Below are positions 1 through 64,000 of a stretch of 64,000 nucleotides of DNA, in pieces (position 1 is the stretch's first letter; every line of letters begins with the position of its first letter). The stretch lies in NCBI GenBank assembly GCA_029066845.1, contig JAIEFR010000004.1, forward strand, positions 14,241 to 78,240. Reading direction: 5' to 3'. Below the pieces are notes generated by a model that saw only the letters and a list, made by a program, of their open reading frames with translations, made no database searches and was not told the origin of the DNA. The position numbers and the translations under genes are program-made. The DNA is from Clostridia bacterium. Its GTDB lineage: Bacteria > Bacillota > Clostridia > Christensenellales > Borkfalkiaceae.

Positions 1-1
1 T

Positions 2-388
2 ATTGGCAGTGGTGCGTTCAGCGGTTGCAGTGGACTTACTAATATAACAATACCAAACAGTGTGACAAGTATTGGTGGAAGTGCGTTCTATGGTTGTAGT
101 GGGCTGACAAGCATAACAATACCCGACAGTGTGACAAATATTGGCAGTGGTGCGTTCAGCGGTTGCAGTGGACTTACTAATATAACAATACCAAACAGTG
201 TGACAAGTATTGGTGAAAGTGCGTTCTATGGTTGTAGTGGGCTGAAGAGTATAACTATTCCTAACAGTGTGACGAGTATTGGGTGGTGTATGTTCGATGA
301 TTGTAGTGGACTGACAAGCGTAACAATACCCAACAGTGTGACGAGTATTGGTGATGGTGCGTTCGCGTATTGTAGCAAGCTGACGAGT
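2..388 (+). repeat. Tandem 69-nt LRR-coding repeats
   Basis: Repeating att-ggc-agt-ggt-gcg-ttc ... aac-agt-gtg-aca-agt units; segments starting at 2 and 140 are identical over about 75 nt. Confidence 0.9.
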
Positions 389-520
389 ATTACTTTTATG
401 GGTACGAAGGAGCAATGGAAAAAATTAGAAAAAGAATCGTATTGGGACGATCATACAGGCAAATATACTGTACAGTGTACGGACGGAAAACTTGATAAGA
501 ACGGAAAAGAGGTCAAGTAA
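2..520 (+). CDS. BspA-like leucine-rich repeat (LRR_5) surface protein, 3' part; 5' end outside window
   Basis: Frame open from base 2; repeated 23-aa units [23 protein letters not shown] typical of BspA/LRR_5 proteins; stop at 518-520. Confidence 0.9.
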
Positions 521-543
521 ACAAAAAGAAAAAACAATAAAAC

Positions 544-568
544 GCCGCGGCGAATTTTTCGCCGCGGC
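544..568. terminator. Intrinsic terminator between convergent genes
   Basis: gccgcggcgaatttttcgccgcggc perfect hairpin. Confidence 0.75.
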
Positions 569-583
569 TTATTCGGTTCAAAT

Positions 584-1561
584 TTATTGCTTGTTGTTTT
601 CGTATGTTTCGGTCGGGGTTTCGGTGCTTTCCGCTTCGATTGGTTCGGGCGGGGGTGTTTCGTTCCGGCTTGCCGCCTGTAATTTTTCCGTGTGCTTAAC
701 CGCATAACCCGCAAGCAGGAAGGTTCCTATCGCGCCGGCGACGAACAGTATTACGCCCAGCGAAATCTGCAAGGGTGTAAGGTAAACCGCCGGGTTGTCG
801 CCGTACTGGTGGAAGAAGGTTATCACCACCGCGGGGATAGAGCCAATAACGAAGCCCGTAATCGCCCAGAAGGTGACGCGCCTGAATTTTTTAAGCAGCA
901 GCTGCATCAGCTTTGCAATCGTGAAGAAGCCAACCACAAGTCCCACTGCGAAGGTCGCAAGCACCAGCAGCGAGTGCCCGAAATTATCTTTAAGTGCGGA
1001 AATGGTGTTTAAAATGGGATTGTAATAGCCGAATATCAGCAGCAGCATAGAGCCGCTTATGCCCGGCACTACCAGCGCGCAGCTTGCAACCGCGCCGATC
1101 AGTAAAAGAATGAAGTAGCCGCTGACGTGCATATTTGCGGATAAATCAACGTCGCCTATCGAGGGTATAAAGCATATGCCTATAACCAGCAGGCAGGGAA
1201 TAATTATCGCTGCAATATCGCGCTTTTTAAAGCCGTTCTTGTTTGCCTTTTTATAGAGGTCGGGACAGCTGCCTGCCATAAAGCCCGCAAACAGCATTAT
1301 GGTGGGGAAGGGTGCGTATTTCAGGGCGTACTTCAAGGGGAAATACAGCGCCGCAAACGCCAGAACCGCGCCTAGGAGTATGGGCAGGAGGAATAAAACG
1401 CTCTTTTTGAAGTCCTTAAACAGGTTGCCTATGCTTTCGATAATTTTATCGTAAACGCCCAGAAGCACCGCAAGCGTTCCGCCCGACACACCCGGAATTA
1501 TCATAGCAAGCCCTATCGAGGCGCCCTTTGCCATATTTATAAAAAATTCTTTAACTTTCAA
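584..1561 (-). CDS. DUF368 family membrane protein (putative polyprenyl-phosphate transporter)
   Basis: MAKGASIGLAMIIPGVSGGTLAVLLGVYDKII and internal repeat VVPGISGSMLLLIFGYYNPIL, typical of DUF368. Confidence 0.85.
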   Translation of the reverse strand: MKVKEFFINMAKGASIGLAMIIPGVSGGTLAVLLGVYDKIIESIGNLFKDFKKSVLFLLPILLGAVLAFAALYFPLKYALKYAPFPTIMLFAGFMAGSCPDLYKKANKNGFKKRDIAAIIIPCLLVIGICFIPSIGDVDLSANMHVSGYFILLLIGAVASCALVVPGISGSMLLLIFGYYNPILNTISALKDNFGHSLLVLATFAVGLVVGFFTIAKLMQLLLKKFRRVTFWAITGFVIGSIPAVVITFFHQYGDNPAVYLTPLQISLGVILFVAGAIGTFLLAGYAVKHTEKLQAASRNETPPPEPIEAESTETPTETYENNKQ

Positions 1562-1727
1562 AATGATACCTTTCGACCACTATTATATTGTGCGGACGGC
1601 GGAATTATTATATGGGTTATTATACTCTTTGTAGGCGCGAATAGTCAAGGCAAATACGCTTGACAAAATCAGAAATATAAAATACAATAATATAAGAATA
1701 TTAGGAAGAAAACGGCGGAGGTGCATT

Positions 1728-3260
1728 GTGGATAAAGAAAACGCGCTTAAACGTGTATTGATTGTTGACGACGTGGAGCTGAACAGATTCATTTTAAAGG
1801 GTATTCTGTGCGCAGACTTCGACGTTGTGGAAGCGGACAGCGGCAGGGCTGCGCTCGATATTCTCAGGAAGGATGACAGCGAGATTGCTATCGTTCTTCT
1901 GGATATAGTTATGCCCGATATGGACGGTTTCCAGGTGTTGGAGGCAATGAAAAAGCAGGGATACCTCAACTATCTTCCCGTAATTATCATTTCCACCGAA
2001 TCCACCGCGCACTACGTTGACAAGGCGTACGATCTGGGAGCGACCGACTTCATCAACAAGCCCTATAATCCCAACGTCGTTTTGCACCGCGTTTTAAATA
2101 CCATAAAGCTTTTCAACAGACAGCACACGCTTATGGAAATCGTGAACGAGCAGGTTTACGAAAAGCACCGCTACGCCGATATGATGGTCAACATCTTAAG
2201 CACCGTTATGGAAATGAAGAACGGTGAAAGCGGCTTACATATTCTGCACATCAACACCATCACGCGCATCCTCACCGAAAGCCTTTTGCAGATGACCGAT
2301 AAGTACACGTTCACCAAGAGCGATATTCAGCTTATCTGCGTTGCATCGTCGCTGCACGATATAGGCAAAATGGCTATTCCCGACGAGATTATAAACAAGC
2401 CCGGCAAGCTTACGCCCGAGGAGTTCGAGATTATGAAGACTCACTCCGCGCAGGGTGCAAAGATGATTCAGGGGCTGACCGAATACAAGGACGAGCGCCT
2501 TATCAAGTTTGCATACGACATCTGTCTGTACCACCACGAGAGATACGACGGCAAGGGCTATCCCGTCGGCTTGCAGGGAGAAGAAATTCCCATCTGGGCA
2601 CAGATAGTTTCTGTTGCCGACGTGTTCGACGCGCTAATAAGCGAAAGAGTTTACAAGCCCGCATATTCGCCCGAAAAGGCTCTCGATATGATTATCGCGG
2701 GTGAGTGCGGTATTTTTAATCCGCTCATCATTCAGTGTCTTATCGCCGATTACAAGCAGATTGTTGCGGCGCTCAGTCACGTATCTTCCGCAGAAAAGTG
2801 GGAGGAAAAGGCAAAGTACGTTGCGAACGACGTGGAAAAATATCATATTCCCACCTTCTCGAACAAGACGCAGGAGCTTACAAGCCTCAACCTTGCCAAG
2901 CTCAAATTCCTTACGGGCTGCAGCGACGGACTTATCTTCGACTATTCCTATACGGACGGCGAGATGGTTATAAGCGCAAATCCCGACCGCGGCGTTGCGG
3001 AGGACATAATTCTCGACCCGCTTGACAGAGAGCAGGCAAGCAAGTATTTCTATATGCCCGCGTACGACAAGGCTATGGAATATCTCGATACGCTCACGCC
3101 CGACAATCCCGAAGTTTCCTTCGAGTATAAGAGGGCGGACGGCGACACGCTTACCGTTTACAAAATTCAGATGCTCGGCGTATATAACGAGGACAGATCC
3201 AGCCTTTTGAACGTAATAGGAAAATTGAGTACTACGACGAGGGAGGTTAAAGCTATATGA
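1728..3260 (+). CDS. Response regulator with HD-GYP c-di-GMP phosphodiesterase domain and C-terminal extension
   Basis: REC (RVLIVDDVELNR, VLLDIVMPDMDGF) followed by HDIGK...HHERYDGKGYP. Confidence 0.92.
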   Translation: MDKENALKRVLIVDDVELNRFILKGILCADFDVVEADSGRAALDILRKDDSEIAIVLLDIVMPDMDGFQVLEAMKKQGYLNYLPVIIISTESTAHYVDKAYDLGATDFINKPYNPNVVLHRVLNTIKLFNRQHTLMEIVNEQVYEKHRYADMMVNILSTVMEMKNGESGLHILHINTITRILTESLLQMTDKYTFTKSDIQLICVASSLHDIGKMAIPDEIINKPGKLTPEEFEIMKTHSAQGAKMIQGLTEYKDERLIKFAYDICLYHHERYDGKGYPVGLQGEEIPIWAQIVSVADVFDALISERVYKPAYSPEKALDMIIAGECGIFNPLIIQCLIADYKQIVAALSHVSSAEKWEEKAKYVANDVEKYHIPTFSNKTQELTSLNLAKLKFLTGCSDGLIFDYSYTDGEMVISANPDRGVAEDIILDPLDREQASKYFYMPAYDKAMEYLDTLTPDNPEVSFEYKRADGDTLTVYKIQMLGVYNEDRSSLLNVIGKLSTTTREVKAI

Positions 3261-3607
3261 CGGTAAAGGAATTTTACGACCTTACGGGCGGCGGATACGA
3301 AACGATGTTTTCAAAGTTTTCGTCCGACGCTACGATAACTGCTTTTTTGAAGATTTTCAAGCGCGACACCAGCTATGCCACGCTTTGCGATAAGATGGCG
3401 GCGGGCGACGTGGAAGGTTCGTTCCAGGCGGCGCACACCTTGAAGGGTGTTGTGCTCAACCTCAACATAGAAGGGCTTCACGACCCCGTGTGCACCATAA
3501 CCGAAGCGCTGCGCGCAAAGGATATGGACGAGGCGAAAAAGCTTTTGCCTAAGGTTAAGGAAACCTACGAAAAAGTCTGGGACGCACTTGTACAGCTGTT
3601 GCCGTAA
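3257..3607 (+). CDS. HPt domain protein
   Basis: AAHTLKGVVLNL phospho-His motif; 4-nt overlap with upstream gene. Confidence 0.85.
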   Translation: MTVKEFYDLTGGGYETMFSKFSSDATITAFLKIFKRDTSYATLCDKMAAGDVEGSFQAAHTLKGVVLNLNIEGLHDPVCTITEALRAKDMDEAKKLLPKVKETYEKVWDALVQLLP

Positions 3608-3619
3608 GGTGTACGGCAG

Positions 3620-3645
3620 AGGGCTGGGATTTCAGCCCTTTTTTC
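3620..3645 (+). terminator. Intrinsic terminator or attenuator
   Basis: agggctgggatttcagccct followed by tttttc; lies between HPt and kinase genes. Confidence 0.6.
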
Positions 3646-3659
3646 TTTGGAGGTAGCAT

Positions 3660-5645
3660 ATGAAAAAGAATTTAATGTCACGCCGCAGAAAGGGCGGGGA
3701 AGCTTCGTCCGACGAAGAGCTTTTCAGAATATTCACAAGCTGTATCGACGACGTTTTTATTATGCTTTCCTGCGATAATCTGGCGGTGGAGTTCGTCACC
3801 GAAAACGCGGAGCGCGTGCTCGGCGTGCCCGTCAGGGAGATAAGAAGAAATATTTCCATTCTGGGCGGCGCGAAGTATACCGACGACAAGGTTGTCGATA
3901 TGGGTACGCTTGAAAAGATACCGGTGGGCGGCTGCATTTCGCTGGTTGCCGGGCGCGAGCACAGGCGCAGCAAGGAACGCAGATTTTTCAAGGAGAACGT
4001 TTACCGCGTTGCCGCGGACAATTCCGAAAAGTTCGTAGTCGTATTTTCCGACTGCACAAAGGAATTGCAGGCAAGGCAGTCGCTCGAAGAGGCTCTTTCG
4101 ATAGCTAAGGCGGCAAACAAGTCAAAGAGCACCTTCCTTGCAAGTATGTCGCACGACATCCGTACGCCTATGAATACCATAGTCGGACTGTGCACGCTGC
4201 TCAACAGGGATATGGGCGACAAGGTCAAGCTTGCCGACCACGTAAAGCATATCGAATTGACAAGTCGTCATATGCTCACGCTTATAAACGACATTCTGGA
4301 TATGTCCAAAATAGAGTCGGGCGAAACTACTCTGAACATTGCGGAAATCAAAATTTCCGACCTCGTAAAGGAAATTGACGAAGTCATTGCACCCCAGGCA
4401 AAGGCGAAGGGGCTCAGCTACGTTGCCAAGGTAAACGCAAAGGCGGACGAGTTCCTCGGGGATAAGCTGCGCATAAAGCGCGTTATGACCAACATTTTAA
4501 ACAACGCGGTCAAGTACACGCCCGACGGCGGCAAGGTGGAATTCACCGTCCAGCAGATGGCGCGTCCTTCGCTCAAATATCTGTATTTGCAGTTCACCAT
4601 AAAGGACAACGGCATAGGAATGTCCGAAGGCTTCTTAAAGAAGATTTTCGAGCCGTTCACACGCGAGCTTGCGGCAACCGACGTTCAGGGCACCGGTCTG
4701 GGTATGCCTATCGCCAAAAACCTCGTTGACCTTATGGGCGGCACTATCGCCGTAGAGAGCGAGGTGGGTGCAGGAACGACGTTTACGCTGACCTTCAAGT
4801 TCCCTTTGAGCAAGGTGGACGATACGCAGTTCTGGCTGGAACACGGCATTTCGCGCGTACTGTTCGTCGGCGGCAACGACATAGACGGCAAGTCCATAAC
4901 CTGGGCTATGCGCAAAGCCGAGGTTGCGGTGAGCGTTGCAAAGAACGCAAAGAGCGCGCAGTCCAGCATCGAAAAGGCGCTTATGGAGGGCAAGGGCTAC
5001 AACGCGGTGCTCTGCGAATGGCGCAGTGAAAAGACCAGCCTGCAAACAATTAAAGACGTCAAGAAGGAGTTGCCCGAATACGTGCCCTTAATCGTGTTCG
5101 GCGATTGCGAGCGCGGCGAAACGCAGGTAAAGGCAATGGACGCGGGCGCAAACGGCTTCCTTTCCAAGCCCTTCCTTATGACGGCGTTCAAGGACTGCAT
5201 AATGGGCATAAAGGCGCACGGAGAGACCGAGGACGATGAACAGCTGAGCGCGCTGAGCGGCAAGAAGCTGCTTGCGGCGGAGGACAACGAGCTCAACTCT
5301 ATGGTGCTTTGCGAGCTGTTGAATATGGTGGGTGCGACCTGCGTGGTCAAGCCCGACGGCAAGCAGGCGCTGGAGGAGTTCGAAAACAGTTCCGAGGGCG
5401 AGTACGACGGTATTCTTATGGACGTGCAGATGCCCGTTATGGACGGCTACGAAGCCACTAAGGCGATAAGGATGAGCGGACACGCGCAGGCAAAGAGCAT
5501 TCCCATTATAGCGATGACGGCAAACGCCTTTGCCGAGGACGTGAATAACTCCTACGAAGCGGGTATGGACGCTTACCTTTTAAAGCCCATAGAGATGGCT
5601 AAGCTCGAAGAATTGTTTGACGGCTTCGAAAAGTCGGATAAGTAA
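3660..5645 (+). CDS. Hybrid sensor histidine kinase (HisKA-HATPase-pseudoREC-REC)
   Basis: SHDIRTPMNTIVG; DNGIGMS; GTGLGMPIAKNLV; C-terminal REC GILMDVQMPVMDGYEATKAIR. Confidence 0.93.
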   Translation: MKKNLMSRRRKGGEASSDEELFRIFTSCIDDVFIMLSCDNLAVEFVTENAERVLGVPVREIRRNISILGGAKYTDDKVVDMGTLEKIPVGGCISLVAGREHRRSKERRFFKENVYRVAADNSEKFVVVFSDCTKELQARQSLEEALSIAKAANKSKSTFLASMSHDIRTPMNTIVGLCTLLNRDMGDKVKLADHVKHIELTSRHMLTLINDILDMSKIESGETTLNIAEIKISDLVKEIDEVIAPQAKAKGLSYVAKVNAKADEFLGDKLRIKRVMTNILNNAVKYTPDGGKVEFTVQQMARPSLKYLYLQFTIKDNGIGMSEGFLKKIFEPFTRELAATDVQGTGLGMPIAKNLVDLMGGTIAVESEVGAGTTFTLTFKFPLSKVDDTQFWLEHGISRVLFVGGNDIDGKSITWAMRKAEVAVSVAKNAKSAQSSIEKALMEGKGYNAVLCEWRSEKTSLQTIKDVKKELPEYVPLIVFGDCERGETQVKAMDAGANGFLSKPFLMTAFKDCIMGIKAHGETEDDEQLSALSGKKLLAAEDNELNSMVLCELLNMVGATCVVKPDGKQALEEFENSSEGEYDGILMDVQMPVMDGYEATKAIRMSGHAQAKSIPIIAMTANAFAEDVNNSYEAGMDAYLLKPIEMAKLEELFDGFEKSDK

Positions 5646-5671
5646 TTTATATTAAAATAGATATGGAAGTA

Positions 5672-5712
5672 GGGGCGCAATGCGGTTTTTACCGCGTTGC
5701 GCACCTTTATTT
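5672..5712 (+). terminator. Intrinsic terminator after hybrid kinase
   Basis: ggcgcaatgcggtttttaccgcgttgcgc hairpin then tttatttttg. Confidence 0.7.
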
Positions 5713-5872
5713 TTGCGCTTATTTAACCTGTGCGCATAAAGGCGGAACTTGGCGCAAACGGTCGTGTTTTGTCGTATTTGTTCAATATTCGTTCACAATT
5801 AGCGGCGTTATTATTGAACGAAAGCCATTGTTGATATGTTCATAACTGCCATTTTTGTGTCAATAAAGCCGT

Positions 5873-5884
5873 ATTTCGACAAAT
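5873..5884 (-). promoter_or_regulatory. Candidate Spo0A (0A) box
   Basis: atttcgacaaat = reverse complement ATTTGTCGAAAT, matches TGTCGAA core; upstream of spo0A. Confidence 0.5.
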
Positions 5885-6010
5885 ATTTACATTATTGTAC
5901 AAAATAATATATAATATTTTATAAATATTTTACAAAAATATCTTGACCGTTGTAATTTTGTGTAGTATAATAACCTCACTTTCAGGAAAACAGGAGAAAA
6001 TTGTAAGCGT

Positions 6011-6775
6011 ATGCATAAAATAGTAATTTTGGAAAGTAATGAGGAATTTTTAGAGGAATTGAAAAATTGCTTCGAGGAGCAGGCGGATTTTAACATATGC
6101 GGAATAAGCAGCAGCGGCAGCGTGGGCATAGGTCTGATAAACCAGTACAAGCCCGACATCGTGCTTCTGGATACCGTTTTAAGCGGCGAGGACGGCTTCG
6201 GTGTAATGAAGTATTTAAAGGAATATCTGCCCGCGTGCTGCGTGTTCGTCGTTTCGGGCTTTTCGGACGACAAGCTTGTAAGCAAGGCGATTGCCCGCGG
6301 CGCAAAATATTATTTCGTCAAGCCCGTTTCTGCGGCTACCGTGTGCGAGAGGGTGAAGGACGTTTTAGAGGAGCGTTCCACCGAATACCTCGTTTCCAGC
6401 CAGCCCAGGGACAAGCGCAGGGTAACCTCGCTTGACGAAAAGATAAGCAATATCTTTATATCCATAGGCATACCGCCGCACATTATGGGCTATCAGTACC
6501 TGCGCGAGGGCATCAAGATGACCATCGAGGACCCGTCGATTATAAACAACGTGACCAAGAAGCTCTACCCCGACATAGGCAAAAAGTTCAACACCACCGC
6601 AAGCAAGGTGGAAAGGGCCATCCGCCACGCGATAGAGGTTGCCTGGAACAGGGGCAGGATAGACGCCATAAACTCAATTTTCGGCGTGCGCGTTTACATA
6701 GGCAGCGAAAGGCCCACTAATTCCGAATTTATAGCTCTCGTTGCCGACAAGCTTATCTTCGAGGGACTGTCATAA
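6011..6775 (+). CDS. spo0A: Sporulation master regulator Spo0A
   Basis: REC plus C-terminal domain GIPPHIMGYQYLREGI...LYPDIGKKFNTTASKVERAIRHAIEVAWNRGRID, near-diagnostic of Spo0A. Confidence 0.97.
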   Translation: MHKIVILESNEEFLEELKNCFEEQADFNICGISSSGSVGIGLINQYKPDIVLLDTVLSGEDGFGVMKYLKEYLPACCVFVVSGFSDDKLVSKAIARGAKYYFVKPVSAATVCERVKDVLEERSTEYLVSSQPRDKRRVTSLDEKISNIFISIGIPPHIMGYQYLREGIKMTIEDPSIINNVTKKLYPDIGKKFNTTASKVERAIRHAIEVAWNRGRIDAINSIFGVRVYIGSERPTNSEFIALVADKLIFEGLS

Positions 6776-6827
6776 TCTTTACAGCATTTTCCTGTATATA
6801 ATATTGTCGAAAAATGCGGTTTTTGTA

Positions 6828-6856
6828 TTGACACGCAATATGTTTTCATATATAAT
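6828..6856 (+). promoter_or_regulatory. Consensus sigma-A promoter
   Basis: TTGACA - 17 nt - TATAAT; followed by ggtgacgaacgtcacc hairpin. Confidence 0.75.
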
Positions 6857-6903
6857 ATCAAACGAGGGTGACGAACGTCACCTTAAAAAAGAGGAGGTTG
6901 GAT

Positions 6904-7122
6904 ATGAAGACAGTTGCGAAGGTGTTTATCATTCTCGGTATGGTAATGGAATTCTGGCTTATTTTGCCTTTGATTTTCGGTATCATCACTCTTAACAAGA
7001 TGAAGACTGCTACCTGCAAAGCCGATATGACGACTTGGGGTGTTCTCAGCTTGCTTTTCGTTAACCTGATCGGCGGAATTCTTATTCTCTGCGTCAGCGA
7101 CGAAGAATGGGCACAGAAGTAA
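6904..7122 (+). CDS. Small two-TM membrane protein, 72 aa
   Basis: gaggaggttggat SD before ATG; MKTVAKVFIILGMVMEFWLILPLIFGII... Confidence 0.75.
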   Translation: MKTVAKVFIILGMVMEFWLILPLIFGIITLNKMKTATCKADMTTWGVLSLLFVNLIGGILILCVSDEEWAQK

Positions 7123-7139
7123 TTTAAAAACAAATGAAA

Positions 7140-7173
7140 CGCTCTTCCGCGATTGTGCGGAGGAGCGCTTTTA
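7140..7173 (+). terminator. Intrinsic terminator
   Basis: cgctcttccgcgattgtgcggaggagcg + ctttt. Confidence 0.75.
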
Positions 7174-7246
7174 TTTTGCAAAATAACTTGCCACGCGGCG
7201 GTGTAAAGTTGTATAATACTTACGAATAAACGTCAGGAGAAATATT

Positions 7247-8419
7247 ATGAATTACAGAGAGGAATCGCTTAAAAAACACGCCGAGTGGAAGGGCAAAATA
7301 GAAATCGTGCCCAGGGTGGAGGTCGATAGCAGGGAAAAGCTTTCGCTTGCCTACACGCCGGGTGTTGCCGAGCCCTGCCTTGCCATACAGAGGGACCCCG
7401 AAAAGAGCTTTACGCTGACCAGAAGATGGAACACCGTGCCCGTTATCACAGACGGCACTGCAATTCTCGGTCTGGGCGATATAGGACCCGAAGCGGGTAT
7501 GCCCGTTATGGAGGGCAAGTGCGCTCTGTTCAAGGCGTTCGGCGACGTGGACGCGTACCCTCTGTGTATCCGTTCCAAGGACACCGAGGAAATTATAAAG
7601 ACCATAAAGCTGCTTGCGGGCAGCTTCGGCGGAATTAACCTTGAGGACATTTCCGCGCCCCGCTGCTTCGAGATAGAAACCAGGCTGAAAGAGGAGCTGG
7701 ATATTCCCGTTTTCCACGACGACCAGCACGGCACCGCAATAGTAGTTGCGGCTGCGCTCATCAACGCTTTGAAGCTTGCGGATAAGAAAATGGAAGATAT
7801 AAAGGTGGTAATCAACGGCGCGGGTGCGGCGGGCATTTCCATTGCGAAATTCTTGTTGCGCTTCGGCGTTAAAAACGTTATTGCGTGCGACAAGCTGGGC
7901 GTTATCAGCGAGGGGGACGAGAGGTTCAACCACGCCCAGCAGGAGCTTGCAAAGGTCACCAACCGCCAAAAGCTTACGGGCACGCTTGCGGACGCAATGG
8001 TTGGCGCGGACGTGTTTATCGGCGTTTCGGCGGCAAATTGCGTAACCAAGGATATGGTGCGTTCTATGGCTGAAAAGCCCGTGCTCTTCACGCTTGCAAA
8101 CCCCGTGCCCGAAATTTCGGTTGCGGACGCAAAGGAGGCGGGCGCGTTCATTCACGGCACAGGCTCCTCGGAATATCCCAATCAGATAAACAACGTTCTG
8201 GTTTTCCCGGGGTTGTTCCGCGGCGCGTTGGACGTGCGTGCGACGACTATTACTTTCGAGATGATGATGGCGGCTTCGCGCGGCATTGCGGGTTGCGTGT
8301 CGGATAAGGAGCTGAGCCGCGACTATATTCTGCCCTACGCTTTCGATAAGCGCGCGCACGAGGCGGTTGCCAAAGCGGTTGCGGAGGAAGCGGTCAAGTC
8401 GGGCGTGGTAAGAAAATAA
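7247..8419 (+). CDS. NAD(P)-dependent malic enzyme (malate dehydrogenase, oxaloacetate-decarboxylating)
   Basis: SLAYTPGVAEPCLAI, FHDDQHGTAIVVAAALINALK, VINGAGAAGISIAKFLL, ALDVRA. Confidence 0.95.
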   Translation: MNYREESLKKHAEWKGKIEIVPRVEVDSREKLSLAYTPGVAEPCLAIQRDPEKSFTLTRRWNTVPVITDGTAILGLGDIGPEAGMPVMEGKCALFKAFGDVDAYPLCIRSKDTEEIIKTIKLLAGSFGGINLEDISAPRCFEIETRLKEELDIPVFHDDQHGTAIVVAAALINALKLADKKMEDIKVVINGAGAAGISIAKFLLRFGVKNVIACDKLGVISEGDERFNHAQQELAKVTNRQKLTGTLADAMVGADVFIGVSAANCVTKDMVRSMAEKPVLFTLANPVPEISVADAKEAGAFIHGTGSSEYPNQINNVLVFPGLFRGALDVRATTITFEMMMAASRGIAGCVSDKELSRDYILPYAFDKRAHEAVAKAVAEEAVKSGVVRK

Positions 8420-9720
8420 TGCAAGTTAATCTTTCACCCTATGCCAACAAAAAAATATGCGTTGCCGTTTCGGGCGGCAAGGACAGTATGGCGCTCCTGC
8501 ACTATCTATTTAAGTGCGGGGGCGATTTCGGCATTACGGTAAGTGCGCTCAACTGCGACCACGGCATCAGGGGGGAGGAGAGCGAGCGCGACAGCGCGTT
8601 CGTTAAAGAGTACTGCGCGGCTAACAATATTCCTCTGCGCTTTTTTAAGGCGGAAGCGGGGAGCTTTAAGGACGAAAAGAGCGCGCGGCTGTGGCGGCTT
8701 GAATGCTATAAAAAGGTGTTAGAGGATGGCGGGGCGGACGTTATAGCTACGGCGCACCACTTGAATGACAATGCGGAAACCGTGCTCTTCAACCTTGCGC
8801 GGGGCACGTCGCTTGCAGGCGTCAAGGGCATTGCCGACGAGCCTTCGCTGGGCATTATCCGCCCGTTTATATCACTTTCCCGCGAGCAGATTGACGGGTA
8901 TATAGAGGTCAATGATATTCCCTTCGTCGTGGATGGGAGCAACCTTTCGGACGCGTACACGCGCAATAAAATCAGGCACAACGTTCTGCCCGCACTTGAG
9001 GAGGCGGTGCACGGGGCGGCGCGCAATATCTATAACTTTTCGCGCCTTGCCGCCGAGGACGAGGAATATTTTGCGCGCAAGGCGGAGGAAATTATCCTTT
9101 GCCGCGGCGACGGATTTCTGATTAAGCCGTGCGGGGAGCGCGTCATTTTCAAGCGCGCAGTTCACTTTGTCGTGGCGAGAAAGTTCGGCAAGATAGATTA
9201 CACCTCCGAACAATTCGAAAAGCTGTTTTTGCTTCAATCGGCTGAAAACGGCAAGAGGTTCGAATTTCTGGGACTGATTGCAATAAAGGAAGAGGGCGGC
9301 GTAGCCGTAATGCGCGGCGGTCTTTTGCAGGCTGAAGAAGAGCCATTTTCACAGGTTTTAAAGTCGGGCGAATACGCGTGTAAATCGGTTGTTGTTTCCT
9401 GCGGGCAAAGTGCGGACAGCGTTCCCGAAATGTGCAAAGCTTTAAAATTCGATTTGGATTGCATACCTCAAAACGCGGTGGTAAGGTTCAGGTGCGACGG
9501 CGATAAATTCACCAAATTCGGCGGCGGAAGCAAGAGTCTTTCGGACTATCTCACCGATAAAAAAGTGCCGCAGAGTCTGCGCGCAACCCTGCCGCTTGTG
9601 TGCGACGGCAGCGACGTTTTAATAGTCTGCGGAGTGGAGATTTCTGACAAAGTAAAGATTACGCAAAACACGCTGCGCCCCGCCGTAATGGTGTGCGCAG
9701 ACCCTTTTAAAATAAATTGA
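8419..9720 (+). CDS. tilS: tRNA(Ile)-lysidine synthase
   Basis: N-terminal SGGKDSMALLH PP-loop; HHLNDNAETVLFNLARGTSLAGVKGI; C-terminal TilS domain. Confidence 0.93.
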   Translation: MQVNLSPYANKKICVAVSGGKDSMALLHYLFKCGGDFGITVSALNCDHGIRGEESERDSAFVKEYCAANNIPLRFFKAEAGSFKDEKSARLWRLECYKKVLEDGGADVIATAHHLNDNAETVLFNLARGTSLAGVKGIADEPSLGIIRPFISLSREQIDGYIEVNDIPFVVDGSNLSDAYTRNKIRHNVLPALEEAVHGAARNIYNFSRLAAEDEEYFARKAEEIILCRGDGFLIKPCGERVIFKRAVHFVVARKFGKIDYTSEQFEKLFLLQSAENGKRFEFLGLIAIKEEGGVAVMRGGLLQAEEEPFSQVLKSGEYACKSVVVSCGQSADSVPEMCKALKFDLDCIPQNAVVRFRCDGDKFTKFGGGSKSLSDYLTDKKVPQSLRATLPLVCDGSDVLIVCGVEISDKVKITQNTLRPAVMVCADPFKIN

Positions 9721-9790
9721 CCGCGGCATATTGCGCATAAAATGCGGTTATCTGCACAAACTGCCTTTAGAGTATAAAGGAGAGTTTTGT

Positions 9791-10051
9791 ATGGTATTTT
9801 TCAATATCGTAAGCTACGTGCTGGTGCTTATCGGCGCGTTCAACTGGGGAATGTTCGGCATATTCGATTTCAATCTTGTAAGCTGGATATTCGGCGGTCC
9901 CCGCAGCACGGGTGCGATTATTATCTACGTGCTCGTTGCGCTTGCCGCGCTTTGGCTCATCATTTCGCCCATCGTTACGGGCTGGGGCCTTATGCTTTCA
10001 GGCAAGGCAAGATCGAAGGGTGAGAATAAGCCCGTTGCGGAAAACAACTGA
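9791..10051 (+). CDS. DUF378-like small membrane protein
   Basis: MVFFNIVSYVLVLIGAFNWGMFGIFDFNLVSWIFGG; aaaggag SD. Confidence 0.8.
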   Translation: MVFFNIVSYVLVLIGAFNWGMFGIFDFNLVSWIFGGPRSTGAIIIYVLVALAALWLIISPIVTGWGLMLSGKARSKGENKPVAENN

Positions 10052-10070
10052 AATTATTCCGTAAATTAAA

Positions 10071-10099
10071 AGGAGGTGTAAGCACCTCCTTTTTTTTTT
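10071..10099 (+). terminator. Intrinsic terminator
   Basis: aggaggtgtaagcacctcct + T10. Confidence 0.8.
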
Positions 10100-10101
10100 G
10101 T

Positions 10102-11640
10102 TTATTTGATTTGTTCTGTTTCGTCCGCTGTTGCGGCTTCGGTTTGCTCTTCGGTTACCGGTTCGGGCTGTACGTCCTCGGCTTGATCGGTTGCCGCTGT
10201 TTCAGCCTGCGCGCCGAACGATATGGGCACGGGTATTTCGGGTGCACCCGCTTTGCGCGCGGCAAGCTTTGCAAGCACGACCTTGCGCAGTGCAAGGAAA
10301 GCCGTGTACGCGCCGAAGAACGCGAAGAACAAGCAGACGTAGGCTATGTAAACCAGAATGACGTAGAACACGTTTATGTGCCTGAACGCGCCGCCCATAG
10401 GTATGATGTTGGGTATCTCGATGGGAAGGGGGCAGACCTGCGTGAACGCGTAGTTGGGCGGCGTCATATCGTCGGTGGGCGCGGAGCCTACTTTCAGCCC
10501 CAGCCCCGTCAGAAAATCGGTGACCAGCGCGCTTGCAACCGCCGCAAGAATAATTACCACGCAGTAATAGACAAGGGGAATTATGCAGTCCTTGATTTTG
10601 AATTTATAGTGCCCCAGCGCCGTCGGCAGAACGCACAGCGCAAACAGCAGACAGTGCGTCAAGCAGAAGTACAGAATGGAGTAGCTGCAAAAAATTCCGT
10701 AGTTGCTCATTTCGTCCTTGCCGAAGTAGATGAACACGGTAAGCGCGCCCACGGCGTGGATAAAGAATGAAATGGCGTACAGCACGCGCTTTTTAAAGAC
10801 GACCGAAATGCTTGCTACGTACACGCCTATGTTGCAGATAAACAGCGGCAGGCAGGCGAATACGGTGTAATAAACGTTGTAGCCGTCGCCCATAACCACG
10901 CTGTCCTTGCTGTGGTATTGCAGAAGAAGGGTAGTCGCGATAAACGCAAGATATTTGTCCTGTTGTTCGCGCGTCTTGTCTTTGAGGAAGTAGTAAAGCC
11001 CTATGGTAGAACCCGCAAGTATGCACAGCGCGAGGAAGTGCCAGAGGGTGAAGTTTTTAAAGCGCAAAAAGCTTGTTGCCGAAATTTTGGTTATATCGAA
11101 AAAGTTTTCGAAAAGGTTTAAAGGCATTGCCGCAAGGAAGGCGAAGGGCAGGCATATGAACGACTTGCCGCTCACCTTAAAGCCGTCGCGCGCAATCAGC
11201 AGTCCGCAGCAGGCGGCGTACGCAACGTTCTGCAAGAAGAACAGCGTCATATTCAGCCACTTGGGGAAGTGCAGGTTTATAGAGTTGTATATTTCCTGCG
11301 CGTTCGTATCTGCGGCGGGAACCACGTCGAAGAAGTCGCCGAACAGACAGCTACTTAAAATGAGGAAGAGGGGCAGAACGTATTTTACGGCGTCCGCACA
11401 GCTCTTGCAGTTGAAGAAGACCGCCGCGACAATGAGCAGTAGTCCAGCCTTTTTTATCCACTGGCTGAGCGCGAAGAAAAAGCCGTATTCGCCTATTCGG
11501 TTGAATATGTAATAGTCCCCGACGGTGAAGGTCAGCAGCAGTGCGCACACTGCGGCGACCGCGGCGCACACCTTTAAGCTTATAGCCACGGCGCGCCTGC
11601 CGTCGAAGTTGAGTTTGAATTTAGTTATGTTAAGTGCCAT
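10102..11640 (-). CDS. Polytopic membrane protein of unknown function (weak YwaF/TMEM164-like resemblance)
   Basis: 512 aa with many hydrophobic helices; charged/acidic C-terminal tail. Confidence 0.65.
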   Translation of the reverse strand: MALNITKFKLNFDGRRAVAISLKVCAAVAAVCALLLTFTVGDYYIFNRIGEYGFFFALSQWIKKAGLLLIVAAVFFNCKSCADAVKYVLPLFLILSSCLFGDFFDVVPAADTNAQEIYNSINLHFPKWLNMTLFFLQNVAYAACCGLLIARDGFKVSGKSFICLPFAFLAAMPLNLFENFFDITKISATSFLRFKNFTLWHFLALCILAGSTIGLYYFLKDKTREQQDKYLAFIATTLLLQYHSKDSVVMGDGYNVYYTVFACLPLFICNIGVYVASISVVFKKRVLYAISFFIHAVGALTVFIYFGKDEMSNYGIFCSYSILYFCLTHCLLFALCVLPTALGHYKFKIKDCIIPLVYYCVVIILAAVASALVTDFLTGLGLKVGSAPTDDMTPPNYAFTQVCPLPIEIPNIIPMGGAFRHINVFYVILVYIAYVCLFFAFFGAYTAFLALRKVVLAKLAARKAGAPEIPVPISFGAQAETAATDQAEDVQPEPVTEEQTEAATADETEQIK

Positions 11641-11721
11641 AGCAATATAATTATATATTTTGTCACGCGCGCTGTCAAACCTTTGGCGTGACCAAAATCT
11701 ACCGCTTCCGCCGCCGTCCGC

Positions 11722-11762
11722 GGCAAAAAAATAGAGCCGTGCGCTCTTCGCGCACGGCTCTT
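11722..11762 (-). terminator. Intrinsic terminator for the minus-strand gene 11768-13099
   Basis: aagagccgtgcgcgaagagcgcacggctc followed by tattttttt on minus strand. Confidence 0.8.
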
Positions 11763-11767
11763 AAGAT

Positions 11768-13099
11768 TTAGTCATCGTCGTCGTAATCGTCGGGGTCGGG
11801 TTGCGACCTTTTTTTCTTTTTGCCCTTTATCTTGTCGTGCTTAAAGCCAACCATTACGATGTACAGAACGGCAATCAGCACAAGCCCGACTATAAGCACC
11901 GCAAGCACTACGGAGGTCACGTTTGTGCCGTAATCGAAATTCTTGTCGCCGCTGTCGGTCGGTTTGAAATCTTCTGCGGAAAACTGGTAGGGGGTAAGGA
12001 AGCTTGCCGCAACGTAGCCCGTCACCGTTTCGCCGTTCTCCTTAAAGCTTATCTTGCAAAACTCCGTGCTCAGAACGGTATGCACGAATTTTTCAAGTAC
12101 TATGACGTCGTGCGTTGCACCGCTCTCCAACGTGGTTATAAACGTGCTGCCGCTCATAAAGGGGGAGGTGTAAACGCCCACGTCCTCTATCGCGTAATAG
12201 GTCTTGCCGTCGGTATTGGACTGGCAATGCGCGCGTTCGGTAAGGTTTTCCGTCGCGGTCACGAAGCAGTCGCCGCCTATTGCCACAATTGAGGCGTTGC
12301 CGCTTTCGCACAGCACCAGGCAGGGTGTGTTGCCCGTCGTCTTCTGCGTGCGTATAGGGGTGAACTTTTCGCCTATCTCTTCCGCGTTAATCTGCGTATA
12401 GTAAGCGTCCTTTTTAATCTGCGCCGTTTCAACGACTTCGCTCACCTTTTCCAGCTTGGACTTCGTGTCGCCGGAAAAAATGTTTTTTGCACCGTTGTAG
12501 TCGGTATACGAAAGGTTGAGCGCTTCCGAAGTGCTTTCGGTAATTTTATGCGGAACGTTGTCCTTTACCGCGTATATCGCGCCGCCGTACTGCTTCATTA
12601 ACGAGAAGCCGCCGCCGACCTGCGTGTCGTTGCCTTCGTTCCAGTAGGTCAGAACGCCTTCGTTATTTAAAGTATAGAACACCTCGTCCGACAGCTCTAT
12701 CCTCGAACGGGAAAGCTTCTGAAAGTCGTGTCCTTCTTCGGATGCGGCGGGCTTGGGCGTTGAGTAGAGGTAGGTGCCGTCCATTATATCCTTTAAATAA
12801 AGGTTGCCTTCTCCGTCGTAATCCAGCGCGGACAATTCGGAGGTGTGAACGTACGGCGTCAGCTGTCTTTCGCCGCTTTCGTCGGTGGAAAGTATGCGCA
12901 TCGAAGTGCCGTAAGCAAAAGCGTAAGTATCCCCGCTGATTGCGTAGTCGCGCAGCGGAGCTTCGAAGGTGAGCGTGCGCTCGAAGTCCTGCGGATAGTA
13001 AGTTTCGTTACCTTCCGCGGCAAACGCGCCGCCAACCGACATTATTGCCGCGCCGCAAGCTGCTGCCAGCGCGATTGTAAATAACCTGTTTGCTTTCAC
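11768..13099 (-). CDS. Secreted/membrane-anchored protein with signal peptide, C-terminal TM and Lys-rich/acidic tail
   Basis: MKANRLFTIALAAACGAAIMSVGGAFAAEG; VTSVVLAVLIVGLVLIAVLYIVMV...KGKKKKRSQPDPDDYDDDD. Confidence 0.75.
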   Translation of the reverse strand: MKANRLFTIALAAACGAAIMSVGGAFAAEGNETYYPQDFERTLTFEAPLRDYAISGDTYAFAYGTSMRILSTDESGERQLTPYVHTSELSALDYDGEGNLYLKDIMDGTYLYSTPKPAASEEGHDFQKLSRSRIELSDEVFYTLNNEGVLTYWNEGNDTQVGGGFSLMKQYGGAIYAVKDNVPHKITESTSEALNLSYTDYNGAKNIFSGDTKSKLEKVSEVVETAQIKKDAYYTQINAEEIGEKFTPIRTQKTTGNTPCLVLCESGNASIVAIGGDCFVTATENLTERAHCQSNTDGKTYYAIEDVGVYTSPFMSGSTFITTLESGATHDVIVLEKFVHTVLSTEFCKISFKENGETVTGYVAASFLTPYQFSAEDFKPTDSGDKNFDYGTNVTSVVLAVLIVGLVLIAVLYIVMVGFKHDKIKGKKKKRSQPDPDDYDDDD

Positions 13100-13339
13100 A
13101 ATAAAAATTATATCACCATTTAATTAGCTTGTAAAGGATTTAACGCCCGACTTTTATATGCGTTTTAGGTGATAATTCACAAATTTTTTACTCAAAAAAA
13201 TAAATTTATCCCTCTAAATTTTTTTATTTGTACCACTTCTGTCATATTTAGTGGTTATAATAAAACTACAAACGCGAACAAATGTTTGTTTTTGTTCGTC
13301 CGTTTGAATACGGCGGTACTCGCCTTGGGAGGGGCGGAA

Positions 13340-13741
13340 GTGAAAATCAAGAAACTGTTAAGGTTTTATTTTTCGGCGGGCAGCCTCAATAAAGCGCTTG
13401 ACAATATAATAACGCGGCTGGCGCTTGCGGCGGGGGAGGACGCGTTTTCGGGGTGCGTGCACTACGCCGAAAGAATTGCTTCGGTTATAGAGGTTAAGTC
13501 TGAGCTCGGAAATCTGTGGGCGCGGCTTAATTCAATCGTGGGTGCAATGACGGAAAGGGACAGGCTTACCTTAAAGCGGTACGCGGCAATGCGTACGGGT
13601 CCCGTAGGTGCGGACAAGAGGGAAATCCACCGCGCCGCCGTCAAGTTTGCGCGCAGGGCGGGCGGACTGCTTTCGGGCAGTCAAGGCGTTTACAAAGTCC
13701 TGTGCGCGTATCAGTGTTTAATAAGTCCCGCGCCCGACTGA
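13340..13741 (+). CDS. Small helical protein, possibly phage-type late regulator (RinA/ArpU-like) of the remnant prophage
   Basis: GTG start preceded by gggagggg; VKIKKLLRFYFSAGSLNKALDNII...LNSIVGAMTERDRLTLKRYAAMRTG; adjacency to terminase. Confidence 0.45.
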   Translation: MKIKKLLRFYFSAGSLNKALDNIITRLALAAGEDAFSGCVHYAERIASVIEVKSELGNLWARLNSIVGAMTERDRLTLKRYAAMRTGPVGADKREIHRAAVKFARRAGGLLSGSQGVYKVLCAYQCLISPAPD

Positions 13742-13752
13742 CGCGGTGACTT

Positions 13753-14418
13753 TCAGCCCTCTTTCCTGGGCTTTCTCGTCGCGAAATAGATAATCAGAAT
13801 TACGGCAACGAGTACCGCCAGAATTACTATCGCGACTATCGCGCCCACGTTAAAGCTTCCCGGCTTTTGGCCGCTTCCGCCGTTGTTGCCGTCCTCGTCC
13901 GCGGGCTTTTCCTCGGGCAGGTTGAGGGGGTAATCGTCGTTTGCTCCCTCGATATACCCGAACGAACCCTGACAATACACGTAGGAATATACTGTCGCGC
14001 CCGAATAATAGGTGCCGTAATATGCCGCTTCCACGGCAATCTGGCTGAGTACGGGTAGCGTTGAATTGTTGTTGTTTGCCGAGTAGTTGACCGTGACAGT
14101 CTTATAAAGATATGTCACGTCGGGCGTGCCGCTTTCCAGCGTGAAGTCGTCCCTGCGGCAGTAGCCGTAAAGCGCCTTGTATATGCCCGTGTCGTTTGCG
14201 TAGCGCACATAATACCAGTCGCCTTCGTCGCGGATGACCTCCACGCAGTAGGTGTAGGGCACGGCAAAAATCGACGACGTCGTATTTCTGTCGGTAAAGA
14301 AATAGGCGGTGCGCGTAGCCGCCCTGGCGTAGCGTGCTTCGGCGGCGTATACGGACTGCGGCGTTATGGCAAACGCGGCAAGCATTATGCATATCAGCAA
14401 AACCGTAAAGCGTTTCAT
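13753..14418 (-). CDS. Secreted/membrane-anchored SH3-like protein with C-terminal TM
   Basis: Signal peptide MKRFTVLLICIMLAAFAITPQSVYAAEA; VIRDEGDWYYVRYANDTGIYKALYGYCRRDDF; C-terminal TM IVAIVILAVLVAVILIIYFATRK. Confidence 0.7.
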   Translation of the reverse strand: MKRFTVLLICIMLAAFAITPQSVYAAEARYARAATRTAYFFTDRNTTSSIFAVPYTYCVEVIRDEGDWYYVRYANDTGIYKALYGYCRRDDFTLESGTPDVTYLYKTVTVNYSANNNNSTLPVLSQIAVEAAYYGTYYSGATVYSYVYCQGSFGYIEGANDDYPLNLPEEKPADEDGNNGGSGQKPGSFNVGAIVAIVILAVLVAVILIIYFATRKPRKEG

Positions 14419-14479
14419 ACTTACGAATTATAAGATATATCAAGTTGAAAATTTACACAGATTTTGTCATAAAAGGTCT

Positions 14480-15337
14480 ATGAATAGAGAAGAGATAATA
14501 AGCCGCATCGCGCGGATTGACAGGGAATTGAAGAGCCGTAAGGAGGATACGGGCGCGCTTGCCGCATACAACTCGGGCAGGAAAAAGCACAAAAAACAGA
14601 TGGCGTTCCACAGGTGCAAAAAGCGCAACCGCTGGGTGTTTGGGGGCAACCGTTCGGGAAAGACCGAGTGCGGCGCGGTGGAGGCAATCTGGATGCTTAG
14701 GGGAATACACCCCTACCGCAAAAACAGAAAGGACGTCTTCGGATGGGCGGTTTCGCTTTCGCAGCAGGTGCAGCGCGACGTTGCACAGAGCAAGATTTTA
14801 AAGTACCTGCCAAAGAGCTGGATAGCCGAAATTACTATGCTTTCGGGCAGAAAGGATTCGCCCTCTTCGGGCATAATCGATCAGATAAAAATCAAAAACG
14901 TTTTCGGCGGAATATCCACGCTGGGCTTTAAAAGCTGCGACCAGGGAAGGGAAAAATTTCAGGGTTGTTCGCTCGATTTCGTGTGGCTGGACGAGGAGCC
15001 GCCCAAGGATATATACGAGGAATGTCTTATGCGCGTTATGGATAAGCGCGGGGATATTTTCGGCACTATGACGCCCCTCAAAGGCGAAACCTTTATATAC
15101 AACGAGATATATCTCAACCGCCGCAACAATCCGCAGGTGTGGTGCGAGTTTATGAGCTGGGAGGACAACCCATATTTAAAAAAGAGCGAGATAAAGCTGC
15201 TGTCGCAGTCAATGGATTCGTCCTCACTCGACAGCAGGCGGTACGGCAAATTTTCGCGCGGGGCGGGACTGGTCTATCCCGAGTTCGACAGCGCGGTGCA
15301 CGTCATTCCGCCCATTGTACGAGCCATAAAAGTCTAA
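14480..15337 (+). pseudogene. Truncated phage terminase large subunit (ATPase part)
   Basis: WVFGGNRSGKTECGAVEAIWML Walker A; CSLDFVWLDEEPPKDIYEECLMRV Walker B; TPLKGETFIYNEIY; homology-like text ends at FDSAVHVIPP then IVRAIKV-stop, where AT-rich sequence begins. Confidence 0.8.
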
Positions 15338-15528
15338 CCCTAAATACGGCTAAAATAGGGCAAAAATGCCCTAAAATGGGGCATATATGGGGGTTTAGAC
15401 TTTTCATAGGAACAAGGATAAACACTCACTGCCACAAAGGATAGAACCCTAAATGGGGGTTAGAGTTGAAAGTGTATTCTATGAAAAGTCTAAATTTTGG
15501 GCTTTTCCGACCTATGAAAAGTCTAAAT
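15324..15528. repeat. Left-end cluster of the element repeat: 15324-15337, 15394-15410 (inverted), 15479-15494, 15511-15528
   Basis: ccataaaagtctaa; tttagacttttcatagg; ctatgaaaagtctaaa; cctatgaaaagtctaaat. Confidence 0.85.
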
Positions 15529-15849
15529 ATAGTTCTAAAAGCATTTTAGAAACGATAAAAATGCGCTAAAATTTTATGCGCAATCAAAGCCATATTAGGA
15601 CAAAAGAAGGATATAGAAATTCTAATTGGACAGAAAAACAATCACTCTCCCAGTTGTGGCGAGGAGTGGACTCATGCACATAAACAGCTTGTTTGCGTCA
15701 CCTGTCGGCACTCACGAGGCAATATTTAACTTCTATCCCTGTAAGTATCATTTTATTTTTTCGATAAAAAGTTATTTATATGTATTAAAATATTGACTTC
15801 ACAATACTAAAATGGTATAATGAAAATATATTTACAAGGAGTATTGGAT

Positions 15850-16056
15850 ATGGCTTTCTCTTATAAACCGCTTTGGAAGTTGCTCATAGATAAAGATATG
15901 AACAAAAAGGCTTTGATGAGCGCAACGGGAATATCGAAATCCACTATTGACAAAATGGGTAGAGGTGAAATTGTATCTCTCGAAATTATAGATAGGATTT
16001 GTAACTATTTTCATTGCAAAGTAGAAGATGTACTTGAGCATATTCCTAATGTTTAA
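15850..16056 (+). CDS. XRE/Cro-type HTH regulator
   Basis: MAFSYKPLWKLLIDKDMNKKALMSATGISKSTIDKMGRGEIVSLEIIDRICNYFHCKVEDVLEHIPN; aaggag SD. Confidence 0.88.
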   Translation: MAFSYKPLWKLLIDKDMNKKALMSATGISKSTIDKMGRGEIVSLEIIDRICNYFHCKVEDVLEHIPNV

Positions 16057-16087
16057 CCTTTAATCATATCAATTACGGAGACTCACC

Positions 16088-17692
16088 ATGAAAAAATATA
16101 AAGTCATAGATCTGTTTGCCGGAGCTGGAGGCTTAAGCTATGGTTTCGCTCAAACAGATAGATTTCTAATTGTTGCTGCGGCAGAAATTAATGAAAATGC
16201 AAGAAATACATACAAAAGAAATATTGCTCGCAATACACCCAACTTTCTATTTATTAAAAATGTCATAGGGTGCGACTTCGCAACAATCAGTCAGGAGTTG
16301 GGTGGAATTGATATCGTTATAGGAGGTCCGCCTTGCCAAGGATTTTCGAACGCAAATAGACAAAAAAATAATATCATCAGTTTAAATAATGGTCTTGTAA
16401 AAGAATATTTTAGAGCTATTAAACAAATTCGCCCTCTTGCTTTCGTAATGGAAAATGTTAGCATGTTGCGTTCTGATGTACATAGATTTTATGAATCCCA
16501 TAAAGACAATGCTGAAATTGAAGAGCTTATTTGCCAAGGGCATAATATACCTAAAAGACTTGACTCGATTGTAGTCGCAGACAGTTCATTTGATGGCATA
16601 GATTATGAGCATGCAGATATCATTCCTGTCAATGATTATATTTTTCCGCAAAACTTGCTTCAATTGCTTTCCGTCTTGCTCAAAAATATAAATAATCCAC
16701 GCCGACTGCCCAACTATATTAAGAAAAACAAAAAAGCTATCATCGCCAATATTGATAGTTTTACTCAAAACATTGCGGCACCTACTACTGCGCAGCAAAA
16801 CATAATTAATAAATTAGTAGTAATAAAAAATGCAATCGATTCTAACGAGATTGCTCCATGCGAGGACGACCTAAAATCTGTAATAAAGTTACAAAAGGCA
16901 CTGGCTACTATTATTGAAATAAAGCAGAATGAACTCATAGGAACATACCGTCTAATGGATTCTGGCATATTATATTTCGATGTAAATTCTTATTCGGTAA
17001 TTGATTATATCAATGCTATATTAGGTGACGAGTATACGCAGAACGGAGATGTTATTCATGCCGAATGGTTTGGTGTGCCGCAAGAACGCCGAAGATACAT
17101 AATTATTGGTTTAAGGAATGACTTGTTTAAGAAAGATAAAGTATCACTGCCTACTTCACCTCAAAAGACGCATATATTTACTGTAGGCGATGCTATATCG
17201 GATTTAGAGAAGTATACTGCATGTTATGATATAGAACATTCTCCAATTCCTTACACAAATGAAGAGACATTATCAGAATATGCAATTGCAATGAGACAGG
17301 GTAGTGACGGCGTCAATAATCACATAACAACAAAAACAACCCAAACTGCACTTGATAGATTTAAATCAATAAAGCAAGGAGATAATTTCCACAGTTTAGA
17401 TACGGATTTGAAAAGTACGTATTCGAAGCCCGAACGAACACAAAACACAATATATTTACGTCTCGATCCGACCAAACCAAGCGGCACAGTTGTAAATGTA
17501 AGAAAGTCGATGTGGATTCATCCAACATTAGATAGAGCCATAACCGTTCGAGAAGCTGCAAGACTTCAATCCTTCCCCGATGCATTCGTATTCGTTGGCT
17601 CAAAAGATTCGCAATATCAGCAAGTTGGTAACGCCGTCCCTCCGTTACTTGCCAGAGCAATTGCAGAAAAAGTTCTTGAAAATATTGAGTAA
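16088..17692 (+). CDS. DNA (cytosine-5) methyltransferase
   Basis: VIDLFAGAGGLSYGF (I), GGPPCQGFSNANRQ (IV), MENVSM (VI), QERRRYIIIG (VIII), QQVGNAVPPLLARAI (X). Confidence 0.96.
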   Translation: MKKYKVIDLFAGAGGLSYGFAQTDRFLIVAAAEINENARNTYKRNIARNTPNFLFIKNVIGCDFATISQELGGIDIVIGGPPCQGFSNANRQKNNIISLNNGLVKEYFRAIKQIRPLAFVMENVSMLRSDVHRFYESHKDNAEIEELICQGHNIPKRLDSIVVADSSFDGIDYEHADIIPVNDYIFPQNLLQLLSVLLKNINNPRRLPNYIKKNKKAIIANIDSFTQNIAAPTTAQQNIINKLVVIKNAIDSNEIAPCEDDLKSVIKLQKALATIIEIKQNELIGTYRLMDSGILYFDVNSYSVIDYINAILGDEYTQNGDVIHAEWFGVPQERRRYIIIGLRNDLFKKDKVSLPTSPQKTHIFTVGDAISDLEKYTACYDIEHSPIPYTNEETLSEYAIAMRQGSDGVNNHITTKTTQTALDRFKSIKQGDNFHSLDTDLKSTYSKPERTQNTIYLRLDPTKPSGTVVNVRKSMWIHPTLDRAITVREAARLQSFPDAFVFVGSKDSQYQQVGNAVPPLLARAIAEKVLENIE

Positions 17693-17726
17693 TATTTTGT
17701 AAATATAATTCAATATCCCAATATAT

Positions 17727-17768
17727 GCTTGCAAATATTTTCCGTATTTTGCAGGCATTTTTTATATT
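17727..17768 (+). terminator. Intrinsic terminator after methyltransferase
   Basis: atgcttgcaaatattttccgtattttgcaggcat + tttttat. Confidence 0.65.
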
Positions 17769-17846
17769 TCTAATACTATACTGTGATAATATTTTGTAAA
17801 TATTATGTAAAATATGAAAAATATTGTAAAATATATTGCAAAACTA

Positions 17847-17876
17847 TTGACAGACATAATGTCGGTCTGATATAAT
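17847..17876 (+). promoter_or_regulatory. Promoter with palindromic operator in the spacer
   Basis: TTGACA - 18 nt - TATAAT; spacer begins with perfect palindrome gacataatgtc. Confidence 0.7.
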
Positions 17877-17906
17877 ATTTTCAAAAATATTGCGAGAGGT
17901 AATTTT

Positions 17907-18134
17907 ATGGAAACAAAACGTGAGAAATTTGTGCGCCTTGCCGAAGCTCGTACCAATAAGATTATTGATATGTTGCAACTACTTGGAAATTGTTCTAACT
18001 CGAGTGCGTACGATTACACACAACAGGATGTTGAAAAAATATTTTCTGCAATAGAACAAGAAATGCGTGAGGCAAAGAAGAAATTTAGCAAAATCGAAAG
18101 CAAAAAAAGCACTCGTTTTACCTTGGATAAATAA
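17907..18134 (+). CDS. 75-aa protein of unknown function
   Basis: gagaggtaatttt SD then METKREKFVRLAEARTNKIIDMLQLLGNCSNSSAYDYTQQDVEKIFSAIEQEMREAKKKF; stop overlaps region of next gene. Confidence 0.75.
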   Translation: METKREKFVRLAEARTNKIIDMLQLLGNCSNSSAYDYTQQDVEKIFSAIEQEMREAKKKFSKIESKKSTRFTLDK

Positions 18135-18148
18135 TGGAGGAACCGTTT

Positions 18149-20452
18149 ATGAAATCACTGATGCCGATACCTCAAAATTTTAGGAATAACGTTGACTGGA
18201 TTTTAGGTGCATATACCGATGCAGATGTTACGTTCCCTAATGGTTTTCAAAAGGATGCAATTCAAAATGCTGTAGGGGCGCGTAAATATAACAAGTGGAC
18301 AAATTGGTCGTGTGATATTTCCGTAACTGAAACACCATATGGACAATATGTTGTTGTTGAAGATTGTGGCACAGTAGGTTTAACGGGTAAAAATGCTCCT
18401 GGAACGGAAGTTAACGAGATGATGGCGCGCGGAGAAGTTCTGTCGCCTACTGAAAGATTGTCTCGTTTTACTTCTATGTTTAACTCTGGCGGCAATACCA
18501 CCGGAGGCGGATTATTTGGTGCGGGTAAAAGTGTGTATTCTGTTGCATCTACAGACTATACTTACTATTTCGACTCACTTCGTGAAGATGGAATTTATGT
18601 AGCAAATGTCAATAACAACGGACAAGTGTATCCTCTCGCTTTTGAGGGCGATGAAGCCGCAAAATTCATTCTTAGTGAAACTGGCTTATCTCCCAAAAAC
18701 TCAATTGGCACACGTGTCATTATAAAATCTCCCAAAACTGAGCTTGTCGAATCTATTAAATCCGGCGAGATAATACCTTTTATTCAAGAATCTTGGTGGC
18801 GTATCATCCAGCGACTTGGAACAGGGTCGCATATTTCTGTTAACGGGATCCCCGTTGATGTTCCCCAAGATGTGACGAATGGTACTCATAATTTTGAGCT
18901 GTCCTCGCCCGAAACCTATATAGGTATCTATAAGGTGAAGCATTTCGGTTTTTATGTTTTCAAAAACGGCGGCAATCAGTGGAGCGGTCTCTCATATTAT
19001 CGCAAGGGCATGAAAATTGGGGAGATAGAACTGAATGATATCCCAGAAAAAGTTAAAGGTAAATTTTGGGGATATATTGAGGTTGATGAAGTATGGGAAA
19101 CCGAACTTGCCGATATTGAAGACAAGGTTCATTTTGGTGTTAGCAAAGGAAAAAGAAAAACAACCACCTATCAAAACCTTAAGAAATATTGCAATACGAA
19201 GGTACGTGCACTTCTTGTAGATTGGGGATTTATAAAAGATAAAGAAAGCGAGGATAAAAAGCTAAGGGACAAGCTTCAACAAATTGCAGAAGATATCCAA
19301 GATTTGTTTGACAAACTCGGTTTCGAAGATCTGGGCAAAGGTCCTCAACGTGCGGATTTTGATGTGCGTTGGCAAAATATCCAATATCCCACTCCTAATT
19401 CGGAACGAGTTTCTTCAGGCGATCAAATAAAATTTGCAGTCCGTATCAAGAGTTCATATATTACCGATAAAAGATTCGAATATAGATTGTATATAGAAAA
19501 TCCGCAGAATGGCAATGTTGTACATACCCTGAGCAACAAAAAATTTACTATAAATGCTAACTCGATTTACACCGAGGATTTTTCGTTCGAAGTCGATGAG
19601 ACAAATTCTGTTCGGTATTCCGAAAATAGAATTAAGTTAGTTGTAAAAGTAATTGGTAGCGGAAAGGAAAAACATAAAGAGCTGTCATATTTCTACGACA
19701 TAGATAAACCTAACAATACCAGAGAAACGATTAGTCTCGTTTTACATGAATGTATTTTTCCACGCCAAGGACAGCGTCGTGTAAATTTTGGTGAAAGTTT
19801 GCAGAACTTGTCATATCGCATAGAGAATAAACGAAATCATGTTTTTAACTATAGACTTAATATCAGCGTCCATAATGCGAGTGATCCTACTTGCCCGAGA
19901 ATTGCTGATGTAGCATACTTCACTGGAATTATTAATCCTTTTGAGGAAGTCATATCCCATGTAATCGACAAAATTGAATTCCCAGAGAATATTTATGCAC
20001 AGTATCTATCTGAAGGCGTACTGGAATTACGTGCACGCCTTATCGCTAATGAAGATGACGATGAATACGAAAAGGGTGATAGAATTACAGCGTATTTCTT
20101 TAAAATATTCTTGAACTGCGATGAGAAGAATGGCAAAAATGATGCTTTTGAAATTAAAAGTGTAGATGCCCCTAATGACTATAGACGATCATGGAACACT
20201 CCCGGAACGGGACGGAGTATTTTTGTCAATGTGGGACACGCTGCATACTTAAGCCTTCAAGAATATCCAGAAGTACAAACCGAATATCTGAGAGAACAGA
20301 TGCTCAAACAATATGTTCTTCTTTATCTTTCGGAAGGACGTTATGATATGTTTGGCGCGGCAGGAGCCGAATTCGCAGAGTTAGAACCGCAGGAAGCTGC
20401 CCCGCGTGTCATCGACAAAATCGAATCGGTCTATTATTCAAGTTTAAAGTGA
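18149..20452 (+). CDS. GHKL (Hsp90/MutL/MORC-type Bergerat fold) ATPase-domain protein, 767 aa
   Basis: N-box GFQKDAIQNAVGAR; G1 VVEDCGTVGLTG; G2 GGGLFGAGKSVYS; NSIGTRVIIK; GGAGG SD before ATG 18149. Confidence 0.8.
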   Translation: MKSLMPIPQNFRNNVDWILGAYTDADVTFPNGFQKDAIQNAVGARKYNKWTNWSCDISVTETPYGQYVVVEDCGTVGLTGKNAPGTEVNEMMARGEVLSPTERLSRFTSMFNSGGNTTGGGLFGAGKSVYSVASTDYTYYFDSLREDGIYVANVNNNGQVYPLAFEGDEAAKFILSETGLSPKNSIGTRVIIKSPKTELVESIKSGEIIPFIQESWWRIIQRLGTGSHISVNGIPVDVPQDVTNGTHNFELSSPETYIGIYKVKHFGFYVFKNGGNQWSGLSYYRKGMKIGEIELNDIPEKVKGKFWGYIEVDEVWETELADIEDKVHFGVSKGKRKTTTYQNLKKYCNTKVRALLVDWGFIKDKESEDKKLRDKLQQIAEDIQDLFDKLGFEDLGKGPQRADFDVRWQNIQYPTPNSERVSSGDQIKFAVRIKSSYITDKRFEYRLYIENPQNGNVVHTLSNKKFTINANSIYTEDFSFEVDETNSVRYSENRIKLVVKVIGSGKEKHKELSYFYDIDKPNNTRETISLVLHECIFPRQGQRRVNFGESLQNLSYRIENKRNHVFNYRLNISVHNASDPTCPRIADVAYFTGIINPFEEVISHVIDKIEFPENIYAQYLSEGVLELRARLIANEDDDEYEKGDRITAYFFKIFLNCDEKNGKNDAFEIKSVDAPNDYRRSWNTPGTGRSIFVNVGHAAYLSLQEYPEVQTEYLREQMLKQYVLLYLSEGRYDMFGAAGAEFAELEPQEAAPRVIDKIESVYYSSLK

Positions 20453-20462
20453 GGTGCTAACT

Positions 20463-21233
20463 ATGGGACATATAGTCTCTCTTGATGCAGAAGGAAGGCT
20501 TGTATATAAAGGGCTACTATCTTCGCAAGAAAAAGCAACTGTTGACGAAATCCTTAATGCGCTCAAGTCGGAAATTCCAGAAATTGAATCTGATTTGGCA
20601 AGTGAATATGGACAAAGCGTGTGGTACAAGTATAATCTTGGTCTTTTCCTCGGCGGATTGTTAGAAAAATACCAAATAACGATTGCCGAGAGACGCCAAT
20701 TTTGGGACGAAATAAAAACTTTTGCAACCAAAGAAGAACGTAAACGCAATGAAGGAACAAATGCTGTTACACGAAGTTTTTATCAGCAGTGCTATATTCT
20801 TTCATGCCAAGATAAAGAAGTCGTAGAAAAATTAACCTGGCGCCAATGGCAAGATATTCTTGACCGTGTGGGGAATCGTGAAGACGAACGCATCTTTGTA
20901 TGGATAAAGAATCTAACAGGAAAAATCCGTGAGGACGATTGGCGAGAATTCGAGAAAGCTCTGCACCTATATTTAAAGGAAAAAGATACAAGTGTCTTTA
21001 CTGATGAGGAGTTGTTTTCAATCTATGATTCATTGTTAAAGATGTGTAAGGTATGGCGCGAACGATTTAAAGTATTTGAAGCCGAACATCCCAAATCCTT
21101 AAAAATAAAATCAAAAGGTGTTTGGGCAAAAAAGTATTATGCTTGTTGCTTTGACATTAAAAAAATACAACGGATACGGATTGTAACACAAGAAATCTGT
21201 GAGCAAGCGTTCCAAGAACTTATGGAAAAATAG
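20463..21233 (+). CDS. Protein of unknown function in the methyltransferase/GHKL operon
   Basis: MGHIVSLDAEGRLVYKGLLSSQEKATVDEILNAL...; starts 8 nt after the GHKL gene stop codon; no motif recognised. Confidence 0.75.
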   Translation: MGHIVSLDAEGRLVYKGLLSSQEKATVDEILNALKSEIPEIESDLASEYGQSVWYKYNLGLFLGGLLEKYQITIAERRQFWDEIKTFATKEERKRNEGTNAVTRSFYQQCYILSCQDKEVVEKLTWRQWQDILDRVGNREDERIFVWIKNLTGKIREDDWREFEKALHLYLKEKDTSVFTDEELFSIYDSLLKMCKVWRERFKVFEAEHPKSLKIKSKGVWAKKYYACCFDIKKIQRIRIVTQEICEQAFQELMEK

Positions 21234-21306
21234 AATAAAAAGACATAAAGTTTTTTTGCTTGGACACAGTGAATCAAATAATAAAAAAGTAAAGTTGGTA
21301 CATAGG

Positions 21307-22131
21307 ATGAAAATTGGTTTTTTTAATAAAAGACTATTAGGGAATTTCCTAAAGTGGGCATCGGCTATTTCGGTGGTTTTCACAACGGTATTGGCGTTCT
21401 TCGATTTATGCCCAAAAGTCAAATTGATTGTTTTTGGTTGCTTTTTAGGAACATTGTTATTGATATATGTCATATTACTTATTATGGCAAATGTAATGAC
21501 TCGCCTAAAATTGAAGATTAACAACTCTATAGTCAATATTCGGTTTGATGATATTTTTAACCAACCAGAGTCGGATTTGAAGGTGATAGCATTTAATGAA
21601 TACTTTGATACAAAAGTTGATGATGTTATTATTTCTAAAAATACGCTAAATGGAAAATACTTGCTACAACTTGAACAGCCGATAGAAGAATTGGATGAGT
21701 TGATTGCTAATAGTACTTATATGCAAGACCGCATAGCGGGAAAGAATTCCAAAAGGAAAGCGGGAAAAATAGTAAGGTATAAACTTGGTACAATTTATAA
21801 GAATAAAGATTATTTATTAGTGGCGTTGACGCATTTCGATGAAAACAATCGTGCGCAACTTACCCTACAACAGTATTCGGACTGTTTGATAAATATGTGG
21901 AATGAAATAGATAATCTTTACAACGGTCAAACAGTAACACTTCCACTGTTGGGTAGCGGGATAACAAGATTCAAGGACTGTCGGGATATCACGGACCAAG
22001 AGTTGTTGGAAATTATACTGTGGACTTACCGCATTAGCAAGGTTAAATTTACTTATCCTTCTTGTTTGAATATAGTTCTTGATGAAAGGAAAAAAGATAA
22101 ACTCAATTTGTATAAATTGAAAGGAGAATAA
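21307..22131 (+). CDS. Two-TM + Macro-domain effector, Type II Thoeris ThsA-like (DUF6430-like)
   Basis: MKIGFFNKRLLGNFLKWASAISVVFTTVLAFFDLCPKVKLIVFGCFLGTLLLIYVILLIM two TMs; C-terminal VTLPLLGSGITRFK Macro signature; followed by TIR-like genes. Confidence 0.8.
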   Translation: MKIGFFNKRLLGNFLKWASAISVVFTTVLAFFDLCPKVKLIVFGCFLGTLLLIYVILLIMANVMTRLKLKINNSIVNIRFDDIFNQPESDLKVIAFNEYFDTKVDDVIISKNTLNGKYLLQLEQPIEELDELIANSTYMQDRIAGKNSKRKAGKIVRYKLGTIYKNKDYLLVALTHFDENNRAQLTLQQYSDCLINMWNEIDNLYNGQTVTLPLLGSGITRFKDCRDITDQELLEIILWTYRISKVKFTYPSCLNIVLDERKKDKLNLYKLKGE

Positions 22132-22134
22132 CAA

Positions 22135-22638
22135 ATGACATATAGGACAAAAACATACATAGCGGGTGATTGGACGGGCGATAGCGATGCTATTAGTACG
22201 CTTTACAGATGGAAAAATAGTGGGTATTTAAATTTTGATTTTGTTGATGCGCATGAATTAACGCAAGCGAGGGATACAAGTTTAAATTGTAGTATTAAAA
22301 AGTCATTAAAAGAGCGTCTTGATGCATCCAAGACGTTTGTGCTTGTCGTTGGTGCAAATACTAAAGATTTAAGGGCGGGAAGCTGTTCATATTGTAACAG
22401 TTTAAATAGTTGGACAAGTACTTGCGCCAGAGGATACTCTGTTGATCGGAGAAATTACATCGATTATGAGTGTGAAAAAGCAAAAGAAGCGGGAATTAGA
22501 ATAGTTGTTTTATACAATTACTCAAACGTTTATCGTGATAAATGTCCAGATTCGCTTCGTTGTACAGGCACACATGTTGCTATGATTAGCGATGGAAGAT
22601 GGGACTACGCTTCAATTAAAAAAGCGATTGAAGGATGA
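22135..22638 (+). CDS. TIR-like ThsB-type protein (first)
   Basis: TYIAGDWTGDSDAISTLYRWKNS...FVDAHELTQARD...SIKKSLKERLDASKTFVLVVGANTK...NYIDYECEKAKEAGIRIVVLYN. Confidence 0.75.
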   Translation: MTYRTKTYIAGDWTGDSDAISTLYRWKNSGYLNFDFVDAHELTQARDTSLNCSIKKSLKERLDASKTFVLVVGANTKDLRAGSCSYCNSLNSWTSTCARGYSVDRRNYIDYECEKAKEAGIRIVVLYNYSNVYRDKCPDSLRCTGTHVAMISDGRWDYASIKKAIEG

Positions 22639-22651
22639 GGGGAAAGTAATA

Positions 22652-23281
22652 ATGAAACGCAAATGCTATATTTCGTATAAATTTGAAGATAAGCACTATA
22701 AAAAACGAATAGTAGATAAATGGGGAGGCGAAGATTTTATTGATCGTTCACAGCAAGAGATAATTGATTCGGATGATCCTGAATACATAATGCAACAGAT
22801 AAGAGAGCGTTATTTAAAGGACTCAACGGTTACTATCTTTTTAATTGGTACAAAAAGTGGTGAAAATTATAGAGATCCAGAGGATATAAGTAAAGGATAC
22901 GATAGTCAGATAATTATCCGGCGCGAAATCACATCTTCATTATATAATGGCAATGGGAATAGTAGGAGTGGTTTGCTTGGTGTGGTTCTGCCTGAAATGG
23001 AATCAAAGATTTATACGGGTAAATCAACTTGCGAATGCTGTGGAGCTACCGTAACATTTGTCAACATTAATAATGATACGGTTATTAAGGAATTTGGACA
23101 GAACTATTATTTAAAGAAGCACGCTTCATCTAAATGCACGCATTATGGTGAGGATGATAGGTATGCCGTTTTAGTGCGTTATAGTGAATTTATGTCAGAC
23201 CCTGAAAAGTATATCGAAATGGCTTTTGAAAAAAGAAGTATGCCTATCGCGCAGAATGTGAGAGTTCGTAATTTTGAATAA
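22652..23281 (+). CDS. TIR-like ThsB-type protein (second), with Cys/His-rich insert
   Basis: MKRKCYISYKFEDKHYKKRIVDKW...DSTVTIFLIGTKSGENYRD...QIIIRREITSSLYN; CECCG...HASSKCTH insert. Confidence 0.78.
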   Translation: MKRKCYISYKFEDKHYKKRIVDKWGGEDFIDRSQQEIIDSDDPEYIMQQIRERYLKDSTVTIFLIGTKSGENYRDPEDISKGYDSQIIIRREITSSLYNGNGNSRSGLLGVVLPEMESKIYTGKSTCECCGATVTFVNINNDTVIKEFGQNYYLKKHASSKCTHYGEDDRYAVLVRYSEFMSDPEKYIEMAFEKRSMPIAQNVRVRNFE

Positions 23282-23439
23282 ATTAGTTGTATAATGAAGA
23301 ATGTCGACAATTTGGGAACAGATTGCCGAATTGTTATCCTGAACCAGCCTTTGCAACGTAGGCGAAACGCGAGAGCTAAACTAAGAATGGCTCTGGTAAA
23401 ATATTTATTTTCTATATTCGCTTTGTACCGCGAGTACTA

Positions 23440-23467
23440 ACGGTAGCCCAAGATGGCTACCGTTTTA
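23440..23467 (+). terminator. Intrinsic terminator near right end of island
   Basis: acggtagcccaagatggctaccgt + tttaattttt. Confidence 0.75.
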
Positions 23468-23533
23468 ATTTTTATTGACTTTTATAGGGCGGGAGATGCT
23501 CGTTTTTACCTTTATCTATCGTTCTTATTTCTG

Positions 23534-23550
23534 TTTAGACTTCTCATAGG
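23534..23550. repeat. Right-end copy of the element repeat (inverted relative to 15324)
   Basis: tttagacttctcatagg. Confidence 0.85.
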
Positions 23551-23552
23551 TC

Positions 23553-23696
23553 AAGCGGTGGCTGGAGGACGAAGGCGGCAGAATTTTAAAGCAGGTTGCG
23601 GGCAAGGCGGCGTATTCCGCAACGCTCGTCAAGTACGCCGAGCTCATCTGCAAAAAGCCCTTTGCACAGGGCGCGGTTATACTCGATAAATCTTAA
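23553..23696 (+). pseudogene. 3' fragment of a phage morphogenesis gene
   Basis: Frame KRWLEDEGGRILKQVAGKAAYSATLVKYAELICKKPFAQGAVILDKS-stop opens directly after the island end; no start codon; host-like composition. Confidence 0.65.
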
Positions 23697-23713
23697 AGAG
23701 TAAAGGAGGCGCA

Positions 23714-24343
23714 ATGAAAGTTATAGACGTTATATGCCGCACTATGCGCCTTGTAGGCAGAAGCGACGCCGCCGACCTCATTGAGTCGGCGGCTGCCGTG
23801 AACGGTGCGGAGCAGGCGGAGGTTTACGGCGAGGAAGACGGACAGAGCGGGGCGGAAGCGCCCGTTGTTCCCGATGAGGTTAAGCGGCTTAAACGCGCCT
23901 TTCTCACCTACCTGAATGCCGTGCTGGACGAGCTTGCGCGCGGCTACTTTCCGCTGGACACCGAGGAGGAGATGAGCAGCGAAAGCGGGGTGTACGCCTT
24001 TGCTGATTTTTTAAAGGCTCCTTTGAAGATAAACCGCGTAACCGAGGCGCAAAACCCCGTTGAATGGCACATATCCCCCAACTATTTGCACACAAAGGCA
24101 AAAAAGGTGACCGTTTCATACGAATACGCACCGCCCGTTCTGGGGGAGGACGACGAGTTTTTCTACCCCGTGTTTGCGGTGGGCGAGAGGCTTGTGGAGT
24201 ACGGTATGGCGGCGGAATATTTTCTGGTTGCGGGCGACGGCACGGGCTATTCCGCGTGGGAGAGCAAGTACCGCAACGAGATTGAAAACCTGCTTTCGCG
24301 CAGCTCGGTAAAGAACCGTATTCCGCCCAGGAGGTGGATATGA
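23714..24343 (+). CDS. Phage head-tail adaptor-like protein
   Basis: Size, order and content (MKVIDVICRTMRLVGRSDAADL...LKRAFLTYLNAVLDELARGYFPLDTEEE...) fit podophage gp4-like adaptor. Confidence 0.5.
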   Translation: MKVIDVICRTMRLVGRSDAADLIESAAAVNGAEQAEVYGEEDGQSGAEAPVVPDEVKRLKRAFLTYLNAVLDELARGYFPLDTEEEMSSESGVYAFADFLKAPLKINRVTEAQNPVEWHISPNYLHTKAKKVTVSYEYAPPVLGEDDEFFYPVFAVGERLVEYGMAAEYFLVAGDGTGYSAWESKYRNEIENLLSRSSVKNRIPPRRWI

Positions 24344-25623
24344 TAGCGCACGCCCGCAACTCGTTCGGCGGGCTGAAAACGCAGACGCAGACGACCGTGC
24401 TGATAGGCGGAAACGAAAGCTTCTGCGCTGAACGCTTCGGGTACAAAATGACTGAAAAGGGCTTGGAACCGGGGCTTGTTCCCGTCGAGGTGGAGCCCGT
24501 TGCGAAGATTGCAAATCTGGTTTACGCGGAGTATTTCTACGCGCTCGGCTTCACCGCCTTCGTCACTGAATACGGAGCGGTAACGCGTTGGAATTCAACC
24601 GATTACGCCAGTCTTAAGACGGCGGCGATAGTCAATCCCAACCCGCCTTTCGTGGTGGCCTGCGCGGACGGCGACGAGCCTACTTACGCGGTCATCGGGG
24701 GCACCAAGATTGCCATATTCAAGGGCGCGGCGGTCAGCACGCACACCCTGCCTTACAGAATGCTCGGCGGCACTTATCACTGCGGCAGAATTTTCGCCGT
24801 GGACAAGGACGACCCCTACGTTATCAGGTGGTCGGGCTTCGAACTGCGCGACTGGTCGCTTGCAATTGACGCGGGTGGTCATATGCGCATAAGTCCCAGG
24901 GGCGGCAAGGCGCTGTGCATAGTCGAGCTGGGCGAAAAGCTGATTGTCGTCAGGGAGAGGGCGCTCACCGTTCTCAATGCTCTGGCGGACGCGCGCCATT
25001 TCCGTCTTGTGCAGTACGGCAGCGTTGTATTGCCCGCGGTAAAGGACAAGACTGCCGTGGTTGTCGGCGGCAAGCTGTGGCTGTGTGCGGCGGACGGTTT
25101 GTACGTTTACGACGGCTCCGCGCTTTCGCGTGTGGAGGTGGATACGTGCGGAAAGAGCTATTCGTTCGAAAGGACGGCGGCGTTTAAGGACAGGTATATC
25201 TACATCACCTGCACCGACGACGGCGGAGAGCGTTGTATTCTGGAGTACGACACGCTGACGGGCGCAACCGTAAACTTTGCAAAGGGCGGCAATATGCCGT
25301 TCGGCGCGGGCGAAGACTTATACTGCCTTGCAGGCGAAAGGGGCACTACGCTCAGTCTACTTACAGTGGGGCTGGAGGACGAAAACCGAGTGTGGACTTC
25401 GCGCAATATCGACCTCGGCACGGACCGCACCAAAACGCTCAAGTACGTCACCTTGGAGGGCGAGGGCAATTCGGAGCTTGTAATCTCCTGCGACGGGCGC
25501 ACGCGTACCGTCAACGGCAAGGGAAAGACCTATGTCGGCGAGGTGGGCGTCAACTTTACTTTCAGCATAAGGGGTACGGGCACGGTTGCACGCCTTGCCG
25601 CGGAATGGGAGGTGCGCAAATGA
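24340..25623 (+). CDS. Phage tail hub/stabilization-like beta-rich protein
   Basis: ATGA overlap with upstream; MIAHARNSFGGLKTQTQTTVLIGG...VIRWSGFELRDWSLAIDAGGHMRISPRGGKALCIVELGEKLIVVRERALTVL. Confidence 0.5.
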   Translation: MIAHARNSFGGLKTQTQTTVLIGGNESFCAERFGYKMTEKGLEPGLVPVEVEPVAKIANLVYAEYFYALGFTAFVTEYGAVTRWNSTDYASLKTAAIVNPNPPFVVACADGDEPTYAVIGGTKIAIFKGAAVSTHTLPYRMLGGTYHCGRIFAVDKDDPYVIRWSGFELRDWSLAIDAGGHMRISPRGGKALCIVELGEKLIVVRERALTVLNALADARHFRLVQYGSVVLPAVKDKTAVVVGGKLWLCAADGLYVYDGSALSRVEVDTCGKSYSFERTAAFKDRYIYITCTDDGGERCILEYDTLTGATVNFAKGGNMPFGAGEDLYCLAGERGTTLSLLTVGLEDENRVWTSRNIDLGTDRTKTLKYVTLEGEGNSELVISCDGRTRTVNGKGKTYVGEVGVNFTFSIRGTGTVARLAAEWEVRK

Positions 25624-26117
25624 CTTTCGATATTATCGTCATAAGCGAGGAGGAAGCTGAAAAGCTCGAACCCGTAAGGCTTAAGCTTTTGCGCACGGCG
25701 CAGCAGAAGAAGAACGAGCTGGAACACAAGCTGCAAGCCGAGCTTGCCGAACAGAAGCGGCTGACCTATGCCAACGGCGTGGAAAACTCGACCATATATA
25801 GCAGGGTTTCCAGGGCGCTCACGGCGGAGTACGAATACCAGGTGGAAATACTCAGGGAGCAGCTCATTTTCAATATGTCGCTCAGAGAGCCGACCAACCC
25901 CGACGAAACGGGCGGAAGCGGCAGCGACAATTCGGCGTATCTCGTGGACTACGAGCTTTCGTATCTGGAAAGGTACATCGCGGTCAGGGATTACTATATG
26001 ACTATTGAGGATCCCAACGAGCGGCTTGCGCTGTTGCGGGCGGACAAGGTCGCGCAGGATTATCTGGGCACGTACTACAATCTGCTATTCGATTATCTTT
26101 ACACGTTCACCAAATAA
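25620..26117 (+). CDS. Small coiled-coil phage-module protein, unknown
   Basis: ATGA overlap with upstream gene; KLLRTAQQKKNELEHKLQAELAEQKRL... Confidence 0.6.
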   Translation: MTFDIIVISEEEAEKLEPVRLKLLRTAQQKKNELEHKLQAELAEQKRLTYANGVENSTIYSRVSRALTAEYEYQVEILREQLIFNMSLREPTNPDETGGSGSDNSAYLVDYELSYLERYIAVRDYYMTIEDPNERLALLRADKVAQDYLGTYYNLLFDYLYTFTK

Positions 26118-26124
26118 AAGGCGG

Positions 26125-26163
26125 GGCGCGGGCGGCAAAAATTGCCGCCCGCGCTTTTTTCGT
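26125..26163 (+). terminator. Intrinsic terminator ending phage-module operon
   Basis: gcgcgggcggcaaaaattgccgcccgcgc + tttttt. Confidence 0.85.
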
Positions 26164-26206
26164 TGCCCGCTTTTGCTTTACTTTTCACGCCGTTTATTTT
26201 ATAATT

Positions 26207-27085
26207 GTGAATATGGTTGTAGCGAATGGTTGGAAAGATTACCGCATAATCGCCACGGGCGACGGAATGAAGCTTGAAAAATGGGGAAACGTGACTTTGC
26301 TACGTCCCGACCCGCAGGTCATCTGGCACGCGCAGACCGACCTTTATTCCCACCCCGGAATAAACGCCGTCTATCACCGCAGCGAAAAGGGCGGAGGCGG
26401 CTGGGAAGTGAAAAAATCTTTCCCCCAGCAGTGGAACGTTAACTATAAAGATTTAACCTTTTCGGTCAAGCCGATGGGCTTCAAGCACACTGGGCTGTTC
26501 CCCGAGCAGGCAGTCAACTGGGATAAAATGCGCGCTCTTATCGACGGTGCAAAGGCGAAAAATACCGACGGACAAATCAAGGTTCTGAATCTGTTCGCCT
26601 ACACGGGCGGCGCAACCGTTGCCTGCGCAAAGTCTGGCGCGGAGGTTGTGCACGTGGACGCCGCCAAAGGTATGGTGGAGCGTGCCGGCGAAAACGCGCG
26701 GCTTTCGGGTATTAACAGCGGCATACGCTACATAATCGACGACTGCGCAAAATTCGTCAAACGCGAAATACGCAGGGGCAATAAATACGACGCCATAATT
26801 ATGGACCCGCCCAGCTACGGCAGAGGTCCCGGCGGCGAAATGTGGAAGATAGAGGACAGCTTATACGACTTCGTGCTGTCGTGTACGGAGGTGCTTTCCG
26901 ACAATCCGCTTTTCGTGCTCATCAACAGTTACACCACGGGCTTGCAGCCCACCGTTATAAAAAATATTCTGTCGCTTACTTTGAAGGGCAGGGCGGGAAC
27001 TTACGAAGCCTACGAGGTCGGCTTGCCCACGGACGAGGGCATAGCGCTTCCCTGCGGTTGCAGCGGAATGTTCGTCGGTCAATAA
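26207..27085 (+). CDS. Class I SAM-dependent methyltransferase (RlmI/COG1092-like)
   Basis: TGLFPEQAVNWD, VLNLFAYTGGATVACAKSGAEVVHVDAAKGMV, DAIIMDPPSYGRGPGGEMWK. Confidence 0.88.
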   Translation: MNMVVANGWKDYRIIATGDGMKLEKWGNVTLLRPDPQVIWHAQTDLYSHPGINAVYHRSEKGGGGWEVKKSFPQQWNVNYKDLTFSVKPMGFKHTGLFPEQAVNWDKMRALIDGAKAKNTDGQIKVLNLFAYTGGATVACAKSGAEVVHVDAAKGMVERAGENARLSGINSGIRYIIDDCAKFVKREIRRGNKYDAIIMDPPSYGRGPGGEMWKIEDSLYDFVLSCTEVLSDNPLFVLINSYTTGLQPTVIKNILSLTLKGRAGTYEAYEVGLPTDEGIALPCGCSGMFVGQ

Positions 27086-27099
27086 AAAAGGAATTTCTT

Positions 27100-27789
27100 A
27101 TGGAAGAAAAAGACTTAATAATTTTGCACGAAGACAATCACATAATCGTCGTTTTAAAGCCGCAGAACGTGGCTTGCTGCCCCGACGAGAGCGGCGACGA
27201 CAATCTTTTCGACTGCATAAAGCGGTATTTAAAAGTAACGTACAACAAGCCCGGCAACGTCTTTCTGGGGCTTGTGCACAGGCTGGACAGACCGACGGGC
27301 GGCGTAATGGTCTTTGCCAAGACCTCCAAGGGCGCGGCGCGTCTTTCGGAGCAGATGAAAAACGGCGGTTTCGAAAAACGCTACTTCGCGGTGCTGTGCG
27401 GCGTGCCTTCCAGAAAGCAGGCCACGCTTGAAAACTACCTGAGAAAGAGCTCGGTAAACAACACCGTTTACGTATGCACGCAGACCGAGGAGGGCGCAAA
27501 GTTTGCCGCTCTCGACTACGAAATAAAGGAAGAACACGGCGGGTTGTCGCTTGCGGAAATCAAACTTCACACCGGTAGAACCCACCAGATACGCGTGCAG
27601 ATGGCTTCCATCAACTGCCCGCTTTACGGCGATATGCGCTACGGCGGAGAAAAGGCGGTAAAGGGTAAGCTTGCGCTGTGGGCTTACTCGCTGCGGCTTA
27701 CCCACCCCGTCACGGGCGAAAGAATGCGTTTCGAAATCGAGCCGCCTATGGAAGAGGGCGTCTGGAAAAACTTCCATATCGAAGTATAA
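27100..27789 (+). CDS. RluA-family pseudouridine synthase
   Basis: LVHRLDRPTGGVMVFAKTSKGA; LHTGRTHQIRVQMASINCPLYGD. Confidence 0.92.
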   Translation: MEEKDLIILHEDNHIIVVLKPQNVACCPDESGDDNLFDCIKRYLKVTYNKPGNVFLGLVHRLDRPTGGVMVFAKTSKGAARLSEQMKNGGFEKRYFAVLCGVPSRKQATLENYLRKSSVNNTVYVCTQTEEGAKFAALDYEIKEEHGGLSLAEIKLHTGRTHQIRVQMASINCPLYGDMRYGGEKAVKGKLALWAYSLRLTHPVTGERMRFEIEPPMEEGVWKNFHIEV

Positions 27790-27888
27790 AAAATGCTTTC
27801 ACGGAGTGAAAGTTATTGACAAGCGCGCGGCTTTTATAGTAAAATCAGTTTGTTATACGGAAATTTCTGGGAACAGGGTCTATATTAT

Positions 27889-30402
27889 ATGGAAAAACAA
27901 AAAAGACTTAAAAAAGGATTGTTATCGCTTTTAATCGCGCTGATAGTTGCACTGTCGGCGGTAGTGCTCGTTTTAACGGGCTATTCGTCCCCCGCGTATG
28001 CGGCGGACCGCTACGTGGAGCTTGACGGTAACTCCGTTTTCTATACCTCGATCAGGGGCGCGGGCATAACCTGCACCGAAGAAAAGACGGTGGAGGGCGA
28101 CGACAACGCTCACCGCTATACTCTCTTTCAGATAGGCGAGGATCAGACCGTTTCCTACCGCCAGGCGCTTGCTTACTCGTGGAAGACGGGCAACAAGAAC
28201 GACGACGGCATTTACAGCAGCACGGACGTTACGGATCATACTTTCTCTATGGAGCTGTCGTTCGAAAACACTGCGTTCAAGAAATTCATAATCAAATTCC
28301 AGTCCCAGCAGTACGTCCTCACCGAGGACAAGAAGAGCGAAAATTACCTTATCTTCACCCCTGCGGAGGAAGGCAAGGTTAAAATAAGCGTAGCGCAGTC
28401 GCTCGAAGAGAAGGAAGGAAAAATCGAAGAAGAGGTTGTGGACGGCGCGTTCACCGCAACCGAAAGAATTAAAATAAGCTTCGCCGAATACGAACACGGC
28501 GATTACCCGCTTTTAATAAACGGCGCGCCCGCAACGACGGCGGAGGGCGGCAAGGTCTGCTTCAAGAACGTTTACCGGCACTTTGCAACCTACGTACCCT
28601 CGGGCGATACTGCCGTAACCCCCTTGACTTTCAGTGCGGAATTCGAGGACAACGCGGCTGAAAAGACCGCCGAAATGGTGCTTTACGACATCAACGGACA
28701 GTCCTTCGAAATGCACAGACAGGGCAACGACTATAAGATAAAGGACACTGCGGCGCCCGTTATCTGCTTCAGCGAAACGCCCTCCTACCTCGAATACGGC
28801 AAGGCGATAGGTCTTAAATACAAGACGATAGACGTAATTGCTTCTTCGCCCCGTTCCACGGCTTACTACTACGTTTTAACCGGCAAGCAGTACGCTTCCG
28901 ATAAATTTATCTACGACAAAATAGATTACTCCGAAGAGGATAAGAGCGACTCGACCGAAGGCGAGGGCGAGAATAAGGAGGAGGATAAGGACGCGGTCGA
29001 AAAGGTAAATCCCTTCATTCAGATTTCGTCGTCCAGCTCCAACATAAGAATAATCAGAGATTCCAACACGTTCATTCCCTCAAGACTTATCGACGAGGGC
29101 AACGTTTACGGACTGGTTAAACTCTATTACGAAATATCGGACGTTTCTGGTTCCAACGCGCAGAAGGACGTTGTATTCGTTGACTGGTACGCCAAGGACG
29201 AAGCGCTTGTGAACATCTACGACGAGAAGAATACGGAAGGCGTTTCCAACTTCCTTAAACTTATCGACGACAAGCCCGGCGTTACCTTTGCAAGAGAGGG
29301 CGACGAAACGGTAGCGGATTACGAAGCCAGCATCAAGGCTTTCGAGGAAGCTTATCAGCTTAAAATCGACGAAGCGATAGCAAAGCTGGAAGACGGCAAG
29401 CTTTATGCGGGCGGCGGCAAGTTCTATCTTCCCGCGGTGGAATACGATTTTGTTGACGACTATTTCAACTACGGCGACTACAAATACTCGCTGTACTACA
29501 AGGGCAAGACGACGGGTTCCAACACCTCGCTCGATCCCAACCAGCTTGCGATAGATCTGAACGACGCGGACGTGACCTACAAGTTCAAACTATTCGTCAC
29601 CGATTCTTTCGGCAGCCCTATGCGTTATCCCGCTTTGGACGACAGCGGCAAGCCCGTCTGGAAGGAAATAACCACGGACGACGTTTGGGACGAAGATTTC
29701 GAAACCCTGTTGCCTTCGTTCACCTTTGACGTAGCTTACAAGGAGGCGACGGCGGAGGACCCCGAAAATCTTTCGCTTGCCTACGTTGATACCACCTACA
29801 ACGGCGTATCGTTCACCATAAAGGGAGTAAGCGACACCTATACCTCGCAGTACAAGCTGTACGTCTTTGACAGAAGCGCGTTCTACACCGATACGGGCAT
29901 AACCATCGGTTACGACCAGTTCAAAGAGGCTATCGCAAAGCTGTTCAACAACGAATATGAGAACAACGGCACCAAGCTTGAAAATACGCGCAAGTATTTC
30001 ACTACGGTAAAGGTTGCTGCGGAGCTTCTGGAAACGGACGAAAATTACGAAGCTTTCAAGGCGCTCAACTGGAACGCAACGTCCATTTCGTTCACTCCGC
30101 AGTCGGTGGAAGATTTCTACGTTGTGGAGCTGACGCTCACCGACAAGCGTTCGCAGCTGCAGAGCAAGAATTACGCAACGGTTGCGGCTTCGGTGCAGAC
30201 GACCCCGCTCAAGGGCGAAAGCGACTGGGTGGAAAACAACGTTACTTCCATAGTTCTTTTGTCGGTTGCGGGCGTGTGCCTGGTTGCGCTCATCGTACTT
30301 CTCATAATCAAACCCAAGGATAAGGGCGACATCGATACGGTTTATTCCGAGGTTGAAGAAAAGAGCGCCAAATCAAAGAAGAAGAACAAAAAACAAAACT
30401 GA
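27889..30402 (+). CDS. Large secreted protein with C-terminal TM and Lys-rich tail, unknown function
   Basis: MEKQKRLKKGLLSLLIALIVALSAVVLVLTGYSSPAYAA signal; VTSIVLLSVAGVCLVALIVLLIIKPKDKG...KKKNKKQN. Confidence 0.75.
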   Translation: MEKQKRLKKGLLSLLIALIVALSAVVLVLTGYSSPAYAADRYVELDGNSVFYTSIRGAGITCTEEKTVEGDDNAHRYTLFQIGEDQTVSYRQALAYSWKTGNKNDDGIYSSTDVTDHTFSMELSFENTAFKKFIIKFQSQQYVLTEDKKSENYLIFTPAEEGKVKISVAQSLEEKEGKIEEEVVDGAFTATERIKISFAEYEHGDYPLLINGAPATTAEGGKVCFKNVYRHFATYVPSGDTAVTPLTFSAEFEDNAAEKTAEMVLYDINGQSFEMHRQGNDYKIKDTAAPVICFSETPSYLEYGKAIGLKYKTIDVIASSPRSTAYYYVLTGKQYASDKFIYDKIDYSEEDKSDSTEGEGENKEEDKDAVEKVNPFIQISSSSSNIRIIRDSNTFIPSRLIDEGNVYGLVKLYYEISDVSGSNAQKDVVFVDWYAKDEALVNIYDEKNTEGVSNFLKLIDDKPGVTFAREGDETVADYEASIKAFEEAYQLKIDEAIAKLEDGKLYAGGGKFYLPAVEYDFVDDYFNYGDYKYSLYYKGKTTGSNTSLDPNQLAIDLNDADVTYKFKLFVTDSFGSPMRYPALDDSGKPVWKEITTDDVWDEDFETLLPSFTFDVAYKEATAEDPENLSLAYVDTTYNGVSFTIKGVSDTYTSQYKLYVFDRSAFYTDTGITIGYDQFKEAIAKLFNNEYENNGTKLENTRKYFTTVKVAAELLETDENYEAFKALNWNATSISFTPQSVEDFYVVELTLTDKRSQLQSKNYATVAASVQTTPLKGESDWVENNVTSIVLLSVAGVCLVALIVLLIIKPKDKGDIDTVYSEVEEKSAKSKKKNKKQN

Positions 30403-30427
30403 TTAAGTATAATATAATAATGTATAT

Positions 30428-30462
30428 AGGGCTTCCGTGCGGTATGTGCAGAAGCCCTTTTA
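30428..30462 (+). terminator. Intrinsic terminator
   Basis: gggcttccgtgcggtatgtgcagaagccc + tttt. Confidence 0.7.
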
Positions 30463-30586
30463 TATAGTCTGCAAATGTTAAGTTATGTCTTTTTATGTAA
30501 AGTATTGACAAATTTCATACTGGGTGATATAATAGCGACGTACGGGCGGAATATTTAACGCGTCCGTGCGAGAGGGAATAACTTAT

Positions 30587-31699
30587 ATGGGTAAAGAATA
30601 CTCCTTAAGTCATTTTGAATATTTCAAGGACAGGGATTTAAGCCACTCTCTTGACACGTTAACGGGCATATTGAACAGAGAAGCGTTAATGGGCTACGTC
30701 AACTGGCTTATCGAGAACGACAGAAAGTTCTCGTTTTTCCTCGTGGACGTAGATAACTTCAAGAACGTAAACGATACGTACGGACACCTTGTCGGCGACA
30801 TAGTAATTTCGCAGATGGCGGCTTACTTTGTAAAGATGTCGGGCAAGCAGGGTGTAGTGGCGCGTTACGGCGGCGACGAATTTATAATTCTTTGCGAGGA
30901 CGTTGCCGAATACAACGACGTCTGGAAAATCGGTCACGAAATAAATATGCGCATAGGCGGCATCGTTTTCGAAGGTATTCCCAACCTTGCGATAACCGTT
31001 TCTATGGGTATTGCACGTTTCCCGCTCGACGCAAAAACTCCGCAGAAGCTTATGGAAACTGCGGATAAGGCGCTCTACCGCGCCAAGATGAAGGGCAGAA
31101 ACTGCTTCATCATCTACCTGCCTGAAAAGCACGCCAACATCTCGCTCAAAAAGGAGCGCGACAAACAGCAGACGCAGATGCAGCTCACCTATACGCTGTT
31201 CGGCAATCTCACGGCGTGCGGCGAGGATATTTCGCTTGCCATAAACACCGTTTTCAAAAGCTTTATTTCCTATTATATGTTCGACCATATCTGTCTGGAA
31301 ACGCCCAAGAACATCAACCACAGCGTTGTGTTCACGCTCTCCTCGCAGAAGCAGTTCAAGCATATCCCCATTGAGATGATTGATTCGCTTATAAACTCCG
31401 CAGGCTATATAAGTCTGAACAACGTGGAGGGACTGAACGAGGATTCGTACGGCAACATAATCAAGGAGTACGCAAAGCAGAATATCAAGTCTACGCTCTA
31501 CTGCAAAATAACCTCTTACGGCGTAGATTACGGCTATATCCGCGTGGATACCTGCAACACGGCGCGCATCTGGCAGAACACCGAAATTGCTATGGTTATG
31601 ACCGCGGCAAACGTTATCGGACTGCTGTTGCACTACCAGAAAAAGACGCTTGAAGATTTGCCTCTTGTAGTCCCCACGGAAGCGGGCAGTATAGAATAA
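30587..31699 (+). CDS. GGDEF-domain diguanylate cyclase
   Basis: DTLTGILNREAL...DVDNFKNVNDTYGHLVGD...VARYGGDEFIIL. Confidence 0.93.
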   Translation: MGKEYSLSHFEYFKDRDLSHSLDTLTGILNREALMGYVNWLIENDRKFSFFLVDVDNFKNVNDTYGHLVGDIVISQMAAYFVKMSGKQGVVARYGGDEFIILCEDVAEYNDVWKIGHEINMRIGGIVFEGIPNLAITVSMGIARFPLDAKTPQKLMETADKALYRAKMKGRNCFIIYLPEKHANISLKKERDKQQTQMQLTYTLFGNLTACGEDISLAINTVFKSFISYYMFDHICLETPKNINHSVVFTLSSQKQFKHIPIEMIDSLINSAGYISLNNVEGLNEDSYGNIIKEYAKQNIKSTLYCKITSYGVDYGYIRVDTCNTARIWQNTEIAMVMTAANVIGLLLHYQKKTLEDLPLVVPTEAGSIE

Positions 31700-31718
31700 T
31701 TCAATATAAAATTTAACG

Positions 31719-31750
31719 GCGGTTGCGGCTTTTCGCAACCGCCTTTTCAA
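31719..31750 (+). terminator. Intrinsic terminator
   Basis: ggcggttgcggcttttcgcaaccgcc + tttt. Confidence 0.75.
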
Positions 31751-31873
31751 TTTGTTTAAAAAGCCGTCCGTACATAAATATTGTTATCACGCTTGATTTT
31801 TTATACAATATATGGTATAATTGCTTATAGTGGTAAATTTTTACCGCGCTAAACGGACTAACGGGAAAAGGTT

Positions 31874-33952
31874 ATGGCAGAGAAGAGTTACAACGCGGAC
31901 GATTTAAGGGTTTTAGAGGGGCTGGAAGCGGTGCGCGTGCGCCCGGGTATGTACATCGGGTCCACCGGCGTAAAGGGCTTGCACCACATTCTTTGGGAGA
32001 TTGTGGACAACGCAATCGACGAGGCGGCTAACGGCTACGCCGACGAAATTTCGGTCATTCTCCACGCTGACGGCTCGGCTTCGGTCGAGGACAACGGCAG
32101 AGGTATGCCCACGGATATAAACACCAAAACGGGTATGTCGGGCGTCGAACTTATATTCACAAAGCTGCACGCGGGCGGCAAATTCGACAGCGGCAACTAC
32201 GCCTTTTCGGGCGGTCTGCACGGCGTTGGCGCGTCGGTTACAAACGCGCTTTCCAAGTGGCTAAACGTGGAGGTGTACCGCAAGAGCGTGTACACTATGG
32301 GTTTTACTTCCACGTACGACGCAAAGCAGAAAAAATGGCTGTGCGGTATACCCACCTCGCCGCTCACAAACACGGGCAAAAAGGCGGATAAAAAGGGAAC
32401 GCTTGTAAGATTTATGCCCGACGAAGAGGTGTTCGAAACGGTTGAGTGGAGCTACGAAACGGTTGCAAAGCGCCTCAAAGAGCTTGCCTTTCTGAACAAG
32501 GGCGTAAAGATAAATTTCCGCGACGAGAGGCCTCACTTTAAAATCGAAACCGAAACCTCGGACGACGGCGAGGAGGTGGCAACCAAAATCGCCCTGCCTC
32601 CGCGCGAGCCGCTCACCTTCAAGTTCGACGGCGGTCTTGTCGATTTCGTCAAGTACCTGAACGACGGCAAAATTGCGCTCTACGAGCAGCCTTTATACTA
32701 TTCGGCAATCAAGGACATACAGGTAAAGGGCGCGCCCGCGGGCAAAATCAAAATCGAGTTTGCGCTTGCGCACACCAAGAACGACGACGAAAGTCTGTAC
32801 TCTTTCGTCAACAATATTTCCACCGTTGAGGGCGGCTATCACGAAATAGGCTTCCGCAACGGACTTTTAAAGGCGGTAAACGACTACGCGCGTTCGTCGG
32901 GCGTACTGAAATCCAAGGACCCCGCGTTCGTCGTGGACGACATAAAGGAAGGTCTGACGGCGGTACTCACCGTGCAGATGAACAACGTGGAGTTCGAGGG
33001 TCAGACCAAGACAAAGCTGGGCAACCCCGAAGCCAAAGCCCCCGTGGAAAAGGCGGTAATCGAAGGGCTTACGCAGCTTATGAACACGCGCGGCAACAAA
33101 ACCACCTTCGACGAAATCGCAAAGAAGGCAAAGTTTGCGGCTGACGACAGAATAAAGCATCGCGCGGAAAGGGACGTTGCAAAGGCGGCTTCCGAAAACG
33201 ACGGTCTGAATTTAATAGGCAAGCTTGCGCCCTGCTCGGGCAAAAACCCCGATATGAACGAGCTGTTCATAGTCGAGGGCGACTCCGCAGGCGGTACGGC
33301 AAAGCAGGCGAGGGTAAGACAGTTCCAGTCCATTCTGCCTTTGAGGGGCAAGCCCTTGAACGTGCAGAAAAAGACGGCTTTACAGGCGTTGCAGAACGAG
33401 GAAATCAAGACGCTTGTTTCGGCGATAGGCGCGGGCTTCAACCGCTCCTTCGAGGTGGAAAAGACAAGATACAAAAAGGTAATAATTCTTTCCGATGCAG
33501 ACCAGGACGGTATGCATATCCGTTGCATACTCTTAACCTTCTTCTTCAAGTATATGCGCGATCTGGTTGCGGCGGGCTACGTCTATATAGGTATGCCGCC
33601 CCTCTACAAGGTCTACAAAAAGGACGTGGTGGAGTACGCCTACGACGACAAGGAGCTTGACGAAAAGATTAAAAAGGTAGGCAAGGGCTATTCGCTTCAA
33701 CGCTACAAGGGACTGGGCGAAATGTCCGCCGAACAGCTTTGGGAAACGACTATGAACCCCGCAACGCGCAACCTCATTCAGGTCACGCTTGAAGATATTG
33801 CGCAGGCGGCGGAGATGATAGAAATGCTTATGGGCGACAAGGTAGAGGGCAGAAAGCAGTTCCTCAACGAAAACGCCGACTTCAACAAGGTGGACGGCTT
33901 TATCGAAAAGGTAAACGTCGTCAAGCAGAATACGGGCGCGGAAGAGGTGTAA
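31874..33952 (+). CDS. Type IIA topoisomerase subunit B (GyrB/ParE)
   Basis: VRVRPGMYIGSTG, EIVDNAIDEA, GGLHGVGASVTNALS, EGDSAGGTAKQARVRQFQSILPLRGKPLNV. Confidence 0.93.
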   Translation: MAEKSYNADDLRVLEGLEAVRVRPGMYIGSTGVKGLHHILWEIVDNAIDEAANGYADEISVILHADGSASVEDNGRGMPTDINTKTGMSGVELIFTKLHAGGKFDSGNYAFSGGLHGVGASVTNALSKWLNVEVYRKSVYTMGFTSTYDAKQKKWLCGIPTSPLTNTGKKADKKGTLVRFMPDEEVFETVEWSYETVAKRLKELAFLNKGVKINFRDERPHFKIETETSDDGEEVATKIALPPREPLTFKFDGGLVDFVKYLNDGKIALYEQPLYYSAIKDIQVKGAPAGKIKIEFALAHTKNDDESLYSFVNNISTVEGGYHEIGFRNGLLKAVNDYARSSGVLKSKDPAFVVDDIKEGLTAVLTVQMNNVEFEGQTKTKLGNPEAKAPVEKAVIEGLTQLMNTRGNKTTFDEIAKKAKFAADDRIKHRAERDVAKAASENDGLNLIGKLAPCSGKNPDMNELFIVEGDSAGGTAKQARVRQFQSILPLRGKPLNVQKKTALQALQNEEIKTLVSAIGAGFNRSFEVEKTRYKKVIILSDADQDGMHIRCILLTFFFKYMRDLVAAGYVYIGMPPLYKVYKKDVVEYAYDDKELDEKIKKVGKGYSLQRYKGLGEMSAEQLWETTMNPATRNLIQVTLEDIAQAAEMIEMLMGDKVEGRKQFLNENADFNKVDGFIEKVNVVKQNTGAEEV

Positions 33953-33958
33953 GGTACT

Positions 33959-36439
33959 ATGGCTAAGAAAAGGGACGACAACTTCCAGACTTTCATTCCG
34001 CAGGGCAAGGTGTTCACCACTCCGCTCGAGGAGGTAATGCCGCAGTCAATGCTGCCGTATGCGGAATTCGTCATACTCGACAGAGCGCTGCCTCGCGTCG
34101 AGGACGGACTCAAACCCGTACAGAGGCGCATACTCTACACGATGGCGGAAATGGGGCTTACCCCCGACAAGCCGCACAAGAAGTCGGCAAGAATTGTCGG
34201 CGACTGTATGGGTAAATATCACCCTCACGGCGACAGCTCGGTCTACGACGCTATGGTAAGAATGGCGCAGGACTTCAATATGCGCTTGACCCTCGTCAAC
34301 GGACACGGCAACTTCGGCTCGGTGGACGGCGACCCCGCCGCGGCTATGAGGTATACAGAGGCAAGGCTGCAGCCGCTCGCGCTCGAGCTTTTAAAGGATA
34401 TCGACAAGGAAACGGTACCATTTTCGTTCAACTTCGACGACAGCTTGCTGGAGCCCGATATTCTCCCCGGCAGATACCCCAACCTGCTTGTCAACGGCGC
34501 AAACGGCATAGCCGTAGGTCTTGCTACAAACATACCCACGCACAACCTCTCGGAAGTTATCGACGGCGTGTGCGCGTACATAGATAACCCCCGCATATCG
34601 CTGAGCGAAATGATGAAGATTATCCCCGGCCCCGACTTCTCGACGGGCGGCTTCATCATCGAAAACGAGCTTAAACAGGCATACGAAACGGGCAGGGGCA
34701 GGATAACCCTGCGCGCCCGCTACTCGGTGGAAAACGGCGAAAACGGCAAGAAGGAAATAATCTTTACCGAGCTTCCCTACCAGACAAACAAGGCAGAGCT
34801 TTTGAGAAAAATTATGCTCCTGAAAGAGGACAAAAAAGAAGCTCTTGCCGGCATTGCCGACATAGTGGACGAATCCGACCGCACGGGTATGAGGGCGGTT
34901 ATATACTGCAAGAAGGACGCCGACGTAGACTCCATTTTAAACTTCCTGTTCAAGTATACGGATCTGGAATGCACGTTCGGTATCAATATGGTTGCAATCG
35001 CGGGCGGAAAACCCCAGCAGCTGGGGCTTATCGACATAATCAAGTACTACGTCGCATACCAGCGCCAGGTCATTATCCGCCGCACCAAGTACGAACTGAA
35101 AGAAGCCGAGGCGCGCTGCCACATATTGGAGGGCTTGATTATCGGCGTGCACAATATCGACGAGGTCATAAAAATAATCAAATCGTCGGAGAGCACGCCC
35201 GTTGCGCGTATGCGTTTGATGGAAACCTTCGCGCTGTCGGACAAGCAGGCGCAGGCAATTTTAGACTTGCGACTCGCGCGCCTTGCCAAGCTGGAAATCG
35301 AAAAGCTGGAAAAGGAGCTTGCCGAGCTCAAAGTGCGCATCGAAAGACTCAAAGCCATACTCGCCAGCCGTGACGAGCAGATGGCAATCGTCAAGAGCGA
35401 GATGCGCGAAATCAAGAACAAATATCCCTGCCCCCGCAAGACGCAAATCGTGCCAAACATAGGGGATATAAAGGTGTTCCGTCAGGACGTCAAACGCGCT
35501 TCCACCGACTGGGTGCTCACCATTACTGCGGGCGACAATATCAAGTTTGTCGATAAGATAGAGTTCGACCAGAAGCGCAAAAAGCCGTTGCCTCCCGCGT
35601 ACAGAGCGGATACGCTGTACAAGCAGACCGTAACCGCGCGCTCGGACGGCGCAATGCTCATATTCACCAACTACGGCAACTGCGTGAGGGTGGATCTGAA
35701 CGAATACGATTGCGCGGGTATGAACGCCGCGGGCGTCAAATTGAAAGAGTTTTACGACGCGGCTCTGCGCGGCGAAAAGCCGGTTAAAATCTTTGCCGTG
35801 GGCGAGCAGCTGCCCGAGGGCGATTTGCTGTTCTTCACGCGGCAGGGCACGGTCAAGCGCACCGCGTGGGCGGAATATTCGGTAAACCGTCCAGTGTTCC
35901 CCGCAATAAAGTTAAAGCCGGGCGACGAAGTTTTAACCGTTGAAAATTACGACGATAACGCCGACTGCACTATGTGCTTCGTCACGCGCGACGGCATATG
36001 CCTGAACGCCGACAAGGACGACGTGCCCCAGCAGGGCAGAGTGACGGGCGGCGTGAGGGGCATACTCTTGAACGACGGCGACGAAGTTGTGTTTGCAACG
36101 CAGTTCTACGGCGAGGGCGAGATAATAATAGTTTCCGACCTCGGCGCGGCAAAGCGCGTAATCGCCTCGCTCTTCCAGCCTATGGGCAGGGGCAGAAAGG
36201 GTATGATGATAGTGGACGGCAAGTCGCAGGTGCTGTTTGCCGACTACGTAACCGTTCCCTACAAGGTGGGCATAGTCCGCTCGGACAGCACCGTCACGGA
36301 GATGGATACCGAGGATATTTCCATCGAGCCGCGCCCTTCAAGGGGCAAAGCCCTGCCCGCCGCGGAAAACGTAACGGGGGCGGTTGCGCTCAAATACCGT
36401 TCGGAATACGAGGACGGAAATATGCAGATGACGCTTTAA
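33959..36439 (+). CDS. Type IIA topoisomerase subunit A (GyrA/ParC)
   Basis: [49 protein letters not shown]-terminal beta-pinwheel with QPMGRGRKG box-like motif. Confidence 0.93.
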
Positions 36440-36463
36440 AGCGCGCAATATATTTAAAGAATT

Positions 36464-36498
36464 TTTCCCCGCAGCTCGGTTTGCGGGGAAGTTTTTTC
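36464..36498 (+). terminator. Intrinsic terminator
   Basis: ttccccgcagctcggtttgcggggaa + gtttttt. Confidence 0.75.
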
Positions 36499-36637
36499 AT
36501 AAAAAGCAAAATAATGCAAATTTTTCAAAAAAATGCTTTTACTTGACGGGCAAAATATAGTACAATGTTAGATGGACTAAAATAACCGTACCGCGTAGCG
36601 GTATGACCTCATTTCATAGAGTAAGGGAGTAACAAAA

Positions 36638-39448
36638 ATGGGATTGCTTAATTTCTTATCCAATGCAGACAGCCGCAAGGCGGTTAGAAAGTTGGACAAG
36701 CTTGCAAAGAGGGTCGAGGAGCTGGAGCCCAAGTACGCCGCAATGTCGGACGAGGAGCTCAAAAGCCAGACCGGTATTTTAAAGGAAAGACTTGCAAACG
36801 GCGAAACGCTGGACGACATCTTATTCGACGCGTTCGCGGCGCTCAGGGAGGCAAGCTGGCGCGTGCTTAAAATGAAGCACTTCCACGTGCAGATAATCGG
36901 CGGCATATGCCTTCATCAGGGTCGTATCGCCGAAATGAGAACGGGCGAAGGCAAGACGCTTGTATCAACTCTGCCTGCATACCTCAACGCGCTCACGGGC
37001 AAGGGCGTGCACATCGTAACCGTCAACGACTACCTTGCAAAGCGTGACGCCGAGTGGATGGGCAAGGTGCATAAATTTATGGGACTTACCGTAGGCGTAG
37101 TCGTTCCCGGTATGGACGACGTGGAAAAGAAAAAGGCTTACGAGTGCGACATTTTATACGCAACCAATAACGAGCTTGGCTTCGACTACCTGCGCGACAA
37201 TCTTAAAACCTCCATACCCGCAATGGTGCAGAGGGAACTCAACTACTGCATCATCGACGAGGTTGACTCCATATTAATCGACGAGGCGAGAACGCCCCTT
37301 ATCATTTCGGGTAAGGGCGGAGAGAGCAGCAGACTTTACGAGGACGTGGACAGATTCGTCCGCACCCTGCACGGCGGCTTTGACGACGACAAGAAGGAAG
37401 CCGAAAACAAGGCTCCCGTCAAAAAGAAGAAAAACCAGCAGCTCACCGAGGAAGAGGAAGAGATTAACCGCAAGCTGGAAGCTATCCGCAAGGATATGGA
37501 AACGTGGGACTATATCATCGACCGTCAGGACAAGTCGGTCACCATTACCGAGCTGGGCGCGGCAAAGGCGGAAAAATTCTTCAATATCAAAAACCTCGGC
37601 GATATAGAGAACGCCGACCTCAACCACCACATTCAGCAGGCGTTGAAGGCGCACGAGCTGTTCGCCCGCGACGAAAGCTATATCGTCACGCAGGACGGCG
37701 AGATTATGATAGTAGACGAATTCACCGGTCGTCTTATGGTGGGCAGGCGTTATTCGGACGGACTGCACCAGGCAATCGAAGCGAAGGAGCACGTAAAGGT
37801 GCGCGAGGAGAACAAGACCCACGCAACCGTCACCTTCCAGAACTATTTCAGACTATACAAAAAGCTCTCGGGAATGACGGGTACCGCCAAGACCGAGGAA
37901 GCTGAATTCCGCACCATATATTCGCTTGACGTTGTAGTCATTCCCACCAACAGACCCATTCAGAGGGAGGACGAACCCGACGCAATCTTCGCAACCGTCG
38001 AGAGCAAAAAGAAGGCTATCGTAGAGGAGGTTTCCAAGCGTCACGAAGTCGGTCAGCCCGTGCTTATCGGTACTGTAACCGTCGATAAGTCGGAGGAAAT
38101 TTCCAGACTTTTAAGAAGAAACGGCATCAAGCACAATATCCTCAACGCAAAGAATCACGAGCGCGAGGCGGAAATCGTCGCGCAGGCGGGACGTTACGGC
38201 GCGGTCACCATAGCAACCAATATGGCGGGGCGTGGTACCGATATTCTGCTGGGCGGCAACCCCGAGTACCTTGCCAAAAAGCGTATGCGCGAGGAGGGCT
38301 ACGACCACGATATGATAGAGGTCGCAATCTCCTACGCCGACAGGGAATTCACCGATGAAGAAAAGACGGCAAGGGCGCGCTACGCCGAGCTGTATTCGAT
38401 GTATAAAGCCGAAACCGACGCCGAGAAGGAAAAGGTTATCGAGGCGGGCGGTCTGTGCATACTGGGTACCGAACGCCACGAGTCGCGCCGTATCGACAAC
38501 CAGCTCCGCGGTCGTGCGGGCAGACAGGGCGACGTGGGCGCATCCGTGTTCTTCATTTCGCTGGAAGACGACCTTGCAAAGAGATTCGGCGGCGAAAGAT
38601 TAAAGGGCATATATTCCACGCTTATGGATGAGGACGATTGCCTGCAGTCCAAAATGCTTTCGCGCTCCATCGAGAACGCGCAGAGGGCGATAGAGGGCAG
38701 AAACTTCGGTATGCGTAAGCACACGCTGCAATACGACGAGGTTATGAACGAACAGCGTAAACTCATCTACGCCGAAAGACTGAACGTGCTGCGCGGCGGC
38801 GACGTTCACGAGCAGATTTTAAAGTATATTCCCGACTACGTTGAAAGCGTTGTAAACGAAAGCGTAAATACGGACGTTATGCCCGAGCAGTGGGACGAGG
38901 TTGCGCTCAACGAGGCGTTAAAGCAGAAGGTCTATCCCGACGAGTGCGAGTTCGAGATAACAAAGGAAATGCTTGCGCACTGGGACTACGAAGCGGCAAT
39001 CAGCAGGATATGCAAGGAAGTCGTAAAGTCTTACGAGCTCAAAATCGAGAATATCGCAAGGGACACCAACGGTCAGGTTGACTTCCACCAGATCGAGCGC
39101 GACGAGCTTCTGCGCGCCGTAGACAGGTACTGGATTGACCACATCGACGCTATGGACCAGCTCCGCAAGGGCATAGGGCTTAGGGGCTACGCTCAGCAGG
39201 ACCCCGTAATCGCCTACAAGGAAGAGGGTCACGAAATGTTCGACGAAATGATTGCGCGTATCCAGACGACGACAATCACCAGACTTTTAAAGGGCAGAAT
39301 TGTCAGGGTGCCCGCAATGGCGCAGGGCAGACCCGCACCCGCTCCCGCAAGACCGGCGCAGCCCGCGGCACCTGCGGCTCCCAAGCCAGTAGACGAGAAG
39401 GGAAACTTTGTCCCTGAGGGCACGCAAATACACCGCCCTAAAAAATAA
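36638..39448 (+). CDS. secA: Preprotein translocase ATPase SecA
   Basis: IAEMRTGEGKTLVSTLPAYLNALTGKGVHIVTVNDYLA; NMAGRGTDI; QLRGRAGRQGD. Confidence 0.97.
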   Translation: MGLLNFLSNADSRKAVRKLDKLAKRVEELEPKYAAMSDEELKSQTGILKERLANGETLDDILFDAFAALREASWRVLKMKHFHVQIIGGICLHQGRIAEMRTGEGKTLVSTLPAYLNALTGKGVHIVTVNDYLAKRDAEWMGKVHKFMGLTVGVVVPGMDDVEKKKAYECDILYATNNELGFDYLRDNLKTSIPAMVQRELNYCIIDEVDSILIDEARTPLIISGKGGESSRLYEDVDRFVRTLHGGFDDDKKEAENKAPVKKKKNQQLTEEEEEINRKLEAIRKDMETWDYIIDRQDKSVTITELGAAKAEKFFNIKNLGDIENADLNHHIQQALKAHELFARDESYIVTQDGEIMIVDEFTGRLMVGRRYSDGLHQAIEAKEHVKVREENKTHATVTFQNYFRLYKKLSGMTGTAKTEEAEFRTIYSLDVVVIPTNRPIQREDEPDAIFATVESKKKAIVEEVSKRHEVGQPVLIGTVTVDKSEEISRLLRRNGIKHNILNAKNHEREAEIVAQAGRYGAVTIATNMAGRGTDILLGGNPEYLAKKRMREEGYDHDMIEVAISYADREFTDEEKTARARYAELYSMYKAETDAEKEKVIEAGGLCILGTERHESRRIDNQLRGRAGRQGDVGASVFFISLEDDLAKRFGGERLKGIYSTLMDEDDCLQSKMLSRSIENAQRAIEGRNFGMRKHTLQYDEVMNEQRKLIYAERLNVLRGGDVHEQILKYIPDYVESVVNESVNTDVMPEQWDEVALNEALKQKVYPDECEFEITKEMLAHWDYEAAISRICKEVVKSYELKIENIARDTNGQVDFHQIERDELLRAVDRYWIDHIDAMDQLRKGIGLRGYAQQDPVIAYKEEGHEMFDEMIARIQTTTITRLLKGRIVRVPAMAQGRPAPAPARPAQPAAPAAPKPVDEKGNFVPEGTQIHRPKK

Positions 39449-39601
39449 CTTCTCCGTTTATAAGCGTCGCAATACGGTGTCGCGCTTACGTTTTGGCTCA
39501 GTCATTTACTTCATTGTAAACTCCTGTCGCCAAAGCCGCGCGCTCCTTGTCTTGCTCGCTTCTAATCGGAGGGACAGTATTTGATTTGATTAAGGATTTT
39601 T

Positions 39602-40702
39602 ATGTTTAAAGCAGACGATTACAGATTAAGATTGAAAGCGCTTTCCGAAACGCTTGCGGAAGCCAAATACGCACTGGATATAGACAATCTGGACGAAAAG
39701 CTTGCGTATTTCAAAGCCGAGCAGGAAAAGCCGGAGGTTTGGCAGGATTTGGAAAAATCCAAGACCGTCGGGCGCGAAATATCTTCCATTGAAAACAAGA
39801 TAGCCGCCTACCAAAAGGGCAAAACGGCAATAGAGGAAGCGCTTGCGTTCGTAGACCTCATAGAGGAGGCGGACGACGAAAGCCTTATTCCCGAGCTGGA
39901 CGAAATGATTTCGGTGGCGGAAAACGACATAGAGGATATGCGCATACGCGCACTCTTAAAGGGCAAGTACGACGCAAACAACGCTATGCTCAACCTGCAT
40001 TCGGGCGCGGGCGGCACGGAAGCCTGCGACTGGACGCAGATGCTTTACAGAATGTATCAGCGCTACTGCGAAAAGGTCGGATTCAAAGTCACCGAGCTTG
40101 ACCTTGAAAACGGCGACGAGGCTGGCATAAAGTCGGTATCATTCCGCGTGGAGGGCGAAAACGCCTACGGCTTTTTAAAGGCGGAAAAGGGCGTGCACAG
40201 GCTTGTGCGCATATCGCCCTTCGACAGCAACAAACGCCGCCACACGTCCTTTGCTTCGCTGGAAGTTATGCCCGAGGTTGACGACGCCGGCGAAGTGGAA
40301 ATCCGCGACGAGGACATAAGAATAGATGTCTACCGTTCGTCGGGTGCTGGCGGACAGAAGGTCAACAAGACCGAAACCGCTATAAGAATAACCCACTTCC
40401 CCACGGGCATAGTGGTTACCTGCCAGAACGAGAGAAGCCAGCTCCAGAACAAGGAAATGGCGTTCCAGTATCTGCGTGCGAAGCTTATAGAAAGGCAGAT
40501 TGCCGAAAGGGAAGCGGCGGACGCGGAGATTAAAGGCGAAATCAAAAAGATAGAGTGGGGCAGTCAGATACGCTCCTACGTGTTCTGCCCGTACACGCTT
40601 GCCAAGGACCACCGCACGGGGTACGAAAACTCCAACATTCAGGCGGTTATGGACGGCGACATTCAGGGCTTTATCATAGACTATCTCAAAAAGACGGTCT
40701 GA
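39602..40702 (+). CDS. prfB: Peptide chain release factor 2
   Basis: RSSGAGGQKVNKTETAIRITHFPTGIVV GGQ motif; SPFD stop recognition (RISPFDSNKRRHTSFASLEV). Confidence 0.95.
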   Translation: MFKADDYRLRLKALSETLAEAKYALDIDNLDEKLAYFKAEQEKPEVWQDLEKSKTVGREISSIENKIAAYQKGKTAIEEALAFVDLIEEADDESLIPELDEMISVAENDIEDMRIRALLKGKYDANNAMLNLHSGAGGTEACDWTQMLYRMYQRYCEKVGFKVTELDLENGDEAGIKSVSFRVEGENAYGFLKAEKGVHRLVRISPFDSNKRRHTSFASLEVMPEVDDAGEVEIRDEDIRIDVYRSSGAGGQKVNKTETAIRITHFPTGIVVTCQNERSQLQNKEMAFQYLRAKLIERQIAEREAADAEIKGEIKKIEWGSQIRSYVFCPYTLAKDHRTGYENSNIQAVMDGDIQGFIIDYLKKTV

Positions 40703-40724
40703 AAAAACAGAGAGGTAAATAATT

Positions 40725-41084
40725 ATGGACGGAATGTATAAGGAAGATTGCGAAGAGTTCGGCAAAAAGCTTTTAAAGCTTTACAACTTAAGGATATTCC
40801 CCAGAATGGGAAAGATTTTTGCGGATATGCTCTTCCAGTCGGGCGTTGAAGCGGGGGCATACGCCTGCTCGCTTGACGACGTTATGGATTACGGCGCCAA
40901 AGCCAACCTCGCCACTCAGGCGACTGTAAAACTCAACGAGGCGGCGTATATTTTGAGCGTAATGAAGGAAGCGGGTTACTACACGCAGGAAGAAATTTCG
41001 GAGCTTGAGGAGGCTATCGACGACCTTTTGCAGAACGTCAAGGGCGCGCTCGGTCCCGGATTCGGACAGCCTTACAGAATGTAA
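40725..41084 (+). CDS. Four-helix-bundle-like small protein
   Basis: FADMLFQSGVEAGAYACSLDDVMDYGAKANLATQATVKLNEAAYILSVMKEAGYYT; pattern resembles S23/four helix bundle family. Confidence 0.5.
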   Translation: MDGMYKEDCEEFGKKLLKLYNLRIFPRMGKIFADMLFQSGVEAGAYACSLDDVMDYGAKANLATQATVKLNEAAYILSVMKEAGYYTQEEISELEEAIDDLLQNVKGALGPGFGQPYRM

Positions 41085-41092
41085 TATAGAAT

Positions 41093-42139
41093 ATGTACGA
41101 TATGAAAGATTTTAAAATCAAACACGACGCCGTTATACTCGGCATCGAATCTAGCTGCGACGAAACGGCTTGCGCCATCATCAGGGGGCGCAAGATACTG
41201 GCTGACTGCGTTATATCCTCCGCGGAGGAGCAGGCGCTCTACGGCGGAGTGGTTCCCGAAATCGCCAGCCGCGCGCACACCGACGTGGTTGACGAGGTAG
41301 CTTACCGCGCTATGAGCGAGGCGGGCATAACTCCGCAGGACGTGGACGCGGTTGCGGTCACCTACGGCGCGGGGCTTCTGGGCGCGCTGCTTGTAGGGCT
41401 GTCGTTTGCAAAATCGTTTGCGCACGCAATGAACATTCCGCTCATTGCGGTAGACCATATCCGCGGTCATATGGCGGCGGCGTATCTCGAAGACCCCGAG
41501 CTTAAACCGCCCTTTATCACCTTGCTTGCAAGCGGCGGACACACTGCAATTCTGCACACCAAAAGCGTGCTTAAAGCCGACGTTCTGGGCGGCACCTGCG
41601 ACGACGCCGCAGGCGAAGCTTTCGACAAGGTAGCAAGGGTGTTGGGGCTTCCCTATCCCGGCGGACCCAACGTGCAGAAGCTTGCCGAGGGCGGAGTAAA
41701 CTGCATAGACTTTCCGTCGGCTCTCGTCAAGCACGGCGACGGGCTCACTTTTTCATACAGCGGTTTAAAGACGGCGGTTATAAACTATATGCACAGCGCG
41801 GAACAGCGCGGACAGACAATCAAGAAGGAAAACGTTGCGGCGTCCTTCCAGTGCGCGGCAATAGACCCTCTCGTCAAAAAGACGGTGGAGTGCGCGCTCA
41901 ATCTGGGCGTGCAGACGGTTACCGCGGGCGGCGGAGTCGTAGCCAACGACTATTTGAGAAAGACCCTTACGGACGCCTGCCTTTCCGCAGGCATAACCTT
42001 GGTTTTACCCGAGAAGAAGCACTGCACGGACAACGCCGCTATGATAGCCGCCGAGGGCTTGAACCAGTACTATGCGGGCAATTTTTCGCCGCTGTCGGTC
42101 AACGCCAAGGCGTCAATCCCTCTGAACAACAACAAATAG
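41093..42139 (+). CDS. tsaD: tRNA N6-adenosine threonylcarbamoyltransferase
   Basis: ILGIESSCDETACAII; HIRGHMAAAYLEDPELKPPFITLLASGGHT; GGPNVQKLAEGG. Confidence 0.96.
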   Translation: MYDMKDFKIKHDAVILGIESSCDETACAIIRGRKILADCVISSAEEQALYGGVVPEIASRAHTDVVDEVAYRAMSEAGITPQDVDAVAVTYGAGLLGALLVGLSFAKSFAHAMNIPLIAVDHIRGHMAAAYLEDPELKPPFITLLASGGHTAILHTKSVLKADVLGGTCDDAAGEAFDKVARVLGLPYPGGPNVQKLAEGGVNCIDFPSALVKHGDGLTFSYSGLKTAVINYMHSAEQRGQTIKKENVAASFQCAAIDPLVKKTVECALNLGVQTVTAGGGVVANDYLRKTLTDACLSAGITLVLPEKKHCTDNAAMIAAEGLNQYYAGNFSPLSVNAKASIPLNNNK

Positions 42140-42167
42140 TTTTCGCGCAATTTTAATGGAGATAAAA

Positions 42168-45100
42168 ATGTACAAGAAGGTAGACACTTCACTCAATTTT
42201 GTGGAGCGAGAAAAAGAGATAATAGAATTCTGGAAGCAAAACGACGTCTTTTCCAAGAGTATAGAAAAGAACGAAGGGGCGGAAGAATTCTCGTTTTACG
42301 ACGGTCCTCCCACGGCGAACGGCAAGCCGCACATAGGTCACATTTTAACGAGGGTTATGAAGGACATAATCCCCCGTTACCAGACGATGAAGGGCAAGCA
42401 CGTTTTAAGAAAAGCGGGCTGGGATACCCACGGTCTGCCCGTCGAATTGGAAGTGGAAAAGCTCCTGGGCATAGACGGCAAACCGCAGATTGAAAGCTAC
42501 GGCATAGAACCGTTCATAAAGCAGTGCAAGCAGTCCGTTTGGAAGTACAAGGGCGAATGGGAAAAGATGTCCGACCGCGTAGGTTACTGGGTGGATATGG
42601 ACAACCCCTACGTCACTTACGACGACAAGTATATCGAGTCGGAGTGGTGGGCACTCAAAGAAATGCACAAGAAGGGCTTATTGTACAAGGGGCACAAAAT
42701 TGTTCCCTATTGCCCCCGCTGCGGCACGGCGCTCTCCTCGCACGAGGTGGCTCAGGGCTATAAGAACGTAAAGGAAAATTCGGTGGTTGCGCGCTTTAAG
42801 GTAAAGGGCAGCGAAAACCGCTATATCCTCGCGTGGACGACTACCCCCTGGACGTTGCCTTCCAATGTCGCGCTGTGTATGAATCCCGACGAGCCCTACG
42901 TGGAAATAGAGGCGGACGGCACGCACTATATAATGGCGGAAGCCCTTGTTGCACGCTTCTTCGAAGAATATAAAGTAATAGATAAAAAGCGCGGCAAAGA
43001 GTGGGAAGGCTTGGAGTACGAGCCGCTGTTCCCCGAAACCTCCGCTGAAATCAAGCGCATTTCCCCCGCAAGCGCAACGGCAAAGGCGCACTACGTTGTG
43101 TGCGATACCTACGTAACAATGGGCGACGGCACGGGCGTCGTTCACATTGCGCCCGCGTTCGGCGAGGACGACTATAAGGTCGGCAAAAGATACGGTTTGC
43201 CCGTCGTTCAGCTCGTCAACGAAAGGGGCTGCTTCGACGAAAGATTTGCAAGCTTAAACGGCACGTTCGCAAAGAAAGCCGACAAGAGCATAATCGAAAG
43301 ACTGGAATCGGAGGGCAAGCTCTTCAAGGTTGTACCATTCGAGCACGACTATCCCCACTGCTGGCGTTGCGATACGCCGCTTCTGTACTACGCGCGTTCC
43401 AGCTGGTTCATTGCGGTCACGAAAGTAAAGGAGCAGATAATCGCCTCCAACCGTTCGGTAAACTGGATGCCCGAAACAATTAAAGAGGGCAGAATGGGCA
43501 ACTTCCTCGAAAACGTCATCGACTGGGGCTTGTCGCGCGACAGGTACTGGGGTACGCCCCTGCCCGTCTGGGTATGTCCCGACTGCGGCGAAATAGAGGT
43601 TATCGGTTCCAAGGCAGAGCTCAAAGAAAAGTGCGGCATACCCGCGGACGGCGAAATAGAATTGCACCGCCCGTACCTCGACGACCTCACCTGCAAGTGC
43701 CCCAAGTGCGGCGGCAAAATGAAGAGGACGCCCGAGGTTATCGACTGCTGGTTTGACAGCGGCTCGATGCCCTTTGCGCAGTATCACTACCCGTTTGAAA
43801 ACAAGGAGGTCTTCGACAAGACCTTCCCTGCCGACTTCATATCCGAAGCGGTTGACCAGACGCGCGGCTGGTTCTATACGCTGCTCGTCATCAACACGAT
43901 ATTATTCGGCAAAGCGCCCTTTAAAAACTGCATAGTATTAGGGCACGTCAACGATAAAAACGGCATAAAGATGTCCAAGCACAAGGGCAACGTCGTTGAC
44001 CCCTGGACCATACTCGACAAGCAGGGCGCGGACGCGGTGCGCTGGTATTTCTACACCGGCTCGGCTCCCTGGCTGCCCTCGCGCTTCTACGAGGAGGCGG
44101 TTTCCGAGGTCCAGCGCAAGTACATCGGCACGCTGTGGAACGCCTACGCATTCTTCACGCTGTACGCCGACATCGACAAGTATGACCCTTCGAAGTACGA
44201 CTTAAAGAAGTGCAAACTCACGCTTATGGACAAGTGGATTTTGTCCAAGCTCAACAGCCTTGTAAAGCTTGTGGACGAGCACCTTGCAAAATACGAAATC
44301 ACCGAAAGCTCGCGCGCGTTGCAGGACTTCTGCGACGTTCTGTCCAACTGGTATATAAGGAGGGGCAGAGAGCGCTACTGGGGCAGCGAGATGACGGAGG
44401 ACAAGGCGGCGGCTTACACCACGCTGTATACCTGCCTTGTAACGCTTGCCAAGATTTCCGCTCCGTACACGCCCTTCATTTCGGAAATGATATATCAGAA
44501 TTTGGTGCCCCAGTTCTTTGCGGGTGAACCTGAGTCCGTGCACCTGTGCGCTTTCCCCGCCGCCGACGAAAAGGCGATTGATAAGGACCTCGAAAGGGCT
44601 ATGGACGGGGTTACGGACATTGTCGTTCTGGGCAGAGCGGCGCGCAACGCGGGCAACGTCAAAAACCGTCAGCCGCTTGCGAAGATGGTGGTTGTCACCG
44701 CGCGCGATTTGTCGCTGTCCGGGGAAGAAACGGCAATAATACTGGACGAACTCAACGTCAAGGCTCTGGAAAAGGCGGACGACGCGGGCAAGTATATCAG
44801 CTATAAGTTAAAGCCTCAGCTCAAAACTCTGGGACCCAAGTACGGCAAAAAGCTGGGCGCGATTTCCGCGTTCCTTGCAAATTGCAATGCGGAGCAAGTT
44901 GTTGCGGCGGTCAAGAACGGCGGCGTTTACGAAATTCCCGATTTGGAAGTTTCGCTCCTTGAAGAGGACCTGCAGATTTTGACCGAAAGCGCCAAGGGCT
45001 ACGTTGCGGCTGCCGATAAGGGCATAACCGTCGCGCTCGATACCGCGCTCACCGAAGAGCTTATCGACGAGGGCGTGGAGCGCGAGCTCATTTCCAAGAT

Positions 45101-45308
45101 ACAGAATATGCGCAAGGAAGCGGGCTTCGAGGTCACCGACCGCATTGAAATATACTTCACCGCGCAGGGCAGAGTGCTTAAAATTCTGCGCGCCGGTGCG
45201 TTCGCTTCCGCAGTGCTTGCCAACAAGGTGGAAGAGGGTGAACATTCCGGATTCACAAAAGAATTGTCCATTAACGGTGAAAAGGCGACCTTAACGCTTG
45301 TAAGGTAA
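42168..45308 (+). CDS. ileS: Isoleucyl-tRNA synthetase, type 2-like
   Basis: GPPTANGKPHIGHILTRVMKDIIPRYQTMKG; CWFDSGSMPFAQYHYPFE; GIKMSKHKGNVVDPW; about 1046 aa. Confidence 0.95.
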   Translation: MYKKVDTSLNFVEREKEIIEFWKQNDVFSKSIEKNEGAEEFSFYDGPPTANGKPHIGHILTRVMKDIIPRYQTMKGKHVLRKAGWDTHGLPVELEVEKLLGIDGKPQIESYGIEPFIKQCKQSVWKYKGEWEKMSDRVGYWVDMDNPYVTYDDKYIESEWWALKEMHKKGLLYKGHKIVPYCPRCGTALSSHEVAQGYKNVKENSVVARFKVKGSENRYILAWTTTPWTLPSNVALCMNPDEPYVEIEADGTHYIMAEALVARFFEEYKVIDKKRGKEWEGLEYEPLFPETSAEIKRISPASATAKAHYVVCDTYVTMGDGTGVVHIAPAFGEDDYKVGKRYGLPVVQLVNERGCFDERFASLNGTFAKKADKSIIERLESEGKLFKVVPFEHDYPHCWRCDTPLLYYARSSWFIAVTKVKEQIIASNRSVNWMPETIKEGRMGNFLENVIDWGLSRDRYWGTPLPVWVCPDCGEIEVIGSKAELKEKCGIPADGEIELHRPYLDDLTCKCPKCGGKMKRTPEVIDCWFDSGSMPFAQYHYPFENKEVFDKTFPADFISEAVDQTRGWFYTLLVINTILFGKAPFKNCIVLGHVNDKNGIKMSKHKGNVVDPWTILDKQGADAVRWYFYTGSAPWLPSRFYEEAVSEVQRKYIGTLWNAYAFFTLYADIDKYDPSKYDLKKCKLTLMDKWILSKLNSLVKLVDEHLAKYEITESSRALQDFCDVLSNWYIRRGRERYWGSEMTEDKAAAYTTLYTCLVTLAKISAPYTPFISEMIYQNLVPQFFAGEPESVHLCAFPAADEKAIDKDLERAMDGVTDIVVLGRAARNAGNVKNRQPLAKMVVVTARDLSLSGEETAIILDELNVKALEKADDAGKYISYKLKPQLKTLGPKYGKKLGAISAFLANCNAEQVVAAVKNGGVYEIPDLEVSLLEEDLQILTESAKGYVAAADKGITVALDTALTEELIDEGVERELISKIQNMRKEAGFEVTDRIEIYFTAQGRVLKILRAGAFASAVLANKVEEGEHSGFTKELSINGEKATLTLVR

Positions 45309-45333
45309 GGTGTTTAAAGCATTAAAACAAATC

Positions 45334-45364
45334 AACGCTCATAGTTTATACTGTGAGCGTTTTT
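45334..45364 (+). terminator. Intrinsic terminator hairpin overlapping feoA start codon
   Basis: aacgctcatag tttata ctgtgagcgtt tttg; GTG of feoA at 45353. Confidence 0.65.
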
Positions 45365-45571
45365 GATTTAAAAAAGGGTGACGAGGCAACAATAATTTCG
45401 GTCGGCGTGGACGGTCCCGCGGGCGAGCGGCTCAATTCCCTCGGCATAAAAAAGGGGCAAAGCGTAAGGGTAATCGCCTTTTCGCTCTTTTCGGGCAGCG
45501 TGCTTATCTCTGTCGGCTACAACCGCGTTGCAATCAGAAAGTCTGTCGCGCTCAAAATCGAGGTGGCGTAA
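45353..45571 (+). CDS. feoA: Ferrous iron transport protein A
   Basis: FDLKKGDEATIISVGVDGPAGERLNSLGIKKGQSVRVIAFSLFSGSVLISVGYNRVAI. Confidence 0.85.
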   Translation: MSVFDLKKGDEATIISVGVDGPAGERLNSLGIKKGQSVRVIAFSLFSGSVLISVGYNRVAIRKSVALKIEVA

Positions 45572-47266
45572 ATGGCGGTTAAACGCAAGGTTGCCAAAGC
45601 GGCGGCGGTAAACGAGAGGGAGTACGTTGTGGTGCTTGCGGGCAACCCCAACGCGGGCAAAACTACGCTCTTCAACGCGCTCACGAAAAGCCATTTAAAG
45701 ACGGGCAACTTCCACGGCGTAACCACCGTGCCCGCGCAAAAAAAGACGGACGGCGTGACCTATTGCGACGTGCCCGGTATGTACTCCTTTAATTCGTATA
45801 CGATGGAGGAGAACAGCGCATATCAGTCGTCCAAAAGCGCGGACCTCATTATAAACGTCGTTGATGCGACCACGCTGGAAAACTCATTAAATCTCACGCG
45901 GCGGCTCATTTCGCTCAATCCCAACACGGTCGTGTACCTTACAAAGCTCGACCGTTTAAAGAGCCGCGGCGGCAAGGTCGATACGCAAAAGCTCTCGGCG
46001 TATTTGGGCGTGCCCGTTCTCACGTGCACCGCAAAGGAGCTTAAAAGAATAATTTCCTCGGGCAACATTCCGCAAGCCCAAAAGAGCGCGGATATTGAAT
46101 TAAAAGAGGCATATTACGGGGGCAACAACAAAGTAAACAGGGCGGAAAAGCTGTTTTACAACAAGGCGTTCGCGCTGGCGTTCTTCGTTGCCGCGCTCGT
46201 TCTCACGTTTTTTATCACCTTTCATCCCACAATGCCAGGCGCGCTTTTAAAAGGACTTCTGGAAACGCTTTTAATAGATAAGCTGGGCGGCGCGCTCGGC
46301 TCGGCAATAACCAACCCCGTGCTTTCGTCCTTCGTCACGGAGGGCATAATAGGCGGCGTGGGCGGCGTGTTGTCCTTCATTCCGCAGATAGCTATTCTTT
46401 ATCTTGTGCTCATACTTCTGGACGAAAGCGGAATATCCTCCGCGCTCACCTTCGTCACGGACGGACTGTTCGAAAAGGTAGGGCTTTCGGGCAGGGCGGC
46501 GTTCTCGCTCATCTCGGGCTTCGGCTGTACTGCGGCTGCAATCGCCACCACGCGTGGATATTCGGAGGACAGTGCGCGCCGCAAGACGATAGCCGTTCTG
46601 CCGTTCATTCCGTGCGGCGCAAAGATGCCAGTCTTTCTCACGTTTTTGTCGCCGCTGTTCAAAAATCCCTTCCCCGTAATCTGCGCGCTGTACTTTTCGG
46701 GCGTCGCGCTCGCAATCATAGTTTCGGCAATCGCAAGGGGCAAAAAGGAGGGGCTGATTTCCGAGGTCACGCCCGTATGCCTGCCGCAGGCGGGGCAGGT
46801 CGCAAAAAAGTTGTGTTTTCAGGTCAAATCGTTTATAATCAAAGTAACGACCTACGTTTTCGCGTTCTGCACGCTCAGCTGGCTGCTCTCGCACGTCAAT
46901 TTCACGCAGGGTATATGCGCACCCGAGGACAGCATACTCGGCGTATTTTCGCGCGCGGTAGCCTATCTGTTCTACCCTATGGGCATAAGGGACTGGCGGC
47001 TTTCGTACGCTGCGCTCACGGGCTTTGCCGCCAAGGAAAACGTAGCCGCAACCATTGCAATGCTCATACCCGAAGGGCTTTCTCTCGGGCTTGCGCCGTC
47101 GGTTGCGCTGTGCGTGTTCTTCCTGTGCTGTCCCGCGTGCATATCGGCTTTCGCCGCCTCGGTCAGGGAAGTAGGGTTCAAACGCACGGTCATCTACAAC
47201 CTGGCGCAGCTGGCGTTTGCGTTTATACTCTCGTATATCACGGCGCTTATACTTTCGATTTTATGA
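45572..47266 (+). CDS. feoB: Ferrous iron transporter B
   Basis: AGNPNAGKTTLFNALTKSHLKTGNFHGVTT; DVPGMYS; FIPCGAKMPVF. Confidence 0.95.
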   Translation: MAVKRKVAKAAAVNEREYVVVLAGNPNAGKTTLFNALTKSHLKTGNFHGVTTVPAQKKTDGVTYCDVPGMYSFNSYTMEENSAYQSSKSADLIINVVDATTLENSLNLTRRLISLNPNTVVYLTKLDRLKSRGGKVDTQKLSAYLGVPVLTCTAKELKRIISSGNIPQAQKSADIELKEAYYGGNNKVNRAEKLFYNKAFALAFFVAALVLTFFITFHPTMPGALLKGLLETLLIDKLGGALGSAITNPVLSSFVTEGIIGGVGGVLSFIPQIAILYLVLILLDESGISSALTFVTDGLFEKVGLSGRAAFSLISGFGCTAAAIATTRGYSEDSARRKTIAVLPFIPCGAKMPVFLTFLSPLFKNPFPVICALYFSGVALAIIVSAIARGKKEGLISEVTPVCLPQAGQVAKKLCFQVKSFIIKVTTYVFAFCTLSWLLSHVNFTQGICAPEDSILGVFSRAVAYLFYPMGIRDWRLSYAALTGFAAKENVAATIAMLIPEGLSLGLAPSVALCVFFLCCPACISAFAASVREVGFKRTVIYNLAQLAFAFILSYITALILSIL

Positions 47267-48093
47267 AAAAATTTACCGTTACAACCGATACAAACTTAAA
47301 AGACTTTACCGACGCGACCTATCCGCAGGGCAGCTTCGTTCTGGGCGTTCTGCTTAAGAAGGGCGACGTCCGCGTCAACGGCGTTAAGCAGCGCAAGAGC
47401 TGTCCGCTCAAAGCGGGGGACGAGGTGACTTATTACACCACGCCCGCGCAGGAGGACAAGCCTTCGCACACCGTCGTATACGAGGACGAAAATATTTTAG
47501 TTGCGGACAAGCCCGACGGCGTATCCAGCGAGGGGCTGTTTTCCGAGCTCGGCGGCACATATTACCCCGTGCACAGATTGGACAGAAACACCAGCGGTTT
47601 AATCGTGCTTGCAAAGAGTAACAAGGCGCAGGAGGAGCTTATCGCGGCGTTCAAAGAGCGGTCTGTGGAAAAGATATATCTGTGCTTCGCGCAAAACAAT
47701 TTCAAGGCTCAGAGCGCAACGCTTACGGCGTATATGACCAAGGACGCGGCTTCGGGCACGGTGCGCGTTTTCAATTCACCCGCGGCGGACAGAGTGAAAA
47801 TAATCACGGAGTATGCGGTGCAGAAGAGCTTCGGCGACTACGCGCTTGTCAAGGTCACTCTGCACACGGGCAAGACACATCAGATACGCGCGCATCTGTC
47901 GTCAATCGGCTGTCCCGTGCTGGGCGACGGCAAGTACGGCAACGCCGCGCTCAACAAAAAGTATAAAGCCACGCGCCAGATTCTTGTTGCGCGCAGCCTT
48001 GCTTTTCATCTTGCTGGCGACCTTGCCTATCTCAACGACACGCAGTTCACAAGCAACTTTTTCCCGACTCTTCCCAAGGACAGAAATAAATAA
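47263..48093 (+). CDS. RluA-family pseudouridine synthase
   Basis: ATGA overlap with feoB; VHRLDRNTSGLIVLAKS; LHTGKTHQIRAHLSSIGCPVLGD. Confidence 0.9.
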   Translation: MKKFTVTTDTNLKDFTDATYPQGSFVLGVLLKKGDVRVNGVKQRKSCPLKAGDEVTYYTTPAQEDKPSHTVVYEDENILVADKPDGVSSEGLFSELGGTYYPVHRLDRNTSGLIVLAKSNKAQEELIAAFKERSVEKIYLCFAQNNFKAQSATLTAYMTKDAASGTVRVFNSPAADRVKIITEYAVQKSFGDYALVKVTLHTGKTHQIRAHLSSIGCPVLGDGKYGNAALNKKYKATRQILVARSLAFHLAGDLAYLNDTQFTSNFFPTLPKDRNK

Positions 48094-48098
48094 AAGCA

Positions 48099-48130
48099 AA
48101 GCGTATCCCCAGCGGATGCGCTTTTTTTTG
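48099..48130 (+). terminator. Intrinsic terminator
   Basis: agcgtatccccagcggatgcgct + ttttttt. Confidence 0.65.
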
Positions 48131-48213
48131 CGCTTGTTTGCAAATCGTTTGACATATATGCGCGCGGTCGTTTATAATGCAAATTGTTGACAAATCAACA
48201 AATTGGTGGATAT

Positions 48214-51200
48214 ATGAAAAAAATCATTTACCTTTTAAACTTCCTGCTTCTGGCGGCGATAGTCGCGCTTGACGTACTGCTGATACTCGATCCGACGGTA
48301 GTGCTCAAAAGCACGGCAAGCGCCTGCTTCGTACTCGTGGCAATAGTCAACTTTGCGTATGCTGTCAGGCTGGGCGCAAAAAAGCTGTTCCCCGTGCTTA
48401 TGCTGCTGGGCTGCGTGTTCGCAATGGTAGGGGACGTCGTAATCTATTATTCGGGCGACCTCTATTTCATAACGGGCGCGGCTCTGTTTGCCGTGGCGCA
48501 CGTATTCTACGTTGCTGCGTACTTTGCGCTGTACGGCTTTCACCCCGCCGACCTGCTCGCCGCACTCGGCGTGTTCGTTCCCTCGGTGCTGGTTATAACG
48601 CTCGCGCCCATATTCGATTTCGGCGGAATACTTATGGAGGTTGTGTGCATAGTCTACGCCCTCATACTTTCGCTTATGGTCGGCAAGGCTCTTGCCAATC
48701 TCAGAAAGGGAACCGCGCTCAGCGCCGTAATCGCCGTCGGCAGCATACTTTTCTTTATCTCGGACTTTATGCTGCTTTTGAACGTATTCGGCACGGTGCA
48801 CAGAGTGCCGCGCATACTCTGCCTTGCAACTTACTATCCCGCGCAGTTTATGCTTGCGTTCTCGCTCATACTCTTTGCGGAGCGCGGTATGAACATTTTC
48901 AAAGCGGCGTATTGCATAATTTTCCAGACAGTGTTAAAAATCGCGCTGCCCCTTCTGCCTTATAAGGACCCCAAAATTATCGAAAAGGTAGGGGATATTC
49001 CGCAGGTATTAAAGCAAAACGCAAAGAGCCGCCCGCTCGTCGTGACGGACAAAACCATTCGCGGACTGGGGCTGACCCGCGCGCTGGAAGAGGCTATTGC
49101 GGCGGCAGACCTCAACTGCACGGTGTACGACGGAGTAGTGGCAAACCCCACCACGGACAACGTGGACGAGGCGTTGAAGCTATATAAGGAAAACGCTTGC
49201 GACTGCCTTATCGCATTCGGCGGCGGCTCGCCCATAGACTGCGCAAAGGGCGTGGGCGCACTTATCGCCCGTCCCGAAAAGACGCTAGGCAAGCTCAAAG
49301 GAATACTCAAGGTCGGCAAAAAAATTCCGCTGCTCATAGCCATTCCCACAACGGCGGGCACTGGCAGCGAAACCACGCTTGCGGCTGTTATTGTCGATTC
49401 CGTAACCCGTCACAAGTACGCAATAAACGACTTCCCGCTCATTCCCGCATACGCAGTACTCGACGAGGCGGTAACGGCAACTCTGCCCAAGCACGTAATT
49501 TCCACCACGGGTATGGACGCTTTAACCCACGCGGTGGAGGCGTATATAGGCAGGGGAGGAAACACTTCCACGCGCACCGACGCGCTGGAGGCGGTAAAGC
49601 TGGTCTTCGAAAATCTGCAGGCTTCGTACGACGGCGACAGAGCTGCGGCAAAGCAAATGCTCATCGCTTCCCACAAGGCGGGCAGAGCCTTTTCCAAGGC
49701 GTACGTCGGCTACGTGCACGCGCTCGCCCATTCGTTGGGCGGCAAGTATAACGTTCCGCACGGACTTGCAAACGCCGTAATTCTGCCCACCGTGTTGCGC
49801 GAGTACGGAAAGGCGGCGCACAAAAAGCTGTGGAAGATAGCCGTCTATTGCGGACTGGTAGAAAAGACCGCGCCGTATGCTCAGGGTGCGGAAGCTGTCA
49901 TAAGCAAAATCGAGAAGTTGAACGAAGGTTTCGGCATAGGCAAGACCTTCGCGCAAATCCGCCGCGGCGATATTTACGAGCTTGCGACCTACGCCTACAA
50001 GGAGGCAAATCCCTTGTATCCCGTGCCCGTGCTGTGGGATAAAGACAAGCTTATGGAAATCTACGAAAAGCTGCGCGGCGAGAACGTTGACGAGGAGGAT
50101 ATTCCCACCATAATAAACAACCAGCGCGCCTATTTCGCAAGCGGCGCAACGCTGGATATAAAGCACCGTATGCGCAGATTGAAGGCGTTATATGCAGCAA
50201 TCAAAGCCAATCTGCCCGCATTGCACGAGGGGCTCAAAGCCGACCTCGGCAAGAGCGCAACCGAAAGCTATATGTGCGAAACGGGGCTGGCAATGAGCGA
50301 GCTTTCGTATATGATAAAGCACCTCAAAAAATTCGCAAGAGCAAAAAAGGTGACTACGCCGCTCGCGCAGATGCCTTCCAAGAGCTACCGTCTGCCGTCG
50401 CCATACGGAACGGTGCTGGTTATGAACCCGTGGAACTATCCGTTCCTGCTTTCAATAGACCCGCTCATCGACGCGGTTGCTGCTGGCAACACGGTGGTGT
50501 TAAAGCTCAGCGCGTATTCGCCAAACGTCAACAGGGCGATTAAGGAGGTCATCGACGGCGTGTTCCCTCCCGAATACGTGACGGTGCTTTTCGGCGGCTC
50601 GCAGGTAAACACCGCGCTTATGAAGGAAAAGTTCGACTACGTTTTCTTTACCGGCAGTAAGAGGGTGGGCAAGCTCGTGTACGAAAGCGCGGCGCAAAAT
50701 CTCACGCCAGTCACTCTGGAGCTTGGCGGCAAGAGCCCTTGCATAGTTGACCAAACGGCGAATATAAAGCTTGCGGCAAAGCGCATTGTATGGGGCAAGT
50801 TTTTAAACCTCGGCCAGACCTGCGTCGCGCCCGACTATATCTATTGCGCGGAGAGCGTGCACGACAAGTTGATAGCCGAAATCAAAAAGCAGATTATTGC
50901 GCAGTTCGGCGAAAGTCCGCTGGATAATCCCGCATACGGCAAGATTATAAACGAAAAGCATTTCAACCGCGTGTGCGCTTTGATTGATAAAGACAAGGTC
51001 GTTCACGGCGGAAAGACAAATGCGGAAAAACTCAAAATAGAACCTACCGTGCTCGACGGCGTAACGCACGAGGACGCGGTTATGCAGGAGGAAATTTTCG
51101 GACCAATTCTGCCCGTACTCACGTACAAAGAAGAGGGGGAAGCGGTAAGGTATATCACGCAAAACGACGCGCCGCTTGCCTTCTATATTTTCTCGTCGGA

Positions 51201-51465
51201 TAAAAAGCGGATAAAGAAGCTCACTTCGCAGACGGGCTTCGGAGGCGGCTGCGTAAACGACGTGGTAATTCACCTTGCAACGCCGTATATGCCTTTCGGC
51301 GGCTTCGGCGCAAGCGGTCTGGGCGGCTATCACGGCAAGGCCGGCTTCGAAACTTTCAGCCACTATAAGAGCATAGTAAACAAGTCAACGCTAATCGATT
51401 TGCCTATGCGCTACCAGCCGTACACCAAAACCAACGAATACCTGATTGAAAAGTTTTTAAAGTAA
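48214..51465 (+). CDS. Trifunctional fusion: YhhN-family (lysoplasmalogenase-like) membrane domain - iron-type alcohol dehydrogenase - ALDH3-type aldehyde dehydrogenase
   Basis: YhhN: VFAMVGDVVIYYSGDLYFITGAALFAVAHVFYVAAYF and GSILFFISDFMLLLNVF; ADH: FGGGSPIDCAKGVGAL, IPTTAGTGSETT, DALTHAVEAYI, HALAHSLGGKYNVPHGLANAVILP; ALDH: VMNPWNYPFLLSIDPLIDAVAAGNTVVLK, FFTGSKRVGK, TLELGGKSPCIVD, NLGQTCVAPDYI; single uninterrupted frame. Confidence 0.9.
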   Translation: MKKIIYLLNFLLLAAIVALDVLLILDPTVVLKSTASACFVLVAIVNFAYAVRLGAKKLFPVLMLLGCVFAMVGDVVIYYSGDLYFITGAALFAVAHVFYVAAYFALYGFHPADLLAALGVFVPSVLVITLAPIFDFGGILMEVVCIVYALILSLMVGKALANLRKGTALSAVIAVGSILFFISDFMLLLNVFGTVHRVPRILCLATYYPAQFMLAFSLILFAERGMNIFKAAYCIIFQTVLKIALPLLPYKDPKIIEKVGDIPQVLKQNAKSRPLVVTDKTIRGLGLTRALEEAIAAADLNCTVYDGVVANPTTDNVDEALKLYKENACDCLIAFGGGSPIDCAKGVGALIARPEKTLGKLKGILKVGKKIPLLIAIPTTAGTGSETTLAAVIVDSVTRHKYAINDFPLIPAYAVLDEAVTATLPKHVISTTGMDALTHAVEAYIGRGGNTSTRTDALEAVKLVFENLQASYDGDRAAAKQMLIASHKAGRAFSKAYVGYVHALAHSLGGKYNVPHGLANAVILPTVLREYGKAAHKKLWKIAVYCGLVEKTAPYAQGAEAVISKIEKLNEGFGIGKTFAQIRRGDIYELATYAYKEANPLYPVPVLWDKDKLMEIYEKLRGENVDEEDIPTIINNQRAYFASGATLDIKHRMRRLKALYAAIKANLPALHEGLKADLGKSATESYMCETGLAMSELSYMIKHLKKFARAKKVTTPLAQMPSKSYRLPSPYGTVLVMNPWNYPFLLSIDPLIDAVAAGNTVVLKLSAYSPNVNRAIKEVIDGVFPPEYVTVLFGGSQVNTALMKEKFDYVFFTGSKRVGKLVYESAAQNLTPVTLELGGKSPCIVDQTANIKLAAKRIVWGKFLNLGQTCVAPDYIYCAESVHDKLIAEIKKQIIAQFGESPLDNPAYGKIINEKHFNRVCALIDKDKVVHGGKTNAEKLKIEPTVLDGVTHEDAVMQEEIFGPILPVLTYKEEGEAVRYITQNDAPLAFYIFSSDKKRIKKLTSQTGFGGGCVNDVVIHLATPYMPFGGFGASGLGGYHGKAGFETFSHYKSIVNKSTLIDLPMRYQPYTKTNEYLIEKFLK

Positions 51466-51469
51466 ATAA

Positions 51470-51516
51470 ATAGCCCGCTATCTTCTTAAACGAAGTATAG
51501 CGGGCTTTGTTTTTTA
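51470..51516 (+). terminator. Intrinsic terminator
   Basis: agcccgctatcttcttaaacgaagtatagcgggct + ttgtttttt. Confidence 0.75.
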
Positions 51517-51533
51517 ATAAGTATTTATTTCTC

Positions 51534-51947
51534 TTATTTTTTCAGAGTAAACGAAAAACTGCCGTCTTTGCATTTGCCGTCCGATTCGATTATTACGTAA
51601 ACTGTTTTATTGCCGGTAAAAGCTTCGGTTTTACTGTCAACGGAACCGTTTGCTCCAATTTCAAACAGGTCCAGCTTTTCGTCATTATAATCGTAGTAAA
51701 CTTTTATTTTTCCTTCACCCAACGTCGCTTCATAAGTTATAACTGCTTCGTCTGCGCCGTTGTTTTGCAATTTCATTACGTACGTTCCGCTGAAACTGCC
51801 GAATGAAATCGACGCTTTATCCGAGGTTTCTGTCGTTGTCATCGTAGAAGAACTGTAATGGCTTACGTATTTAGTTGCGCAGGCGCATAACGTAAAACAC
51901 AATACCAACGTTGCCACAGCAATGATTGCACTTACAAATTTTTTCAT
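51534..51947 (-). CDS. Small putative lipoprotein
   Basis: MKKFVSAIIAVATLVLCFTLCACATKYVSHY lipobox-like Cys. Confidence 0.65.
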   Translation of the reverse strand: MKKFVSAIIAVATLVLCFTLCACATKYVSHYSSSTMTTTETSDKASISFGSFSGTYVMKLQNNGADEAVITYEATLGEGKIKVYYDYNDEKLDLFEIGANGSVDSKTEAFTGNKTVYVIIESDGKCKDGSFSFTLKK

Positions 51948-52058
51948 AATACACTCCTTTGTAAATCACCGTTTATCGTAGTTTTGATTATATCATAAAG
52001 AAATAAAGAAAGCAAGATATTTATCCCTATGAAATAAAACGTAATGGAGGTGGCTTTT

Positions 52059-53369
52059 TTAAATAACCAACAACATAAGCCACAACGAACCTAGCGCGGT
52101 TATAAGCGTGGGTATTGCAACCGTAACGCCTATTTTAAGAAAATCGAGATAGCCGAATTTCACGCCGTGCTTGTTTAAAATATTGCTCCACATAATGCCG
52201 GCAAGCGCGCCGATAGGGGTAAATAACGCGCCTATGTTGGAGCCTATAATCGTCGCAAACACAGCCGCAGTGCCCGCCGCGCCGCCCGTCGATTCTATGA
52301 TGGACGAGAACAGCACGCTCATAGGAATGTTGTTTATCAGATTGGAAGCGATAAACGACGTCGTCCCGTATTTAATAATAGGCAGGCTGTCGCCGAAAAG
52401 CTGACCTATTGCGGCGGTTACGCCCTGCTCGTTCAGCACCACTATAAGCACGAACATCGAGAGCACGAAGGGAATAAGCTGATAGGGTGCGCGCTTTAAA
52501 CAGCCCATAAGTGCGCAGGGCTTTTGCCTTCTGACCGCGGCGATAATACCCGAAATCAAAAACAGACTTCCCACGGCGCAGATGGATACCAGCCACATTT
52601 CGATGTGTATGTACGAGCCTATTGCCAGCAGAATTGTGCAAACTGCAAGGTGCACGATTCCCACCCAAAGCAAAAGCTTATCCTGAATAACCACAATTTC
52701 CGCCTCGCCTTCTATGGGTGCGGCAAGCTTTTTGCGGAACAGCAGATACAGCGCAAGGAATGCGACTATTCCCGAAAGAACCGTGGGAACTATGCTTATT
52801 TTCAGATAGCCGACAAAGTCTATTCCGCAGGCGGTTGCAAGGTATATATTCGTGGGGTTGCCTATAATCAGCGCCATACTCCACGTGTTGGCGGCAACGA
52901 ATTCTGCGGCAAGGTAGGGGGTGGGGTTTATCTTTGCGTTCTTTGCAAAGTAGCAGATAAACGGCGTGAACGACAGAATTATTACGTCGTTGGAGGTAAA
53001 TACGGTCAGCACCGAAACGGTTATGTAGAGGTATAAAAACAGTTTCGTCTGTCCCGTTTTGGCTTTCTTTAAGGCAACGCCCGCAAGGAAGCGGAAAAAG
53101 CCGAGTTCGTCAAGGAAGATTGAAAGCACGGTCATCGATATGAACAGGACGAGAATTTTAAGGGGATTTATAGCCGTGTCGGAAATGAGTGCTTTGCCCA
53201 CCGTAACTATATCCGCCTTACCGCAGGCAAGCAGTATCGCCGCGCCGACCAGCGTTATTATCCAGTACGTATCTATCGAAATTTTACCGATTTTTATTTT
53301 CGGAAAAAGCAGTATGCTCAGTATCATTGCGATGCAGGTTATACCGCAGATAATCAAAGAAACAACCAT
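52059..53369 (-). CDS. SLC13/ArsB-like anion permease
   Basis: About 12 TMs; VLTVFTSNDVIILSFTPFICYF; NTWSMALIIGNPTNIYLA; start codon ambiguous (53405 or 53369). Confidence 0.8.
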   Translation of the reverse strand: MVVSLIICGITCIAMILSILLFPKIKIGKISIDTYWIITLVGAAILLACGKADIVTVGKALISDTAINPLKILVLFISMTVLSIFLDELGFFRFLAGVALKKAKTGQTKLFLYLYITVSVLTVFTSNDVIILSFTPFICYFAKNAKINPTPYLAAEFVAANTWSMALIIGNPTNIYLATACGIDFVGYLKISIVPTVLSGIVAFLALYLLFRKKLAAPIEGEAEIVVIQDKLLLWVGIVHLAVCTILLAIGSYIHIEMWLVSICAVGSLFLISGIIAAVRRQKPCALMGCLKRAPYQLIPFVLSMFVLIVVLNEQGVTAAIGQLFGDSLPIIKYGTTSFIASNLINNIPMSVLFSSIIESTGGAAGTAAVFATIIGSNIGALFTPIGALAGIMWSNILNKHGVKFGYLDFLKIGVTVAIPTLITALGSLWLMLLVI

Positions 53370-53461
53370 AGTTTTAAATCTTCCGTGCAACAGAAATGTT
53401 ATCAAAACCTTTTCCGTTTGTCAACATATTATGTGTATGCGCGCGCGGCGTCAACCGTACA

Positions 53462-53495
53462 AAAAAAAGCGGCTTCCTAAGAAACCGCTTTTTTA
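53462..53495 (-). terminator. Intrinsic terminator for 53515-54516
   Basis: aaaaaagcggtttcttaggaagccgcttttttttg on minus strand. Confidence 0.75.
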
Positions 53496-53514
53496 TATTT
53501 CAGTTTATTTGCAA

Positions 53515-54516
53515 TTACTTGGTCATACCTTCCTGAACGGCAACCGCAACTGCAACAGTAGCTCCCACCATAGGATTGTTGCCCATACCGATGAGACCCA
53601 TCATTTCAACGTGGGCAGGAACGGAGGAGGAGCCTGCGAACTGTGCGTCCGAGTGCATTCTTCCCATCGTGTCGGTCATACCGTAGCTGGAAGGACCTGC
53701 GCCCATATTGTCGGGGTGAAGCGTTCTGCCCGTGCCGCCGCCGGAAGCAACCGAGAAGTACTTCTCGCCGTTCTCATAGCACCACTTCTTGTAGGTGCCC
53801 GCAACGGGATGCTGGAAGCGGGTGGGGTTGGTGGAGTTACCCGTAATGGAAACGGTAACGTGCTCGAGCTGCATAATCGCAACGCCCTCGGGAACGTTGT
53901 CCGCGCCGTAGCACTTAACTTTCGCTCTGGGACCGTCGGAGAAAGCAACGGTGTCAACCACCTTAACCGTCTCGGTGTAGGGGTCGAACTTGGTTCTCAC
54001 GTAGGTGAAGCCGTTAATTCTGGAAATGATATAAGCCGCGTCCTTGCCCAGACCGTTGAGGATAACGCGCAGGGGCTTAACCCTTACTTTGTTTGCGTTC
54101 TCGGCAATTTTAATCGCGCCTTCCGCAGCCGCAAAGCTTTCGTGACCTGCAAGGAAGCAGAAGCAGTCGGTTTCTTCGGAAAGGAGCATTGCGCCCAGAT
54201 TACCGTGACCTAAGCCGACCTTTCTGTTTTCGGCAACCGAACCGGTAATGCAGAAAGCCTGCAAGCCGATACCGATAGCAGCCGCAGCGTCGGCAGCCTT
54301 CGTGCAACCCTTCTTGATTGCGATAGCCGCGCCTACGGTGTAAGCCCAGACTGCGTTTTCAAAGCAGATGGGCTGGGTGCCGCGAACTATCTTGTCGCAG
54401 TCAACGCCCTTGGAAAGGCAGATGTCGCGGCATTCCTCAATCGATTTAATGCCGTACTCTTTCAATACGCCCAAAATTTTCTTTTCTCTTCTCTCATATC
54501 CTTCGAAAAGTGCCAT
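53515..54516 (-). CDS. GGGtGRT protein family, unknown function
   Basis: VASGGGTGRTLHPDNMGAGPSSYGMTDTMGRMHSDAQFAGSSSVPAHVEMMGLIGMGNNPMVGATVAVAVAV. Confidence 0.85.
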   Translation of the reverse strand: MALFEGYERREKKILGVLKEYGIKSIEECRDICLSKGVDCDKIVRGTQPICFENAVWAYTVGAAIAIKKGCTKAADAAAAIGIGLQAFCITGSVAENRKVGLGHGNLGAMLLSEETDCFCFLAGHESFAAAEGAIKIAENANKVRVKPLRVILNGLGKDAAYIISRINGFTYVRTKFDPYTETVKVVDTVAFSDGPRAKVKCYGADNVPEGVAIMQLEHVTVSITGNSTNPTRFQHPVAGTYKKWCYENGEKYFSVASGGGTGRTLHPDNMGAGPSSYGMTDTMGRMHSDAQFAGSSSVPAHVEMMGLIGMGNNPMVGATVAVAVAVQEGMTK

Positions 54517-54518
54517 AA

Positions 54519-55247
54519 TCAGTCAACCTCCTTGTCCGTTCTGGGGTCGATGTGCTTAACCGCACCCTGTTCCTTGGTATATCTGCCGTAAGTGCCGACA
54601 GACTTCTCGTAAGCTTCGTTAGGCGTAAGACCCTTCTTAATGAAGTCGGTCATCTTGCCGAGCGAAACGAATTTGTATCCGCAAACCTCGTTGTTCTTGT
54701 CGAGAGCGAGGGAGAGGACGTAGCCTTCAGCCATTTCCAGGTATCTCACGCCCTTAGCGGCGGTGCCGTACATCGTGCCCACCTGCGAGCGCAAGCCCTT
54801 GCCCAGGTCTTCCAGTCCCGCGCCTACGGGCAGACCGTCGTCGGAGAAAGCCGACTGCGTTCTTCCGTAAACGATTTGCAGGAACAACTCTCTCATTGCC
54901 GTGTTGATTGCGTCGCACACAAGGTCGGTATTCAGAGCTTCTAAAATGGTCTTGTGGGGAAGAATTTCCGCCGCCATAGCCGCCGAGTGGGTCATACCCG
55001 AGCAACCGATGGTTTCAACCAGAGCCTCCTGAATTATGCCGTCCTTTACGTTGAGCGTAAGCTTGCACGCACCCTGCTGAGGGGCGCACCAGCCGATACC
55101 GTGCGTAAGACCTTTAATGTCCTTGATTTCCTTTGCCTGAATCCACTGTCCTTCCTCGGGGATGGGAGCGGGTCCGTGTTCAAACCTGCCGGAAACACCC
55201 TTGGCAACGCAAATCATATTTTCGACGTCTTTTGAATACTGCATCAC
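54519..55247 (-). CDS. NifU/IscU-like iron-sulfur scaffold-type protein paired with GGGtGRT protein
   Basis: GIGWCAPQQGACKLTLNVKDGIIQEALVETIGCSGMTHSAAMAAEIL; adjacent (2-nt gap) to the GGGtGRT gene. Confidence 0.75.
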   Translation of the reverse strand: MMQYSKDVENMICVAKGVSGRFEHGPAPIPEEGQWIQAKEIKDIKGLTHGIGWCAPQQGACKLTLNVKDGIIQEALVETIGCSGMTHSAAMAAEILPHKTILEALNTDLVCDAINTAMRELFLQIVYGRTQSAFSDDGLPVGAGLEDLGKGLRSQVGTMYGTAAKGVRYLEMAEGYVLSLALDKNNEVCGYKFVSLGKMTDFIKKGLTPNEAYEKSVGTYGRYTKEQGAVKHIDPRTDKEVD

Positions 55248-55377
55248 ATATCCTCCAAAAAATATTTCTTTATCTCACCCGATAAGTATAACACAGCCCG
55301 ACGGAATTTTCAACAAGTTACAGCATAATTTTCGCTGACAAAGAGTAAAATTTTGAGTTCAACTTGACTAAAAACTG

Positions 55378-55408
55378 TTTACACACAGACAAAAAGTATT
55401 ATAATATA
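55378..55408 (+). promoter_or_regulatory. Putative promoter of mcsA-mcsB-clpC operon
   Basis: TTTACA - 16 nt - TATAAT upstream of mcsA. Confidence 0.5.
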
Positions 55409-55460
55409 AGTGTGCGTAAATAAGAATACGCAAATGCTATGTAAAGAGTGGGTATAATAA

Positions 55461-55949
55461 GTGCTCTGTCAGAATTGTAGAAAACGCGAAGCAACTGTAA
55501 ACCGTGTGGAAACGGTGGGCGGCAAGTCTTGCTCGCAGCATCTTTGCGCCATATGCGCGAACGAGCTGTTCGGCGACTTTGAAAACGAAGTTGCCAACGC
55601 TATGCTTTCCGGTCTTTTCGACGGCTTCGAGCCCGAGGATAAGGTCTGCCCCGGATGCGGTATGACCTTTACCGAATACGAAAGGAGCGGTCTTTTGGGC
55701 TGCCCCAGCTGCTACGACTATTTCAACGAGGAGCTTCTTCCCTACATAGCCCGCATACAGGGTAAGACCGTGCACGTGGGCAAGGGCGGCGGAGTGTATA
55801 CCTCCGAGCACGACTTGCGCCTTAAGCTTTCTTCCCTGCAGAACGCAATGGAGCAGGCGCTTTCCCGCGGCGACTACGCCGAAGCGGGCAGAATAAACGA
55901 GCATATGAACGCGCTCAAAAAGCGCAACACGGGGGCGCGGAGATGGTAG
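55461..55949 (+). CDS. mcsA: McsA-like zinc-finger UvrB/UvrC-motif protein
   Basis: LCQNCRKREATV..LCAICANEL; CPGCGMTFTEYERSGLLGCPSCYDYF; C-terminal UVR-like helix. Confidence 0.88.
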   Translation: MLCQNCRKREATVNRVETVGGKSCSQHLCAICANELFGDFENEVANAMLSGLFDGFEPEDKVCPGCGMTFTEYERSGLLGCPSCYDYFNEELLPYIARIQGKTVHVGKGGGVYTSEHDLRLKLSSLQNAMEQALSRGDYAEAGRINEHMNALKKRNTGARRW

Positions 55950-56959
55950 ATTTCAAGCTCGGCACGGTAATGGCGTCGCGCATACGACTTGCGCGCAACC
56001 TCAACGGTTATCCCTTTCCCGCACGTCTGCGCAGCGCAAGACAGGCAAAGGAAATAATCCGCTCGGTCTCCGCGGCAATAAACAAGGTTGACGAATTCCG
56101 CCTGTACTATATGGACGGCATATCCGAAGACGACGCGTTAAACCTTGTGGAAAACAGACTTATAAGCCCCGCGCTTTTAAACACGCCGTCGCGTTCGGCT
56201 GCGCTCATCAACGAAAAGTGCGATATATCCATAATGATAAACGAGGAGGACCACCTCAGGGAGCAGTGCATTTCGAAGGGAATGTCCCTGCGCCCCGCGT
56301 ACGAGCTTATGTCCTCCAAGGACAGCCTCATTGCCCGTTCCATACCGTTTGCCTACGACGAGCAGCTGGGCTATCTCACCGCGTGCCCCACAAATCTCGG
56401 CACGGGGCTGAGGGCTTCGGTAATGATGTTCCTGCCCGCTCTTGAACTGGGCGGCGTAATGCCCGACGTCATCAAGAGCGTAACCCGTCTGGGGCTTACC
56501 GTGCGCGGCGCGTACGGCGAAGGCAGCAAGGCGAAGGGCTATATATATCAGGTCAGCAACGAGGTGACTCTGGGCGTGACCGAGGAAACGATAATTTCGC
56601 AGGTCGAATCGGTTGTATCCAAAATCGTGGAGATGGAGGCGAGCGAGCGCAAGCGGCTCAAGGGCTGTGCGGGTGCGCTAATACTCAAGGACAAGTGCCT
56701 GCGCGCCTACGGCTTGCTTACCAACTGCGCGCTTTTAACAAACAGCGAGCTGGACGCTCTCTGCGCGGACTTAAAGCTGGGCGCGTGCCTGGGCTTTCTC
56801 AACGTCAGCGACATAGCGGCGGTAGACGACCTTATGCTTCAGATGAAGCCTTCAAACCTCAACGCGCTTGCGGGCAGAACGCTGGAAACGCAGGAGAGGG
56901 ACGCATACCGCGCGCAATACTCGTCCAAAAAGATAGCAAGCTGGGTAACGAGGGGCTGA
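55943..56959 (+). CDS. mcsB: Protein arginine kinase McsB
   Basis: MASRIRLARNLNGYPFP; CPTNLGTGLRASVMMFLPAL; VRGAYGEGSKAKGYIYQVSNEVTLG. Confidence 0.93.
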   Translation: MVDFKLGTVMASRIRLARNLNGYPFPARLRSARQAKEIIRSVSAAINKVDEFRLYYMDGISEDDALNLVENRLISPALLNTPSRSAALINEKCDISIMINEEDHLREQCISKGMSLRPAYELMSSKDSLIARSIPFAYDEQLGYLTACPTNLGTGLRASVMMFLPALELGGVMPDVIKSVTRLGLTVRGAYGEGSKAKGYIYQVSNEVTLGVTEETIISQVESVVSKIVEMEASERKRLKGCAGALILKDKCLRAYGLLTNCALLTNSELDALCADLKLGACLGFLNVSDIAAVDDLMLQMKPSNLNALAGRTLETQERDAYRAQYSSKKIASWVTRG

Positions 56960-56999
56960 TTAAAGCGGCAATTCAAAACTAATTAGGAGAGATAAAAGA

Positions 57000-59513
57000 G
57001 TGGAATTTCAAAGATTTTCACGCAATCTGCAAAAGGTGCTTTCGGTTTCGAGGGAGGTAACCGCCTCGCTTGAAATAAGCTATATCGGCAGCGAACACAT
57101 AGTGTACGCAATGCTCTGCACGCCCGATTGCATAGCGGGCAAAATTCTTGCTTCGCTGGGCGTAACCGAGGAGAGCTACAGGCGTTTCCTCGTCAAGGCG
57201 GTAGACCACCGCTGTACCATAAACGGCTTCACGCCGCGCACCAAGCATATGCTGGAGCAGGCAAAGGATTTCGCGCTTGCCTATAACGAGGACGGACTTG
57301 CCGGCACCGAGCATCTTTTATATGCGGTCAACCAGTCGCCCGACTGCCTTGCCATCTACATCTTAAAGGCTCTCGGCGTGAGTATGTCCGCGCTTTCGGC
57401 AATGCTCGAACAGGCGATTTCCGGCGACATAGACGATTTTGACGACGAGGATTATTCCTCGGGCTATACTTCGTCTTTCGAAAGATTTTCCGCCCACCAG
57501 CCGCAGGGCAAGGAGGAGCGCAAGAGCGACAGAAAGAGCGAGCGCAAGAACGACTCCGCTTTGGACGAAAACGTTTTGCAGTACGGCACCGACCTCACCG
57601 CAAAGGCGAAGGAGGGCAAGATCGATCCCGTCATCGGCAGAAAGAAAGAGATTGACAAAATTATTCAGGTGCTTTCGCGCCGCACCAAGAACAACCCCGT
57701 GCTCATAGGCGAGCCCGGTGTAGGTAAATCGGCGGTAGTCGAGGGGCTTGCGCAGGCGATAATCAACAACGAAGTGCCCGACCTTTTAAAGGGCAAAACG
57801 GTGTTCTCTCTCGACCTTTCCAGCTTGGTTGCAGGCGCAAAATACCGCGGCGATTTCGAGCAACGTTTAAAGGATGCAATCAACACCATAAAGACCAACG
57901 GCAACGTAATACTGTTCATAGACGAAATTCACCTTCTCGTCGGCGCGGGCGCGTCGGCGGAGGGCAAGATGGACGCGGCTAACATTTTAAAGCCCCTGCT
58001 TGCCCGCGGCGAGTTGCAGACGGTGGGCGCAACCACGCTTGACGAATACCGCAAATATATCGAAAAGGACGCGGCTCTGGAACGCCGTTTCACTCCCGTG
58101 CAGGTCGAAGAGCCGACGGTGGAGGACACGGTAGAAATTTTAAGGGGCTTGCGCGACAAGTACGAAGCGCACCACAAAGTCGCTATTTCGGACGAGGCGA
58201 TAATCGCCGCCGCAACCCTTTCGGACAGATATATCACCGACCGTTTCCTTCCCGACAAGGCAATCGACCTTGTTGACGAAGCGGCTTCGCGCGCGCGCCT
58301 CAATACCTATAATTCACCGCACGAACTCACCGAGCTGGAAGAAAAGCTCAAACGCCTCACCTACGAAAAGAACAAGGCGGCGAGGGGCGAAAACTACGAT
58401 ATGGCAAAGGAGCTCGTCAACGAAATCAACGAGGTCCAGGAAAAGATAAAGGAAATCCACGACGAGTGGAAGGGCGGACAGTCCGCGCCCGCAATCGGCG
58501 CGGAGGACATCGCGCAGGTCGTAAGCGGCTGGTCGGGTGTGCCCGTCTTGAAGCTTACCGAGCAGGAGAGCGAAAAGCTTCTGCACCTGGAAGAAAATCT
58601 GCACAGGCGCATAATCGGTCAGGACGAGGCGGTTTCCGCCGTTGCAAGGGCGATACGCCGTGCGCGCGCAGGACTCAACGAAAGCGGCAAACCCATCGGT
58701 TCGTTCATATTCGTCGGACCTACGGGCGTAGGTAAAACCGACCTTGCCAAGGCGCTTGCGGAAAGTATGTTCGGCGACGAAAAACTGCTTATCCGCCTGG
58801 ATATGTCCGAGTTTATGGAAAAACATTCGGTATCCAAGCTCATCGGCGCGCCTCCCGGATACGTCGGCTACGACGACAACGCGGGCGGTCAGCTGACCGA
58901 GCGCGTAAGAAGAAAGCCCTACTCCGTAGTACTGTTCGACGAGGTTGAAAAAGCCCACCCCGACGTCTTCAACATTCTGTTGCAGATTCTGGACGACGGC
59001 AGACTTTCGGACAGCAAGGGCAGGGTAGTCAACTTTAAAAACACCATAATTATACTGACCTCCAACGTCGGCGCAAGCCAGATTAAAAAGATGTCCTCTT
59101 TCGGCTTCACCTCTGGCGAAAGCGACGGTTACGACGATATGAAGGACGCAATCGACAGCGCGTTGAAGGAGCAGTTCCGCCCCGAGTTCTTGAACCGTCT
59201 TGACGACGTAATAGTATTCCGCAAGCTCTCCAAGGAGGAGGCGGGCAAAATATGCTACAAGATAATCGAAAGCCTGCGCGTGCGCTTGCGCCAGAAGAGC
59301 ATTTCGCTTGAAATCGCACCCGACGCAATGGAAAAGCTTATCGAGGAAGGCTATTCGGAAGTCTACGGCGCGCGCCCTATGAAGCGCATAGTGCAGCGGC
59401 GTATAGAGGATAGGCTTTCGGACGAAATACTTGCAGGTCACATTCTCCCCGGCGAGCAGGTAACCGTGGGATTGAAGGACGGCGAATTTTCCTTCCGCTC
59501 CGAAAAGAAGTAA
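57000..59513 (+). CDS. clpC: ATP-dependent Clp protease ATP-binding subunit ClpC (GTG start)
   Basis: Two Clp_N repeats; [35 protein letters not shown] motif region. Confidence 0.96.
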
Positions 59514-59526
59514 ATAAAAGTAAATA

Positions 59527-59563
59527 AAAGCCCCGCGGCGTTCGCCGCGGGGCTTTTTTTGCG
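59527..59563 (+). terminator. Intrinsic terminator after clpC
   Basis: agccccgcggcgttcgccgcggggct + tttttt. Confidence 0.85.
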
Positions 59564-59633
59564 CTTAAATACCACAACATATTGTGTTTTATGTAAAATT
59601 TAGCACTATTTTTAAAAAATATGTCGAAAAGTA

Positions 59634-59661
59634 TTGAAATGTCAAAAATCCGTGATATAAT
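59634..59661 (+). promoter_or_regulatory. Promoter for structured RNA / leader
   Basis: TTGAAA (59634) - 16 nt - TATAAT (59656); predicted start about 59668. Confidence 0.7.
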
Positions 59662-59667
59662 ATTTAT

Positions 59668-59923
59668 GCTTAAAGATTTGAATATGGAGGAGTCCCTCTT
59701 TGACTCTTCCTGATTGTCCGTATTTTTTTATGCGGTTTTTTCCGCATAGATTTTTTCGGCAACCAAAAATTATGACTAATAACCGCAACAAACCTCAGGG
59801 GCAATTCGTACCCTCTTTTCCTGTGGTTATTAGTTGAATAAATTACATACGGAAATCAAATCTTTAAGCAATCGTTGAGGGTACTATTTGCGGGCAACCT
59901 TTAACGGTTGCCCTTATTTTTTT
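59668..59923 (+). ncRNA. Structured RNA (stand-alone ncRNA or riboswitch-like leader), class unassigned
   Basis: Closing stem gcttaaagatttga (59668-59681)/tcaaatctttaagc (59856-59869), nested stems ggaggagtc/gactcttcc, tccgtat/atacgga, tatgcgg/ccgcata, ctaataaccgca/tgtggttattag, then terminator gggcaacctttaacggttgccc + T-rich tract. Confidence 0.7.
59892..59923 (+). terminator. Intrinsic terminator of structured RNA, upstream of SD of 59946 gene
   Basis: gggcaacc tttaac ggttgccc ttattttttt. Confidence 0.8.
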
Positions 59924-59945
59924 AGCCCGCAAAGGAGTTAAGTTT

Positions 59946-62900
59946 ATGAAAATTAAACGTAAGACTTTTGTAGGGGGAATAATAGCAACGCTGTGCGCGT
60001 GCACTGCGCTAACTTTCGGCGCGGTGTTTAACTCGTCTGCAGCGACGGGTGCCGAAGCACTGGCGGCAGGAGCTAACGACAAAGTAATTCAGCTTACGCT
60101 TGACAGCACTAACCTGGCGCCGGCGGCAGACGCCCAAGGTAAAATGTTCAGCGGAGAAGGTCTTGCACAGCTTTACGACGAAATACTGGGTACGACGTAT
60201 GCAAATACGGGTACTTATAATAAAGTGGAAAAGGCTTTAACCGATAGCAGTACCGCAAAGACGTGGACGAGTGTAACGCCTAATTCTCATACGGTAACCG
60301 TACCCAACGCAATCACCGCCGATGATATCCGCACCAGAAGCGGACATAACATTCAGGTAAAAATCGGCAAAACCGCGTTTGAGGTGGTTTACGTCACGCT
60401 CGACAATAGCGGGGAAGTTATCGTCACGCTTTGGCAGGCGGAAAGCACGCAGAAATCTTACTGGGCAGGCGACGCCTCGGGTACTGCCGGTTCCTCTGTC
60501 AACACTAACAGAAATAATAACGCAACTACCCGCCCCGGTAACGTTTACGGCAACAGCTTTATCCGCGCAAAAATGCTTGGACAGGGCGGCACCTGGGATG
60601 CGTTCTCTGGAGGGGATAAACCCTCTTCCCCGCAAAGTGCGGCTACGGTAGGCGCTTCCACAAGCACGGTTTACGCAGCTTTGTGGAACAGTATGACCAC
60701 GGGCAATTTAGCGCAATACATAGATACTCCTTTGCAGGTAAAATATCAGGAAATTCAGTCTTACTCTTTGTACCGCAAAGCAACCGCAAGCGGCTCGGTT
60801 AGCTCGGGTCACGAGACGTCGGGTAAAATGTGGTGGGCGTATACTCTTCCCGGCGACGCGTACGGTGTGCCGTTTGACGAATGGTATGCTTGTCCTACGA
60901 ATTACTACTGGAATCCGAACGTAAATACGGCGTACGGCGGCAACGGCTCGAATCCGATTTCCGGTCAGGATCAGTGGAAGAACGATAAAATATGGCTTCC
61001 TTCTATAACTGAAACGGGACATAACGGCATTGCCGAAGTTGGTTCAACAACGTATATAAGCGGACTCTGGGGTCTGGATAACAATCAGCGCAGAAACGAC
61101 AGCGGCTCAACTCCTTCTACAATGACGCAGACGTCGGACTCGACAAGCATTTCCTGGCTACGTTCGGGGCTTGCCAGCAATACGCAGCTGGCTTATGGAC
61201 TTGGCGGTAGCGGTGAGAATAGAAGCGCTTATACTTCTTGTACTTTAGCGGTTCGTCCCGCATTGCACTTAAATCTTAAAAGAGCGGCGGCGGCTTCCGG
61301 CACAAGCGGTGCCGATTACGAAACGGTAAATATACCTCAGAGCGGTTCTATCACATATAACGCAAAGGACTACACCAAGCTTTCGGACGTTGTTGCGCAG
61401 GTAAAGACCGAAGTGCAGACGGCAAATCCCAGCGCGGCAGACCCCACGCTTTGGTATGAAGAAGGCTATCACAAGCTTGACGTCGGGACGGCAAGCAGTC
61501 AATATCTTTCGAACAGCGACTCGGCTGTTGCATACAAGGTGGAGTATACCCAGCAGGGCAAAACCACTGCCGAAAGTCCCCAGACCTCGTTCAAGATAAG
61601 GGACGCGGGTACTTATAAAATAACCTGTAAATTGACTGACCCCGCAAAGTACCGCTGGCGTGACCCGTCGGACGGTTCGGTGGACGCGGACGGTACTAAG
61701 CAGCAGACCTTTAACATAACCGTCAAACAAGCCGAGCTGAAATACACCTGGGCGAACGACTCTTCAATGACGGGTGCAAGCTGGTCAAAGGATTTCGATA
61801 AGTCGTTTATAGACGGCAACCCGGCTACGGGAAACGCGCCGTGGGTATATCTCGATTACACTCTTTTGAACGGTGACTCCGCAAAGGATACCGATACGTC
61901 GGGCGGTGCAGGCGGCACCGTTGCGGACAATAAATATCCGTATATCGTCTTGAAGTTTGTTGAAAAAGTAAACACCTACGGTGACGCGGATATAACTGCG
62001 GATAACGTGCGCACGCGCATTACCAACACAAAGGGCACCAATTATCCCAAGGAGGCGCAGACCTACACCGTAACGTTTACAGACAGCAACAAGGATACGG
62101 GCAACTATAAACTTGTGCCCGACACGGGCGAAAGCGCGTCGCGCGACTATACCATAAATAAAAAGAAGATTACGGCACCCAGCACGCTTGCCGCACTGGA
62201 ATATTCGGGCACGGAGCAGTCCTTCAACGTAACGCAGTACGATAGCGGCGTTATGGAATACGGTACGCTTGCAGGCACAACCTTTACGGCAGCCGCTACG
62301 CCTACGGATATGACCGCCGCAACGACCAGCGGACTTGTATTGAAGGCTACAAAGGTAGGAAAGTACAAGGTAGCTTTCAGACCTATCACTTCCAAAGACA
62401 GCAGCAATAACGACGTTATCCGTAACTACGAATGGCAGACCAACGCTACGGGCAGTAACGTGCTCGAAGTGGAGTACGAAATAAAGGCTAAAACGCTGGA
62501 ATTCGATTTCGTATCCAGCGCGGACAACGGCACGTTCACAATCAAGACCGACACGACAGGCAAGGTAACGGTAAGCTTTAAAAACGGCAAGGGACCCGTT
62601 GACGACGAGCACGGCAATCCCGAAGCGGTAGAGGCGGAGTTATTCTATTATTATGATACCGACGGCGTGGCAACTGCGGCGGTTAACCCCGGCGCTACCT
62701 GGAACGAAATTTCGTTTGCCGACCTCAAAGATAACCACGGCGTTCATAACACGGGTGACTACACCATAGGCGTACGTTTGAAGAGTGGCGTTGCGGCAAA
62801 TGCCAACTACACCATAGACACCACCGCGGCGGCGACGTACACTAAGGGTATCACCATTAACGCGGGTGAGGCAGGTATTGACGACTTGAAGCTGACCTAC

Positions 62901-64000
62901 AAGGACAGTACGATGGGTTCAAACGACCCGTTGCAGCCGTTGACAGCAGGCGACTTAAAATACGCGTTAGATTCTAACGGCGACCCCGTAGCTTACTTTC
63001 CGCAGCTCGATTTCGACAACACTATTTTCGAAATGGTGGGAACGCCTACGTATACGCTGGCGGACGGAAGCAATCCTTCGTTTGCGGGTGGCTTGACCGC
63101 TGCGGGCAAAGTGACCGTTACCGTTGGTATACGAATCAAGGCTAACGAACAGGCGACCAATAAAATGCCTGCAAACGGAAGCTATAAGGGCAGCAAGTTT
63201 GCAAGCTACGACAGAATCAGCGACACCGAAGCAACGGTTACTTTCGAGTACACCATCGACAAGATGGAAATCGATACGTCAGTGTTCAAGCTGCAGTACA
63301 GCTACGACCAGAGCAACTGGAAGGACTTTGCTACTGCGGAAAATAAAGTGGAGTTTGCAAGCGCGACTATATACGTGCGCATTGACCCCACGAGTTTGGC
63401 TCCTGCAAGCGCGGGCATAAGCGTAATGTTCGGCACCAAGCAGTATGCCGAGGGCAAGAACAAAGGGTCTTACACCGCGGGAGCGGATTTCACGCTTACC
63501 AATAATGATAACTTCGCTATTTCGAGCACGACCTACAACTGGGAAATCACCAACAAGCAGATTAACGTTACCAACTGGGTACCGGGCGATTTCAAGATTG
63601 ACGGCGTTGAGCGTATCGGCGAGATTATGGTCATCAACGGTCATAAGGACCTTTACGACAAGGGCGTTATAGAGTACGTTTATACTTGGAGCGCAATGGA
63701 CGGCACCAACGGATCGGGTACGGGCGAAACCGAGCTTGCGAAAATATTCGCAGTGGCAAGCCCCACCAACCAGGTTACCGTTACCGCAACCGTACAGTTG
63801 AAAGCGGGTGTAAGCGGCACTTACGATTTGTCGGGAGCTACGTTAACCTCGCTGCCGTTTGCGGTGGGTGACGCCAAGTCAACTGCTACGATAACAAACG
63901 CGGGCAGTGCTGAATACGGCAGTGTGAATGAGAGCGCGTTCGGCGTTAAGGTAGAGGCGGACGGCGAAAATCTTCCCGCAACCAACCCGCTTACGCAGGC
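59946..64000 (+). CDS. Giant secreted/surface protein with DUF6273-like and MBG/Ig-like repeats; 3' end outside window
   Basis: aaaggagttaagttt SD, ATG 59946; signal peptide MKIKRKTFVGGIIATLCACTALTFGAVFNSSAA; SWLRSGL...AVRPALHLNL; ITYNAKDYTKL..., MBG-like units; frame open to base 64000 (absent from ORF list because it has no stop in window). Confidence 0.85.
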   Translation, partial: MKIKRKTFVGGIIATLCACTALTFGAVFNSSAATGAEALAAGANDKVIQLTLDSTNLAPAADAQGKMFSGEGLAQLYDEILGTTYANTGTYNKVEKALTDSSTAKTWTSVTPNSHTVTVPNAITADDIRTRSGHNIQVKIGKTAFEVVYVTLDNSGEVIVTLWQAESTQKSYWAGDASGTAGSSVNTNRNNNATTRPGNVYGNSFIRAKMLGQGGTWDAFSGGDKPSSPQSAATVGASTSTVYAALWNSMTTGNLAQYIDTPLQVKYQEIQSYSLYRKATASGSVSSGHETSGKMWWAYTLPGDAYGVPFDEWYACPTNYYWNPNVNTAYGGNGSNPISGQDQWKNDKIWLPSITETGHNGIAEVGSTTYISGLWGLDNNQRRNDSGSTPSTMTQTSDSTSISWLRSGLASNTQLAYGLGGSGENRSAYTSCTLAVRPALHLNLKRAAAASGTSGADYETVNIPQSGSITYNAKDYTKLSDVVAQVKTEVQTANPSAADPTLWYEEGYHKLDVGTASSQYLSNSDSAVAYKVEYTQQGKTTAESPQTSFKIRDAGTYKITCKLTDPAKYRWRDPSDGSVDADGTKQQTFNITVKQAELKYTWANDSSMTGASWSKDFDKSFIDGNPATGNAPWVYLDYTLLNGDSAKDTDTSGGAGGTVADNKYPYIVLKFVEKVNTYGDADITADNVRTRITNTKGTNYPKEAQTYTVTFTDSNKDTGNYKLVPDTGESASRDYTINKKKITAPSTLAALEYSGTEQSFNVTQYDSGVMEYGTLAGTTFTAAATPTDMTAATTSGLVLKATKVGKYKVAFRPITSKDSSNNDVIRNYEWQTNATGSNVLEVEYEIKAKTLEFDFVSSADNGTFTIKTDTTGKVTVSFKNGKGPVDDEHGNPEAVEAELFYYYDTDGVATAAVNPGATWNEISFADLKDNHGVHNTGDYTIGVRLKSGVAANANYTIDTTAAATYTKGITINAGEAGIDDLKLTYKDSTMGSNDPLQPLTAGDLKYALDSNGDPVAYFPQLDFDNTIFEMVGTPTYTLADGSNPSFAGGLTAAGKVTVTVGIRIKANEQATNKMPANGSYKGSKFASYDRISDTEATVTFEYTIDKMEIDTSVFKLQYSYDQSNWKDFATAENKVEFASATIYVRIDPTSLAPASAGISVMFGTKQYAEGKNKGSYTAGADFTLTNNDNFAISSTTYNWEITNKQINVTNWVPGDFKIDGVERIGEIMVINGHKDLYDKGVIEYVYTWSAMDGTNGSGTGETELAKIFAVASPTNQVTVTATVQLKAGVSGTYDLSGATLTSLPFAVGDAKSTATITNAGSAEYGSVNESAFGVKVEADGENLPATNPLTQ

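Follow-up and report, generated by a model that had tools for sequence, protein, structure and literature searches.

A portable GHKL ATPase gene trio beside a C5-methyltransferase on a low-GC island of a Clostridia bacterium, probably part of a restriction-type defence locus

Genes and borders of the island

The window, as we call the whole 64,000-nucleotide stretch analysed here, from the genome of a gut-dwelling Clostridia bacterium, contains an 8.2-kb insertion at about 15.33-23.55 kb with a GC content of 34-41% (about 35%), against about 52% for the genome. This island holds an HTH gene and a C5-methyltransferase gene, a trio of genes encoding proteins of 75, 767 (the GHKL ATPase) and 256 amino acids, and a macro-type Thoeris system:

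15328-15527, island left end with repeats: CCTATGARAAGTCTAAA at 15394-15410 (-), 15478-15494 (+) and 15511-15527 (+); AAAAGTCTAA at 15328
15793-15821, +, promoter-like site TTGACT-17-TATAAT upstream of the HTH-methyltransferase unit, 11/12 consensus match
15850-16056, +, Cro/C1-type HTH regulator, 68 aa (Pfam HTH_26, E 2.1e-19)
16088-17692, +, C5-cytosine DNA methyltransferase, 534 aa (PF00145, 1.3e-57)
17847-17876, +, promoter-like site TTGACA-18-TATAAT upstream of the trio, 12/12 match to the sigma-70 consensus
17907-18134, +, trio gene 1, small protein of 75 aa, conserved in relatives
18149-20452, +, divergent, paraMORC2-like GHKL ATPase of 767 aa (motifs, profile comparison), residues 402-656 predicted as two beta-sandwiches
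20463-21233, +, partner protein of 256 aa, all-helical in the predicted model, with homologs
21307-22131 (start at 21307 likely), +, ThsA with TM stretch and macro domain (ThsA_Macro 2.6e-55; PADLOC ThsA 1.7e-99)
22135-22638, +, TIR-like ThsB of Thoeris (profile matches)
22652-23281, +, second TIR-like ThsB of Thoeris (profile matches)
23534-23550, -, island right end, CCTATGAGAAGTCTAAA

The island interrupts a TerL-like gene, whose N-terminal part lies at 14483-15337 and stops at 15337 (Terminase_6N; 34% to phage TerL). On the far side, in the stretch 23551-26117, the ORFs at 23714-26117 may belong to the same phage remnant. The 17-mer CCTATGARAAGTCTAAA has four copies in the entire genome, all of them at the island's two ends; they may mark the termini of a mobile element that is non-autonomous. 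Within the island no recombinase could be recognised. The island is foreign-looking and carries at least two separate defence loci.

One of these is a complete TM-macro Thoeris system at 21307-23281, directly downstream of the 256-aa gene. Its ThsA has TM segments and a macro domain and is accompanied by ThsB, here in two copies, an arrangement that has been studied with the system of E. coli CFT073 (PMC11204291). Thoeris was not seen beside the trio in the neighbourhoods of its relatives, and we treat these genes as a second defence system that is independent of the first but on the same island. Both the Thoeris system and the island borders were absent from an earlier, first-pass annotation of this DNA.

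That annotation had described the remaining five ORFs as a co-directional operon. ORF calls and translations confirm the place and strand of each, the last protein having 256 rather than 257 residues, and the five are not chance ORFs, since homologs 57-90% identical occur in the same gene order in at least 10 other genomes. The methyltransferase contains core motifs I, IV, VI, VIII, IX and X, in agreement with the first reading. The single operon fares less well: the 214-bp gap 5' of the 75-aa gene holds the perfect TTGACA-18-TATAAT site, with a GACATaATGTC dyad in its spacer, so the HTH-methyltransferase unit and the trio are probably not one operon. Promoter-like sites with 0-2 mismatches stand just 5' of the 75-aa gene in 12/12 loci tested; such sites are rare in shuffles at nine loci (at most 5/200) but not at L009, L014 and L017 (17-30/200). 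Separate promoters would let the methyltransferase be made ahead of the trio, as a restriction-modification (R-M) locus needs on entering a new cell.

None of the five genes encodes a recognisable nuclease, as had been stated, and among all island genes no restriction nuclease linked to the trio was found with Pfam, PADLOC or NCBIfam. Judged as a type II R-M system, the window therefore has a DNA methyltransferase (PF00145, core motifs) and lacks a linked cognate restriction endonuclease (REase).

Relatives of the trio and their changing partners

The 75-, 767- and 256-aa proteins have no family match in Pfam, NCBIfam or PADLOC, so that annotation by these libraries sees only "a methyltransferase" at such loci. 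A species-level contig scan identified 12 relative loci; its search patterns were near-identical short peptides, which would miss more distant relatives. Identity to the window is 60-69% for the 767-aa protein, 58-75% for the 256-aa protein and 59-88% for the 75-aa protein. The hosts are mostly gut and rumen Clostridia, together with Lachnospiraceae, Erysipelotrichaceae and two MAGs labelled proteobacterial. The three genes occur together, with constant order and strand, wherever the locus is intact. Whole-genome searches at the phylum, order and class levels (about 400 genomes each) returned the genome itself and one decayed remnant (G483), suggesting that the trio family is rare; one weak match in these searches, to an oligopeptidase-like protein, was spurious. 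Neither the 767-aa nor the 256-aa protein, used as a sequence or as an alignment, matched anything in viral contigs, phages or plasmids. One relative, L015, is a remnant: internal deletions have shortened its methyltransferase, GHKL and 256-aa genes, which lie beside an HNH_2 nuclease remnant. At L016, a second, broken copy of the 256-aa gene lies on the opposite strand upstream of the intact locus (7221-7460).

A C5 methyltransferase is encoded within 6 kb of the GHKL gene in the window and in 10/10 relatives with enough flank, a count that leaves aside L008 and L010, both cut off by a contig end. The background is low: just 7 of 21 related genomes have such a gene, or roughly one per 3 Mb, which places the linkage far from chance even though the loci are not fully independent. 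The homologs are thus not solitary, and a methyltransferase near the trio in every flanked relative supports the initial proposal in so far as it saw an R-M-like defence locus with a C5 methyltransferase and a GHKL ATPase, the latter belonging to the MORC/paraMORC kind.

The methyltransferases themselves fall into at least three distinct types, 25-44% alike between groups. The window enzyme belongs to a type of 529-536 aa found immediately 5' of the trio in five intact relatives as well (L006, L007, L014, L016 and L017; 56-62% identical) and persisting as a fragment in L015. L009, L011 and L012 carry a type of 350-366 aa, and L013 has yet another. In the tree of the 256-aa protein, L007, which has the longer type, clusters with L011 and L012, which have the shorter one (100/100), and the 529-536-aa label requires at least three changes forced by well-supported branches. 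The trio has therefore stayed together while its methyltransferase partners were swapped.

Nucleases or REases are linked to the trio in six relatives, and in several they are encoded by separate genes, outside the trio proteins. L009 and L012 each encode a Z1 protein, Dcm and a pair of NgoFVII proteins, with an additional Vsr-like ORF in L009 (by eye); at L011 the nuclease is a FokI/AlwI-like REase; L013 combines a GIY-YIG protein with a REase similar to NgoFVII_C; L008 encodes an HNH protein, with HamA/HamB further on; and L015 carries HNH_2 at the position where the window has Thoeris. Beside the L016 trio no restriction nuclease was recognised, and a Vsr-like ORF lies 3.8 kb off (by eye). 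The trios of L006 and L008 are nearly identical and their downstream genes unrelated, which suggests that some neighbours may be mere island cargo and that not every one is a part. DUF6119 proteins, for which no paper describing a function was found, are encoded downstream of the trio at L014 and L017 13161-14840 and at L006 14776-16623.

Ancestry and predicted folds of the trio proteins

The 767-aa protein contains the four GHKL motifs in order: an N-box (D36xxxN40), G1 (D72-x-G74-T-x-G77), G2 (G121xxG124xG126K, as G121LFGAGK) and G187T, with the named G, D, N and K positions invariant in 12 homologs. The first-pass annotation had listed the same four and given G1 as DxGxG; here G1 departs from that canonical form, being one residue longer. 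Pfam yields no HATPase match to this protein, and sequence searches of the PDB, that with the 767-aa protein included, gave no meaningful match. In hhalign, residues 1-400 of the 767-aa family score 47.4 (P 2.6e-5, 332 collinear columns) against a GHKL type from plasmid R-M loci of Arthrobacter, Priestia, Planococcus and Deinococcus; none of 120 column shuffles exceeded 25.8, and the reversed profile gave 17.4. The N-terminus scores 29.5 against GyrB (shuffle maximum 25.1, 60 shuffles), and MutL and Hsp90 gave no signal. Additionally, E324xxxH328 is invariant in 12/12 homologs and pairs with an E-xxx-H in the four plasmid GHKL proteins; paraMORC2 is marked by an ExxxH close to where the S5 region ends (Iyer, Abhiman & Aravind 2008, PMC2292703). 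From its motifs and these weak profile comparisons, we read the 767-aa protein as a divergent GHKL ATPase with ancestry in common with the plasmid R-M GHKLs, and we call it paraMORC2-like on the strength of the hhalign result and of ExxxH as the published description gives it. MORC proper was rejected since its S5 motif, GhXhhpXXRhl, is absent from 12/12 homologs. Shedu type I-D (paraMORC3) was likewise set aside, there being no DUF4263 Pfam match and the C-terminus modelling as a tandem beta-sandwich, and a weak PADLOC match to PDC-M14B was rejected as one short stretch.

The existence of MORC-like ATPases linked to R-M genes was predicted in 2008 (PMC2292703). The trio shares with paraMORC2 and the R-M-linked MORC/paraMORC proteins described there the N-terminal GHKL motifs, ExxxH after the ATPase region, mostly Gram-positive hosts, and a neighbourhood of C5 methyltransferases with, in part of the loci, Vsr-like and diverse nuclease genes. 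Unlike paraMORC2, the 767-aa protein is much diverged, to the point of having no Pfam HATPase match, and is fused to tandem beta-sandwiches, while the trio adds the fixed 75-aa and 256-aa partner genes. The R-M neighbourhood of paraMORC2 comprises a methyltransferase, Vsr, a nuclease and an SFII helicase; among the trio loci, the only helicase-like gene is Z1 in L009 and L012, and several relatives have a nuclease, whereas the window has the methyltransferase only. In VcSduA (Shedu type I-D / paraMORC3), which has an anti-phage role, the GHKL ATPase is proposed to control the nuclease (PMC12137116); that protein carries its own DUF4263 nuclease where the 767-aa protein has beta-sandwiches. R-M-linked paraMORC is thus known as a kind; in the literature and family libraries searched, neither the trio nor its portability seems to have been described. 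The trio adjoins NgoFVII, Z1 and Dcm genes in L009 and L012, loci that we take to resemble ATP-dependent type II systems with an NgoFVII-type PLD nuclease; none of these genes is in the window.

The link to plasmid GHKL proteins was reached through the 75-aa protein, whose distant homologs on plasmids precede large GHKL-motif proteins. In Ensifer, Arthrobacter, Priestia, Planococcus, Deinococcus, Dinoroseobacter, Agrobacterium and Rhizobium, such a homolog immediately precedes a large protein that carries no annotation and whose GHKL motifs were recognised by eye; these GHKL proteins are of at least three dissimilar types. The Arthrobacter, Priestia, Planococcus and Deinococcus type adjoins Dcm and, variously, Vsr, a type II REase or MutH/Sau3AI genes. 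Searching with the Priestia GHKL protein, independently of the 75-aa gene, added Paenarthrobacter, where the 75-aa gene is present, and Lactococcus and Ligilactobacillus, where it is undetected. These seven plasmid sets, in the order GHKL, about 285 aa, DUF6339, resemble the trio in their homologous GHKL region, in the 75-aa gene upstream in 5/7, and in nearby Dcm, Vsr, AlwI-type or MutH/Sau3AI genes. By profile comparison, the protein of about 285 aa shows no detectable homology to the beta-sandwich part, nor DUF6339 to the 256-aa protein, and the Lactococcus and Ligilactobacillus sets differ further in having other methyltransferases and no detectable 75-aa gene. The Lactococcus pS127 locus (L101 460-9587) has an AlwI REase and the GHKL, 286-aa and DUF6339 genes near AbiGI/AbiGII, together with two methyltransferase-like ORFs that have no C5 PPC motif. 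On Dinoroseobacter and Agrobacterium plasmids (L090 and L093), the 75-aa gene and a different GHKL-like protein gene stand beside an ATP-binding protein and a UvrD helicase, a pair that is Gabija-like by annotation; such contexts suggest that several GHKL families may have the 75-aa protein as a partner. On some other plasmids its gene is by itself, and family members with no GHKL gene next to them (L087, L096 and L097) point to other contexts too.

Folds were predicted with AlphaFold2 from 12-row alignments. The 256-aa model (pLDDT 86.9) is all-helical save for a short N-terminal hairpin, and searches of the PDB and of viral models with it found no full-length match, only short helical stretches (AAA lids, MCM C-termini). 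PRESAN matches of this family (best E 8e-5) are taken as chance similarity among helical proteins. In the 767-aa model (mean pLDDT 61.8), the ATPase lid is of low confidence, and residues 245-366, the region after GHKL where an S5 fold was sought, fall below pLDDT 50. Residues 402-656 form two beta-sandwiches, mostly at pLDDT 75-90; the first resembles Spo0M (Z 12.2, 111 residues, 2.5 A), and both together match RbmA (Z 11.4 at 6.8 A). As modelled, these are common folds that give no pointer to function. They filled the fold searches of the 767-aa model, including those with VIA, and the ATPase half gave no listed match. Models, fold searches and sequence searches revealed no nuclease signature in the 767-aa C-terminus or the 256-aa protein, and so lend no support to the first-pass suggestion that one of these two is the effector.

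Proposed mechanism and competing readings

We favour, with somewhat better than even confidence, the reading that the five genes constitute a methylation-coupled, R-M-type defence locus with a portable ATP-driven, paraMORC2-like module as its core. The methyltransferase would mark host DNA with 5-methylcytosine. By analogy with MutL, MORC and GyrB, the 767-aa protein would dimerise through its N-terminal ATPase on binding ATP and close around DNA, while the beta-sandwich arms and the 256-aa helical protein may bind DNA or partners and the 75-aa protein may serve as a subunit or assembly factor. Once closed on unmarked DNA, the clamp would recruit or license a nuclease. The nucleases change from locus to locus, and none was recognised next to the trio in the window or in L016, which leaves this last step a proposal; for the window locus the nuclease might act in trans, have been lost or not be needed.

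The likelihoods assigned here and below belong to readings that overlap. Another reading is decay, in which the window has lost its REase, perhaps on the arrival of Thoeris, and now only methylates, leaving the trio idle or regulatory. The window indeed has no linked REase, and the decayed relative L015 keeps HNH_2 where Thoeris stands in the window. However, no trio ORF is broken, all are well conserved and the promoter-like site matches the full consensus. The nuclease-free layout also recurs at L016, in a distant lineage, which points to a stable form; we consider such decay unlikely. Taking that layout at face value, the methyltransferase and trio could be complete by themselves: a GHKL dimer closed by ATP, together with its beta-sandwich and the helical partner, would trap or compact unmethylated DNA and so block replication or transcription without any cutting. 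Eukaryotic MORCs are thought to silence DNA, and a MORC-like ATP-driven clamp might silence or trap DNA that has no 5-methylcytosine, with the 75-aa protein as a partner common to several GHKL families. Both the window and L016 are arranged as HTH, methyltransferase and trio with no restriction nuclease recognised alongside, neither the 767-aa nor the 256-aa protein models as a nuclease, and the near-identical trios of L006 and L008 have differing downstream partners; yet nucleases are close by in six relatives and one could act in trans. By analogy such a clamp is conceivable, and we hold it, in both wordings, to be more doubtful than decay.

The least probable reading makes the trio an independent defence system that is merely co-resident with R-M genes on islands, the methyltransferase being functionally uncoupled. 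It would account for a constant trio amid varying methyltransferase types and nucleases, for the trio's own promoter-like site, and for the occurrence of the 75-aa family beside Gabija-like genes and other GHKL families. The C5 methyltransferase of the window and of all ten flanked relatives, set against the low background, stands against it, as do the distantly related plasmid GHKL loci, which again lie mostly beside Dcm. Returning to the methylation-coupled locus, the trio is probably a little-known portable engine of phage- or plasmid-blocking restriction systems, present here without a visible DNA-cutting enzyme.

In the literature searched, the experimental work found on R-M-linked MORC-like ATPases was confined to those fused to a nuclease (Shedu/paraMORC3, PMC12137116). 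A compact trio that keeps its own partners amid swapped methyltransferases and nucleases offers a clean test bed for the role of such ATPases in restriction. Should it prove to act with no nuclease at all, bacteria would have their own counterpart to silencing by MORC.

Follow-up and report, generated by a model that had tools for sequence, protein, structure and literature searches.

Only recently was the synthesis of plasmalogens in anaerobes traced to PlsA/PlsR, and the literature searched yielded no route by which bacteria break plasmalogens down. The closest described enzymes for the cleavage step are the YhhN/TMEM86 lysoplasmalogenases (YhhN of L. pneumophila, Rv1401 of M. tuberculosis, human TMEM86A/B), single-domain proteins that convert lysoplasmalogen to a glycerophosphobase and a fatty aldehyde (PMC9052158). 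In TMEM86A, K43, G81, D82, H104, G182, S189, D190 and Y213 are proposed as catalytic, most of the eight being backed by mutation (PMC11994398), and the standard assay adds yeast alcohol dehydrogenase (ADH) and NADH, which trap the aldehyde (PMC9052158, PMC11994398). An iron-type ADH and an aldehyde dehydrogenase (ALDH) are known on one chain in AdhE, which has the order ALDH then ADH and an acylating ALDH. Among class-3 ALDHs, the fatty aldehyde dehydrogenase FALDH (ALDH3A2) is anchored to the membrane by a C-terminal helix.

The window (the whole 64,000-nucleotide stretch analysed, from a genome of 1.56 Mb that is 99% complete) contains one open reading frame that joins YhhN, iron-type ADH and class-3 ALDH, hereafter the trifusion (Table 1). 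It opens with an ATG, although an in-frame TTG at 48184 is a possible alternative start, ends in a TAA at 51463–51465 and has zero internal stops. In a profile search with the 1083-residue protein, all three parts scored far above the Pfam cut-offs: YhhN (residues 38–218, E = 3.2e-22, 79.5 bits against a cut-off of 25.6), Fe-ADH (259–417, E = 4.5e-42) with ADH_Fe_C (431–619, E = 1.3e-40), and Aldedh (624–1054, E = 1.4e-90). The original prediction of a three-domain fusion in one uninterrupted frame is thus borne out, with its domain borders correct to about 20 residues, and no description of this architecture was found in the literature searched, as it had supposed. A chance reading frame is excluded by the domain scores and the conservation. 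Same-frame trifusions occur at 15 other loci and rule out an assembly chimera, a frameshift or a lost stop codon as the cause. We conclude that the trifusion is real, intact, conserved and repeatedly assembled from known families. The AlphaFold model (mean pLDDT 86, pTM 0.49) places eight helices (residues 2–222) and a further helix (228–247) ahead of two soluble enzymes; at this pTM, domain packing or a channel cannot be read reliably from it. Elsewhere in the window, at 53515–55247 on the minus strand, two adjoining reading frames resemble NifU-like/GGGtGRT iron-sulphur proteins, judged by reading the sequence alone.

Table 1 Features of the trifusion gene and the evidence for each.
Feature	Residues	Position in window	Strand	Basis or remark
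Trifusion reading frame, YhhN – iron-type ADH – class-3 ALDH	1–1083	48214..51465	+	1083 aa; same order in 15 other loci
YhhN domain, eight predicted TM helices	1–222	48214..48879	+	Pfam PF07947, residue check, AlphaFold
Amphipathic helix at ADH N-terminus	226–247	48889..48954	+	Conservation, AlphaFold
Iron-type ADH domain	259–619	48988..50070	+	Pfam PF00465 and PF25137; FucO and Zymomonas ADH2 relatives
Class-3 ALDH domain	623–1083	50080..51462	+	Pfam PF00171, PDB relatives, junction check

The YhhN part shares with the characterized lysoplasmalogenases its family, its eight transmembrane helices, all eight catalytic residues (counterparts K32, G73, D74, H96, G176, S183, D184 and Y207) and most of their spacing, the D-H (22), G-S (7) and D-Y (23) distances, three of five intervals, being equal to those of TMEM86A. 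What sets it apart is its covalent link to ADH and ALDH and its place in a separate YhhN clade. Exactly eight helices are modelled, from 2–25 to 197–222 and mostly with pLDDT 82–96, and this even number would put both ends on the same side of the membrane, as cytoplasmic dehydrogenases require. No PDB match to this part was found by sequence. In an alignment of 30 fused YhhN copies, each of the eight residues is kept in 29–30, with pairwise identity at a median of 40% and a minimum of 22%. With these features, the YhhN of the window is probably an active lysoplasmalogenase. The same genome encodes a second, divergent, stand-alone YhhN (locus L157, 2208–2945), and another member of the genus has a different YhhN fusion, in which YhhN is followed by a Y_phosphatase3 tyrosine-phosphatase (L160, 2640–4157; PF13350, E = 3e-59).

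The ADH part is of the FucO type by both sequence and fold, sharing with E. coli FucO and Z. mobilis ADH2 the Asp-His-His-His metal ligands; D435, H439, H502, H506 and H516 are present and invariant across aligned relatives. Unlike FucO, its family carries a conserved N-terminal amphipathic helix ahead of the FucO-alignable part, with the consensus RxYCRxFQxxxKxALPxLPYRxP. This helix occurs in nearly every family member, fused or unfused (R 99%, Q 100%, P-x-x-P-Y 99%), and its presence in unfused ADHs suggests that a membrane-borne aldehyde substrate predates the fusion. At residue 235 (about 48916) the window copy has Ile in place of the 99%-conserved Arg of this helix, which the near relatives L034 and L035 keep.

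The nearest solved structures to the ALDH part, by sequence and fold, are S. aureus AldH, ALDH3A1 and FALDH (38–46% identity), with which it shares the catalytic Cys (C870) and the general-base Glu (E836), both invariant across aligned relatives. Its anchoring would differ from that of FALDH, stemming from YhhN and the ADH helix. Because this Glu is hydrolytic, the ALDH should yield a free fatty acid and not acyl-CoA. The original prediction had described the Asp/His ligands of the ADH and the Cys and Glu of the ALDH as intact, had placed the ALDH in the ALDH3/fatty-aldehyde class and had called the domain order the reverse of that in AdhE, and each of these points agrees with the residues, the structural relatives (human ALDH3A1 and FALDH among the closest) and the Pfam order. 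Kinship with AdhE itself is excluded by the domain order, the catalytic Glu and the score of the NCBIfam AdhE model on the window protein (251.8 bits, below the cut-off of 951). The genome also has a separate AdhE-like reading frame of 879 aa.

Across the fetched loci, the trifusion (16 loci, the window included) proved to be one state among several operon and fusion forms, which replaces the picture of a lone trifunctional protein. YhhN-ADH fusions were found at 14 loci, ten with ALDH adjacent and four with no ALDH in the stretch, one of the latter (L099) being truncated by the contig end. ADH-ALDH fusions without YhhN account for nine loci, five of them Atopobiaceae, with L041 and L048 cut on the upstream side. 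At 58 loci, mainly Lachnospiraceae, ADH and ALDH are separate but adjacent; three neighbouring genes for ADH, ALDH and YhhN occur at three loci (L066, L190, L193), and YhhN adjoins ALDH at one (L189). When 392 genomes of the class and 399 of the phylum were sampled evenly, YhhN in fused-length frames appeared only in the window's own taxonomic order. An 882-aa frame in one genome (G528) was rejected as a fusion, as its additional stretch looks open but non-coding and neither ADH nor ALDH turned up within it. Among 27 other genomes bearing the ADH/ALDH pair or part of it, YhhN is present in 4 and absent from 23, and its absence beside the pair in most Lachnospiraceae identifies it as an add-on. 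Those Lachnospiraceae that bear the pair lack YhhN but in most cases do have a match to the PlsA family (PF09989), and the modules thus combine freely across genomes.

Two further genes recur around these loci: a MarR-type regulator just upstream of the ADH/ALDH genes at more than 20 loci (for example L109, 5432–5998), and, immediately ahead of the fusion or the ADH in some nine relatives, a C45/CBAH-type Ntn hydrolase with an N-terminal membrane anchor (for example L038, 738–2012; L043, 4729–5988; L162, 2470–3792). Neither is near the window gene, and for the hydrolase no match in the window's genome and no PDB relative by sequence were found. That it is a deacylase supplying the lysolipid is a guess.

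On quick trees, where parsimony counts do not distinguish gains from losses, the ADH-ALDH state changes four times in each of the ADH, ALDH and concatenated trees, and the YhhN-ADH state changes 10 times in the ADH tree and 8 times in the concatenated one. Forcing all ADH-ALDH fusions into a single clade was 432 log units worse (p-AU 6e-52, 49-row set), and a single origin of this fusion is rejected. It falls in four places: the main trifusion clade, to which the window belongs; L043, which sits among forms with a YhhN-ADH fusion plus ALDH; L176/L177, from another genus of the same family; and Atopobiaceae. Two ADH-ALDH forms (L044, L045) nest within the trifusion clade, where loss of YhhN may explain them. 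In the YhhN tree, a single clade (99*) unites the fused and operon copies and excludes most stand-alone YhhN, and 7 copies without nearby ADH or ALDH fall inside it.

One full trifusion comes from a metagenome-assembled genome named Mycoplasmataceae (G449; L047/L165), on a contig of 26% GC. It has four in-frame TGA codons, each at a Trp position of the other copies (TGA = Trp), and the adjoining genes, which we take from their sequences to encode ParC, a GTPase, NadD-HD and a nucleosidase, use TGA and no TGG; together with the GC content, this excludes contamination. Its ADH and ALDH fall within the trifusion clade on a long branch of their own; the placement of its YhhN is not secure. As the trifusion occurs in 1/97 genomes of this family, the mollicute, a type of cell without a cell wall, apparently gained it by lateral transfer.

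With moderate confidence, we read the trifusion as a membrane-anchored multienzyme that degrades lysoplasmalogens; activity and channelling, like cofactor, chain length and direction, are inferred. The eight-helix YhhN would hydrolyse the vinyl-ether bond of lysoplasmalogen in the cytoplasmic membrane, releasing a glycerophosphobase and a long-chain aldehyde. The ADH, which its own amphipathic helix would hold against the inner face of the membrane, would reduce the aldehyde with NADH to a fatty alcohol, and the class-3 ALDH would oxidise it with NAD+ to a free fatty acid. Acting jointly, the two could turn two aldehydes into one alcohol and one acid in a redox-neutral net reaction, which would suit a fermenter. 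This reading is supported by the many combinations in which YhhN is joined or adjacent to ADH/ALDH, and by the ADH and NADH chemistry of the standard assay, which is that of the trifusion's own ADH. Against it, several fusion-bearing genomes lack the PlsA family, the window gene has no known linkage to a phospholipase A gene, and the pair-bearing genomes that lack YhhN imply a different aldehyde source there.

The lysoplasmalogen could come from the cell itself, its host, the diet or neighbouring bacteria. A look for plasmalogen synthesis genes, as the original prediction advised, found a PlsA/PlsR-like pair in the window's genome, unlinked to the trifusion (L155, 989 and 420 aa). The pair, PlsA/PlsR-like in domains and size, is a DUF2229 protein with two BadF-type domains and a PlsR-sized gene downstream; no NCBIfam PlsA/PlsR model matched. 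Where the trifusion would degrade, PlsA/PlsR would synthesize, at the other end of one lipid pathway. A second cluster (L156), of small DUF2229/HGD-D/activase-like subunits, is not such a pair. Within the window's genus, each of the 37 genomes searched has a PlsA-family (PF09989) match, and their own lipids would be a ready source. This argues against the view that the trifusion mainly detoxifies or salvages foreign lysoplasmalogens, membrane-lytic lipids supplied by host, diet or other bacteria, and disarms the aldehyde, rather than serving the cell's own turnover. There are nonetheless several points for that role. Five genomes (G331, G346, G449, G450, G454) have no PF09989 match, and since three of them carry YhhN-ADH fusions (G331, G346 and the mollicute), the lysoplasmalogen need not be home-made; some carriers probably draw on an exogenous substrate, and a lack of plasmalogens in the organism, which the original prediction had named as a refutation, would not overturn the reading. 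The trifusion was moreover acquired by a wall-less kind of cell. M. tuberculosis YhhN acts on a host lipid, there being no endogenous plasmalogens, and protects M. smegmatis spheroplasts, which have no wall, against lysoplasmenylcholine (PMC9052158). We regard detoxification as a serious possibility, though not the one we would back; it concerns the role and shares the chemistry of the multienzyme reading, so the two overlap.

Other alternatives bear on the chemistry or the product. YhhN could have lost or changed its catalysis and serve as a membrane anchor that takes ADH/ALDH to dissolved fatty aldehydes of any origin, as the pair without YhhN in most Lachnospiraceae, the helix that the ADH already bears and the divergence of YhhN, the fastest of any part, might suggest (63–70% identity to the window copy in many trifusions, against 71–82% for ALDH). 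However, an anchor needs none of the eight catalytic residues that persist through divergence to 22% identity, and we consider this unlikely. The separateness of the fused YhhN clade and the amidase-like C45/CBAH-type hydrolase, which hints at an amide-linked lipid, would fit cleavage of a different aldehyde-yielding lipid ahead of the same ADH/ALDH steps; yet the catalytic residues are identical and the characterized YhhN enzymes in the literature searched are all lysoplasmalogenases, making another substrate improbable. Finally, the frame might be an operon in disguise, with internal translation starts giving separate YhhN and ADH-ALDH products. Re-initiation is possible in the window copy, where the ancestral ADH start ATG (48889) persists with GGAG six bases upstream, but its ADH/ALDH junction lacks any ATG with a ribosome-binding site (L039, L040 and L043 retain one), and at least seven trifusions (L036, L037, L038, L043, L070, L175, L178) have no ATG, GTG or TTG at the old ADH start. 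With internal starts lost in much of the family, a single polypeptide is the likely product and separate products seem very unlikely; for most of the main clade at least, selection probably maintains the joined form.

Returning to lysoplasmalogen degradation by one chain, the repeatedly evolved YhhN-ADH-ALDH fusion is a concrete candidate for a bacterial plasmalogen breakdown route. On this route the aldehyde is predicted to end as alcohol and acid, not as acyl-CoA, and the existing coupled assay is directly applicable to the fusion. It also hints at a function for the unfused ADH/ALDH pair of Lachnospiraceae, a far more common arrangement that has the same ADH helix and often an adjoining MarR-type regulator. 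Tentatively, and with slightly less assurance than an even chance would warrant, we propose a one-protein plasmalogen-catabolism machine of anaerobic gut bacteria, in which cleavage and redox-neutral aldehyde disposal would share one membrane-bound chain, fused several times independently and passed laterally to a wall-less mollicute.
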